NCBI GenBank assembly: GCA_017521285.1
Contig: JAFXDG010000096.1
Coordinates: 1 to 44,550 of the forward strand
Length of the DNA: 44,550 bases
Direction: 5' to 3'
Source of the DNA: Bacteroidaceae bacterium
GTDB lineage: Bacteria > Bacteroidota > Bacteroidia > Bacteroidales > Bacteroidaceae
The stretch's first letter is position 1, and each line of letters starts with the position of its first letter. This document shows, piece after piece, positions 1 through 44,550 of the stretch. The position numbers and the translations under genes were made by a program. Below the pieces are notes generated by a model that saw only the letters and a program-made list of their open reading frames with translations, was not told the DNA's origin and made no database searches.

Positions 1-357
1 CCCATCAGCCGCACAGAACTGGAGAAGCAACTGAAAGCTGAAGCCAAAGCCGAACGGGAAAAGAACAAGCCACCCAAGGTGGATACCAAAGAACAGACCT
101 ACCTATTATACCAGGAAGGGAAAAGCATCGACGAGATTGCCGCCCTACGAATGCTCAGCCGCACGACCATTGAGGGGCATTTGGCTCACTACATTTCTTT
201 AGGCAAACTGCCACTCAGTGAGTTTGTATCGGGAGAGAAAGCCCGCCGCATCCGTGCCCTCCTGCCTGCCACCTCTCTGACAGAGGTGAAGGAGAAATTG
301 GGCGATGACGTTTCGTATGGAGAAATAAAAATGGTAATGGCAGCCTTTAATTCTTAA
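1..357 (+). CDS. C-terminal end of a helicase with helix-turn-helix domain (partial)
   Basis: The reading frame is open from base 1, so the gene starts outside the window; only the last 118 codons are present. The visible part has a charged Lys/Glu/Ala-rich linker (residues 7-28) and then a compact helix-turn-helix fold: a YxLYQEGKSIDEIA segment, the RTTIEGHLAHYI recognition helix and a LPxSEF segment. This is the pattern of the helicase-associated HTH domain found at the C-terminus of RecQ- and Pif1-like helicases of Bacteroidales. It probably contacts DNA; the ATPase core cannot be seen here. It ends 20 bases before the NUDIX gene on the same strand, so the two may be cotranscribed. The family call rests on the C-terminal domain alone. 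Confidence 0.6.
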   Translation, partial: PISRTELEKQLKAEAKAEREKNKPPKVDTKEQTYLLYQEGKSIDEIAALRMLSRTTIEGHLAHYISLGKLPLSEFVSGEKARRIRALLPATSLTEVKEKLGDDVSYGEIKMVMAAFNS

Positions 358-377
358 CTTTTAATTTTTAACTCAAC

Positions 378-905
378 TTGCATCCATTAGATAAATTCCG
401 CTACTGCCCCGTGTGCGGCTCGGCCCGCTTCGAGGAAAACAACGAGAAATCGAAACGTTGTGCCCAATGTGGCTTTACCTATTACTTCAACCCCAGTGCA
501 GCCACGGTAGCCTTGATACAGAACAGTCGGGGCGAACTGCTCGTGTGCCGACGCGCAAAAGAACCGGCCAAAGGGACTTTGGACCTGCCTGGCGGATTTC
601 TCGACATGTACGAGACAGGGGAAGAGGGTGTCAGCCGCGAGGTACGGGAAGAAACGGGCCTCACTGTCACCCATGCCAAATACCTCTTCTCATTGCCCAA
701 CACCTATCTTTACTCAGGCTTCTTAGTGCACACGCTTGACCAGTTCTTCCTCTGTACGGTGGAGGATGACACAGAACTGAAAGCGCTTGACGATGTAGCC
801 GAAAGTTGGTGGATTCCCTTCGATGAAGTCAATCCCGACCTCTTCGGATTAGATTCTGTGCGTCAAGGGGTCATTCGTTTCTTGGCATCCGCGTCTGAAA
901 GTTAA
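378..905 (+). CDS. NUDIX hydrolase with N-terminal zinc ribbon
   Basis: A 175-residue cytoplasmic hydrolase. Cys10, Cys13, Cys28 and Cys31 form a zinc ribbon of the kind found in NADH pyrophosphatase (NudC)-like NUDIX proteins. A complete NUDIX box runs from Gly73 to Leu95 (Gly-x5-Glu-x7-Arg-Glu-x2-Glu-Glu-x-Gly), which binds the metal and cleaves nucleoside diphosphates linked to another group. It is shorter than full NudC (about 250-300 residues) and lacks that enzyme's N-terminal domain, so the substrate is open (ADP-ribose, NAD(H) or another dinucleotide). The start is TTG at 378, chosen because the zinc ribbon begins immediately after it and no ATG lies nearby in frame. It follows the helicase gene and converges with the outer-membrane protein gene that ends at 920. 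Confidence 0.85.
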   Translation: MHPLDKFRYCPVCGSARFEENNEKSKRCAQCGFTYYFNPSAATVALIQNSRGELLVCRRAKEPAKGTLDLPGGFLDMYETGEEGVSREVREETGLTVTHAKYLFSLPNTYLYSGFLVHTLDQFFLCTVEDDTELKALDDVAESWWIPFDEVNPDLFGLDSVRQGVIRFLASASES

Positions 906-919
906 TTACGACATACCAA

Positions 920-2635
920 TTAGAATTCCAATACGGCACCTCCCAACACCTGTAGGCCTTGCGCCGGTTGCAGGATATTCACATAGTATTTCTTATTCAG
1001 CAAATTATCACCCTGGGTATAGAGACTGAGCCAGTCGAACAGACGATAAGTGGCTGTTACCCCCAAGTTGTTCACAGCCACAGGTCTGCGACCATCAACA
1101 TCCTTGCAACGCTGTTCATAGTGATAACTCAGCCCGACGTTCAGCGCCTCCAAGGGACGTATGTTTGCCGTCCATCGCAAAGAGAGTTCAGGCATCAGTG
1201 TCGTATAGGTATCCATCAGATCACTATCCCATTTGCTCCACTCCACCTCTGCACGAGTTGTCAGGATATCCTTCCAAGTATATTGGACTGCCCCCCCTGC
1301 ATAAAGGCGGTTGGCATCACCCTGCATCAAGTATCCAAAGTGGTCGTAACCATAATCTTCCATATAAGTGGAAAACAATTGGTCCTCGGTCACACGATAA
1401 CCGCCATATAGATTCAAAGCCAATTCATTCAACGGAGTAGCCTTGAAACCAAGCTGTCCATCCAATTGGTGGAATGTGTGTCGGGGCAGATAATAACCCT
1501 CACCGTCCACTCCGTCGCGATAGATAGGAAACTCAGCATAGGGAGCAGCTTGATTGATGGTACGGAAGTCGTTCAACTCACTACCTCCCCCAGCCAACAG
1601 GTAAAAGGAATACCCTTTAGCCACGGAATATTCTCCATATATGTCAGGCGCAAAGGTTACCTCCGTCTTGCTCTTGCTGAAGAAAGGGTCAATATGTGCA
1701 CCGATGCGCACTTTCCACAGCTTACCCTCGCTGGTCAGGTTGGGATTCAACAGCAAGGCCGTCTGTACCACCTTCTGATAGTCACCACCGGGAGTCACAA
1801 AAGAATTATCCATCCGGGCCGCCAAATGGATAGCCGTACGTTCATTGATTTTTCCTGTCACTCGGGCATGACTGCGTATAATGGTCTCCGTGTAAGGTTC
1901 ACTGTGGAAACTGTCGTAGAACCCGAATGCATACTTCTGTTTGGCATACAGCACGCCTGTTCCCAATTGGAAGCGTATATCTGCATCTTCATTGTTGCTT
2001 TTCAACATAGCCTTCAGGCTTCCCATCAGGTTATGCTGATGAGTATTGTCAGCCCATTGGTTTGGAGTCAGACAATTGAACACCTGATTCTCTCCGTCGG
2101 CCTCCACCAAGAGGGTCACGGGATTGAAACGGTGAGTCCAGTCGATGGCTCCATTTGTCCGGTAAGCGCGAGCATTCCACTCGTCGGTCACTCCTATCGA
2201 TTCGGGCAACTTCACCTCACCGTCCATCCCACGGAAGGAGATGTCAGCATTCAGCACGTCGCGCTTACCCAAATCAAGACGATAGCTCAAACGGGCATCG
2301 GCATTCCCGCGATTACCATACCCCAGCCGCAGATACCCCTTCTTCGCATTAGCTTGACGGGGAGTTTCACCAAAGGAAGTCATGGGAGCAAAACCAAACT
2401 GACGGGCAGGCTTGGCTGAAGTGGCATACTCAATCTGCTTCTTGGCCACCTGCGGTTCCTCTAACGTTGGCATGACGTTTATCTTGCCGGCATTCATAAT
2501 GTCGGGGTTATAGAGATTCTCCACCACCACCGTCCGATCCAGCTGTGCCTCCTTCTTCTCGGGTTCCTGTGCCTGCAGGAAAGCTGTTCCCGTCAAGGCT
2601 GTCATTAGGATATACAGTTTCTTCATAATTTTCAT
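920..2635 (-). CDS. TonB-receptor-like outer-membrane beta-barrel protein
   Basis: A 571-residue exported protein with a signal peptide at residues 1-22 (ending in LQAQ). From about residue 90 to the end, alternating hydrophobic and polar strands rich in Tyr, Trp and Gly indicate an outer-membrane barrel. The last residues (VLEF) end in Phe, as expected for BAM-dependent insertion, and the NLLNKKYY motif close to the end is typical of TonB-dependent receptors. The length is too short for a normal receptor, and no plug domain or TonB box is evident: only about 70 residues lie between the signal peptide and the barrel. It lies 11 bases downstream of the large TPR gene on the same strand, so the two are probably one operon and may form an envelope complex. 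The substrate is unknown. Confidence 0.75.
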   Translation of the reverse strand: MKIMKKLYILMTALTGTAFLQAQEPEKKEAQLDRTVVVENLYNPDIMNAGKINVMPTLEEPQVAKKQIEYATSAKPARQFGFAPMTSFGETPRQANAKKGYLRLGYGNRGNADARLSYRLDLGKRDVLNADISFRGMDGEVKLPESIGVTDEWNARAYRTNGAIDWTHRFNPVTLLVEADGENQVFNCLTPNQWADNTHQHNLMGSLKAMLKSNNEDADIRFQLGTGVLYAKQKYAFGFYDSFHSEPYTETIIRSHARVTGKINERTAIHLAARMDNSFVTPGGDYQKVVQTALLLNPNLTSEGKLWKVRIGAHIDPFFSKSKTEVTFAPDIYGEYSVAKGYSFYLLAGGGSELNDFRTINQAAPYAEFPIYRDGVDGEGYYLPRHTFHQLDGQLGFKATPLNELALNLYGGYRVTEDQLFSTYMEDYGYDHFGYLMQGDANRLYAGGAVQYTWKDILTTRAEVEWSKWDSDLMDTYTTLMPELSLRWTANIRPLEALNVGLSYHYEQRCKDVDGRRPVAVNNLGVTATYRLFDWLSLYTQGDNLLNKKYYVNILQPAQGLQVLGGAVLEF

Positions 2636-2646
2636 CCTTTCTCTTC

Positions 2647-5600
2647 TTAATTCTTCATTCGTGACAATCTCTCCTCTATCATACCGGCAATGTCATCGGC
2701 GGCCGTATAGTTCTGTTGGAGAGAGAGCAAATATTGCTTGGCCTCAATCTCGCGGCCGGTCTGCATATACACATCGGAGAGCAAGACAAAACTGCGTGCC
2801 AGCCAATAAGTGTGTGGTGTGCTCACCTCTATGTAGTTCAGCAACACCTTCTCAGCATCGGCATAATCCTTGGCCGAATAGTGCATCTCTGCCAAACGGT
2901 ATTTGGCTTCGGCTCCATAAAGATGGCGGGTGTCCTTTGCCAATTCTTCCAAGTCCTTTCCTGCCAGTTCACGGTTACCCGCCTTGGCAGCTGCCCTACT
3001 GCGATAGTAACGTGCCTCGTTTGCCAATTCGGGAGCCGTCTTGTTGTCAGCCAATAATTCGGTAGCAGCTGCAATCACCTCAGTTCCATCACCCGACAAG
3101 TGGGCTGAGCGAAGAATCCCCGTCCGAGCCATCAGCAACCGGTCTGCCGAAGTGGTTTTTCCCTTCAACAGTTTATAGAGCGTCAGAGCACGGGTGTAAT
3201 CCTTGCTGTTATAGGCCAGTTCGGCAGCCATCGTTGTAGCCTCTTCCGAATATTTGTTGTGGGGATATTCCAACACTTTGTCAAAATGGGAAAGGGCTGT
3301 AACGGCATCCTTCTTCTCATACGCCGCCACACCGAGATAATAATGCGCATTCAGACGATAAGCCCCTTCGGGGAAACTCTGCAAGTAAGCAGCCATACTC
3401 TTCTCAGCTTCCTGCATATCACCCCGCATATACACTTTCTCTGCAGCCAGATAGGTGAGCGAATCACGCTCATTGGTGTCAAATGAAATAGAACCTTTCT
3501 GTTGTGCAGCATAAGCAGCATAATCATCCACACGGTTCTGCTCGATGTATATACTCTTCAGGTCGCGGCCAGCCATGCGTGCCTCTTCACTGCCAGGATA
3601 CTTTTCTATCACTTGCTTATAGGCGGCAATGGCCTCGTTGTAGTGATCATCCTGATAATAAAGCATACCTATTTCACTGGCAGCCTTGCGGGCCAACGCA
3701 CTTTCGGGGAAGCGTTCGGTCAATTCCTTGAACGAAGCAATGGCTTGAGTGTTCTGCTCCATCTGCACATAGGCACGGCCCCGTTCGTAGAGGGCATCAT
3801 CCACGTATGTCGATTGGGGGAAGCGGTCTATCATCGTGTTCAGGCTGGCCACTTTTCCTTGATAATCCTTCTGAAGCCCCTGCACGAATGCCTGCTGGTA
3901 GAGCGCATAATCACCCTGCGAGGGGTCAGTTGCTGTGGCTTCGGCATAGGTTCGGGCCGCACCATTGAAATCACGGGCATAAAAGAGGCAGTCTGCCTTA
4001 CGGTTCAACGCATCGGCCACCATCTGCGGAGTGACAGCAGAGCGCATCTCACTGAGCAAAAGGTCAAAGTAGCCACGCGCTTTAGCATAGTTCTTCTGTT
4101 GGAAGGCTGTATAGCCAAGATTGTAGTAGGCTGTAGCCTGCTGGTTGGGATTGGTAGTAGTGGTCGAAAGGTATTGCAAGTAATCGGCCGCTGCTCCATT
4201 CCAATTGCCCATACGATAACGCGTTTCACCACGCCAGAAGTAGGTATCAGCCTGTGTGTCGCGATTATAACGGGCATCCTGCAACGACTCGTTGAAGTAA
4301 GCCTGTGCTGCGGGATAATCAGCATTGGCAAAAGCCTCGGTTCCCAAACGATAGTTTATCTTCTGTCGGGCTTCCAGAATGCGCACACCAGGTTGTTTGA
4401 TTTTGGCAATGGAGGCCAAGGCTGTCTTGTAGCTGCGCGTATTCATATAGACCTCCACCAGATAGTCGTTCACCTGATCAGCGTATGGCGAAGAGGGAAA
4501 CTCATTAAGGAAACGTTCAAATACCGTAACCGACTCACCGAAACCCGTATAAGCTGTCTCGTGGATGCAGAGGGCATAATTGTATAGCGCCTGCTCCTTC
4601 ACCACTTTGTCAAAGTCCATCGACGACGCTTGTTCAAAGGCCATGCGCGCCTTCACCATATCCAACAATTGTACGTATGCCAATCCGCTATGCAGGTAGG
4701 CATTCTGTGCCAGTGCATCGCGTTCTGTGGCCGAGCGGGTCAGGTTCAGTGCCGCATTGGTGCAAACGCCCTGCTTCAGTTGGCTTATTCCCAACTTATA
4801 GAGGGCATTACGTTGTGGAGCCTCCACACCTTGCACATATTCGTCCAACATGGTGGCAGCCTGAGCATACTGTTCCATACCATAGGCCGCTTCACCTGCA
4901 ATACGCTTCATCTCCAGGGTCTGTTCCGCTTCGGGATATTGCGTCAAAAAAGCCTCAACTGTGCGCAACGCCTCGTCATATTGTTTCTGCTGCAAGTGGA
5001 TGTCGGCAATATAATAAGGTGCCTGCCGGCCATAGACATCATGCCCAGTCAGTGTTTCAAGAGCGTACAAAGCCTCATCGTAGCGACGATACGTGTAGTC
5101 AATGTATGCCTTATAATAACGGGCATCGGCTTCACGCTCAGCACAGACACTCTGCACCACAGTCAGCAAGGCATAAGCCTCCTGCACGTCACCAGTCTTC
5201 AACAGACAGATGGCTTTATAGAGGGTAGCTTCATCGCGGTCATCGTTTCCCAACTTTTCTAAGGCTGCCCGACCATAGCAATCCAAGGCACGTTCATACA
5301 TGCCATCGGCATAAAGTACGTTTCCTGCCAAAGCATGAAGGCGATTGGCATGGGGGGTATCAGGATACTTGACGAGGTAATTAAGTATCCGGTCGAAACG
5401 GTCGGCTGATTTCAAGTAATAGGCAGCACATACAGTCATGTATTCCGCCTCAATGGCACGTACCCGATCCGCCTCGCCAGCCATCGGTTGTTGCAAATAG
5501 TCTTCCAATGTTTGCTGTGCAGCTGCATAGTGTTGCCGCAAGTAAAGTTGCTTACCCTCGGCATACAATTCATCGACAGTACGTGCCGGACGTTGTGCCC

Positions 5601-5658
5601 CGACACTGCCGGACAATGTACCCAACAGGGCTGTCAGCAAGATAAAATGCTTGTTCAT
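2647..5658 (-). CDS. Large exported tetratricopeptide-repeat protein
   Basis: A 1003-residue protein with a signal peptide (residues 1-21, ending GSVGAQ) followed almost entirely by helical TPR-like repeats. Recurrent signatures such as YxxGxxxYxxxxYxxA, ALYxxAxxxxxxGxYxxA and FPxSxxAxxA can be followed from about residue 25 to 1000. Such superhelical scaffolds bind protein partners in the periplasm or at the outer-membrane face. The gene is first in a two-gene unit with the barrel protein 11 bases downstream, which suggests that this protein feeds, assembles or stabilises the barrel. A TAnnTTTG element lies at 5684-5691 upstream. The TPR identification is secure; the role is inferred only from the pairing. 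Confidence 0.85.
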   Translation of the reverse strand: MNKHFILLTALLGTLSGSVGAQRPARTVDELYAEGKQLYLRQHYAAAQQTLEDYLQQPMAGEADRVRAIEAEYMTVCAAYYLKSADRFDRILNYLVKYPDTPHANRLHALAGNVLYADGMYERALDCYGRAALEKLGNDDRDEATLYKAICLLKTGDVQEAYALLTVVQSVCAEREADARYYKAYIDYTYRRYDEALYALETLTGHDVYGRQAPYYIADIHLQQKQYDEALRTVEAFLTQYPEAEQTLEMKRIAGEAAYGMEQYAQAATMLDEYVQGVEAPQRNALYKLGISQLKQGVCTNAALNLTRSATERDALAQNAYLHSGLAYVQLLDMVKARMAFEQASSMDFDKVVKEQALYNYALCIHETAYTGFGESVTVFERFLNEFPSSPYADQVNDYLVEVYMNTRSYKTALASIAKIKQPGVRILEARQKINYRLGTEAFANADYPAAQAYFNESLQDARYNRDTQADTYFWRGETRYRMGNWNGAAADYLQYLSTTTTNPNQQATAYYNLGYTAFQQKNYAKARGYFDLLLSEMRSAVTPQMVADALNRKADCLFYARDFNGAARTYAEATATDPSQGDYALYQQAFVQGLQKDYQGKVASLNTMIDRFPQSTYVDDALYERGRAYVQMEQNTQAIASFKELTERFPESALARKAASEIGMLYYQDDHYNEAIAAYKQVIEKYPGSEEARMAGRDLKSIYIEQNRVDDYAAYAAQQKGSISFDTNERDSLTYLAAEKVYMRGDMQEAEKSMAAYLQSFPEGAYRLNAHYYLGVAAYEKKDAVTALSHFDKVLEYPHNKYSEEATTMAAELAYNSKDYTRALTLYKLLKGKTTSADRLLMARTGILRSAHLSGDGTEVIAAATELLADNKTAPELANEARYYRSRAAAKAGNRELAGKDLEELAKDTRHLYGAEAKYRLAEMHYSAKDYADAEKVLLNYIEVSTPHTYWLARSFVLLSDVYMQTGREIEAKQYLLSLQQNYTAADDIAGMIEERLSRMKN

Positions 5659-5683
5659 AGACGTGTCTTTAATATATGTGTGG

Positions 5684-5691
5684 CAAAACTA
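5684..5691 (-). promoter_or_regulatory. Bacteroidota -7 element upstream of the TPR gene
   Basis: On the minus strand this reads TAGTTTTG, matching TAnnTTTG, 26 bases upstream of the start codon at 5658. No good TTTG -33 box sits at the expected distance, so the call rests on the -7 box and its position. Confidence 0.45.
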
Positions 5692-5787
5692 CTACATTTT
5701 TTCCAACATCCGCACACTTTGCCCAAAGTTTTAGGGTTGTTTAGATATTAAGTGGTTCCGACTGCATACTTTTTGCCCAAATCGTTG

Positions 5788-5795
5788 TATTTTTG
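5788..5795 (+). promoter_or_regulatory. Bacteroidota -7 element upstream of threonine aldolase
   Basis: TATTTTTG matches TAnnTTTG and lies 19 bases before the chosen ATG at 5815. This supports that start over the upstream in-frame GTG at 5752, which would lie before the promoter. A TTTG at 5772-5775 is closer than the usual -33 spacing. Confidence 0.5.
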
Positions 5796-5814
5796 CAGTC
5801 AAAACAAGAATAAC

Positions 5815-6855
5815 ATGCAGAAAATACAATTCCAATGTGACTATAACGAAGGGGCACACCCTTTGATTATGCAACGTCTGATGGAGACGAATATGGAACA
5901 GACCGTTGGCTACGGTGAAGACCCTCATTGCCAACGGGCCCGTGAGTTGATACGTGAAGCGTGTCAGGCTTCCAAGGCAGATGTTCATTTCTTAGTAGGA
6001 GGCACACAGGCCAACACGACCGTGATTTCTCATCTTTTGCGTCCCTATCAGGGGGTGATTGCGGCCGATACGGGACATATCAATGTGCACGAAACCGGTG
6101 CCATCGAAGCCACAGGACATAAGGTGCTGGCTTTGCCGAATGTGGACGGAAAAATTTCAGCAGCACAGATTGATGCCGCCATGAAACGCCACTATGCGGA
6201 GGACGGACCGGAACACATGGTGCAACCGGGTATGGTCTATCTGTCGTTCCCTACCGAAGTGGGTACCATCTATTCGTTGTCCGAATTGCAAGCTATCCGC
6301 GAGGTTTGCGACCGCTATACACTGCCACTGTTTGTGGACGGTGCCCGTTTGGGATATGGCTTATGTTCCCCCATGTGCGATGTAACCCTTCCCCAATTGG
6401 CAGCTTTAGCCGATGTCTTCTATATTGGCGGAACCAAGGTAGGTGCCCTTTTCGGAGAAGCCGTAGTCATTGTGAATGAAGGGCTGAAACGCGATTTCCG
6501 TTATAGCATCAAGCGGCATGGAGGCATGTTGGCCAAGGGACGTCTGTTGGGCATTCAGTTTGAAACATTGTTTGCCGACGGACTCTATTTCCGCATAGCC
6601 CGTCATGCAGTCAGTCAGGCATTGTGCATCAAGCAGGTTTTGCAAGCTAAGGGATTTCACATGTTGGTTGACAGTCCCACCAACCAACAGTTTGTCATTC
6701 TTCCCAATGAGGTGCTCGACCGGCTTTCACAACGTTTTGTCCTCTCCCCTTGGGAACCGATGGAGGGCAACCGTACCGCTGTGCGCATCTGCACCAGTTG
6801 GGCTACCCGCGACGAAAATGTGGATGCACTGATTGAAGAATTGAACAAACTATAA
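5815..6855 (+). CDS. Low-specificity L-threonine aldolase
   Basis: A 346-residue PLP-dependent cytoplasmic enzyme of the beta-eliminating lyase/threonine aldolase family, expected to cleave L-threonine or L-allo-threonine to glycine and acetaldehyde. The N-terminal YGEDPHCQRAR segment, the VGGTQANTTV PLP-phosphate region, the VDGARLGYGL aspartate region and the IGGTKVGALFG motif with the Schiff-base Lys208 are all present. Length is normal for the family. The frame is open back to a GTG at 5752, but the ATG at 5815 is preferred because a -7 element lies between them and the family normally starts at this point. It is followed after 17 bases by a NUDIX gene, then an acetyltransferase, all codirectional. 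Confidence 0.9.
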   Translation: MQKIQFQCDYNEGAHPLIMQRLMETNMEQTVGYGEDPHCQRARELIREACQASKADVHFLVGGTQANTTVISHLLRPYQGVIAADTGHINVHETGAIEATGHKVLALPNVDGKISAAQIDAAMKRHYAEDGPEHMVQPGMVYLSFPTEVGTIYSLSELQAIREVCDRYTLPLFVDGARLGYGLCSPMCDVTLPQLAALADVFYIGGTKVGALFGEAVVIVNEGLKRDFRYSIKRHGGMLAKGRLLGIQFETLFADGLYFRIARHAVSQALCIKQVLQAKGFHMLVDSPTNQQFVILPNEVLDRLSQRFVLSPWEPMEGNRTAVRICTSWATRDENVDALIEELNKL

Positions 6856-6872
6856 AATTCAAATAGATAATA

Positions 6873-7421
6873 ATGAAAGATATGACTTGGAAGATTCTTT
6901 CTTCTGAATACCTGATTGAAAGACCATGGCTGACAGCACGGCGCGATTGCGTACAATTACCCGACGGACGCATCATGAATGAATATTACGTGTTGGAATA
7001 TCCCGATTGGATAAACATTATTGCGATAGATAAGGAAGGATGTATGCTGCTTGTCCGGCAATACCGTCATGGTTTGGGACGCACTAATTTTGAGTTAGTG
7101 GCAGGGGTGTTAGAAAAGGATGAAGACCCATTGACTGCTGCTAAGCGTGAATTATTAGAGGAAACCGGCTACAGTGGCGGTGAGTGGCACGAATTGATGC
7201 AACTCAGTGCCAATAGCAGTACGATGAACAACATTACACACTGTTTTGTGGCTACGGGCGTAGAAAAAATAACGGATCAACATCTTGATGCAACCGAAGA
7301 TTTGGAGGTATATACTTTTACACAAGAAGAAGTCAAGAGTATGGTTTACCGTGGAGAATTCATGCAAGCTTTGATGGTTGCTCCGTTGCTGCGCTTTTTC
7401 CAAGAAAACACGAATGGATAA
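6873..7421 (+). CDS. NUDIX hydrolase, ADP-ribose pyrophosphatase-like
   Basis: A 182-residue cytoplasmic protein with a full NUDIX box from Gly78 to Tyr100. The preceding strands (VLEYPDWINIIAI, VRQYRHGL, FELVAGVLEK) match the ADP-ribose/ADP-sugar pyrophosphatase branch, where an Arg-Gln-Tyr-Arg motif precedes a Glu-rich specificity loop. It would hydrolyse ADP-ribose or ADP-sugars to AMP plus sugar phosphate. ATG at 6873 is used; a second in-frame ATG lies three codons downstream. It sits between threonine aldolase and a sugar acetyltransferase with gaps of 17 and 15 bases, so it is probably cotranscribed with them, although no common pathway is apparent. Confidence 0.85.
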   Translation: MKDMTWKILSSEYLIERPWLTARRDCVQLPDGRIMNEYYVLEYPDWINIIAIDKEGCMLLVRQYRHGLGRTNFELVAGVLEKDEDPLTAAKRELLEETGYSGGEWHELMQLSANSSTMNNITHCFVATGVEKITDQHLDATEDLEVYTFTQEEVKSMVYRGEFMQALMVAPLLRFFQENTNG

Positions 7422-7436
7422 ACAGATTAGAGAAAA

Positions 7437-7997
7437 ATGAAAACCGAATTTGAAAAGATGCGAAGCCAGGAGCTGTATTGCTTCGCTGACCCTGAAGTGG
7501 AAGGTAGCATTGTGCGTGCACAGGCTCTTTGTGCCCGCTTGCGTACGTTGACTATCAGTGACCCGGAATACCGCCCGTTGATGAATGAACTCATACCCAA
7601 TTTTCCTGCGACAGCAGCCATCTGTCCACCTTTCCATTGCGACCATGGACATGGCATTGTCCTGGACGAGGAGGTGTTCATCAACTACAACGCCGTGATG
7701 CTTGACGGTGGATATATCAAAATCGGCAAACATACCAAGATAGGCCCTAACTGCAGTTTCTACACTCCCAACCATCCCGTTGACCCTGTAGAACGGCGCG
7801 AACCGAAGGAGACGGCATATCCCATCACCATCGGTGAAGACACATGGTTAGGAGGCAACGTCACCGTCTGTCCCGGTGTCACCATCGGCAACCGCTGCAT
7901 CATTGCCGCTGGCAGTGTGGTGACACGCGACATCCCTGACGACTCCCTTGCTGCCGGTTGTCCCGCTGTGGTGAAACGGAAATTGAATGAAGAATAA
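7437..7997 (+). CDS. Sugar O-acetyltransferase (maltose/galactoside acetyltransferase family)
   Basis: A 186-residue left-handed beta-helix acetyltransferase. The N-terminal helical segment (ALCARLRTL, LIPNFP) and the hexapeptide repeats from about residue 80 (VFINYNAVMLD, IKIGKHTKIG, ITIGEDTWLGGNVTVCPG, VTIGNRCIIAAGS) are typical of Maa/LacA. The catalytic histidine is in YTPNHPVDP. It moves an acetyl group from acetyl-CoA to a hydroxyl of a sugar; the natural acceptor in such paralogues is usually unknown. It is the last gene of the plus-strand trio starting with threonine aldolase, and converges with the hemolysin III gene 21 bases away. Confidence 0.9.
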   Translation: MKTEFEKMRSQELYCFADPEVEGSIVRAQALCARLRTLTISDPEYRPLMNELIPNFPATAAICPPFHCDHGHGIVLDEEVFINYNAVMLDGGYIKIGKHTKIGPNCSFYTPNHPVDPVERREPKETAYPITIGEDTWLGGNVTVCPGVTIGNRCIIAAGSVVTRDIPDDSLAAGCPAVVKRKLNEE

Positions 7998-8018
7998 AAA
8001 AAGAAGGAGATTGTACTG

Positions 8019-8669
8019 TCAAATATAATCCTCCAATATGTCCCACACGGCCAAAATATGACACACAGAACCGGCCAGGACAAAGAAGTGGAAGACGGAG
8101 TGCATGTAGCGCCGTTTGTTGAGGGAGTAGAAGAGAGCACCGGTAACATAACAGGCCCCTTCGCCGATAATCCACCCGACAGCATGGGGGCTGACGGCAT
8201 CCATCAGCGGTTTGAAGGCTACAAGGACGACCAGCCCCATCAGGACGTAGCAAATGGTTTCGAGATTGCTGTGCTGCTTCAGCCGGCGGAAACTCATCAC
8301 CGTACCCACGATGGCGCACAGCCAGACGAAGGAGAAGAGAGTCCATCCCCAATATCCCTGTTCGCGCAAAGCCACAAGGGTGATGGGCGAATAGCTGCCG
8401 GCAATGTGCCAATAGATGGCAGCGTGGTCCCACTTGCGCAGGCGTTCCTTCCATCGGCTGGTAGCCGGACAGGCATGATAGGCAGTTGATGCAATGTACG
8501 ACCCCAACATGCCACCCAAGTAGAGCCACACGCCCCACTGCATCCACACATCTCCATGGCGGTAGCAATATATCAGGAAACATATACCGATGATGACGCC
8601 CAGCAGGATGCCGCCGGCATGGGAAAGATAATTGGTACGCTCTTCGCCCCGAGTGTATTTGATGGCCAT
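8019..8669 (-). CDS. Hemolysin III family (PAQR-type) integral membrane protein
   Basis: A 216-residue protein with seven predicted hydrophobic segments. It has family hallmarks: the N-terminal GEERTNYLSHAGG histidine motif, a STAYHACP motif in the second-third helix region, WDHAAIYWHIAGSYSPI, and a C-terminal SVFHFFVLAGSVCH. These conserved His and Asp residues form the metal site of the PAQR/TrhA (YqfA) superfamily. The name reflects historical haemolysis assays; in bacteria the role is thought to concern membrane lipid or energy homeostasis. It begins 6 bases after the end of the Fur-family gene and is surely cotranscribed with it, which hints at regulation by metal status. Confidence 0.88.
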   Translation of the reverse strand: MAIKYTRGEERTNYLSHAGGILLGVIIGICFLIYCYRHGDVWMQWGVWLYLGGMLGSYIASTAYHACPATSRWKERLRKWDHAAIYWHIAGSYSPITLVALREQGYWGWTLFSFVWLCAIVGTVMSFRRLKQHSNLETICYVLMGLVVLVAFKPLMDAVSPHAVGWIIGEGACYVTGALFYSLNKRRYMHSVFHFFVLAGSVCHILAVWDILEDYI

Positions 8670-8675
8670 GTCTTT

Positions 8676-9098
8676 TTATTTCTTGTTTTTCCCGCATTCC
8701 CCACACACGCCTTGCACCACGTAATTGATGCTTTGCAGGGTGAATCCGTCGGGAAGTTGTACGGTGGGGATATGTTCCGATTTCAGGCAGAAAGTACGGT
8801 GACACACCGTGCAGAAGGCATGTACATGATGGCAATGATGGTGATTACCGTGTTCGTCGTGATCCAGACAGAGACAATACTTCCGGTGTCCGCTGCCGTC
8901 CTCGAACCCGTGCAGCAGGTCGTGCTCCTCAAAAAGGGCGAGTGTGCGGAAGATGCTGCTGCGATCCACCGTAGGCAACAAATCCTCTACATCGGCCAAT
9001 GAAAAGGCATAGTCGATGTGCTGGATCTCGCGCCACACCAATTGGCGCACCGCTGTCGGACGGATGTTGTGGGAAAGGAAGATTTCAGATTCGGACAT
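8676..9098 (-). CDS. Fur-family metal-dependent transcriptional repressor
   Basis: A 140-residue regulator. The N-terminal winged helix (about residues 1-75) is followed by the metal-binding/dimerisation domain: a His-rich stretch DHDEHGNHHHCHHVHAFC, the CTVC pair and a C-terminal CGECG pair that together make the structural zinc site. The start at 9098 is chosen because the longer in-frame extension to 9137 is encoded by a 7-base tandem repeat and does not resemble the family. It lies between ferritin and hemolysin III on the same strand, consistent with iron, zinc or peroxide response. Which metal it senses cannot be decided from sequence alone; the strongly His-rich loop is also seen in zinc-type members. 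Confidence 0.85.
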   Translation of the reverse strand: MSESEIFLSHNIRPTAVRQLVWREIQHIDYAFSLADVEDLLPTVDRSSIFRTLALFEEHDLLHGFEDGSGHRKYCLCLDHDEHGNHHHCHHVHAFCTVCHRTFCLKSEHIPTVQLPDGFTLQSINYVVQGVCGECGKNKK

Positions 9099-9106
9099 AG
9101 ATAAAT

Positions 9107-9134
9107 GAAGAGTGAAGAGTGAAGAGTGAAGAAT
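9107..9134. repeat. 7-bp tandem repeat in front of the Fur-family gene
   Basis: Three perfect GAAGAGT units plus one GAAGAAT, read on the plus strand. The array starts 8 bases upstream of the Fur start codon, where the ribosome-binding site would lie. It also forms one arm of the hairpin at 9121-9168. Confidence 0.85.
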
Positions 9135-9168
9135 CACAATGTGCAGACTATCGGATTCTTCACTCTTC
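9121..9168. terminator. Hairpin downstream of ferritin
   Basis: GAAGAGTGAAGAATC at 9121-9135 pairs perfectly with 9154-9168 (15 bp, 18-base loop). It sits 13 bases after the ferritin stop codon and 23 bases before the Fur start on the minus strand, so it may end the ferritin transcript or attenuate read-through into fur. No long U-run follows. Confidence 0.5.
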
Positions 9169-9180
9169 GTTCTTCATTTG

Positions 9181-9705
9181 TTATTCAGCCGCAGTTGCCA
9201 ACGGTGAAGGTGTCGTATAAGTGCGTGCGGCCAACTCCTTGTCGAGCATGTACATGCCGTACTTGTTATCCTCCACAGCCTCTACGGCAGTAATCATGTC
9301 GCGGGCATTCTCCTCTTCTTCCACCTGCTCGTCGATGAACCATACGAGGCGGTTGATAGAGGCAAAATCGCGGTCTTCATTGGCAATGGCAGCCAAGTTG
9401 TTGATGAGGGAAGTCACCTTCTTCTCGTGCTCCAATGTCTGCTTGAACATGGCCAGTACGTTGTCCCACGTAGCGGGCACCTCGTCGATGGGCAACAAAG
9501 TCACCTTGGCATCCACACTGTTCAGATAGTTCATGAAGATGCGGGCATGGTCTTGCTCCTCTTGGAACTGAACGTAGAACCAGTTTGCAACTCCTTTATA
9601 TCCTTTGGTCTCAGCGTCCATAGACATAGCCAGATAGAGGTAGGCCGACCACAGCTCGGCATTGATTTGTGCGTTAATCGCATCATGTAATTTCTTGCTT
9701 ATCAT
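9181..9705 (-). CDS. ftnA: Ferritin
   Basis: A 174-residue four-helix iron-storage protein that oxidises Fe(II) and stores it in a 24-mer shell. Helix A (INAQINAELWSAYLYLAM), helix B with the ferroxidase FQEEQDHARIF motif, helix C with the LEHEKKVTSLI motif and helix D with the WFIDEQVEEEENA motif supply the Glu and His ligands of the di-iron centre. No haem-binding Met in bacterioferritin position is evident, so it is a non-haem ferritin. The start is supported by an AGAAGGA ribosome-binding site and an upstream promoter at 9754-9785. It is first in a minus-strand group with fur and hemolysin III, separated from them by a hairpin. Confidence 0.93.
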   Translation of the reverse strand: MISKKLHDAINAQINAELWSAYLYLAMSMDAETKGYKGVANWFYVQFQEEQDHARIFMNYLNSVDAKVTLLPIDEVPATWDNVLAMFKQTLEHEKKVTSLINNLAAIANEDRDFASINRLVWFIDEQVEEEENARDMITAVEAVEDNKYGMYMLDKELAARTYTTPSPLATAAE

Positions 9706-9753
9706 ATCCTTCTATTTATTAATGGTTATTGATGGTTCATTCCATCTTGCTTG

Positions 9754-9785
9754 CAAAGATAGGAAGTGTTATCCAAATCTCCAAA
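9754..9785 (-). promoter_or_regulatory. Ferritin promoter, -33 and -7 elements
   Basis: On the minus strand, TTTG at 9782-9785 and TATCTTTG at 9754-9761 are separated by 20 bases, which fits the Bacteroidota sigma-ABfr consensus. The ferritin start codon is 49 bases downstream of the -7 box. Confidence 0.65.
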
Positions 9786-10487
9786 CGAATGCGGCACTTT
9801 TAGATTTTTTAGCGAAAGGGATGCATTTTTTTGCAGGCATAATCTCAATATCTGTATAAGGAGGGAAGGTTGCCATTGAATGAACTTTCCAATAGTAAAA
9901 ATTCCCTCAATGACTCCTGTAATCCTATGAAAATCCGAAACCGTTTGTCTTCATTCTTTACATCCGTTAGTAATAATTCCTACATCCTGTTCTCACTCTA
10001 TTTCATCAGAGGAAAACTCTTCGTGACGAGTACTTTTTTGTATATATATACAATACATAAAGGCCGGAAGACTGAAAACGGAAAGTACGTGTGCACAAGT
10101 GTCACCAGCCGTGTGCACACGGTCGGCTGAGTTTCTTCAGACATAGTGCTATAGGTTGTGCTTACGGTCAATAGAGGGTGTGCACACGGACGAGCGAGAA
10201 GATGCTCACAAGCAGACGAAATGTATAATTATACATCGGTCGTGCATAAATATACAAAATTAACCTCACGAGAATCGCGTATATGCACACAACTTTTCTT
10301 TCGGACGAAAATATGCGAGAATTTTAGAAGAGTGCGTAAAGCAATAAAAATCAACAAGAAACATAAAGAATCCGTCTTTAATCCAAAGTTGTTTCATCCC
10401 CAAATCGAAGGAAAGGCGAAAGGACTGTTTTTCGATTTCTTGACAAAGGGGAAGCAAAATTATTTACAGAGTTAGCAATTCAAACAA
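9786..10487. other. 700-bp AT-rich intergenic region with repeated GTGTGCACAC palindromes
   Basis: No convincing gene; the short open frames here have no recognisable motifs or ribosome-binding sites. The region contains a 16-base AT palindrome (TTGTATATATATACAA, 10038-10053), a 14-base palindrome CCGTGTGCACACGG at 10109-10122, a second GTGTGCACAC core at 10178-10187 and a partial copy (CGTGTGCACA) at 10089-10098. It separates the ferritin promoter from the 3' end of the MATE gene. Confidence 0.6.
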
Positions 10488-11813
10488 TCATCGGCGTATC
10501 AGTATCACCGCCAGTGTCAGCATCTCGGCCACAGGCATGGCCAACCAAATGCCCGGTACACCCAGCCACAGGGGGAGCAGGAGGAAACTGGGGACGAGGA
10601 GTACGGTGCGCAGGATGACAATGAGTGTGGCACGGCGCATGTTCTCCAGACTCTGGTAATAGCCTGTCAGGGCAATGTTGAGGATGTAGAACAGAATGCC
10701 GGCAGCAAAGTAGGGGAATCCCTGGATGGCCAGCAGGCCGGCCTGGCTCTGCGGGTCAACAAACAGGGCTGTCAGTGGCTGGGGGAAGAAGACGAAGCCT
10801 GCGATGACTGCCACGGCAAAGCCTACCGAAGTGGCGAGCATAAGGCGTAGGGCCTGATGGATGCGATGGTGGCGCCCGGTGCCGAAGTCGTAGCTGATGA
10901 TGGGTTGTGCCGACTGTGCCACGGCATTGCCTATCATGAAGAAGAAGGGGGAATAGTAGCAGGCGATGCCGAAAGCTCCCACGCCCTCGTCGCCCAGATA
11001 GTGCATGAAGGTGAGATTGCCCACAAAGGTGAGTACGGCCAGTGTCATTTCACCTAACAACGAGGCTGAACCGATGCGGCACTGGTAGCCGATGTTGCGC
11101 AGGCTCAACCGCAGACTCTTGCGGCTCCACTTCACCCGTGCCGGATGCAGGTTGTGGGCAAAGAAAAGCAAGTAACTCAGCGCCATAATGCCGCCCACGG
11201 CAATGCTGATTCCCGTAGCGATGGCTGCCCCCTTCACACCCATACCGAGGGGGAAGATGAAGAGCCAGTCGAGCACGGCATTCAGCACACAGGGGATGAC
11301 GTTGCACCACATGGCCACCTTGGGCGCTCCGTCCAAGCGGATGATGAACAGGCCGATAAAGCTCCACATTTGGAAGACGAAGCAGGGGACAATCCATATC
11401 AGGTAGTCGCGCACCTGTGACAACAGACTTTCCGACGAACCGAGCAGGCGGGCAGTCTCCGTAGGCCACAGCCAGATGAACAGACTGATGAGTGCGCACA
11501 GCAACGAGGTGCCCACCAAGGCTTGTGTCACGTTCATCCGTGCGGCCTGCACCTTGCGTCGCCCCACATGGATGCTGCTCACCACGGAGCAACCGGCACC
11601 CACCATCAGGCCCAGGCCGGACATTATCTGATACACGGGCACCACGATGTTCACCGCTGCCACACCGTCGGCACCTACGCCGTGGCCGATGAAGATGCCG
11701 TCGATGGCCGTCACGGCCGATATGGCCAGCGAGCCCAATAAGGTAGGTATCAATATGCGGCGGAACAGTGTGCTCACCCGCCCATTTTCAAAGTCTATTG
11801 CGTCTCTGTTCAT
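10488..11813 (-). CDS. MATE-family efflux transporter
   Basis: A 441-residue inner-membrane protein with twelve hydrophobic segments arranged as two homologous halves. The N-terminal segment (RILIPTLLGSLAISAVTAIDGIFIGH), the VPVYQIMSGLGLMVGAG loop and the corresponding second-half segment after the IGSASLLGEMT motif are typical of the MATE/NorM-DinF superfamily, which exports drugs or metabolites using a sodium or proton gradient. It lies 14 bases downstream of the AraC-family regulator and is probably cotranscribed with it. It may export an intermediate of the adjacent sugar locus or act independently; sequence does not tell. Confidence 0.9.
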   Translation of the reverse strand: MNRDAIDFENGRVSTLFRRILIPTLLGSLAISAVTAIDGIFIGHGVGADGVAAVNIVVPVYQIMSGLGLMVGAGCSVVSSIHVGRRKVQAARMNVTQALVGTSLLCALISLFIWLWPTETARLLGSSESLLSQVRDYLIWIVPCFVFQMWSFIGLFIIRLDGAPKVAMWCNVIPCVLNAVLDWLFIFPLGMGVKGAAIATGISIAVGGIMALSYLLFFAHNLHPARVKWSRKSLRLSLRNIGYQCRIGSASLLGEMTLAVLTFVGNLTFMHYLGDEGVGAFGIACYYSPFFFMIGNAVAQSAQPIISYDFGTGRHHRIHQALRLMLATSVGFAVAVIAGFVFFPQPLTALFVDPQSQAGLLAIQGFPYFAAGILFYILNIALTGYYQSLENMRRATLIVILRTVLLVPSFLLLPLWLGVPGIWLAMPVAEMLTLAVILIRR

Positions 11814-11827
11814 ATATTTTTATTTAA

Positions 11828-12688
11828 TTATCGGTTGACCCGCTCGCGATATTGCAACGGAGTGAACCCCGTACGCTGACGGAAAAGACGGCAAAAGTAA
11901 GACGCATCTTCAAATCCCAAACGGTAGGCCAAATCTTTCACCGCAACCTCCTCTGTAAGCAAAATGAGCTGCGCCTGCTCAATCTTTTTCTGATTGATAT
12001 ATTGCTGGGGAGTACAGCCTGTCTCTTTCTTGAACAGGCGGATATAGTGGTCTTTGGAAAGGCAAGCCGCTTCGGCCAGCTCATTCAGAGTAAAAGACTG
12101 CCCGATGCGTTGTCGGATGTCGGCCATGCTTTGCCGGATACGCTCGTCGGTTCCCGTATTCCCCCTGACTGCCTCTTTCAGGAAGCGGGCAAAGAGTTGG
12201 AAGATGATGCCGCGTGACTCCACCTTGTTGCACAGTGTACGTTGCCGGTTCTTCACGATGTTGCGTTCCAAAGTTATCAAGTTGTCATAACTTTTAGGGT
12301 CGGACTGGGGCAAGGCCATGTGGGGATTGAGCAGACACAAACGTTCGAACAGCATACGCTCCAACTCCCCTCCCCCAACCTCGACGGGGAATTTCCACTC
12401 TTCAAGAAAGCCCGAACAGGCGGGTGCATCCTCATAGATATGCAGATAATAGTGTACAAAGTGGTCGTTGCACCGATAGCTATGGGTTGTGAAGGGGGGT
12501 ATAAAGTACATACGCCCCGGACGCAACGGATGTACTCCATCAGGCAACACCAGCTCGGCCAGTCCCTCGGTGACGTAATAAATGCGTGCAAAGGGGCTGT
12601 TCACATCCTGCCAGTTCCAGTCGGCATGATGCTGTGCCAGCCCTACATTCAGGGTCAGCAGGTGCAGTTGTTCTACGGATTCGGTCAT
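11828..12688 (-). CDS. AraC-family transcriptional regulator of the sugar locus
   Basis: A 286-residue activator with an N-terminal cupin sugar-sensing domain (about residues 15-125, including VLPDGVHPLRPGRMYFIPPFTTHSY) and a C-terminal double helix-turn-helix (about residues 185-285), with FTLNELAEAACLSKDHYIRLFKK as the first unit and VKDLAYRLGFEDASYFCRLFRQ as the second. The start at 12688 is chosen because a -33/-7 promoter lies directly upstream at 12709-12741; the longer in-frame extension to 12793 would include that promoter. It is divergent from the mutarotase gene, and a 16-bp motif between the two promoters recurs before the aldo-keto reductase gene. Inferred role: induction of the fucose/xylose locus in response to a released sugar. 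Confidence 0.88.
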   Translation of the reverse strand: MTESVEQLHLLTLNVGLAQHHADWNWQDVNSPFARIYYVTEGLAELVLPDGVHPLRPGRMYFIPPFTTHSYRCNDHFVHYYLHIYEDAPACSGFLEEWKFPVEVGGGELERMLFERLCLLNPHMALPQSDPKSYDNLITLERNIVKNRQRTLCNKVESRGIIFQLFARFLKEAVRGNTGTDERIRQSMADIRQRIGQSFTLNELAEAACLSKDHYIRLFKKETGCTPQQYINQKKIEQAQLILLTEEVAVKDLAYRLGFEDASYFCRLFRQRTGFTPLQYRERVNR

Positions 12689-12708
12689 AAATAACGCCTT
12701 TGTGCCTG

Positions 12709-12741
12709 CAAAGATATATCTTTTATAAGTGAACATCCAAA
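12709..12741 (-). promoter_or_regulatory. Promoter of the AraC-family gene
   Basis: On the minus strand, TTTG at 12738-12741 and TATCTTTG at 12709-12716 are 21 bases apart, a good Bacteroidota promoter. The -7 box is 20 bases before the chosen start codon at 12688. Confidence 0.65.
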
Positions 12742-12755
12742 AGAATATCGATAAA

Positions 12756-12771
12756 ATCCTATCATTAGCCG
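12756..12771 (+). promoter_or_regulatory. Candidate AraC operator, copy 1
   Basis: ATCCTATCATTAGCCG. The same 16-mer with two substitutions is at 20382-20397. Each copy begins exactly 48 bases upstream of a TAnnTTTG box. It lies between the divergent promoters of the regulator and the mutarotase operon. Confidence 0.6.
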
Positions 12772-12803
12772 CGAAATGACCACAAACCATCAAACATTGT
12801 ACT

Positions 12804-12811
12804 TATCTTTG
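12804..12811 (+). promoter_or_regulatory. -7 element of the mutarotase-fucosidase operon
   Basis: TATCTTTG, 28 bases before the ATG at 12840. No TTTG -33 box at the usual distance, which is common at promoters that depend on an activator. Confidence 0.6.
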
Positions 12812-12839
12812 CACCCACAGAACTCATACCTCAATAAAA

Positions 12840-13217
12840 ATGAATGGATATCCAGCCAAACAACACCCTGTTCCCGTGAAACGGTATTGCCGCACGATGG
12901 ACCTTAAAGATAACCCGGAGCTGATTGCCGAATACGTAAAACGGCATAGCCCATCCGAAGCCTGGCCGGAAATCAGGCAAGGAATCCGCGAAGTGGGCAT
13001 CTTGGAAATGGAAATCTATATCCTCGATAACCGTCTCTTCATGATTGTAGAAACGCCTCTCGATTTCAAGTGGGAAACAGCGATGTCCCGCCTGGCTACC
13101 CTACCCCGCCAACAGGAGTGGGAAGACTTCATGGCCATCTTTCAGGATTGCAAAGAGGGCGACACGGGCAACGAGAAATGGAAAATGATGGAACGGATGT
13201 TCTACTTGTACGAATAA
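12840..13217 (+). CDS. L-rhamnose mutarotase-family protein (RhaM-like; probably acts on L-fucose or a related sugar)
   Basis: A 125-residue protein of the RhaM family, a small ferredoxin-like fold that interconverts pyranose anomers. Key motifs are KRYCRTMDLKDNPELIAEYVKRH at the start of the fold, WPEIRQGIREVGI in the middle (with the His and Tyr region around EIYI) and QQEWEDFM near the end. The first 14 residues are an extension. No other rhamnose gene is present; the neighbours are an alpha-L-fucosidase and a fucose/galactose dehydrogenase-like reductase, so anomerisation of L-fucose or L-galactose before oxidation is more likely than rhamnose use. First gene of the operon, 10 bases before the next. 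Confidence 0.8.
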   Translation: MNGYPAKQHPVPVKRYCRTMDLKDNPELIAEYVKRHSPSEAWPEIRQGIREVGILEMEIYILDNRLFMIVETPLDFKWETAMSRLATLPRQQEWEDFMAIFQDCKEGDTGNEKWKMMERMFYLYE

Positions 13218-13227
13218 CTTTAAAGAG

Positions 13228-14604
13228 ATGAAATTGTTCAAGACTTTATTGGCCGTATCGGCCTTGTGCACTTGCGCCGAGGCACAGGAGGTGAACCCGT
13301 TCGGAAACCCCGTTGTGCCTGATATGACGGCTGATGCCAGCATCATCCTCGTGGATAACACCTTTTATTATTATGCCACTACCGACGGATACGGTCGCCA
13401 CCTGGAGACTTCCGGGCCTCCGGTCGTATGGAAATCCAAGGACTTTGTACACTGGAGCTTTTCGGACAACTGTTTCCCCTCTGCCGCCGAGCAGAAGTAC
13501 TGGGCACCCAGCAAGGCTGTCGAAGCCAACGGGAAGTGGTACATCTATCCCACCATCAACGGATATATGTATCCGGCTGTGGCCGAAAGTCCCGACGGTC
13601 CCTTCCGGTTGGCCCGCGGTGAGGACAAGTTTGTGTTGCCCTACAGCGAGGAAGCTACCCTGCTGCAAGGAAATGACCGTGGCGGTATCGATATAGAAGT
13701 GTTCGTCGATGACGACGGCCAGGCATACGTCTTCTGGGGAATGCGCCATGTGGCGCGTCTGGAACCGGACATGACTACCGTGGATGAAGCCTCTATAACG
13801 ACGTTGCAGACCCGTCGCACCGAATATTCCGAAGGCCCGATATTCTTCAAACGCAATGGTATCTATTATTACCTCTACACCATTGGCGGCGATGAGCGCT
13901 ATGAATATTATTATATGATGAGCCGTGTTTCTCCTTTTGGCCCATACGAGACACCAGAGAACGACCGAGTTTCAACAACCAACATCGAAACCGGAGTATT
14001 CGGCCCAGGACATGGCTGTGTATTCAACGATGGAGATGACTACTATTTCGCATTCTTGGAATTTGGCCGGAATAGTACCAACCGTCAGACTTACGTAAAC
14101 AAAATGGAGTTCAATGAAGATGGCACTATCCGTCCTGTAGATGTAACACTCAACGGAGTTGGAGCTTTGCGAAAAGTGAAAAAGTCCAAGCAACTGAAAC
14201 CTGTTTCAGCAGTGGCCTCCTCTGTGATGGAACCATTAAAAATTCGCCATTTCAAAGATGAGCGTTGCCAACGTACCGAGACATTCTCCGCAAGCTTTGT
14301 GCTTGACGGCCAAAACGGTTCGCGTTGGATGGCTGCAGACAATGACACGAAGAATCAATTGACCATCGACTTAGGCAAGAAGAAAAAGATTCGCAGCAGC
14401 GAAATCTGTTTTGTACGCCCCACTGCCGGACATGCATATATTTTGGAAGGTTCTGTGGACGGAATAAATTGGGAAGCCTGTGGTGGACATACATACCTTC
14501 GCAAGCAATCCCCTCATACAGACAAGAACATAGGAAAATACCGTTATCTGCGTGTAACCATCACTGAAGGAATCAAAGGTATTTGGGAATGGAGAGTATA
14601 TTAA
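13228..14604 (+). CDS. Family 43 glycoside hydrolase with C-terminal F5/8-type (discoidin) domain
   Basis: A 458-residue exported enzyme (signal peptide about residues 1-19, ending CAEAQ). Residues 25-320 form a five-bladed propeller of the GH43 clan: the base Asp in NPVVPDMTADAS, the modulating Asp in GGIDIEVFVDDDG and the acid Glu in EYSEGPIFFKRNG are all in place. Residues from about 335 to 458 resemble a discoidin/CBM32 module that binds galactosides or related sugars. Members remove arabinofuranose, xylose or galactose; the subfamily cannot be fixed here. It follows the mutarotase gene by 10 bases and precedes a second GH43 gene by 35 bases, within the fucosidase operon. Confidence 0.85.
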   Translation: MKLFKTLLAVSALCTCAEAQEVNPFGNPVVPDMTADASIILVDNTFYYYATTDGYGRHLETSGPPVVWKSKDFVHWSFSDNCFPSAAEQKYWAPSKAVEANGKWYIYPTINGYMYPAVAESPDGPFRLARGEDKFVLPYSEEATLLQGNDRGGIDIEVFVDDDGQAYVFWGMRHVARLEPDMTTVDEASITTLQTRRTEYSEGPIFFKRNGIYYYLYTIGGDERYEYYYMMSRVSPFGPYETPENDRVSTTNIETGVFGPGHGCVFNDGDDYYFAFLEFGRNSTNRQTYVNKMEFNEDGTIRPVDVTLNGVGALRKVKKSKQLKPVSAVASSVMEPLKIRHFKDERCQRTETFSASFVLDGQNGSRWMAADNDTKNQLTIDLGKKKKIRSSEICFVRPTAGHAYILEGSVDGINWEACGGHTYLRKQSPHTDKNIGKYRYLRVTITEGIKGIWEWRVY

Positions 14605-14639
14605 AGATGAAAGAATAGACTAAATAACAAAACAAACTA

Positions 14640-16226
14640 ATGACAATGAAACGATTATTTTTATTGCAACTTATTCTGTCAACCGCAGTACTTTGCGGCA
14701 TGGCACAACGTACATGGGGGCAATGGGATAAATGGGGAGAACAGCCTGATGGCACATTCATGAATCCTGTACTTCCATCAGATTACAGCGATTTGGATTG
14801 TATCCGTGTAGGCGAGGACTATTATGCCATCTCCTCTACCATGCAGTATTCACCAGGTATGACAGTGCTCCACTCTACCGATTTGGTAAACTGGGAAATT
14901 GTAAGCAATGCGGTAGAAGATCTTACACAAATCAGCCCAGCATTGAACTGGAATCAGATGGACCGCTATGGACGCGGAGTATGGGCTGGTTCAATCAGAT
15001 ACAATAAAGGACGTTTTTACGTTCTCTTCGGAACTCCAGAGGAAGGGTACTTCGTAACTTCAGCCCCTAAGGCAGAAGGTCCGTGGGAGCCACTCACTCC
15101 TTTGATGTTGGAATCAGGTTGGGATGATTGTACCTGTATTTGGGATGAGCAAGGACAAGGCTATTTCTTGGGAACCAAATTTGCGGACAACTGCAAAACT
15201 TATATATTCCGTATGTCAGAAGACTGCCGTAGCATCGACCGCAGCAGTGCCCGACTTGTAAACGAAGGGAATCACCGCGAAGCCAACAAACTGATTCGCC
15301 ACGGTGAATATTACTATTTCGTATTCAGTGAGCATCAAAATCATTTGGGACGCTATGTAATGTGCAAACGCGACAAGAGTCTGACCGGCAGTTTCTCAGA
15401 AGAACGTCAATTGCTGCTTCCTTGCCGCGAATCCAACGAACCAAACCAAGGCGGTATCATCGAAGGCCCCGACGGCAAGTGGTACTTTTTCACTCACCAC
15501 GGTTCTGGTGACTGGAGCGGACGTATCGCTAGTTTGCTCCCTGTAGAATGGGTTGACGGATGGCCTATGATGGGTGATCGCAGCAAAGGAGAAATCGGTT
15601 CAATGGTATGGCAAATGAAAATGCCTAAGATCGAAAAGAGGAAACTGAGCATCGGCCGTGGTGGCGAATTCAAAAAAAGCACTCTCGAACCTTGGTGGCA
15701 ATGGAACTATCAGCCTCGTAAATCAATGTATTCACTTAAAGAACGTAAAGGATGGCTCCGTTTACGAGCATTCAAACCATTGGAGAAGAATACATTGCTC
15801 AAAGCCGGTAACACATTAACTCAACGTACGTTCCGTAGTAAAGTCAACGAAGTAACTGTAAAAATGGATATCAGCCAAATGGCAGACGGCCAACGTGCAG
15901 GTCTTGCGCACTACGCTTATCACAGTGGAGCAGTAGGTGTTGTATGCGAAGGCCAAAATTGCTATTTTGAATTCCGCGAAAACGATCAATGTCTACGTCT
16001 AATTCCTGTGAATAGCCGCTATGTTTGGTTCAAGACCGAATGGAGTCTCAACGGTGTGGCCACTTTTGCTTATAGCACAGACGGTAAGAATTTCACCAAC
16101 TGTGGTAAGCACCATCTCACATGGGGTTACTACCGCGGCGACCGTATAGGAATTTATTGTTTCAACGACCTAGGTGAGAACGGTTATGTAGATGTTGACT
16201 ATATGCGTTACAAAATGAACCGATAA
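14640..16226 (+). CDS. Family 43 glycoside hydrolase with C-terminal beta-sandwich (GH43_12-like)
   Basis: A 528-residue exported enzyme (signal peptide about residues 1-22, ending GMAQ). The propeller spans about residues 35-320, followed by a concanavalin-like beta-sandwich (about 330-525), the layout of GH43 subfamily 12 arabinofuranosidases/xylosidases. The base Asp lies in the NPVLPSDYSDLD motif. Several normally invariant positions differ: SDLDC replaces SDPDV, GVWAGSIRY replaces GIWAPSIRY, and the acid Glu motif reads REANKL rather than EGPHL, although the Glu is kept. Activity is therefore likely but specificity may be altered. ATG at 14640 is used; 14646 is an equally possible start. 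Gap of 13 bases to the fucosidase. Confidence 0.82.
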   Translation: MTMKRLFLLQLILSTAVLCGMAQRTWGQWDKWGEQPDGTFMNPVLPSDYSDLDCIRVGEDYYAISSTMQYSPGMTVLHSTDLVNWEIVSNAVEDLTQISPALNWNQMDRYGRGVWAGSIRYNKGRFYVLFGTPEEGYFVTSAPKAEGPWEPLTPLMLESGWDDCTCIWDEQGQGYFLGTKFADNCKTYIFRMSEDCRSIDRSSARLVNEGNHREANKLIRHGEYYYFVFSEHQNHLGRYVMCKRDKSLTGSFSEERQLLLPCRESNEPNQGGIIEGPDGKWYFFTHHGSGDWSGRIASLLPVEWVDGWPMMGDRSKGEIGSMVWQMKMPKIEKRKLSIGRGGEFKKSTLEPWWQWNYQPRKSMYSLKERKGWLRLRAFKPLEKNTLLKAGNTLTQRTFRSKVNEVTVKMDISQMADGQRAGLAHYAYHSGAVGVVCEGQNCYFEFRENDQCLRLIPVNSRYVWFKTEWSLNGVATFAYSTDGKNFTNCGKHHLTWGYYRGDRIGIYCFNDLGENGYVDVDYMRYKMNR

Positions 16227-16239
16227 ATGATAAAAAAGT

Positions 16240-17838
16240 ATGGAAAAACAGTTAGTGAAAACATTAGGGGCATGTGCGGTGACACTTGCTATGGCAGCCT
16301 GTTCGCCAAACGTACCTGTAGCTGAAGGTAAATACAAACCCGATTGGGAGAGTCTGAAACAATGGGAATGCCCCGAATGGTTCAAAGATGCCAAATTCGG
16401 CATCTGGGCACACTGGGGTCCACAGTGTCAAGCCGAAACCGGCGACTGGTATGCCCGCCACATGTATTATGAAGACCATTGGCAGGGCCGACACCACCAA
16501 CGGGTCTATGGTTCGCCCAGCGAATATGGACTGAAAGAGCTTTGCCGTGACTGGAAAGCAGAAAACTGGAACCCCGACGAATTGGTGAAACTGTACAAGA
16601 GCGTCGGTGCCAAGTACTTCTTCACCCTCGGCCAACACCACGACAACTTCGACCTGTGGGACAGCCCTTATCAGGAATGGAACTCGGTAAACATCGGTCC
16701 CAAGAAGGACATCATCAGAGGTTGGGCTGATGCCTGCAAGAAGTACGGACTGCCCTTGGGTATCAGTATGCACGGAAGCCACACCTGGACTTGGCTGGAA
16801 GGTTCACAGAAATACGACGGCAACCTGACCAAGGAAGACGGAAAAGGCACATGGTGGGAAGGCCTCGACCCGCAGGAACTCTATGCCCAGCGTCACGAGC
16901 ACAGTACAGGTTGGGAAAAAGAGGGAAATATCCACAGCCAATGGGGGTGGCAAAACGGTGCTTCTCTGCCATCAGAAGAATTCAAGATGAAATTCCAGAA
17001 CCGTGTATTGGAATGTATCAACACATTCCATCCCGACATGCTCTACTTCGACGATACGGTGCTTCCCTTCTACGGTTGCGACGAGTCCATCGGACTGAAC
17101 ATCCTGTCGCACTATTACAACACCAGCGCCCGATTGAATGGTGGCCAGCAACAGGTTGTACCCATGGGAAAGATTCTTCAGGAGGAGCATAAGGAACTGA
17201 TGCTTTGGGATGTGGAACGCGGTGTGCCCGATAAGACTCAGGAGAAATATTGGCAGACATGTACTTGCTTAGGTTCATGGCACTACGAGCAGGGCATATA
17301 TAACCAGAACAGATACAAGAGTGCCCAACAGGTCATCAGCATGTTGATAGATGTCGTGAGCAAGAACGGCAATCTGTTGCTGAGCGTTCCTGTACGTGCC
17401 GACGGAACCATCGATGACAAGGAAATCGCCATCCTTGCCGACATCAAAGAGTGGATGGACGTAAACGGACAGACCATCTATGGCACACGTCCCTGGAAGA
17501 CGTTCGGAGAAGGGCCATTGGCCGAAGCCTCCAACCCCCTCAACGCACAGGGGTTCAATGAAAACAACAACTATTCATCAGCCGACATCCGTTTCGTTCA
17601 GCGAAACGATACGGTATTTGCCTTTACCATGCGCTATCCCGAGGAAAAGAGTTGCACTATCAAGTCACTCGGTACGACCAGTGAACACTGCAACGGCAAG
17701 GTGAAAAGTGTAACTATGCCCGGCTATGGTCCTGTTGAATTCATACAAAGTGCAGAAGGCTTGGACATCCGTTTACCCGAAACGAAGGTAAACAAATTGG
17801 CGGCAACTTTTGCCATCGAATTTGACAAGGAATCTTAA
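16240..17838 (+). CDS. GH29 alpha-L-fucosidase, lipoprotein
   Basis: A 532-residue enzyme with a lipoprotein signal (Cys21 after LAMAA). The catalytic barrel has the family motifs FGIWAHWGP, YFFTLGQHHDNFDLWDS (paired histidines near residue 130), GLPLGISMHG and DMLYFDDTV, where Asp271 aligns with the retaining nucleophile. A C-terminal beta domain begins near residue 410. It would hydrolyse terminal alpha-linked L-fucose from oligosaccharides at the cell surface or in the periplasm. Lack of Ser after the Cys+1 to +4 positions rich in acidic residues gives no clear surface-export signal. Last gene of the first unit; a strong hairpin follows at 17855-17902. Confidence 0.9.
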   Translation: MEKQLVKTLGACAVTLAMAACSPNVPVAEGKYKPDWESLKQWECPEWFKDAKFGIWAHWGPQCQAETGDWYARHMYYEDHWQGRHHQRVYGSPSEYGLKELCRDWKAENWNPDELVKLYKSVGAKYFFTLGQHHDNFDLWDSPYQEWNSVNIGPKKDIIRGWADACKKYGLPLGISMHGSHTWTWLEGSQKYDGNLTKEDGKGTWWEGLDPQELYAQRHEHSTGWEKEGNIHSQWGWQNGASLPSEEFKMKFQNRVLECINTFHPDMLYFDDTVLPFYGCDESIGLNILSHYYNTSARLNGGQQQVVPMGKILQEEHKELMLWDVERGVPDKTQEKYWQTCTCLGSWHYEQGIYNQNRYKSAQQVISMLIDVVSKNGNLLLSVPVRADGTIDDKEIAILADIKEWMDVNGQTIYGTRPWKTFGEGPLAEASNPLNAQGFNENNNYSSADIRFVQRNDTVFAFTMRYPEEKSCTIKSLGTTSEHCNGKVKSVTMPGYGPVEFIQSAEGLDIRLPETKVNKLAATFAIEFDKES

Positions 17839-17854
17839 AAAAGACAGTCCCGTT

Positions 17855-17902
17855 ACGGACGTCGGATTCAACGGAACAATAATCAAGGGATCCGACGTCC
17901 GT
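17855..17902 (+). terminator. Strong hairpin after the fucosidase
   Basis: ACGGACGTCGGAT (17855-17867) pairs perfectly with 17890-17902; the 22-base loop is followed by TCTTTTAT. It begins 16 bases after the GH29 stop codon and separates this unit from the fasciclin gene, which has its own -7 box. Confidence 0.75.
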
Positions 17903-18022
17903 TCTTTTATAAACGGACAAGTTTCAGGAAGAAACGACCTTATTCCCACACAAATAGGACACCGTGAAACATATACAAAACACAATGCAACAACAACCAA
18001 GAATAATCAGCATACATATCCG

Positions 18023-18030
18023 TAACTTTG
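18023..18030 (+). promoter_or_regulatory. -7 element of the fasciclin gene
   Basis: TAACTTTG, 49 bases before the start codon at 18080. No matching -33 box and no copy of the candidate AraC operator is seen upstream. Confidence 0.5.
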
Positions 18031-18079
18031 CAGCAGAATTACCTGAAGAACAAGAAACAAATTATTTAAATAGAAAATC

Positions 18080-20113
18080 ATGAGAAGAACAATCCTTCCT
18101 TTTTTAGCAATCCTCATTGGAGTGATGACATTCTTGTCGTGCCAAGACGACTTGAATAAGAGCAATTATTACACCTTCACAGGTGAAATGATGAGCGACT
18201 ACCTCACGTCACGCCCCCAATACAGTGACTTCACCACAATTGTACGACGGGCTAACATGATGGACTTGCTGTCCACTTACGGACACTACACCTGTTTCGC
18301 ACCGGACAACAAGGCTTTCGAGAGTTTTTGTCAGAAACGAGGCATATCGTCTGTTGATGCTCTAACTGATGAAGAATGCGACACCATTGCCCGCACACAC
18401 TTGGTTGATAATATATATTCAACCGTCGAAATGTCAGATGGTACATTGCACACAGCAAATATGAACCGGCGCTACATCCAGATTACCCACGGATTCGATG
18501 CAGACAGTAATGCTGTGGTGTACCTGAATCGTGCAGCCCATATCTATTTCGGTTTGGAAGACGATTCCGTGGAAAACGGCATCGTTCACCCCATCAATAT
18601 GGTGCTCGAAAATTCCAATGCCAGTGTGGTTGACAACATGAAGAACAATCCGAAGATATCGATTTTCTATCAGGCATTGGTAACAACAAAAGTATCCGAA
18701 ATCCTACAGATGTTGAAGGACGAGAATTATGACAGCAAACAGTATCCCCGTTATTATTATACTTCCCACTATTGGCATGAAGTGGCTCTGGTTCCCGAGG
18801 AAAAGAAGTACGGTTTTACTTTATTCATAACACCGGATTCGGTACTAAAGAGCAAATACAACATCACAAATATGGAAGAATTGGCAGCCAAAGCAAAGGA
18901 AATTTATGACAAGACTTATCCCGAGGATGCTGGCAAGTTTGACGATGATTACCAAAACCCCAAAAACCCATTGAATCGCTTTGTAAGATATTGTATATTG
19001 AATCGTGACGTAAAAGGTTGGGATTATATCACCACTAAAGAATTCCATCAAGGTGTGGTACAGGGCGCTCTCGGTATCCATATCAACAAGATGAATCCCG
19101 TCGATTGGTATCACACATTGTTACCCAATACGATGATTAAATTTGAGCAATTGACTATGCGTCAGTTTGTGGGTGATGGAACCTTGAACGAACGATATGC
19201 CAACCGTCGCTATGATGCGAACTTCCAATTCGAAGGAGCACACATTGCTCCTACCATCGAACCTGAGTATATACAAGATGCTCCGAACGGACGTTATTTC
19301 TATGTAGATGACCTTGTGGCATTTACTACCGATGTACGCGATAAGATTCAGAATATGCGCATCCGCATGGATTTCTCTACGGTATTCCCTGAATTGATGA
19401 CACATGACATCCGCCTGAACGGTGACCCCACCACGGATGACAACTCTGCATCACCAGATGAGACATTCAAAAACGGACGTAATTACTACTTCCCTCCCGG
19501 TTATTTGGACGGTGTAACTTCCAAGGGCAATTGTTACTTCGTCTATCGTCGTCCGCACTGGAACTTTGCATGCTATCAAGGCGATGAAATGAACCTTTTC
19601 GGTGACTATGACTTTGAGTTCCGTCTGCCTCCCGTTCCATATTCGGGAGAATGGCAAGTACGTTTGGGCTTCTGTGCTTTGGATACCCGTGGTATTGCCC
19701 AAATTTATTTCGATGGCATTCCGCAAGGAATTCCTCTGGATATGCGTATATATCTGGATGATGAACGTGTTATGGGTACCGACTTCAGCGAAATTTCTTA
19801 TACTTCAATGACTGATGAAGAAAAGGCTGAAGACCAGAAAGCATTGAAGAATAAAGGGTATTACCGTGGTGCCTACGGTGGCTATCACAGTGATGGAAAT
19901 GTTCTCAACGAGTTTGTCACCGACGCAGCAACCCATCGTAGAGTATTGTGCCAGACCTACATCGACAACACCAAGGACCACTACTTGCGCATACGTTGTG
20001 CATCGAAAAGCAAGACTGGTAACAACAACGAATTTATGATTGACTACCTGGAATTGGTCCCCAAGAGCATCTACGGTGTTGTGGATGACGGAGAAATCGA
20101 AGATGACCTCTAA
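18080..20113 (+). CDS. Fasciclin (FAS1)-domain lipoprotein
   Basis: A 677-residue lipoprotein (Cys21 after MTFLS; the following QDD suggests surface exposure in Bacteroidota, where acidic residues near the lipidated Cys promote export). Residues about 30-175 form a FAS1 domain with the motif HYTCFAPDNKAFESF followed by IARTHLVDN, and a second, more diverged FAS1-like segment lies at about 195-370 (LFITPDSVLK, RFVRYCILNRDV). The remaining 300 residues are Tyr- and Asp-rich beta structure without a family I can name. Such proteins in polysaccharide loci are taken to bind glycan or support the outer-membrane complex. It stands alone between two glycosidase units, with its own promoter. Confidence 0.8.
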   Translation: MRRTILPFLAILIGVMTFLSCQDDLNKSNYYTFTGEMMSDYLTSRPQYSDFTTIVRRANMMDLLSTYGHYTCFAPDNKAFESFCQKRGISSVDALTDEECDTIARTHLVDNIYSTVEMSDGTLHTANMNRRYIQITHGFDADSNAVVYLNRAAHIYFGLEDDSVENGIVHPINMVLENSNASVVDNMKNNPKISIFYQALVTTKVSEILQMLKDENYDSKQYPRYYYTSHYWHEVALVPEEKKYGFTLFITPDSVLKSKYNITNMEELAAKAKEIYDKTYPEDAGKFDDDYQNPKNPLNRFVRYCILNRDVKGWDYITTKEFHQGVVQGALGIHINKMNPVDWYHTLLPNTMIKFEQLTMRQFVGDGTLNERYANRRYDANFQFEGAHIAPTIEPEYIQDAPNGRYFYVDDLVAFTTDVRDKIQNMRIRMDFSTVFPELMTHDIRLNGDPTTDDNSASPDETFKNGRNYYFPPGYLDGVTSKGNCYFVYRRPHWNFACYQGDEMNLFGDYDFEFRLPPVPYSGEWQVRLGFCALDTRGIAQIYFDGIPQGIPLDMRIYLDDERVMGTDFSEISYTSMTDEEKAEDQKALKNKGYYRGAYGGYHSDGNVLNEFVTDAATHRRVLCQTYIDNTKDHYLRIRCASKSKTGNNNEFMIDYLELVPKSIYGVVDDGEIEDDL

Positions 20114-20175
20114 CCATCTTTTGCTGGAAACAAGAAAAAGGGGAATGTGTCAAGATGAGACCATTCCAAACCTTC

Positions 20176-20266
20176 AGGCACGGATTACGCAGATTACACG
20201 GATTTATATTTTAGTGTTATACCCAAGAAAGTATAAATTATCCGCGAAATTTGCGAAATCCGTGCC
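20176..20266. repeat. Imperfect 33-bp palindromic element after the fasciclin gene
   Basis: Arm 20176-20208 (starting AGGCACGGATTACGCAGATT) pairs with 20232-20266 (ending GCGAAATCCGTGCCT) with a few mismatches and a 2-base bulge. It is followed by an AT-rich run ending in TTTTTT. It could be a bidirectional terminator or a small dispersed palindromic element, and shares ACGCAGAT with the inverted repeat at 26035-26230. Confidence 0.65.
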
Positions 20267-20381
20267 TAAATATATTTTTTGACTTTCAACCACATCATTA
20301 GCTTTTTTTCAGCCCTTTAAGGAAGTTAGAGACGGGACAGCCTTTCTAAGAAACAACCCACCCTGACGTTATGGCGTTTTT

Positions 20382-20397
20382 ATCCTATCATTTGTCG
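20382..20397 (+). promoter_or_regulatory. Candidate AraC operator, copy 2
   Basis: ATCCTATCATTTGTCG, 14 of 16 bases identical to 12756-12771, with the same 48-base offset to the -7 box of its promoter. Confidence 0.6.
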
Positions 20398-20429
20398 TAA
20401 TAGGACTATTCGATAAAACAAGGAATCTG

Positions 20430-20437
20430 TACCTTTG
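20430..20437 (+). promoter_or_regulatory. -7 element of the aldo-keto reductase unit
   Basis: TACCTTTG, 21 bases before the start codon at 20459. Confidence 0.6.
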
Positions 20438-20458
20438 CCCCAAAAATAAAGAAACATC

Positions 20459-21394
20459 ATGTTACCTTATCACGAACTTGGAAAGACGGGGATGAAAATT
20501 TCCTCGCTCAGTTTTGGCGCCTCATCATTGGGAGGCGTATTTCACGACTTGAAAGAACAGGAAGGCATCGAAGCAGTGCATACCGCCGTTGATGCAGGTA
20601 TCAACTTTATCGACGTGTCGCCCTACTACGGCCACTACAAGGCGGAAACGGTGTTGGGGAAGGCACTGAAAGAAATTCCCCGCGACCGGTATTACCTCTC
20701 GACCAAAGTAGGACGCTATGGCAAGGACGGTGTGAACACCTGGGACTATAGCGGGAAACGGGCTACAGAAAGTGTCTATGAAAGCATGGAGCGCCTGCAT
20801 GTAGATTATATCGACCTCATCAATGTGCACGACATTGAGTTTGCCGACCTCCATCAGGTTGTGGACGAGACATTGCCAGCCCTGGTAGAGTTGCGCGAAA
20901 AAGGTGTGGTGGGACACGTTGGAATCACCGACCTGCAACTGGAGAACCTGCAATGGGTGATGGAACATTGCCCCGAAGGAACGGTAGAGACGGTGCTGAA
21001 CTTCTGCCACCATTGCTTGTGCGACGACAAATTGGTGGATTATCTGGATTTCTTCGAAGAACGCGGCATCGGTATAATCAATGCCTCGCCCCTCTCCATG
21101 GGCCTTTTGAGCGAGCGTGGTGTGCCCGCATGGCATCCGGCCCCCCAACCGTTGGTGGAGGCTTGCCGCCAAGCGATGGAGCATTGCAAACAAAAGGACT
21201 ATCCCATCGAACGATTGGCCATGCAGTATGCCGTCAGTAATCCGCGCATAGCCTCCACCCTGTTCAGCACCACCAATCCGCAAAATGTACTGAAGAATGT
21301 GGCATACGCCCAAGAGACTGTGGACGAGGAACTGCTTCGCGAAGTGCGCCAAATTATTGGCAGACAGATACGGGTCAGCTGGAAAAACTCATGA
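20459..21394 (+). CDS. Aldo-keto reductase, L-galactose/L-fucose dehydrogenase-like
   Basis: A 311-residue NAD(P)-dependent TIM-barrel enzyme. The catalytic tetrad region is visible: Asp and Tyr in INFIDVSPYYG, Lys in YLSTKVGRYG and His in INVHDIEF. The motifs SFGASSLGGVF, NVHDIEFADL, INASPLSMGLLSERG and PAWHPA closely resemble plant L-galactose dehydrogenase and bacterial relatives that oxidise L-fucose, which is 6-deoxy-L-galactose. The expected reaction is sugar to 1,5-lactone. The downstream lactonase-like amidohydrolase and the upstream fucosidase and mutarotase fit this. It is the first gene of the second unit, 55 bases before GH31, behind a promoter sharing the candidate operator with the mutarotase promoter. 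The exact substrate is an inference. Confidence 0.82.
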   Translation: MLPYHELGKTGMKISSLSFGASSLGGVFHDLKEQEGIEAVHTAVDAGINFIDVSPYYGHYKAETVLGKALKEIPRDRYYLSTKVGRYGKDGVNTWDYSGKRATESVYESMERLHVDYIDLINVHDIEFADLHQVVDETLPALVELREKGVVGHVGITDLQLENLQWVMEHCPEGTVETVLNFCHHCLCDDKLVDYLDFFEERGIGIINASPLSMGLLSERGVPAWHPAPQPLVEACRQAMEHCKQKDYPIERLAMQYAVSNPRIASTLFSTTNPQNVLKNVAYAQETVDEELLREVRQIIGRQIRVSWKNS

Positions 21395-21449
21395 TACGAT
21401 TGAAGTTGACGAGGAAAGATATTAGTAAATAACTTAACACAAGAATAAT

Positions 21450-24038
21450 ATGAATCAATGGAAGAAACGGATTGCGTATCTGTTTGCAACAGTCTTCATC
21501 GCCCTGCATGTACAGGCAGCCGATGAGGGAAAGAAAAATGAAGTCGATATTCCTTTTAATAAAGGTACATTGCGTCTGAAGGTGATGTCACCCAATGCCC
21601 TGCGTGTGCAATACCTCGAAGGGGAAGGACGGGAACTGCCCGAATGGATATACCTGCCCGGAGCCGGTGAAGGGAAAGTGAAGTACAAACTGAAAAAGCA
21701 GGAAGGTGGAGTGACTCAAATCGAGACCTCGGAAATGAACATCCGGGTAGATGGCGTTAAACAGACACTGACGGTGAACAATGCACAGGGCAAAGAGGTG
21801 TTCAAAGCCACCTCGCACCAGTTGCAGGCAGGCACCGTACAGGGAGAGCCTACCTACAATGCCCGATTACAGATGGAATCACCCACAGACGAATACCTCT
21901 ATGGTCTCGGCCAATTTCAGGACGGATACAGCAATGTACGCGGACTGACCCGCCGACTGACACAGGTGAACACTCAGATTGCCATTCCTTTTGTACTCTC
22001 AAGCAGAGGATATGGCCTGCTTTGGAACAACTATGGATTGACTGACTTTAACCCGGCGGAGGCTTCGCTGAAGTTGGAGCAAGGCAACGAAGTGGGCGAA
22101 GCTGTGGCCGTGAACGTGACCTCTACCGAAGGAGGCAAACGCGAAGTGCGCCGTTCCAATGCGTTCAAGGGAACATTGGACATCCCGACTGACGGACGCT
22201 ATGCCCTGCTGTTGGACGTAGGACAGAATATGGCACGCCGCCACCACTTGAACATCGGCGGGAAGACAATCGTCGATGTACGCAACACATGGCTCCCCCC
22301 CACCACTTCGATTATCGTTGACCTGAAAGCCGGCAAGCACGAGGTGATGGCCGAACTGGAGCGCAACGATCGTCCGGTGCTCTACTACCGTCCCGTGGAT
22401 GACCAGACAACCCTGCAATCGCCCGTAGCTTCGTGTGTGGATTACACCTTGTTTGTGGGCAATGCCGATGACGTGATAACCACCTACCGCGACCTGACAG
22501 GCGAAGTGCCCATGCTCCCCAATTGGGCGCTGGGATATGTACATTGCCGCGAGCGTTACAAATCACAGAAGGAACTGTTGGAGAATGCTGCCACCTTCCG
22601 CCAACGCAAACTGCCCATCGACCTGATTGTACAGGATTGGCAGTATTGGGGCAAATACGGATGGAACTCCATGCAATTCGACGAAACCCACTATCCCGAC
22701 CCTGCAGCCATGATGAAGAGCCTGCACGACATGAACATACGCCTGATGCTCTCTGTGTGGTCAAAGGTGGATGCCAATTCAGAAGTGGGCAAACAGATGA
22801 CAGCCAAAGGATACTACATCCCGCGCACCTCATGGATTGACTTCTTCAACCCCGATGCAGCCGCGTTCTACTGGAAAAACTTCAGCGAACGCCTGCTCAA
22901 GCCCTACGGCATTGATGCCTGGTGGCAGGATGCTACCGAACCGGAAAACGACGACTTGGTAGGCCGACGAGTGAACAATCAGACGATTCCTGGCGAGGTA
23001 TTCCGCAATGTTTATCCTTTGCTGGTCAGCAAGACTGTCTATGAAGGATGCCGCACCGACGATCCGGCACGCCGCCACATGATCTTTACCCGCAGTGCCT
23101 TCCCGGGCATACAACGCTACGGCTCGGTATTCTGGTCAGGCGACGTAGGTAACGACTGGGAGACATTGCGCCGCCAGATTGTATCAGGTTTGGGTCTCGT
23201 CAGCACCGGATTACCTTGGTGGACATACGATGCCGGCGGTTTCTTCCGCCCCGGAAACCAGCATTCCAATCCTGGCTATATCGAGTGTATGCTCCGTTGG
23301 ATTCAGGCGGGCACCTTCCTGCCCCTGATGCGTGTACACGGCTACATGAGCGACACCGAGCCATGGCGCTACGGCGAACAGGCCGAACAAATCATTGCCA
23401 AGTACCTGGAATTGCGCTACCGCCTGTTACCTTATATATATAGCGAGGCTGCACGCGTATCTTACGACGGTTCTACCCTGATGCGTCCTTTGGTGTTCGA
23501 CTTCCCGGGCGACGAAGAGGCATTGAAGCAGGATGTGGAATATATGTTCGGTCCTTCACTGCTCATCAATCCGGTGGTGAAACAGGGAATGACAACTTAC
23601 CAGAGCTACCTGCCCGAACATGCAGGTGGATGGTACGATTTCTGGACCGGCAAGCGCTACACCGGCAAGCAACAGGTATCTACGGACATTGACCTGACGA
23701 AGATTCCGGTCTTCGTCAAAGGTGGCTCCATCATCCCCTTCGGCCCGGCCAAACAATATGCAGCTGAGTCCAGCGAAGAGCCAACAGATCTGCACATCTA
23801 TCCGGGAGCTGATGCCACCTTCTGCCTCTACGAAGACGAAGGCACCAATCATAACTACGAATCAGGCGCTTACAGCCGCATCCCCCTCACATGGGACGAG
23901 ACCAAACAGACACTGACCATTGGCAAGCGCCAAGGTTCGTTCGACGGAATGCAAAAGACACGCACCTTCACCATTGTGAAAGGCGATGTGAAGAAGAATG
24001 TTACCTATACAGGAAAGAAACTGAAGGTGAAATTATGA
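21450..24038 (+). CDS. GH31 alpha-xylosidase-like glycoside hydrolase with PA14-like insert
   Basis: An 862-residue exported enzyme (signal peptide about residues 1-23, ending HVQAA). After the N-terminal beta domain (about 25-215, with LYGLGQFQDGY) comes an insert at about 225-325 (FKGTLDIPTDGRYALLLDVG, KHEVMAEL) that looks like a PA14 module. The GH31 barrel then carries the nucleophile Asp494 in DAWWQDATEPEND and the acid/base Asp565 in FWSGDVGNDW, with C-terminal beta domains. The WWxDATEP form of the nucleophile motif and a PA14 insert are known from xyloglucan-active alpha-xylosidases. Expected reaction: release of alpha-xylose from the non-reducing end of xyloglucan oligosaccharides; alpha-glucosidase is the alternative. 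Its stop overlaps the next start (ATGA). Confidence 0.85.
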   Translation: MNQWKKRIAYLFATVFIALHVQAADEGKKNEVDIPFNKGTLRLKVMSPNALRVQYLEGEGRELPEWIYLPGAGEGKVKYKLKKQEGGVTQIETSEMNIRVDGVKQTLTVNNAQGKEVFKATSHQLQAGTVQGEPTYNARLQMESPTDEYLYGLGQFQDGYSNVRGLTRRLTQVNTQIAIPFVLSSRGYGLLWNNYGLTDFNPAEASLKLEQGNEVGEAVAVNVTSTEGGKREVRRSNAFKGTLDIPTDGRYALLLDVGQNMARRHHLNIGGKTIVDVRNTWLPPTTSIIVDLKAGKHEVMAELERNDRPVLYYRPVDDQTTLQSPVASCVDYTLFVGNADDVITTYRDLTGEVPMLPNWALGYVHCRERYKSQKELLENAATFRQRKLPIDLIVQDWQYWGKYGWNSMQFDETHYPDPAAMMKSLHDMNIRLMLSVWSKVDANSEVGKQMTAKGYYIPRTSWIDFFNPDAAAFYWKNFSERLLKPYGIDAWWQDATEPENDDLVGRRVNNQTIPGEVFRNVYPLLVSKTVYEGCRTDDPARRHMIFTRSAFPGIQRYGSVFWSGDVGNDWETLRRQIVSGLGLVSTGLPWWTYDAGGFFRPGNQHSNPGYIECMLRWIQAGTFLPLMRVHGYMSDTEPWRYGEQAEQIIAKYLELRYRLLPYIYSEAARVSYDGSTLMRPLVFDFPGDEEALKQDVEYMFGPSLLINPVVKQGMTTYQSYLPEHAGGWYDFWTGKRYTGKQQVSTDIDLTKIPVFVKGGSIIPFGPAKQYAAESSEEPTDLHIYPGADATFCLYEDEGTNHNYESGAYSRIPLTWDETKQTLTIGKRQGSFDGMQKTRTFTIVKGDVKKNVTYTGKKLKVKL

Positions 24039-24952
24039 AAATAATCGATTCCCATGCCCACCTGTGGCTGAAACAGGACACGGTGGTAGATGGCTTGCCC
24101 ATCCGCACATTGGAAAACGGACGTTCGCTCTTCATGGGCGAAGTCAGACAGATGGTGCCGCCCTTCATGGTTGACGGGGTGAACAGTGCCGAGGTGTTCC
24201 TGTCAAACATGGACTATGCCCAGGTTTCGGCAGCCGTCATCACTCAAGAATTCATCGACGGCATACAGAACGATTACCTGTTGGACGTGGCCCGCCGCTA
24301 CCCCAACCGTTTTTTGGTGTGCGGTATGTGCGAATTTCGCCAACCGGGTTTCCTGCCACAAGCAAAAGAACTATTGGACAGAGGCTTCCGCGCCATCAAG
24401 ATACCAGCCCAACGGCTGTTGTTGAAGGAGGGACGCGTCATGCTCACTTCGGACGAAATGATGCAAATGTTCCATTGGATGGAGGAACGGAATGCCATTC
24501 TCTCCATAGACTTGGCCGACGGCTATATGCAAGTGGGCGAGATGGAAGAAATCATCCAAGAGTGTCCGCGCCTGAAGATAGCCATCGGACACTTCGGCAT
24601 GGTGACACGCGAAGGATGGGAGGAACAGATCAAACTGGCCCGCCATCCGAACGTGCGCATCGAATCGGGCGGTATCACCTGGCTGTTCAATGATGAATTC
24701 TACCCCTTCCATGGCGCTGTACGTGCCATCCGCAGGGCGGCAGACCTCGTAGGAATGGACAAACTGATGTGGGGGTCGGACTATCCGCGCACCATCACGG
24801 CTATCACCTACCGTATGTCGTATGACTTTATCACAAAGAGTCAGGAACTGACGGAAGAAGAAAAAGCCCGCTTCTTAGGCTTGAACGCCCAACAATTCTA
24901 CGGCTTCACCGATTTGGTGGAACTGCCGTACATAAAGAACATGAGTGAATGA
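24035..24952 (+). CDS. Amidohydrolase-superfamily protein, sugar-lactonase-like
   Basis: A 305-residue TIM-barrel hydrolase of the amidohydrolase_2 type. It begins with MKIIDSHAHLW, giving the HxH metal motif at once, and has IAIGHFGM (His on strand 6) and MWGSDYPRT (the catalytic Asp of strand 8). This branch includes 2-pyrone-4,6-dicarboxylate hydrolase and L-fucono/L-rhamnono lactonases. The start at 24035 is chosen because it overlaps the GH31 stop by four bases and places HxH at the N-terminus; the frame is open further upstream, inside GH31. Next to an L-fucose/L-galactose dehydrogenase-like reductase, opening of the resulting lactone to the aldonate is the likely job. A cytoplasmic location is expected. 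Confidence 0.8.
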   Translation: MKIIDSHAHLWLKQDTVVDGLPIRTLENGRSLFMGEVRQMVPPFMVDGVNSAEVFLSNMDYAQVSAAVITQEFIDGIQNDYLLDVARRYPNRFLVCGMCEFRQPGFLPQAKELLDRGFRAIKIPAQRLLLKEGRVMLTSDEMMQMFHWMEERNAILSIDLADGYMQVGEMEEIIQECPRLKIAIGHFGMVTREGWEEQIKLARHPNVRIESGGITWLFNDEFYPFHGAVRAIRRAADLVGMDKLMWGSDYPRTITAITYRMSYDFITKSQELTEEEKARFLGLNAQQFYGFTDLVELPYIKNMSE

Positions 24953-24992
24953 ATACTGCAATTTGTAGTTCACAACTCGTAACTGAATAACA

Positions 24993-26009
24993 ATGAAAGC
25001 AATACAGATTATTGAGCCTTCAAAAGTGAAGGTAGTAGAAATAGAAAAGCCATGCGTGGGAGCTGGCGAAATAATGGTAAAGCTGCACTATGTAGGCTTT
25101 TGTGGTTCGGACCTCAACACTTTCCTCGGACGCAATCCGATGGTGAAGTTGCCCGTCATTCCCGGACACGAGGTGGGAGCCGTCATCGAAGCCGTAGGCG
25201 AAGGTGTGCCCGAAGGGTTGAAACCGGGCATGACGGTGACACTGAACCCTTACACCAATTGTGGGACATGCGCTTCGTGTCGCAACGGACGTGTGAATGC
25301 CTGCCAATACAACGAGACCTTGGGTGTGCAACGCAACGGGGTGATGTGTGAGTATGCCGTCGTGCCTTGGCAGAAGGTGATTCCCGCCGAAGGAATTTCA
25401 CCACGTGATTGTGCGCTGATTGAGCCTATGAGTGTGGGGTTCCATGCCGTAAGTCGTGGAGCCGTTCAGGATGGCGAATACGTAATGGTTATCGGTTGCG
25501 GCATGGTGGGCATGGGCGCTGTGGTACGTGCAGCTTTGCGCGGTGCCATCGTCATCGCCGTAGATGTGGATGATGACAAGCTGGCATTGGCCCAAAAGGC
25601 CGGAGCCACCTATGCCATCAATTCTATGGCAGAAGACGTACATGTCCGGATGCAGGAAATCACCTCCGGCTATGGGGCCGACGTGGTGATTGAAGCTGTA
25701 GGCAACCCGGTAACATACGTGATGGCCGTCAACGAAGTGGGATTCACCGGACGCGTGGTTTGTATCGGTTATGCCAAGAGCGACGTAAGTTTCCAGACCA
25801 AACTGTTCGTACAGAAAGAGTTGGACATCCGCGGTTCGCGCAATGCCATGCCTGGCGACTTCCGTGCTGTCATCAACTATTTGAAATCGGGAAATTGTCC
25901 GATAGAGCCGTTCGTCAGCCGCATCATCACCCCCGAAGAAACAGCCGAAGCATTGAACGATTGGGCTGCAGCCCCAGGAAAGGTATTCCGAATATTGGCC
26001 AAGTTCTGA
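24993..26009 (+). CDS. Zinc-dependent medium-chain alcohol dehydrogenase
   Basis: A 338-residue sugar-alcohol-type dehydrogenase. Catalytic zinc ligands Cys37 (GFCGSD), His59 and Glu60 (PGHEVG) and structural zinc Cys90, Cys93, Cys96 and Cys104 are all present. The Rossmann motif GCGMVGMGAV and the acidic end of strand 2 (VDVDDDK) point to NAD. Relatives include L-threonine, sorbitol and galactitol-phosphate dehydrogenases. In this locus it might oxidise a later intermediate of L-fucose/L-galactose breakdown or an alternative sugar alcohol, but no dehydratase or aldolase is next to it. It is 40 bases after the amidohydrolase and is the last gene of the plus-strand locus. Confidence 0.85.
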   Translation: MKAIQIIEPSKVKVVEIEKPCVGAGEIMVKLHYVGFCGSDLNTFLGRNPMVKLPVIPGHEVGAVIEAVGEGVPEGLKPGMTVTLNPYTNCGTCASCRNGRVNACQYNETLGVQRNGVMCEYAVVPWQKVIPAEGISPRDCALIEPMSVGFHAVSRGAVQDGEYVMVIGCGMVGMGAVVRAALRGAIVIAVDVDDDKLALAQKAGATYAINSMAEDVHVRMQEITSGYGADVVIEAVGNPVTYVMAVNEVGFTGRVVCIGYAKSDVSFQTKLFVQKELDIRGSRNAMPGDFRAVINYLKSGNCPIEPFVSRIITPEETAEALNDWAAAPGKVFRILAKF

Positions 26010-26034
26010 AAAATAGGAGTGTGTCATAATTAAC

Positions 26035-26230
26035 TTTTTAGACGCAGATGAAGCGAATAAATGGGTTCAAAGGTCAAAGGGCGAAGGTCGAAGGACTAAG
26101 GTCAAAGGGCGAAGGTTGATGCATTGATGCGTTGAGGGGATTCACCGCCATCGCCATCAACCATCGCCATCAGCCATAGCTAAAAGGCGAATAACGGTTA
26201 TAATTTATCCGTATCATCTGCGTCTAAAAA
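26035..26230. repeat. Inverted-repeat element with internal direct repeats
   Basis: A perfect 17-bp inverted repeat, TTTTTAGACGCAGATGA at 26035-26051 and its complement at 26214-26230, flanks 162 bases. Pairing continues imperfectly for 11 more bases inside. The interior holds a 19-bp direct repeat (26070-26088 and 26098-26116) and a run of CCATCGCCATCA-like units (26145-26175). It fills the gap between convergent genes and marks the edge between the carbohydrate locus and the AT-rich island. It may be a MITE-like or terminator element. Confidence 0.7.
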
Positions 26231-26232
26231 AA

Positions 26233-27513
26233 TCAAATATCCAATAGCATATATGGCAATCTTGAATCTATCATTTCTTGAGGTACACCACAATTCCTGG
26301 CAACCTCAGGCCATCTTGACACAGTCTCACAAACTTTATCGATAATCTCTGCAGCATTTTTTATATTATTGGATGCAGCACACGCAAGGAGGTCTTTTCT
26401 CGTAACATTATCGAATTTACCATTTATTGACATCTGATGGGTATCAGTCCATGCCCCTTTAGGATTGTATGCAAAGCCAATATCATAGGCTGGCGACAAC
26501 CTCCATTTTCCCTTCTTGTCCATAAGGAAAGATATATTCTTTGTGTGGTCATCTTGATTTCGTATTACCACATTAAAAACCATACGAAGAAACATTTCTT
26601 CAGCTTGAGAATATGGCAAACGAAGACGCCTCATGACGTTAAACGCTTGTTCATACGAGAATGCTCTTCGAAGATGAAAATCATAATGAGCAATCCCACA
26701 TAATGTTTGCATGTGAACTTTTTCACCGCCGATTCTGTCAAAACGCTTGGTCAAAAAATGTGCCCTTCCATTTTCCTCAACCAATGAACACTCAGTCATT
26801 TCAATACCACATTCTTTCACCAACTGCGAGAATGAGTATTCAAGTCTTCCAAAATTCTCAGTTTCCTTAAACCCCGCTTCTGCAGAAACACCATCTAATT
26901 TTATAAGGTAGTAGTCAAAACCTTTGGGGGCATCAACTTGACCAGAACGAACTTCACCAGTTTTTTTATTATATGCAATGATAGCCTTTGCCCGTTGCCC
27001 TCCTGCAGATGTCCCTAAACGTAGGATTTCAGCAATAGCCGTCTTTCTGTCCAAACTTAAATTTATCCCAAAATCTTTCTTATTCAAAAGGGCTTCTCGT
27101 GCAACATCCACCAATGAGTCTATTTCTATTCTCATATCTGAATTCGAGTTTGCCCCTATAGCAGGTTCAAATTCCAGTGCCCCCATACATCGTTTTCCTA
27201 AGAAACACAAGGTTTCAATCGGATTACCAGAAGTCCTCCCTGTCAATGCGAGCCATTGTTCAAACAATGCCCGACCATACGTGTCTGGCAATGAATCAGC
27301 CAGCATGCCTGGCAAACCATAAAAAACCTCTCGGTTAAGATTTCCAAATGAGTATATACGCCCCTGTTGTACGGGCATCATCAAAGGCGAAGGTTCAATA
27401 CCTTTACCTATAAACTGTGAGTCGTATTCAAAGCGAGCAACATCATACATGCTATCCCACCTGAATGTGCCGACAGTATCGCCATACATTATCACCTTTG
27501 CAACATCTACCAT
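26233..27513 (-). CDS. hipA: HipA-family serine/threonine kinase toxin
   Basis: A 426-residue kinase of the HipA type, which in known systems phosphorylates an aminoacyl-tRNA synthetase and induces growth arrest. The N-terminal HipA-coupling region ends near residue 110 (GMLADSLPDTYGR and FLGKRCMGALEFEP motifs). The kinase core shows GTSAGGQRAKAI (phosphate loop), FLTKRFDR, the catalytic RNQDDHTKNIS loop with Asp321/Asp322, and the metal-binding LSPAYDIGF motif. No key residue is missing. The start overlaps the HipB stop by 7 bases, the usual translational coupling of antitoxin and toxin. It is convergent with the dehydrogenase gene across an inverted-repeat element. Confidence 0.92.
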   Translation of the reverse strand: MVDVAKVIMYGDTVGTFRWDSMYDVARFEYDSQFIGKGIEPSPLMMPVQQGRIYSFGNLNREVFYGLPGMLADSLPDTYGRALFEQWLALTGRTSGNPIETLCFLGKRCMGALEFEPAIGANSNSDMRIEIDSLVDVAREALLNKKDFGINLSLDRKTAIAEILRLGTSAGGQRAKAIIAYNKKTGEVRSGQVDAPKGFDYYLIKLDGVSAEAGFKETENFGRLEYSFSQLVKECGIEMTECSLVEENGRAHFLTKRFDRIGGEKVHMQTLCGIAHYDFHLRRAFSYEQAFNVMRRLRLPYSQAEEMFLRMVFNVVIRNQDDHTKNISFLMDKKGKWRLSPAYDIGFAYNPKGAWTDTHQMSINGKFDNVTRKDLLACAASNNIKNAAEIIDKVCETVSRWPEVARNCGVPQEMIDSRLPYMLLDI

Positions 27514-27851
27514 TCTGATTCCTCCTTATTAGCGTTAATGCTCCCCATAGCGCGTTTTCTTTTATTTTTCTTTGCAGAGTTTACCATATCATAATACTCA
27601 CTTGGGCTTAATTGTTCTTCTTCGCAAAGATGATAAATTTCATCAAGCATACCGAGCGTCCTTAAGACACGAAGAAAAGTATCAAAAGACTTTATTTCTC
27701 CAGCTTCAATTTTCTGAACAGATGAGCGTGAGACTGATGCGGACTCCGCCAAACTATCTTGAGTTATATTTTGCTTGAGTCTGATTGATTTAATTTTTTC
27801 TCCAATCCTTTTTTGGATTTGAGAATCCGAGAGAGAATAAATACTATCCAT
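27507..27851 (-). CDS. hipB: HipB-family antitoxin, XRE-type DNA-binding protein
   Basis: A 114-residue protein with an XRE helix-turn-helix at about residues 15-65: IGEKIKSIRLKQNITQDSLAE, then the recognition helix SRSSVQKIEAGEI. The Lys/Arg-rich C-terminal tail (KKNKRKRAM) is unusual for HipB and may add DNA or toxin contacts. The start MDSIYSL at 27851 is preferred; an in-frame ATG at 27890 lies at the -7 promoter box and is unlikely to be used. It should repress its own promoter and neutralise HipA, whose gene overlaps by 7 bases. Confidence 0.88.
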   Translation of the reverse strand: MDSIYSLSDSQIQKRIGEKIKSIRLKQNITQDSLAESASVSRSSVQKIEAGEIKSFDTFLRVLRTLGMLDEIYHLCEEEQLSPSEYYDMVNSAKKNKRKRAMGSINANKEESEW

Positions 27852-27879
27852 AATGATTTCATTTAAAAGCTTTACAGTG

Positions 27880-27887
27880 CAAATATA
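27880..27887 (-). promoter_or_regulatory. -7 element of the hipBA operon
   Basis: On the minus strand it reads TATATTTG, 28 bases upstream of the HipB start at 27851. The surrounding AT-rich sequence offers no clear -33 box. Confidence 0.5.
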
Positions 27888-28373
27888 CAAATAAAGATTT
27901 AAAATAAAAGCATTACACGCGTTTTTTTATACTCCTTTGGTAGTTCCTTTTCAAATTCATATCACCTTTTTTAAATTCATCGCATTGCAAATGCTTATAC
28001 TCACGGACTTCACGTTGCAAACGCGAAGAGACGGTAGTTGGTGTGGAAAGTTCTTTTTTGCAATTCCTTTACATCCCCTGATTTTATTCTTATGGAAGCC
28101 TTTGGTAAGGACAAGGAGGATTACAAGACTATTGGAACATTCCTCATGTTCACGGCAGACAAGAAAGAGAACCTATCCAACAGCGAATACCGTAAGGCAT
28201 CCCGTGAGGTGAGTGACATTGCCATCGGCAGGTATGAACAGACTCAGAAGCGTAGGTGCTCAATGAAATTGTAAATTTATTATTAGGCAGGTAAAAACGA
28301 AGATTTAGATTGATTTTTACCAGCTTCTACTTTTAAGTCGAAAAAAAGCAGTATTTTTGCAAAAAATCATCGC
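27888..28373. other. Intergenic region with a possible coding remnant
   Basis: A plus-strand open frame from ATG 28092 to 28274 would encode 60 residues of protein-like composition (KDKEDYKTIGTFLMFTADKK onward) with no ribosome-binding site or family I recognise. It may be the remains of a mobile-element gene. A -7 element TATTTTTG at 28352-28359 precedes the next gene. The rest shows nothing I can interpret. Confidence 0.3.
28352..28359 (+). promoter_or_regulatory. -7 element of the AlbA_2 gene
   Basis: TATTTTTG, 14 bases before the ATG at 28374, which implies a very short 5' leader. Confidence 0.5.
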
Positions 28374-29939
28374 ATGACAGAAAAGGAGTTAATTGAATTG
28401 AGGAATGGAGCTGAAGTTACTAAAGTTCAGTTCAAAGAGCGTGTGTTGGATAAATACGATACGGCATGCGAGTTGGTCGCATTCTCAAATAGTCGCGGAG
28501 GAAAGATTATTGTTGGCATCAATGATAAGACAGGAAATATCAATCCTCTATCTTTTGTTGAAATACAGGAAACCACAAATCTGCTGACAAATCTAGCGAG
28601 TGAGAATGTCTTTCCCAATATCTTAATCAGTGTAGATACTGTCAAAGTTGATGGTGGACAAGTTGTGATTGCCACTATTCCAGAAGGTAAAAATAAGCCT
28701 TACCACGATAACAAAGGTATTGTGTGGGTGAAAAATGGTTCAGATAAACGAAGAGTTTTCGATAATGCAGAATTAGCAGAAATGATGACAGAATGTGGCA
28801 GTTTTCATCCCGATGAAGCCGCTGTTAACGATTCTTCAATTGACGACCTTGATATTGAAACAGTTAAGTTGTTTCTCTTGGGAAGATTCGCTTCTCGTTT
28901 TGAGAATGTTGGTTTGTCCGAAGTAGATTTACGTAAACAGCCCATTGAGAAGTTAGTTGATATTATTGGTGAAGGTTTCACATTAGAGAAACTATTTAGA
29001 AATTTACGCTTCATTCGCCCAGATGGAAGGCTTACAGTGGCAGCAATGCTGCTGTTTGGTAAAGCTCCGCAACGTTGGCTACCTGTTCTTACTACTAAAT
29101 GTGTTTCGTTTTATGGAAACAATGAAAGTGGCATGACTTTCCGTGATAAAGTAGATGGCGAGGCAATGGAGGGTAATCTACTTCATCAATTTAGTTGCGT
29201 AATGGATTTTTTCCGCCGGAATTTACGAATGGTTCAAGACGGAGAAGAGTTTAATCAGCAAGGCAAAATAGAAATACCTATCATTGCATTGCAAGAATTG
29301 GTAGTCAACTCAATGGTTCACCGTTCGCTCGTCCGTCAATGTCCGATTCGGATTTTTATTTTTGATGATCGAGTGGAAATCCACAGTCCAGGCACACTTC
29401 CGGGTGGATTAACAGTCAAGGATATTGAGGCTGGAACATCGTTACCCCGTAATAAATTCTTGTTCAGTAATGCTATTTTCTCATTACCGTATGCTGGTAT
29501 AGGTACGGGTATCAGACGGTGTATAAGTCTCGGAATAAAACCGGAGTTCAAGAATGATGAAAATCTGAACGAGTTTTTTATTATCATTCCTCGATTAGAT
29601 GAGAATGGTAACCAAGTAACTAAGTCAGATGAGAAAAGTAACCAAGAACAGGGCGAAAATGGTAACCAAGTAACCAAGTCGGACGAGGAAAGTAACCAAG
29701 TGAAAGGCGAAAAGGAACTAAGTCATCCTAAATTGACAAAGCAGCAAGAAGATATACGAAATTTCTGCTCTATACCACGCACTGCACAAGAAATTATGGA
29801 TAGATTGGGCATTACCAACCAATCTAAAAATCGTCAAAGACATATACAGCCACTTTTGGATATGGGCGTTTTGGAAATGACAAACCCAGAGAATCCTACG
29901 GCCAATAATCAAAGATATCGAAGACCTCCCAAGCAATAG
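28374..29939 (+). CDS. Schlafen/AlbA_2-domain DNA-binding protein with GHKL ATPase-like domain
   Basis: A 521-residue cytoplasmic protein. Residues about 5-130 form an AlbA_2 domain (ELVAFSNSRGGKIIVGINDK; IPEGKNKPYH; VWVKNGSDKRR). Residues about 300-400 form the HATPase_c_4 region (ELVVNSMVHRSL, IFDDRVEIHSPGTLPGG). A linker at about 410-450 contains a duplicated GNQVTKSDE unit, and the C-terminus (about 455-521) looks like a winged helix (RTAQEIMDRLGI). This is the layout of proteins often called RecG-like or transcriptional regulators; relatives occur in phage-defence and stress loci. The gene stands alone, with its own -7 box and a good terminator, in the AT-rich island beside hipBA. Confidence 0.82.
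   Translation: MTEKELIELRNGAEVTKVQFKERVLDKYDTACELVAFSNSRGGKIIVGINDKTGNINPLSFVEIQETTNLLTNLASENVFPNILISVDTVKVDGGQVVIATIPEGKNKPYHDNKGIVWVKNGSDKRRVFDNAELAEMMTECGSFHPDEAAVNDSSIDDLDIETVKLFLLGRFASRFENVGLSEVDLRKQPIEKLVDIIGEGFTLEKLFRNLRFIRPDGRLTVAAMLLFGKAPQRWLPVLTTKCVSFYGNNESGMTFRDKVDGEAMEGNLLHQFSCVMDFFRRNLRMVQDGEEFNQQGKIEIPIIALQELVVNSMVHRSLVRQCPIRIFIFDDRVEIHSPGTLPGGLTVKDIEAGTSLPRNKFLFSNAIFSLPYAGIGTGIRRCISLGIKPEFKNDENLNEFFIIIPRLDENGNQVTKSDEKSNQEQGENGNQVTKSDEESNQVKGEKELSHPKLTKQQEDIRNFCSIPRTAQEIMDRLGITNQSKNRQRHIQPLLDMGVLEMTNPENPTANNQRYRRPPKQ
29601..29709 (+). repeat. In-frame duplication in the AlbA_2 protein linker
   Basis: Two diverged copies of about 51 bases start with GAGAATGGTAACCAAGTAAC and the corresponding GAAAATGGTAACC segment at about 29656; each contains further AGTAACCAA repeats. 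The unit encodes a GNQVTKSDExSNQ motif. Confidence 0.7.
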
Positions 29940-29956
29940 GAGTTTGGAATAACAGA

Positions 29957-29998
29957 ACCCGTCAGCATCCCGTAAGAACTGCTGGCGGGTCACTTTTT
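29957..29998 (+). terminator. Rho-independent terminator after the AlbA_2 gene
   Basis: ACCCGTCAGCA (29957-29967) pairs with TGCTGGCGGGT (29980-29990) with one G-T wobble; TTTTT follows at 29993-29998. Confidence 0.8.
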
Positions 29999-30031
29999 AT
30001 AAGTGTGCCCATATCGTCTTTACTTTATCTA

Positions 30032-31963
30032 TTATATGGAGGCATAAATGTTATGTATTAAATCCACATAGTAATTTTGTTTTTGACTTCTATATTTCCT
30101 CATCATCCATTCATCAAATGACTGAAAAGGACTCATTTCCAATCTTTCATCGTTATTTTTGTATTGACACTCCGAGTAAAAGCGTTCAAAATAATAGCCA
30201 AAACCTTTGTCTTGAAAATAAGTATCATACAAGAATAAGGTCTTTATTGTCATTACTATCAGTGGACGGCACTTATTATGATAAGACTTTATACCTTTTT
30301 CTTTGAGACATTTGCTATACCATTCATTGGCAATGTCTGATAAGGGTGATTGCATTATTTCGCTATTTTCAAGAACGAGAACTGGATAGTATATAAGATT
30401 CTCATCCTTTATTGTATCCCAGGCAAAAACGCCTTCTTCGATAGTCTTAATATGATTTACTAATTGCCCAACACCTTCATCACGAGGAATTTTTAGAGAT
30501 TCTTTATTTCCATCTTTCCCTATCTTCCAACGCTTTAAGTATAACTTATTGGAAAGTTCTTCAATAATCCCATCAGTATTAGGATTAGATTTTAGGTCTC
30601 CATTTAATTTTATTGCTTTACACTCAAAGATGTAAATATTCAGTTTCTCACGAAGGTAAAAATCTGGTTGACCTACAACTTCTTTATCGTCAACATACTC
30701 TGGTCGTGATATATCATCTTTGCTAGGAAAACATGCATCAATACATCTATCCCTTATACAATTAAGCATCGTGTGGTCAAATAGATGTTTCTCGACAAAT
30801 ACCTCTTTGAAGAACTGACTATACGACTTGTCTTTGTATTTGAGCTTATAGGGCATCAAGTCGAAATAAATGCTATTGTAAAGCCTATCTATCATGAGAG
30901 GAATATTGTATAACATGTATTTTGACGTCTCCATTTGTATTAACGGTCGTGCTCTGAATGTTGTAAAGTCTCTGTTTCTGTCTCCAACATCTTCATTTAT
31001 TTCAATGTAATCATATTGGTTGATAGCAATAGCGTCAACGACATTCCGGGTAATGAGATTATCCTTATCTTGTTTTTCAATATCAAGAACTCCAGCTCCA
31101 TCTTTCAATGCAAGCGCACTAAGGGCCGCAATTGTCAGATAGTATTCTTGCCATTTCTCTATTTTAAATATTTCCAAGAATTTATCATACATATGCTTGT
31201 ATTCTTCTCTTGATGTTATGAAATCAAAGAACACCTTAGCATAATACATCTGTTCAGAAAGAGCTAACTCCTCGTTAAAATTAGTAAATTCATTTGTTGC
31301 ATAAAGAGTTGCATACATCATTCTCGATAAATCATTTTTTTTCTTGCTTGGAATATATGAAGCGACTTTTTGTTCGTTTATGGCGAGAAGAATATCAAAA
31401 GCTTTTGCTTCTGCTATGTAATCTGGATAATATTCAAATTGCTCTTTATGTGAAACACCAAAGGTGAGTTTTAAGAATTCTAAAAGAGTACGTGTAGAAG
31501 AATATGATACACTAGAAGGTGATTTCTTTTCCCTCTTAATATATTCTAATACATATCTCATCCTCTCATCGGAGTATTGGGACATATACGAGAAGAAAGG
31601 ATGCTTATCCATATCCGAAATTAAACACTTTCCAAAGTTCCGTCCAAGCACCAATACCATTTTGATGAGCATTTCTCTTGAGAATTTCTTTATCTCATCA
31701 ATAAGGTTAAGCATTTGCCATGGATATACATTTGTATACTCTAACAGTAACAGAGGATGAAATGACTTACCCGATATACAGTCTGTTATGCTGATAGATT
31801 CTCCCTTGTACATCTGTCGATGAGTATTGAAAGAAGTGTTATGCAAATAATGATTGGTGTTTTTCCGTTTCCTATTTGCCTTCTTCCTCTTCCTACTTCC
31901 TTTTATGGAACAGAGAATGTTGTGCTTCTTGTTTTTTAATCGGCGTATTCTTCGATGCTTCAT
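30032..31963 (-). CDS. Uncharacterised protein with PD-(D/E)XK nuclease-like motif
   Basis: A 643-residue cytoplasmic protein with no signal peptide and a very basic N-terminus (about 45 residues rich in Lys/Arg, starting MKHRRIRRLKNKKHN) that could bind nucleic acid. The middle is helical without known motifs. Near the C-terminal third, Asp434 (GQPDFYL) followed by Glu447-x-Lys449 (IFECKA) makes the PD-(D/E)XK nuclease signature, with the expected strand spacing of 12 residues. It starts one base after the stop of the transglutaminase-like gene, so translation is probably coupled, although that protein is exported. It is the last gene of the seven-gene minus-strand operon. A defence or DNA-processing nuclease is possible; the family was not recognised. 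Confidence 0.6.
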   Translation of the reverse strand: MKHRRIRRLKNKKHNILCSIKGSRKRKKANRKRKNTNHYLHNTSFNTHRQMYKGESISITDCISGKSFHPLLLLEYTNVYPWQMLNLIDEIKKFSREMLIKMVLVLGRNFGKCLISDMDKHPFFSYMSQYSDERMRYVLEYIKREKKSPSSVSYSSTRTLLEFLKLTFGVSHKEQFEYYPDYIAEAKAFDILLAINEQKVASYIPSKKKNDLSRMMYATLYATNEFTNFNEELALSEQMYYAKVFFDFITSREEYKHMYDKFLEIFKIEKWQEYYLTIAALSALALKDGAGVLDIEKQDKDNLITRNVVDAIAINQYDYIEINEDVGDRNRDFTTFRARPLIQMETSKYMLYNIPLMIDRLYNSIYFDLMPYKLKYKDKSYSQFFKEVFVEKHLFDHTMLNCIRDRCIDACFPSKDDISRPEYVDDKEVVGQPDFYLREKLNIYIFECKAIKLNGDLKSNPNTDGIIEELSNKLYLKRWKIGKDGNKESLKIPRDEGVGQLVNHIKTIEEGVFAWDTIKDENLIYYPVLVLENSEIMQSPLSDIANEWYSKCLKEKGIKSYHNKCRPLIVMTIKTLFLYDTYFQDKGFGYYFERFYSECQYKNNDERLEMSPFQSFDEWMMRKYRSQKQNYYVDLIHNIYASI

Positions 31964-31964
31964 G

Positions 31965-33416
31965 CTAGTACCATTGTTCTACAATTGGTTTTACATTTAC
32001 ATAGGTTGGCATACACTGACCAATACTAGAACCTATAAATGTCGGATCACAAATAATATAAGTTTTTCCATCATAAGTGTATGCGTCACCATATATTGAA
32101 GAATCATTGAAGCAAACAGCTGTACACTCATGCCCTGGATACTGAACGAGATGAACATCCAAACCTAAAAGATTGTGAACTAAGAACGCATAAAATACAG
32201 AACGGTCTTCGCAGTCATTCTTTGGATAATAGAAATTCTCTTCTATAAAATACGGCTTTTCGTATCCATGCTGAGAACCATCTGTAGCATAGTCGAAAGC
32301 ATATTGAACAAAATGTAGTAATGCATTTGCGGCTTGCTTTTTAGACATTCCGGATATTTGAGACCTTAGTTGTTCTAGAATATTTCTGTAAAATGGAGGC
32401 GTCACCTGGGACTTAGCATAATAGAGAACGTCCATTTGAGGGTAATGACGCAACATTTCCATCATGCCACTATTTACAGTTCCTGTTATATGCAATCTGC
32501 CGTCTGATAATGTACGGGTTTTATCAGTTCCTTTATTCAGTTTTAGGTTTTGATCGGCATATACTAAATCGATAAACCTCCCTTTATATGCATTGTCAGG
32601 TAGTTCGCAGGTATATATTCTCATTGATGATTCAGAAACAGGAGCAATATTATCACGAAAAACGTAATACTTTGAACCTTCAATATCTAAATAGCTTCGC
32701 TCATATATCTTTTGTATAAACGGAACAAGCAAGAGTAATTGGCTATTCGTTCTTGCAATGCGCACATCATACCCCATATGAGTAAGAAGGAAATGTTGTA
32801 GGACTATTCTGTCAGAAGAAGAATCTGATTTCAGCAAAGTATCTGTATAACTTCTGATTAGTTCAAAAGTAAACCATTCATTTAGTCCAAGAGAAGATGA
32901 TATTAGCTTCAATGAATTGAGAACATCCTTTGTGTCTCCCTTTTGATATTTCTTCCATGTCGCGGATATTGAACAGGGTTCCATTGAAGAGACATTATGT
33001 GTTGTCAGTTTGACCGCATTTACCTCAACACCATAAAAAGTAAATTTCAACTTAGGAGCAATAGTGGGCTTTATCGGGGCTATTGGCTCTGTCGGTTCCT
33101 TAGGCACTGGAGTAATAGGTTCTTCATTCGGTATTACTATTGGTTCTGGGACAACTACAGGTGTAGGTGAAACTGGAACTTCTTCCACTTTGGGTACAAT
33201 TACTGGTTTTGGTGTTTCATCACGCTTAACGCCACGAAATACCAGAAACTCTTTCCAAACGCCATCAAGAAAATTTGCATAATCTTCTAATATGCTTTTG
33301 CGGAATCCTTGATAGTCATTCAAGAGGCTTTCTCTGTATGTCTTATAGTCACTATTTATATCCTGTGCATGAGACGCAGATGTTATAAATAATAGTAGGA
33401 AGAAATATTTTCTCAT
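31965..33416 (-). CDS. Exported transglutaminase-like cysteine protein
   Basis: A 483-residue protein with a signal peptide (residues 1-17, ending ASHAQ), a helical segment, and a Pro/Val/Glu-rich linker (about residues 70-120) that would span the envelope or extend from the surface. The C-terminal domain carries the transglutaminase-like triad: Cys402 in KNDCEDRS, His429 in YPGHECTA and Asp457 in YIICDPTF. Such folds can be proteases, amidases or cross-linking enzymes. Upstream, the gene for an LPP20-like protein ends 18 bases before this one; downstream is the nuclease-like gene after one base. The substrate may be a partner in the same operon or peptidoglycan; this is inference. Confidence 0.75.
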   Translation of the reverse strand: MRKYFFLLLFITSASHAQDINSDYKTYRESLLNDYQGFRKSILEDYANFLDGVWKEFLVFRGVKRDETPKPVIVPKVEEVPVSPTPVVVPEPIVIPNEEPITPVPKEPTEPIAPIKPTIAPKLKFTFYGVEVNAVKLTTHNVSSMEPCSISATWKKYQKGDTKDVLNSLKLISSSLGLNEWFTFELIRSYTDTLLKSDSSSDRIVLQHFLLTHMGYDVRIARTNSQLLLLVPFIQKIYERSYLDIEGSKYYVFRDNIAPVSESSMRIYTCELPDNAYKGRFIDLVYADQNLKLNKGTDKTRTLSDGRLHITGTVNSGMMEMLRHYPQMDVLYYAKSQVTPPFYRNILEQLRSQISGMSKKQAANALLHFVQYAFDYATDGSQHGYEKPYFIEENFYYPKNDCEDRSVFYAFLVHNLLGLDVHLVQYPGHECTAVCFNDSSIYGDAYTYDGKTYIICDPTFIGSSIGQCMPTYVNVKPIVEQWY

Positions 33417-33434
33417 AAAATCTTTTCATTTACT

Positions 33435-35255
33435 CTAGAAATAACCCAATCCAAACAATCCAACTTCAGGGTCTGGTTCCGGCTGCCATGTACGAACTTT
33501 GATGATAGGTTCTTTTCTGTCATTCAAATCTACTTGGATGTATAGGTAACCCTCATCACCATAGTTTGTTGAATAGTAATCCTGCTTTATTTGAATACCA
33601 TATTCTTCTCCATCTTTTGCCTTACGAACATCATTATTAGCAAAACGAATGTTGACAAATTCATTGGCACGAAAACAAGCCTCCAGATTCTTTAGATATT
33701 GCTCTTTGCTATATTGGGTTCTCCGAACATATTTATTATTGCGATATGTAACAGGACCATCTTTGTGAGGATTTACAGCTTCAAATCTTTGAGCTACATG
33801 GCCAACTATGATTACTGCATCATCATCAAAAATGCTACGTAAATAATCAATACGTTCAAGGGCATATGCTGTCTTGTAATTTTCAAGGAACTCCATTATT
33901 GTTTGGCGAGCCTCAATTGACCATGCACCACGACTTATAATATCGGATTTTGCTTTTGCATCTAAGCCAAAGGCTATACAATCAATCTTTTTATCCTCAT
34001 TAAAAGTAAAAACAATGTCCTCCACAAAGTTAGTTCTCACACCTTTCTTGAATGAAAACGACATTTGAATGCTTCGAGCAACAACATTATCGCCAAACTG
34101 ATAGAATGCTAATTCATTTGTATTGAGAATTCGCGCACTTCCATATTGGATGAGTCGCTTAAACATATCTTTGCCATCCTCTGTAAAATAATCTTGGATA
34201 GTATCGTATGACTTTGTTTTGATAGTTTCGACAACGTAGCTCAATATCTCTCTGTAAGGTTTCTCGTCTGCTACAGGTGAAATAGTAGCATTCTTCTTAG
34301 ATGCTTGTTTAAGTAGCACCTCTGTCTTGTCTGTGGTAGAGGGTTTCTCCTTTCTTGTCTGCAGATTAACACGTGAGCCTCGAAATGCTCCTACTTTAAT
34401 TACATTAAGTACACTTTTAATCTCTTGATTGATATGTGCTTGGCCACGATAAGCGTACTCGTAATTAATTTGGATATTTTCAGGAACAATACCAGAAGCA
34501 AATTCCATAGTTCCTCGTCCATTCTTTACGCTGGCAATGTTACTCCAATTGCGTCCGTCAAAATATGTAAAGTCAAGACTACTGACTGGCTCACCGTTGT
34601 GCGTAAACATTAAATCAACGTTTGTTCCATCATTAGCTGCAATCTTTACTTCAAGGTCATCAAATATATTGTCCATCCTTTCTGGAATCCAAGTCAAAGG
34701 ATGTATATTATTTCCTGTTTCTTCGTCAGTATATTGTATCTCAGCAGGTCTCTGAACTGACTTTAATAAAGAGTATGCCCAATAGTAGTTTCTAAGGGCA
34801 TCATCAATCTTTCTATTTTCTTCGGCAATCATACCGAGTCGGATATGCTCTTTGAGAGTACGAATACGTCCTTCAAAGATTTTGTTCAGCTCCGATCGTT
34901 TAATAAAACGCCCAATATGCGCTTCATCAGGGTTATTGTCAATAACCAAACGTTCTGTATTTGTTAAAGTGGCAGAAGAGTATGTCTGTACTTTGAGGTT
35001 GGCATAACTCTGTGCATCGAGTACACCATTTGTCGATTTTTCGTCTTCAGTTAAAATGAAATCACTACTTACAGCAATCGATATTTTACTGATTAATGCG
35101 GCGAGAGCTTGTTGGTCTGCTTCCTCTACAGTAGCTCCCCATCCTTCACCAAACAAATAGGTGTCTGAATTGCGCTTTACCTCATCCCAACTTTGTGAGA
35201 AAGCTGGGACGAGGCACATTACGCTAATAATTGATATGATTATTTTCTTAAACAT
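33435..35255 (-). CDS. Exported LPP20-like protein with C-terminal NTF2-like region
   Basis: A 606-residue exported protein (signal peptide about 1-20, ending PAFSQ; no lipobox). Residues about 25-130 resemble the LPP20/FlgT-N-like fold: YLFGEGWGATVEEADQQALAAL, with the typical alternating Ala/Asp helix, then conserved beta strands. Residues about 350-460 and 465-600 look like two related alpha-beta regions; the last (IMEFLENYKTAYALERIDYL, FDDDAVIIVG) is NTF2-like. LPP20-type domains occur in envelope assembly proteins. It lies between a small exported protein (20-base gap) and the transglutaminase-like gene. The domain calls come from pattern similarity and need profile searches to be firm. 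Confidence 0.6.
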   Translation of the reverse strand: MFKKIIISIISVMCLVPAFSQSWDEVKRNSDTYLFGEGWGATVEEADQQALAALISKISIAVSSDFILTEDEKSTNGVLDAQSYANLKVQTYSSATLTNTERLVIDNNPDEAHIGRFIKRSELNKIFEGRIRTLKEHIRLGMIAEENRKIDDALRNYYWAYSLLKSVQRPAEIQYTDEETGNNIHPLTWIPERMDNIFDDLEVKIAANDGTNVDLMFTHNGEPVSSLDFTYFDGRNWSNIASVKNGRGTMEFASGIVPENIQINYEYAYRGQAHINQEIKSVLNVIKVGAFRGSRVNLQTRKEKPSTTDKTEVLLKQASKKNATISPVADEKPYREILSYVVETIKTKSYDTIQDYFTEDGKDMFKRLIQYGSARILNTNELAFYQFGDNVVARSIQMSFSFKKGVRTNFVEDIVFTFNEDKKIDCIAFGLDAKAKSDIISRGAWSIEARQTIMEFLENYKTAYALERIDYLRSIFDDDAVIIVGHVAQRFEAVNPHKDGPVTYRNNKYVRRTQYSKEQYLKNLEACFRANEFVNIRFANNDVRKAKDGEEYGIQIKQDYYSTNYGDEGYLYIQVDLNDRKEPIIKVRTWQPEPDPEVGLFGLGYF

Positions 35256-35275
35256 TTATCCGTTGGGATTGTGAT

Positions 35276-35920
35276 TTAGTTTTCGCTTTTAGGTTCAAAA
35301 CCTTCGCGAACAAAGTCGCTTACCTTCTGGGCATATTTCTGTGCAGCTTCACTTTCTTTGAGTGCATTCTCATAAGCACGGATGCGAGCACGAGTTGCTG
35401 CACTTTCATTTATGATAAAGAATGTCTGCATTTCAAATGTGCCATCCTTGTTCTCTTTAATTACGCTGAAAGACTCTTGCAGTTCACCATTGATTTCCTT
35501 CTCCACAAGGCTCTCATACGCAGCATAGAAGTGGTCGAACTCTGCAGCTACATCATCTGCATTACCTGCGAGGTCACTTACGATACGCCCTTTAACCTTA
35601 CGTCCTGCTTGTTGGGCATAGAGGTTTGCAGCATTAGTAACACAAGTCTGATGACCTACGTTCTTTGACTTGAACTGAGAGCAGGTACCCATAATTTCGT
35701 AGGCTTCCTCACCATCTTTGTTCAACTTCTCGTAATGAGTAAGGAGAACAACATCAAGCGAGCGTGTTGAACCATAGAGTTTCCAACCACCCTTCTTGAA
35801 CTCCTTCATCTTTGTTTTGTACTCTTTCTTAAGGGCCTTTGACAAAGCCTTAGAATTCTGAGCATTCACAACAGGCATCATTAAACAGAATGCCATAAGA
35901 AACATGATAATTTTCTTCAT
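35276..35920 (-). CDS. Small exported protein of unknown function
   Basis: A 214-residue protein with a clear signal peptide (residues 1-20, ending PVVNAQ). The mature part is highly charged and mostly helical: KALKKEYKTKMKEFKKGGWK at the start, a middle ARKVKGRIVSDLAG segment with resemblance to the LPP20-like N-domain of the next gene, and a C-terminal Ala/Glu-rich helix. It has one Cys pair (CSQF, QTC) that could be a disulfide. It lies 20 bases upstream of the LPP20-like gene and 26 bases downstream of the SUMF1 lipoprotein gene. I do not recognise a named family; pairing with the LPP20-like protein suggests they work together. Confidence 0.6.
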   Translation of the reverse strand: MKKIIMFLMAFCLMMPVVNAQNSKALSKALKKEYKTKMKEFKKGGWKLYGSTRSLDVVLLTHYEKLNKDGEEAYEIMGTCSQFKSKNVGHQTCVTNAANLYAQQAGRKVKGRIVSDLAGNADDVAAEFDHFYAAYESLVEKEINGELQESFSVIKENKDGTFEMQTFFIINESAATRARIRAYENALKESEAAQKYAQKVSDFVREGFEPKSEN

Positions 35921-35946
35921 AACTGAAATGTTTTGGAATTAATAAA

Positions 35947-37315
35947 TTATTGACATGTGAGTATTAGTCTAAATCCTATTGTCGGTTCACTATAATTTGA
36001 ATAATAATATGAAGAAGTTGTACATCCGTTAGAATTCGAAGTATAATCTCCGCCATAACAATTACGACTATTTGATGAAGAATTAAGATAGGTGTATTCT
36101 GAAACATTTCCACTCATATCATAAATACCCAATTCGTTTGGAGCTTTTGTTTTTACATTTTGTCTTGTACTTGTATTCGCAGAATACCATGCAACATCAC
36201 CAGGAGTGTTACTACCACTATATGTATAATTTTGGCTCTTATTGCCACCTTTAGCTGCATATTTCCATTGTTCTGCAGTTGGTATAGAAAAATTTAACTT
36301 AGTCGCGTTGTTTATCTTCTCAATACAAGAGATAGCAGCACTATATGAAATTGAACTTATTGGTTTTTGTGACGATGAACTTGAACCATTCATAGCATAA
36401 TATAATGCCTCAGTCACTTCTGTTTCACCTATCAAGAAGAAACCGCCAGAATACCCAGCAACTGGTATCATCTTAAATTCCACACCACCTGCCTTTACAT
36501 ACAATCCATTTCGCCAATTATTATGCGAACTTTCTGAAGGTATTGCCATATATCCACTCTCGCCAACTTTTAGCATATCTGAAGTACAAGTACGAGTGTA
36601 TGCAAAATCAGATCCAACCAAACCAATGTTTCTATCCGAATCAGAGAATGTGCCATATATATAAGATGTGCTACCATTTGATGCAACGGTAGATGTGATC
36701 ATAGCGCTTGACGTTGAAAATTGGTTAATGGCAGGAGCATATGTCGTATAGACAGAAATACCTGTTGTGTATATTTTTGCACCAGAAGTACCAGTGAAAC
36801 GTATGCGTCCAGTTTTAGGTGTTAACGATGCTTGTACAGTCAAAGAACCATTGTTGTAAGCATAGGTTCCATTCAAATCTTCATAAATCTCCGTATTTGA
36901 ATTGAGTGATACGAGTGAAGAACTAGAGAAAGTCGCATTAACAAAGTAACGCGCTTCGCATTTTAGGTTAGAACCTGTTGCAAGATTTCCATCATAGCTA
37001 ACGGACCAGCCCGATGAAGAGTTGTAAGTTGCTTCACCTGGAACAATGTTGCTACCATTGTAGAACGTAATGTAAATCTTGTCGCCATTTGTCCATGACG
37101 AAGTAGTTGTTCGTGTCTGAACTTTTACGCCATTGGATTGTTGGTCGAACCCAACCACATCTCCAACGAACTCCATTGGAATGGTGTGAGTTGTTTGTTC
37201 GTTCTGTGTTTTGTTCTGTTCTAAATCGAGAAAGTCTTCATCAGAACATGATCCTAATGCAAAGCATACGCTTGCTACTAGAAGCCCATTTGTAAAAAAA
37301 ACGAATATGTTTCAT
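35947..37315 (-). pseudogene. Fimbrillin-like/SUMF1-domain lipoprotein, interrupted by a frameshift in a T8 tract
   Basis: The long frame (409 codons, first ATG at 37176) has no signal peptide, but the same frame continues upstream to encode SVCFALGSCSDEDF, an obvious lipobox. The only nearby start codon (ATG 37315) encodes MKHIRFF in a frame that is one base off, with the break at a run of eight T (37294-37301). With seven T the product would be a 455-residue lipoprotein lipidated at Cys23. The N-terminal half (TTTSSWTNGDKIYITF, LTPKTGRIRFTG) looks fimbrillin-like; the C-terminal half (IGETEVTEALYYAM, IPTAEQWKYAAKGG, NELGIYDMSGNVSE) is a SUMF1/FGE-type fold. Only one of the two copper-binding cysteines of true FGE appears to be kept. 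Sequencing error, phase variation or decay are all possible. Confidence 0.75.
37294..37301 (-). other. Homopolymeric T8 tract at the frameshift of the SUMF1 lipoprotein
   Basis: Eight A on the plus strand (T on the coding strand) lie within codons 5-8 of the signal peptide. Loss of one base restores the frame from ATG 37315 to the lipobox and the main body. Confidence 0.8.
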
Positions 37316-37336
37316 ATCAAATTGAATGTTGTTAAT

Positions 37337-39576
37337 TTATTGCCAATTATTATCTGCTCCGTATTCTTTTTTTGAGATAGTTCCAGAGGAATTCTTTGTT
37401 GAGTCATAATTTTTATCAGAACTATATCCTGTAACTGAAACCGTAACGCCAGATCTAGAAGAGTTATCCCAGTCCTTATCGCTTTGATAACCTGAGACAG
37501 AAAGAGTTGTCCCACTAACTGTATTCGTGTCGTAATTCTTATCCGAACCGAATCCTGTTATTGTAAGACTACCTGTGGAATTACCCTTATCATCCCAGTT
37601 GTGGTCATCATCGTAATCTTTTTTAAGGAATGATCCTCCATAATTCAACTGAGTAACATCGAGTGTAAGTGAATAAGTACCCTCTTGAAGGTCGGTCAAT
37701 GCGATAACAATCTTTCCGAAACGAGCATCTGTACCACTATTTTCAGAAGCTGTTACCGTAAAGGTATTAGCCGATTGGGTAATTGACAACCACGATTGAG
37801 ATGTTGTAACAGAATATGTTCCATCGGTTGACACTGTCATTGCTTCAGAAGTACCTCCCTTAGAATAGAATAATACTTCTCGTGTGTCAACTCTAAGATA
37901 ACGGGCATCCTGAGTGACGACCACACGAACCTTTTGATGTGTATGGTTTCAAAAATTAATGTTGCTGTACGACTGTTTACCGATGCATTATCAGATGCGG
38001 TTACCTTTACATCAACATTTCCTGTGCCACTTGTCTTTGACAGGGTCAACCAAGTAGAACCATCTTCCACTTTTGCAGACCAAGAATCGTTTGTAGAGAT
38101 GGAAACATCTATTGCTCCTCCCTTACTTGTATAAGTGAGAAGATTATTTGAGACGGTGAAATATTTTCCTTTCTGGACAACATTGATTATCGCTGATTTA
38201 TCAGCCATAACAACCACAACTTGACCACTTCGCTCATCTTCACTTGTATTCTCAGAAACTGAGACAGACAAGGTCGAATTGCCTGAATTTGAGGTTGGAG
38301 AAATGGTTATCCAACTTTCACTTGCAGATGCAGTCCATGTTCCATCTGTTTGAATATCTATGGTTTGGGTGGATGACTTGTCTTCAAAGTTCAAAACAGT
38401 AGTATTGATATCGAATGTCTTACCAGCCTGAGAGACGCTGACGGCAACATCTATACTCAATCCTATTTGAGTCAAGTGGATGACTCCAGAACGATTGGAC
38501 GTATAGGGATTATCGGAAGCGGTTATCTTTACGAATCCATCACCTTCACCTTGGCTTGGAGATACTGCTATCCATGATGGAGCAGATGAAACAGTCCAAT
38601 TTGTATTACTTAGCACCGAAAGGTTCTGAGATCCACCTGCAGCATTAAATGATAATTCTGATTGTTCTGTTTCTATATAAATTCCACGCTGCCTAACTGG
38701 AATCTGAATGCGTTGAATTCCACCGATAGAAAGATTAACAAACCCAGTTCTTTCACTAGTTGATGTGTTTGGAGATACACTGACTGTCATTGTAGAAGTA
38801 CCAGATTCCCCTGATGTCGGAGAAATATCAATCCAACTTGCAGATGAAGACGCTGTCCATGATGCCTCTGCGTTTATTATTACATTGACAGAACTAGCTG
38901 TATTATTAAATACGAGTGACTCTGTTAATGCATTTATTGAGGCTGGAACTTGTCTAACGGTTATTTTCTGTGAAGCATTTGTAGTTCCATAATGGACAAC
39001 CGAAATGGTCCCTGTTCGGTTCGAATTAGACTCATTCGCAGTTACGGTCAATGTAATAGTATTATCTTTTTGTGAGACAGTAAGCCAATCTGCAGAAGAA
39101 GATGCCGACCAAGAACAGTTTGCTGTCACCGTAATAGTCTCGGTATTCGGAGTACCCGCAAAGTCAATCTCTGACTTTGATAACGATATAATAGGAGTAG
39201 CCCCAGCCTGAGTAACAGAAATGGGAGTTTCATACTTCCAATCACTAACATTGGATTTGAGATAAAATATTCCTGTACGAACATCATCGCCTGACTTGTT
39301 TTCTGTGACACCAACATTAACGGATGCTGATGAAGAACCAGATGTAGGTGAAGTTGATATCCAATCAATTTCATTTTCTATTTCCCATGGTGTTTCTGTG
39401 CTCGTGATTTGAAGAGATTTGCTTGAAGCCAAAGCAGAATATGATAAAGTTGTCGGAGTCACTGCCATATATCGAGGAGTTAGAGTTGGATATAACCCTA
39501 GAGTTTCGTCATACATCTCGGAGCAACCAACAAGAAAAATACTTGTTATAATATATAAGAAAATATGCCGTTTCAT
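37337..39576 (-). pseudogene. BACON-repeat lipoprotein with 21-residue C-terminal repeats, frameshifted
   Basis: A lipoprotein (Cys18 after SIFLVG; Ser-Glu follows) built from about seven BACON domains of some 85 residues, each with the W-x-x-S-P-T-S-G and E-N-x-S-x-x-x-R-x-G hallmarks. These domains bind glycan, mucin or partner proteins outside the cell. The frame breaks in the sixth domain at a run of four A on the coding strand (37932-37935). One extra A would give ...IHIKKVRVVVTQDA and one 746-residue product. The second part adds a seventh BACON domain and then four and a half copies of a 21-residue Asp/Tyr/Gly-rich repeat. It lies 21 bases upstream of the SUMF1 gene start. As given it would produce a truncated protein of 579 residues. 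Confidence 0.8.
37340..37624 (-). repeat. 63-bp tandem repeat encoding a 21-residue unit
   Basis: Four full units and one half unit at the end of the BACON gene. The consensus is (V/I)(T/S)G(Y/F)xSDK(N/D)(Y/W)D followed by x4SGTx2S. The first (KKDYDDDHNWDD) and last (KKEYGADNNW) copies differ at their start. Regularly spaced Asp and aromatic residues suggest a metal- or ligand-binding solenoid or strand repeat. Confidence 0.8.
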
Positions 39577-39577
39577 T

Positions 39578-41173
39578 TTAAAAGAATGCTGTTATACCAA
39601 GTTTAACATTGAACCCTTCACTCCATCCCTTAATCTTTTGAGAAACCTCTGATAATACTGTATATCCATCTGATTTCATAAGATTAAATGAGTATTCTGG
39701 CGATAGGCTTAGTGCAAAATGATTTGCAATTGCAGCTGAGAACCTTAATGAAATAAGAGCACTAGTAGCATAAGCACCATCTGCAGGAGTTACTGTCACT
39801 TCACTTTCCATAGTCTCTTCTAACTTCATAAAGTTTACACCAATCTGAGGCGTTAGACGGAAGCGAGTAGAAATAGGGAAGCCATATCCAATCTTTCCAG
39901 ACATATTCATTGCTGGAGTATAGTTACTAGCAAGAGGTTGAGTGTTATTGCCGCTCCAATAGATTGTTTCACTTTTACCAACACCATAGAGATAAGATGC
40001 TTCGACGTTTACATTACGAATGTAACCGCCAATGGTTGCGCCTATAGTTACAAAAGTTCCTGCTCTTACATTTCCCTCAATATAGAACTCGTTTTTATAA
40101 TTATAAATCTTACTTAGTGCAATATTCACATTGGGATTAGAACTACTTAGCTGCATAGTCCTGACATAGTCCTTATAACCTGTTTTTGTCGCCTTTATAT
40201 TGTATGTGCCTGTTGTCAACTCTTTTGAGCATGGCGAAGTTCCAACATATTCTTTGTCAACAAAAATGTTTGCCCCATGAGGAGAAGTTGTAAACTTATA
40301 GTTAGCGACTCGACTCAAAGATACACTGATGTCAGTCGTTTGATTCTCGTTAATAGTGATAGTTCTTGTCTCCGTGCGATAACCATCTGAAGACACCATA
40401 ACCTCATGCTGGCCAATTTGCAACTCAACAGGCTCCAGTGTAGAACGTCCTATTGAACGTCCATCAACAGACACCTCGGCAGAGTATGGATTCACGTGTA
40501 CACTGAGTTTGCCTTTTATTGGATTTAGGTCATTGACAATCAAAGAATGTTCTTTGTCATTAACTACTATTTGTCCCTCTTTGGGATAATAACCTTTAGC
40601 TTCTACCTTGTAGGTGAACTGTCCGTGTGCCATTTCAAGAGTTGCTTCTCCTCTTGAATCAAGATTTACACTCATACCATTAAGGGACAATGTAGCACTA
40701 GTAGGGATAATCTTAATGGTCAATTTTTGTTTTTTTGTATCATCATAGTTCGTCACGAACACTTGATCATGGGTGATTTTCATGATGTATGTTCTAGCCT
40801 TTTGTATTGTAATAGGAAAATCGTAGTTAGGAAGTGATCCGAGTTGCTGATGGCGGATGCTAATATGCCTAATGCCGAACGGAACCCAAAGCCATATCTC
40901 ACCAACATGGTCATCCTCAACTTTTGTGATACCTGCAGAACCAACATCAAAAGAAAATCCCTTTTGAGTCGTTTGCACACGGATAAGCGCACACTTATAT
41001 CCATTTTGGTCTTCTACTGCATGTCTTCCATTTGCCGTCAAATCTTTTTCATCAAGATAAAATTCTGTGACGGATATATCCTGTGCGTTTGTCGTCAACA
41101 CACAAAAAAACATGAAAACCATCAATATTGAAGGTTTTGAAAAGTGAGACTTTATATCGTAGCCACATTTCAT
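39578..41173 (-). CDS. PEGA-repeat protein with C-terminal outer-membrane barrel
   Basis: A 531-residue exported protein, first gene of the operon. The signal peptide ends at TTNAQ (about residue 31). An unassigned beta domain (about 35-145) precedes three PEGA-type beta domains at about 148-225, 226-295 and 296-360, each with the pattern ...ANIFVDGxxVGTSP...TGxYxVxxxKxGY. From about residue 365 the sequence alternates as membrane-spanning beta strands and ends GITAFF, with a terminal Phe suited to BAM insertion. PEGA domains bind surface ligands or peptidoglycan-linked partners, so this protein could anchor the exported products of the operon at the outer membrane. A second possible start is the ATG at 41122. 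Its stop is one base from the BACON gene start. Confidence 0.8.
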   Translation of the reverse strand: MKCGYDIKSHFSKPSILMVFMFFCVLTTNAQDISVTEFYLDEKDLTANGRHAVEDQNGYKCALIRVQTTQKGFSFDVGSAGITKVEDDHVGEIWLWVPFGIRHISIRHQQLGSLPNYDFPITIQKARTYIMKITHDQVFVTNYDDTKKQKLTIKIIPTSATLSLNGMSVNLDSRGEATLEMAHGQFTYKVEAKGYYPKEGQIVVNDKEHSLIVNDLNPIKGKLSVHVNPYSAEVSVDGRSIGRSTLEPVELQIGQHEVMVSSDGYRTETRTITINENQTTDISVSLSRVANYKFTTSPHGANIFVDKEYVGTSPCSKELTTGTYNIKATKTGYKDYVRTMQLSSSNPNVNIALSKIYNYKNEFYIEGNVRAGTFVTIGATIGGYIRNVNVEASYLYGVGKSETIYWSGNNTQPLASNYTPAMNMSGKIGYGFPISTRFRLTPQIGVNFMKLEETMESEVTVTPADGAYATSALISLRFSAAIANHFALSLSPEYSFNLMKSDGYTVLSEVSQKIKGWSEGFNVKLGITAFF

Positions 41174-41246
41174 TGCGTTAACTCAATTCATTTACTGCTG
41201 GCTACCACGCAGGAATATTTTTTTTATTGGCCTATATACAAACAAA

Positions 41247-41336
41247 GCGTGGAGCCAGTCCTGATGCTCGTTCCACGGTCTAAAGGCTCTCGCATTGCCC
41301 AATCTGTCGAAACGAGCAACGCTGAAAGCCCCACGC
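41247..41336. ncRNA. Possible structured RNA in the PEGA-operon leader
   Basis: GCGTGG (41247-41252) pairs with CCACGC (41331-41336), and inside it GCTCGTT (41266-41272) pairs with AACGAGC (41311-41317). An outer imperfect pair joins AACAAAGC..TGGA (41241-41253) and TCCACG..GCTTTGTT (41412-41427). On the minus strand it would lie in the 5' leader of the PEGA gene, downstream of the -7 box. Confidence 0.3.
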
Positions 41337-41374
41337 CGATGTTATATACAACAACACGACTAACTCGGCATTAG

Positions 41375-41382
41375 CAAAGTTA
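41375..41382 (-). promoter_or_regulatory. Possible -7 element of the PEGA operon
   Basis: TAACTTTG on the minus strand, about 200 bases upstream of the PEGA start codon at 41173; no -33 box at the usual distance. Confidence 0.35.
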
Positions 41383-41671
41383 CCATGTGTGAATAAACAC
41401 CTCATAGGGCGTCCACGTTGCTTTGTTTTTGACAGATTGTATTGAACTTGCGAGATTCTTAGACCATCAAAACCAAAGCGTTCAGTTACGCCTTTTATGT
41501 ATATGTACTTCTCCCGCCTAAACCCACATTAGGGCTTTCAGCAAGGTAAAAGATATGCAAAACTACAAAAATTATATAAAATATAAGCAGAAAGTCTTGG
41601 AAATGTTTGGAACTGCCGAAATATTTAAGTAAAATGAAGTGCATTATGCTTAAATATTGAATAAAGGAATG

Positions 41672-41801
41672 ACTTTTATGAAAAATATCGTACCTATACA
41701 GTGACTTGTGCAAAACGAGCCGTAACAATGAAATGATGAAAACATCGAACAGTAAAAAGCACTGCAAAAAGGGATGTGACCCTCTGTCACCATGTCAGTG
41801 A
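41672..41801 (+). repeat. Direct repeat copy 1: promoter-like segment plus small open frame
   Basis: Aligns with 42218-42358 across CTTTTATGAAAAAT..CGTACCT, then ACGAGCC..A and the ACCCTCT region. It encodes a 22-residue frame (41733-41801) with KKHCKKGCDPLSP, matching KKHRKEEKYPLQP of copy 2. The -7 region here has drifted (TACCTATA). Confidence 0.6.
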
Positions 41802-41921
41802 TAGTATTTTCCGATACCAACATTGTCTATTGTTTATTGATGCCAGCCTTCACCATTCAACTCACTTCTCATATCGTTTATCCCTTTTTTCGGATGCAAA
41901 GGTTGCCAAGCCTCATTTAGA

Positions 41922-42059
41922 ATGCAAAAAGGTCAAGCGGTAAACCGTTTGGAGCAGTTTCTTCCTCCGTTGGAGAGTAAACAGCTCCAAAACCTTTTCT
42001 TATTCATCGGCTTGGCTGAAACTGCATCCGGCAACGAAGATAAACGACTAACGAAATAA
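41922..42059 (+). CDS. Possible small protein or coding remnant of 45 residues
   Basis: The frame from ATG 41922 encodes MQKGQAVNRLEQFLPPL followed by a leucine-rich helix and a charged end. Its composition is protein-like, but there is no clear ribosome-binding site or family. It lies between the two direct repeats and could be part of the same unit or the remains of a mobile-element gene. Confidence 0.25.
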   Translation: MQKGQAVNRLEQFLPPLESKQLQNLFLFIGLAETASGNEDKRLTK

Positions 42060-42215
42060 TAGCATAAAACAGCATAGAAAACACTCCCATACACAAGGCG
42101 ATATTCTCAATGCTGTTTTCATTCTTTTCAGAGGACTATTATTTTCGACAGAGAGAAATTGGGCAAGCGGCAGATTTCACTCCCTCCAAAATAATAGATT
42201 TGGATTGTATCCCCC

Positions 42216-42245
42216 TTGCCTTTATAGGAATTTGTCGTACCTTTG
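42216..42245 (+). promoter_or_regulatory. Bacteroidota promoter in direct repeat copy 2
   Basis: TTG at 42216-42218 and TACCTTTG at 42238-42245 are separated by 19 bases. This is the best -33/-7 pair in the last 10 kb and points to the small open frame starting at 42275. Confidence 0.55.
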
Positions 42246-42358
42246 TAGTGGCTTTGTACGAACGAGCCATACCAATGTGGAATGACGGTAATATTGAACC
42301 AACAAAAAAGCATCGAAAAGAGGAAAAATACCCTCTACAACCGTTCTTTGAGTGTTAA
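42218..42358 (+). repeat. Direct repeat copy 2: promoter plus small open frame
   Basis: The better-preserved copy of the unit at 41672-41801. It has an intact -7 box and a 27-residue frame (42275-42358) beginning MWNDGNIEPTKKHRKEEKYP. Shared KKHxK and PLxP residues between copies suggest selection on the peptide or simple shared ancestry. Confidence 0.6.
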
Positions 42359-42430
42359 GAAACAATAAAAAGGTTAAATATTCACCTTTTAGAATGCATC
42401 CCTAAAGGTTATGACCATATTTCTGACTTA

Positions 42431-43798
42431 TTACTCGCAAAGTATTGAGTAATAACTGGTTGCAAATACGGGAATTGTCTTTGGATGCCAATAGAATTTT
42501 CTATTATATCCAAAAGTTGAATTACCAGAATGTTTGACAAGAGATTCTCCTGTCGCATCTGCAACTGTATTTACTCCACTATATAATCCGCCAACTCCTC
42601 CATTACTTATTTTACTGAATGTTCGTCCATGACAGACTATCTCACCATTTTCTATTGTTCCATAAGAATAATGAAAATTACCAGTTTGATCGTTATAGAA
42701 GAGATTAGACAAAAAATCTGCATCCGAACTATAATGCCAGCCAGACATATCAAAATCTCCTCCTCCACCACCTCCATCTTTCACGTGGTTCATAAACTTC
42801 TCTATCTCTTTCGAATTATTTGTATACCAATATGCCAGTCCTGTTGGATCAATGAAATCGATAGGATTACCGATACAATAAGCATAAGGACTCCAAGTGT
42901 ATGACTTTTCACATAAAGGGTCAACAGTATGCCATGCCGGAACGATAGGGTCATATTGTCGGGCATGGATGTCATACCAGTCGAGTCCGTAAGTACGGTC
43001 CAATTCTTTTCCTTCAAATTTATAGGGTTGCAGGTTACTCCCTAAGTCTATCCCACCTATCACTCCACCATAAGGGTAATAATGGGTGGCTTGTTCCGTT
43101 ACACCATTACTGTTTACCACCATGCGGTTGCTACCCTGATAATCCTGAATATAATAGTGACAACCATTTGCATTGCCACTACCACTGAGGGTAAGGTAAC
43201 CACCGATAAAGTGAAGTTTATCCAACGAACCATTGTTTAACCGGATATAGCCACTATAATCTACAGAATCTTTTAACCATACCCCATTCTTCTTTTGTAA
43301 GTGAACCATTCGCAAACGAGTCCCGTCGGCCGCATAGATGTATCTGATAATTCGATTATTGTCGAACGTGATTTCTTTCAGATTTCCCAATAAGTCGTAG
43401 GCAATGTTTGTGATGCCCTTGTTCAAGTCCATCGTCATCGCTCCATTGGCATTGTAGGCATACTCCACAGCCTCATCCGCTCCATCCACAAAAGACGAAC
43501 TGCCGTAATAAGAAGGTTCACCCACACCTGTACCACCAACAGAGAGCTTCTGATTACCGCGGTAAGAGACATTATAGTCATCCATCGTGTCGTAATACAG
43601 TCCTTCCTCTACATCATCCACCACTCCCTGACGATAGGCATACAGCAGAATACCAAAGACAGGATAATAAAGCCTGCCATTTTCATTAAACAGGACGTTG
43701 ATTTCTTTTGAAGGAACAAACGATTCAAGACTGTCAATAATCTCTTCTTCATGTTGCATAAGTGTTTGAAGTTTGTATTCCGCTTGCAATATACGCAT
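42431..43798 (-). CDS. Orphan RHS core fragment with variable C-terminal tip
   Basis: A 455-residue protein holding only the end of an RHS/YD-repeat protein. Residues about 70-320 contain YD repeats (YAYNANGAMTMDLNKGI, YIYAADGTRLR, HYYIQDYQGSNRMV) and the RHS core YKFEGKELDRTYGLDWYDIHARQYDP..DPTG. The tip (about 325-455) begins after DPTG, has a run of six Gly and no toxin motif I recognise. The first 65 residues are not RHS-like and there is no signal peptide, so the gene appears to be a displaced 3' end joined to other sequence. RHS proteins are normally well over 1000 residues. No immunity gene is seen downstream. Confidence 0.8.
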   Translation of the reverse strand: MRILQAEYKLQTLMQHEEEIIDSLESFVPSKEINVLFNENGRLYYPVFGILLYAYRQGVVDDVEEGLYYDTMDDYNVSYRGNQKLSVGGTGVGEPSYYGSSSFVDGADEAVEYAYNANGAMTMDLNKGITNIAYDLLGNLKEITFDNNRIIRYIYAADGTRLRMVHLQKKNGVWLKDSVDYSGYIRLNNGSLDKLHFIGGYLTLSGSGNANGCHYYIQDYQGSNRMVVNSNGVTEQATHYYPYGGVIGGIDLGSNLQPYKFEGKELDRTYGLDWYDIHARQYDPIVPAWHTVDPLCEKSYTWSPYAYCIGNPIDFIDPTGLAYWYTNNSKEIEKFMNHVKDGGGGGGDFDMSGWHYSSDADFLSNLFYNDQTGNFHYSYGTIENGEIVCHGRTFSKISNGGVGGLYSGVNTVADATGESLVKHSGNSTFGYNRKFYWHPKTIPVFATSYYSILCE

Positions 43799-44015
43799 AA
43801 TGTTTTATTCTGCAAAACAAATCAAAAGAAATGTATGCAGAACAAAATAAAATACCTGAAAAGAGACAAAAAACGTCAAAAACAGTACTCCTATTTCGAG
43901 GACAAAACGGTCCTTTTTCACGCAGCTGGCTGCAATAGCTGATACAGCAGGCTGCATCGGCTCACACAGCCAGCTGCGATGGCCAATGCAGCCTGCTGCG
44001 TGAGAAAGGGATATC
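43799..44015. other. Intergenic region with interleaved palindromes
   Basis: Besides the interleaved inverted repeats at 43916-44003 there is a small AGGAC/GTCCT hairpin with TTTTT at 43899-43918 on the plus strand, although both flanking genes are on the minus strand. The remainder is AT-rich without a gene. Confidence 0.5.
43919..44002. repeat. Interleaved inverted repeats (A-B-A'-B' order)
   Basis: A: CGCAGCTGGCTG (43921-43932) matches its complement at 43967-43978. B: CAGCAGGCTGCAT (43945-43957) matches its complement at 43986-43998. CACGCAG at 43919-43925 also pairs with CTGCGTG at 43996-44002. A and B stems cannot nest; they could form a pseudoknot or two alternative hairpins. Confidence 0.85.
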
Positions 44016-44537
44016 TTATAATTCGAATGTGGTCTTATCCATCTCGTTCGAGAGCTGTTTTATAACCTGAAAATCAGGAATATTAGAATTTGAAAGATAA
44101 AGTTCGTGAAGACGCAGAAAATCTGGTTCGTATTTGAACCTGTCAAGGATGGCCGTACGAAAAATGGAAGACAGGCCTTTATGACGATCAAGATACTGGC
44201 TGTCGATAAGGCGATATATTTCGGGCTGATACTGACGCAGCAACGTTTTGAATGCCCCATGGCGCAAAACGATACGACGACCATCGTACGTGTGGCCTGC
44301 ACGGACAGCCGGACGGTATTGCGAAAGGATGTTACGATTAAAATCTACAGCACAAAAGACGACATAAAACCAAAGATGGAACTGCAACAAATCCTCGGAC
44401 GTATAGCCATCTTCCTTCGCCATCAGACTGAAATTGAGCCATGCCAGACGGTCGCAGGCGAGTTCTTCAAGCAAAGGCTCATCGCTACCACCAAGAAGTT
44501 CATCAAAGTAGTCTGTAGAATAAGGGTGATGACTCAT
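44016..44537 (-). CDS. Hypothetical protein, possibly extending beyond the window
   Basis: At least 173 residues, cytoplasmic in character, mostly helical, with no signal peptide. Recognisable only as aromatic-rich helices (LLQFHLWFYVVFCAVDF, AFKTLLRQYQPEIYRLIDSQ, FRTAILDRFKYEPDF). The ATG at 44537 has no clear ribosome-binding site, and the frame stays open (Ile-Leu-Glu-Glu) to the window edge, so the true start may lie outside. It could be a neighbour of an RHS or defence locus; nothing in it shows a function. The interleaved palindromes lie just after its stop. Confidence 0.45.
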   Translation of the reverse strand: MSHHPYSTDYFDELLGGSDEPLLEELACDRLAWLNFSLMAKEDGYTSEDLLQFHLWFYVVFCAVDFNRNILSQYRPAVRAGHTYDGRRIVLRHGAFKTLLRQYQPEIYRLIDSQYLDRHKGLSSIFRTAILDRFKYEPDFLRLHELYLSNSNIPDFQVIKQLSNEMDKTTFEL

Positions 44538-44550
44538 CTCTTCAAGAATC

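Follow-up and report, generated by a model that had tools for sequence, protein, structure and literature searches.

LapG is a periplasmic protease that releases adhesins, and it acts together with LapD and a large adhesin. We looked at an operon in a stretch of 44,550 nucleotides of DNA from a Bacteroidaceae bacterium (the whole stretch is called the window below), in which an exported transglutaminase-like enzyme (TG; 31965..33416, minus strand, 483 aa) is likewise encoded with proteins of surface-binding type. TG consists of a helical tail (20-50), a Pro-rich linker, a middle part and a catalytic domain at about 315-483 with C402, H429 and D457, and this Cys-His-Asp triad did not vary in either of two alignments, one with 20 sequences and one with 57. 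In the AF2 model (pLDDT 89.6, pTM 0.87), the predicted catalytic domain was nearest to LapG, the five closest rows given by Foldseek all being LapG proteases, and pseudomurein endoisopeptidases were also among the fold matches. The fold and the invariant triad thus support the transglutaminase-like character proposed in an earlier note on this DNA. Contrary to LapG (BTLCP, Peptidase_C93), TG has the additional helical tail, the middle part and LPP20-type partners, and Peptidase_C93 was absent from the 14 Pfam families matched by any of 57 TG members (E 0.05). The TG family is large, yet its Pfam hits are few and weak (Transglut_core in 4/57 members, best 4.1e-4) and NCBIfam gave no relevant match for its members. 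The window TG itself had no credible Pfam match, and the TG profile matched none of the PDB sequences at E 1. No GGDEF match was detected in the genome of origin (86% complete), in which 8 of 14 controls were detected, and a LapD-type c-di-GMP switch therefore seems rather unlikely. By analogy, the operon would work most like the LapG control of surface adhesins, although the family profile remains unmatched.

Other products of the operon recall other described proteins. S1 and LPPl, the two LPP20-type partners, differ from known exported proteins of the LPP20/Tip-alpha type in that their genes accompany those of an enzyme and of surface-type cargo, and S1 also in that it has no Pfam LPP20 match. 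The SUMF1-fold lipoprotein is alike GldK/PorK and GldJ of the T9SS (GldK E 3.9e-10), but with 39.6 bits the GldK match is weak and far under the NCBIfam cut-off of 350, and T9SS membership was rejected. The target proteins of diversity-generating retroelements have a tip of C-type-lectin fold. Likewise, the SUMF1-fold end in the window diverges sharply from that of Leyella lascolaii khD1, the last 49 aligned residues having block identities of 27% and 11%, whereas the blocks before them reach 67-87%. This retroelement candidate was nevertheless rejected, as no template repeat was found and no second copy of the SUMF1 3' end was present in the genome of origin or in that of Leyella; for the former this absence is not final, since the assembly consists of 141 contigs and is 86% complete. 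One RVT_1 match was found elsewhere in the same genome (G000:C90). Finally, Kaur et al. (2020, PMC7159879) described conflict systems that contain caspase, FGS, PEGA and NTF2 parts. The domain vocabulary shared with our loci comprises caspase, the formylglycine-synthase fold and PEGA; the differences are that the parts here, except the nuclease, look exported (by eye) and that vWA, MoxR and GTPase are missing among the Pfam matches of the operon. In the open-access literature searched, no description of this gene set was found.

Layout and products of the operon in the window

Seven minus-strand genes follow one another in one direction from 41173 to 30032, with gaps of 1, 21, 26, 20, 18 and 1 bases, the 21-base gap being the distance between the stop of BACON and the ATG that starts SUMF1 (37315). 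The G+C content of this stretch is 33-40%, versus 43-57% for window positions 1-27,000. Both results are in accordance with the earlier note, which had described seven codirectional, tightly spaced genes in an AT-rich island. A Bacteroides-type promoter pattern had no match in the operon stretch, its five matches in the window all being located at 9.7-16.4 kb. Between 28,000 and 44,550, 71 sigma-70-like sites (53.4 expected) and 10 terminator-like sites (10.3 expected) were counted, and Rfam had no match across the window.

The first gene (39578..41173, minus strand) encodes a PEGA-repeat protein of 531 aa (Pfam PEGA, E 6.1e-29) with a C-terminal part resembling an outer-membrane barrel. OMP_b-brl matched it under the cut-off (1.7e-4), and the Autotransporter beta-domain was over cut-off in the Leyella orthologue, which is 58% identical. 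The second gene (37337..39576, minus strand) encodes a BACON-repeat lipoprotein (2.7e-58) and is frameshifted: the frame 39576-37837 breaks near 37,940, and the remainder is found in 37924-37337, with BACON matches in both pieces. In Leyella, one intact frame of 751 aa spans the two pieces, with identities of 52% and 59%. The third product (35947..37315, minus strand) is a fimbrillin-like/SUMF1 lipoprotein matching FGE-sulfatase (1.4e-14, 54.9 bits versus a cut-off of 23.3); its fimbrillin-like front was read by eye, and Pfam gave no match for it. Pfam therefore confirms the PEGA, BACON and SUMF1 domains that had been recognized before. The open frame of the SUMF1 gene (37176-35947) has no start ahead of its lipobox, and a run of eight T (37301-37294) separates this lipobox from the start ATG. 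ATG and lipobox do not share a frame, so that the assembled sequence cannot yield this lipoprotein together with its signal. In the Leyella protein (74% identity), signal and lipobox are in frame. Signal peptides, lipoboxes and export of the operon products were all called by eye, in the earlier note and here alike. In one of the lipoproteins, the lipobox Cys is followed by SDEDF, which is similar to SDDDD and SDDFE, two published signals for surface export.

The fourth gene (35276..35920, minus strand) encodes S1, a small exported LPP20/Tip-alpha-like protein of 214 aa that recurs as a partner of TG, and the fifth (33435..35255, minus strand) encodes LPPl, a large exported protein of 606 aa with an LPP20-like N-terminus. 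LPPl is the sole operon protein in the window with a Pfam LPP20 match (24.8 bits, E 3e-5, just under the cut-off of 25.9). Its profile matched PDB 4kzs (E 1.3e-5), and its C-terminal part recurs in other proteins. For S1, the LPP20/Tip-alpha fold is present, and Pfam gave no credible match of any kind. Pfam LPP20 was detected in 4/18 S members (best 6.8e-10), and the S profile had a single match among PDB sequences (E 0.39). The claim of two LPP20-type proteins thus holds for LPPl and, by fold, for S1, but a Pfam LPP20 match is lacking in the latter.

Recurrence of the gene set and three kinds of loci

TG homologues were found in 27 of 101 genomes, the genome of origin included, and GTDB contigs contained at least 582 confirmed stretches, a number obtained with two search patterns, so that one gene may count twice. 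The 80 loci kept were mostly from Bacteroidales, including Bacteroides fragilis and Leyella lascolaii, but also from contigs labelled Gammaproteobacteria (L131, L144, L149, L159), Parabeggiatoa (L145), Latescibacterota (L152), Cloacimonas (L155) and Ignavibacteriales (L164). A phage or plasmid origin of TG was rejected, as none of 12 pattern matches in viral contigs was confirmed and 72,556 plasmid records gave one partial match. When S1 was used as a single query, 7 places were found in the 101 genomes, and all 6 outside the window adjoin TG. LPPl as a single query gave 27 places, of which 16 were partial (mostly the C-terminal part); 10 outside the window were nearly full length, 6 of them near TG and 4 not.

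In Leyella lascolaii khD1 (L087), the genes for PEGA, BACON, SUMF1, a 221-aa protein without Pfam or PHROGs match, S1, LPPl and TG are found in this order, with identities of 79% for S1, 70% for LPPl and 51% for TG, and the locus contains no PD-(D/E)XK gene. Another locus (L033) contains the same six kinds of genes reordered as S-LPPl-TG-PEGA-BACON-SUMF1. The composition of these two loci indicates that the six genes form a real and recurrent unit and that the seventh gene lies outside it. The recurring envelope operon postulated earlier is thereby borne out, since the neighbourhood search shows homologues that co-occur, and the rare co-occurrence that would have spoken against it did not arise.

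To count associations, profile hits within 7 kb on the TG strand were scored in 113 deduplicated TG loci, with the flanks and the other strand of the same loci as control (expected near-fraction 0.357). In these counts, which are biased in favour of the profiles because these were seeded partly from TG neighbours, S was near TG in 81 of 84 hits (78 loci; 67 of the 92 loci with at least 4 kb upstream). The second LPP20-type subunit was also near TG, whether LPPl (14/18), DUF4384 (28/29) or DUF5683 (18/18), and so were caspase (26/29), WD40 (17/22), PEGA (17/22, p 8.5e-5), SUMF1 (10/12, p 1e-3), BACON (5/5) and carboxypeptidase-regulatory proteins (29/32, p 1.5e-10). Lcl_C was not significantly associated (6/11, p 0.16). 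Recurrence beyond chance was found for TG, S1 and LPPl; it was weaker for the PEGA, SUMF1 and BACON cargo and was not seen for the seventh gene.

According to their second subunit, the loci were distributed into LPPl (13), DUF4384 (27), DUF5683 (15), S only (25) and none (33), and the cargo followed the kind. LPPl goes with PEGA-barrel, BACON and SUMF1 proteins, DUF4384 with caspase and WD40, and DUF5683 with carboxypeptidase-regulatory lipoproteins. The PEGA-barrel N-terminal domain was present in 9/13 LPPl, 1/27 DUF4384 and 0/15 DUF5683 loci, caspase in 24/27 DUF4384 and 0/13 LPPl loci, and carboxypeptidase-regulatory proteins in 12/15 DUF5683, 4/27 DUF4384 and 0/13 LPPl loci. The window operon belongs to the LPPl kind and has PEGA-barrel, BACON and SUMF1 proteins as its cargo, and the same genome harbors a second copy, of DUF4384 type, on contig C23 (L031). 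On the TG tree, the kinds were clustered without each forming a single group (39 label changes versus 65.0 in shuffles), and at least 7 changes were forced for LPPl, a count that truncated contigs inflate. These label changes fit repeated module exchange. S and a subunit were also found without TG (L173, L175 at a contig end, L176 and L177), meaning that TG is a frequent but not an obligatory member; one further locus (L174) contains DUF5683 and SUMF1 with neither S nor TG.

Possible roles of the operon and place of the seventh gene

The reading that we prefer, with a probability of about 0.4, is that of a modular outer-envelope system, in which a swappable surface-receptor or adhesin cassette would be served by a LapG-like TG docked via LPP20-type partners. 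The recurrence and the kind-specific cargo are observed, while the substrate and the function are what we infer. The BACON and SUMF1 lipoproteins would be exposed on the outer surface, where they would serve as binding stalk and tip, and the PEGA barrel would either anchor them or give them passage across the outer membrane. In the periplasm, S1 and LPPl may build a scaffold on which TG would dock via its N-terminal helix. TG would then cut, or less likely cross-link, the displayed proteins and set their exposure or release, in a manner close to the action of LapG on adhesins. In this reading, the PD-(D/E)XK gene stands outside the system.

This seventh gene (30032..31963, minus strand) encodes a PD-(D/E)XK-type protein of 643 aa without visible signal peptide or credible Pfam match, in which P433-D434, E447-x-K449 and Q500 are invariant in 4 relatives. 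The earlier note had counted it as part of the operon and seen in it a hint of defence, competition or uptake, and a system of this sort made of all seven genes could be argued from the one-base gap between TG and this gene and from the HipA-type and Schlafen-type genes nearby. Of 100 other genomes, however, 3 contain a relative, always away from TG: by eye, one lies beside conjugative-transfer genes (L073) and one beside restriction-type and Abi-like proteins (L074), and another is in L075. Moreover, neither the single sequence nor a four-sequence profile detected a relative in any of 114 other TG loci, among which are Leyella and 11 other LPPl-type loci, some loci ending at contig ends. PADLOC matched no operon gene, the nuclease-like one included (E 0.1). 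Outside these genomes, the protein had distant matches in 7 Hymenobacter plasmids and none in phages. The gene is probably a passenger and not an operon member, and a seven-gene defence, competition or uptake system appears highly improbable.

The association of the cargo with TG might also come from genomic crowding in lipoprotein-rich islands of Bacteroidales, only S, the subunit and TG belonging together. The absence of a significant enrichment of Lcl_C and the five hits on which the BACON association is based go in this direction, but the PEGA, SUMF1 and carboxypeptidase-regulatory counts (17/22, 10/12 and 29/32 versus same-loci controls), the specificity of the cargo for the kind and the rearranged but otherwise equal gene set of L033 make crowding very unlikely. 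Concerning the enzyme, two alternatives are the chief competitors of our reading. TG could cross-link or mature a surface fibre, the fimbrillin-like SUMF1 and BACON proteins being joined or processed into a polymer. As LapG proteases fill the five closest Foldseek rows and 71/75 scanned neighbours had no Mfa_like_1 match, we consider this unlikely. Only rather unlikely, in our view, is an action of TG on peptidoglycan or general periplasmic proteins, in an envelope-stress or homeostasis module with the cargo as sensors. The S-TG pairs on Gammaproteobacteria-labelled contigs (L144, L159), which adjoin unrelated genes of GGDEF, nitrous-oxide-reductase and DsbA types, speak for it, as do the pseudomurein endoisopeptidases among the fold matches and the C-terminal part of LPPl seen by eye in exported-protein clusters of other genomes; the kind-specific cargo association in Bacteroidales speaks against it.

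Beyond the modular outer-envelope system that we favour, a broader proposal, which is tentative and somewhat doubtful, is that of a new envelope machine of Bacteroidales and beyond. The enzyme and the LPP20-fold pair would be its platform, recombination would swap receptor cassettes via the second subunit, and the tips would diversify fast. If so, this would be a surface system that swaps specificity, with a logic like that of exchangeable effector or adhesin cassettes. The kind-specific cargo provides a ready list of candidate substrates, and if TG processes the surface proteins of its operon, it would be a gut-bacterial counterpart of the LapG control of adhesion, probably without c-di-GMP.

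TG loci beyond the window

A second system, of the kind carrying DUF4384 as its second LPP20-type subunit, was found in the window's own genome (L031, G000:C23:36500-56400), where genes for WD40, caspase, carboxypeptidase-regulatory, Lcl_C, S, DUF4384 and TG proteins were read, S being the small exported LPP20/Tip-alpha-like protein (S1) and TG the exported transglutaminase-like enzyme. A minimal set, S1-DUF4384-TG, was seen in Bacteroides fragilis Q1F2 (L128:8441-13913), directly upstream of the phosphate acetyltransferase and acetate kinase genes, and the genes of a further locus, L138, match those of L128 in size and order, the only two features compared. Downstream of TG, we detected a CHASE2-domain protein and a small family-less protein in one genome (L036:10508-12069), and a FecR protein comes after TG in L131, on a contig labelled Gammaproteobacteria.

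Relatives away from TG

Relatives of the SUMF1 lipoprotein, 39-40% identical, adjoin DUF5683 genes without TG in two loci (L173:6861-17477 and L174:3039-10098), and their C-terminal ends differ strongly. A separate cluster (L077:7004-16204), whose products were named by eye, encodes an LPP20-like protein of 226 aa, and a protein with the C-terminal part of LPPl, together with one MORN-like and one large tubulin-like protein.

Flanks of the operon and a T run within it

In the window, the operon is adjoined by a HipA-type toxin-antitoxin pair (HTH and HipA) and a Schlafen/AlbA-type gene (26233-29939), and an RHS-core fragment lies just upstream of it (42431-43798; NCBIfam Rhs_assc_core, E 2e-16). 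Between an alcohol dehydrogenase gene and a HipA gene sits a 28-nt inverted repeat (89%; 26035-26230), whose two arms enclose 140 nt containing tandem units of 14 nt. Inside the operon, a run of eight T (37294-37301) separates the start codon of the SUMF1 lipoprotein gene (ATG, 37315) from its lipobox, with which that codon is out of frame; phase variation, fixed loss and an assembly error are the candidate explanations.
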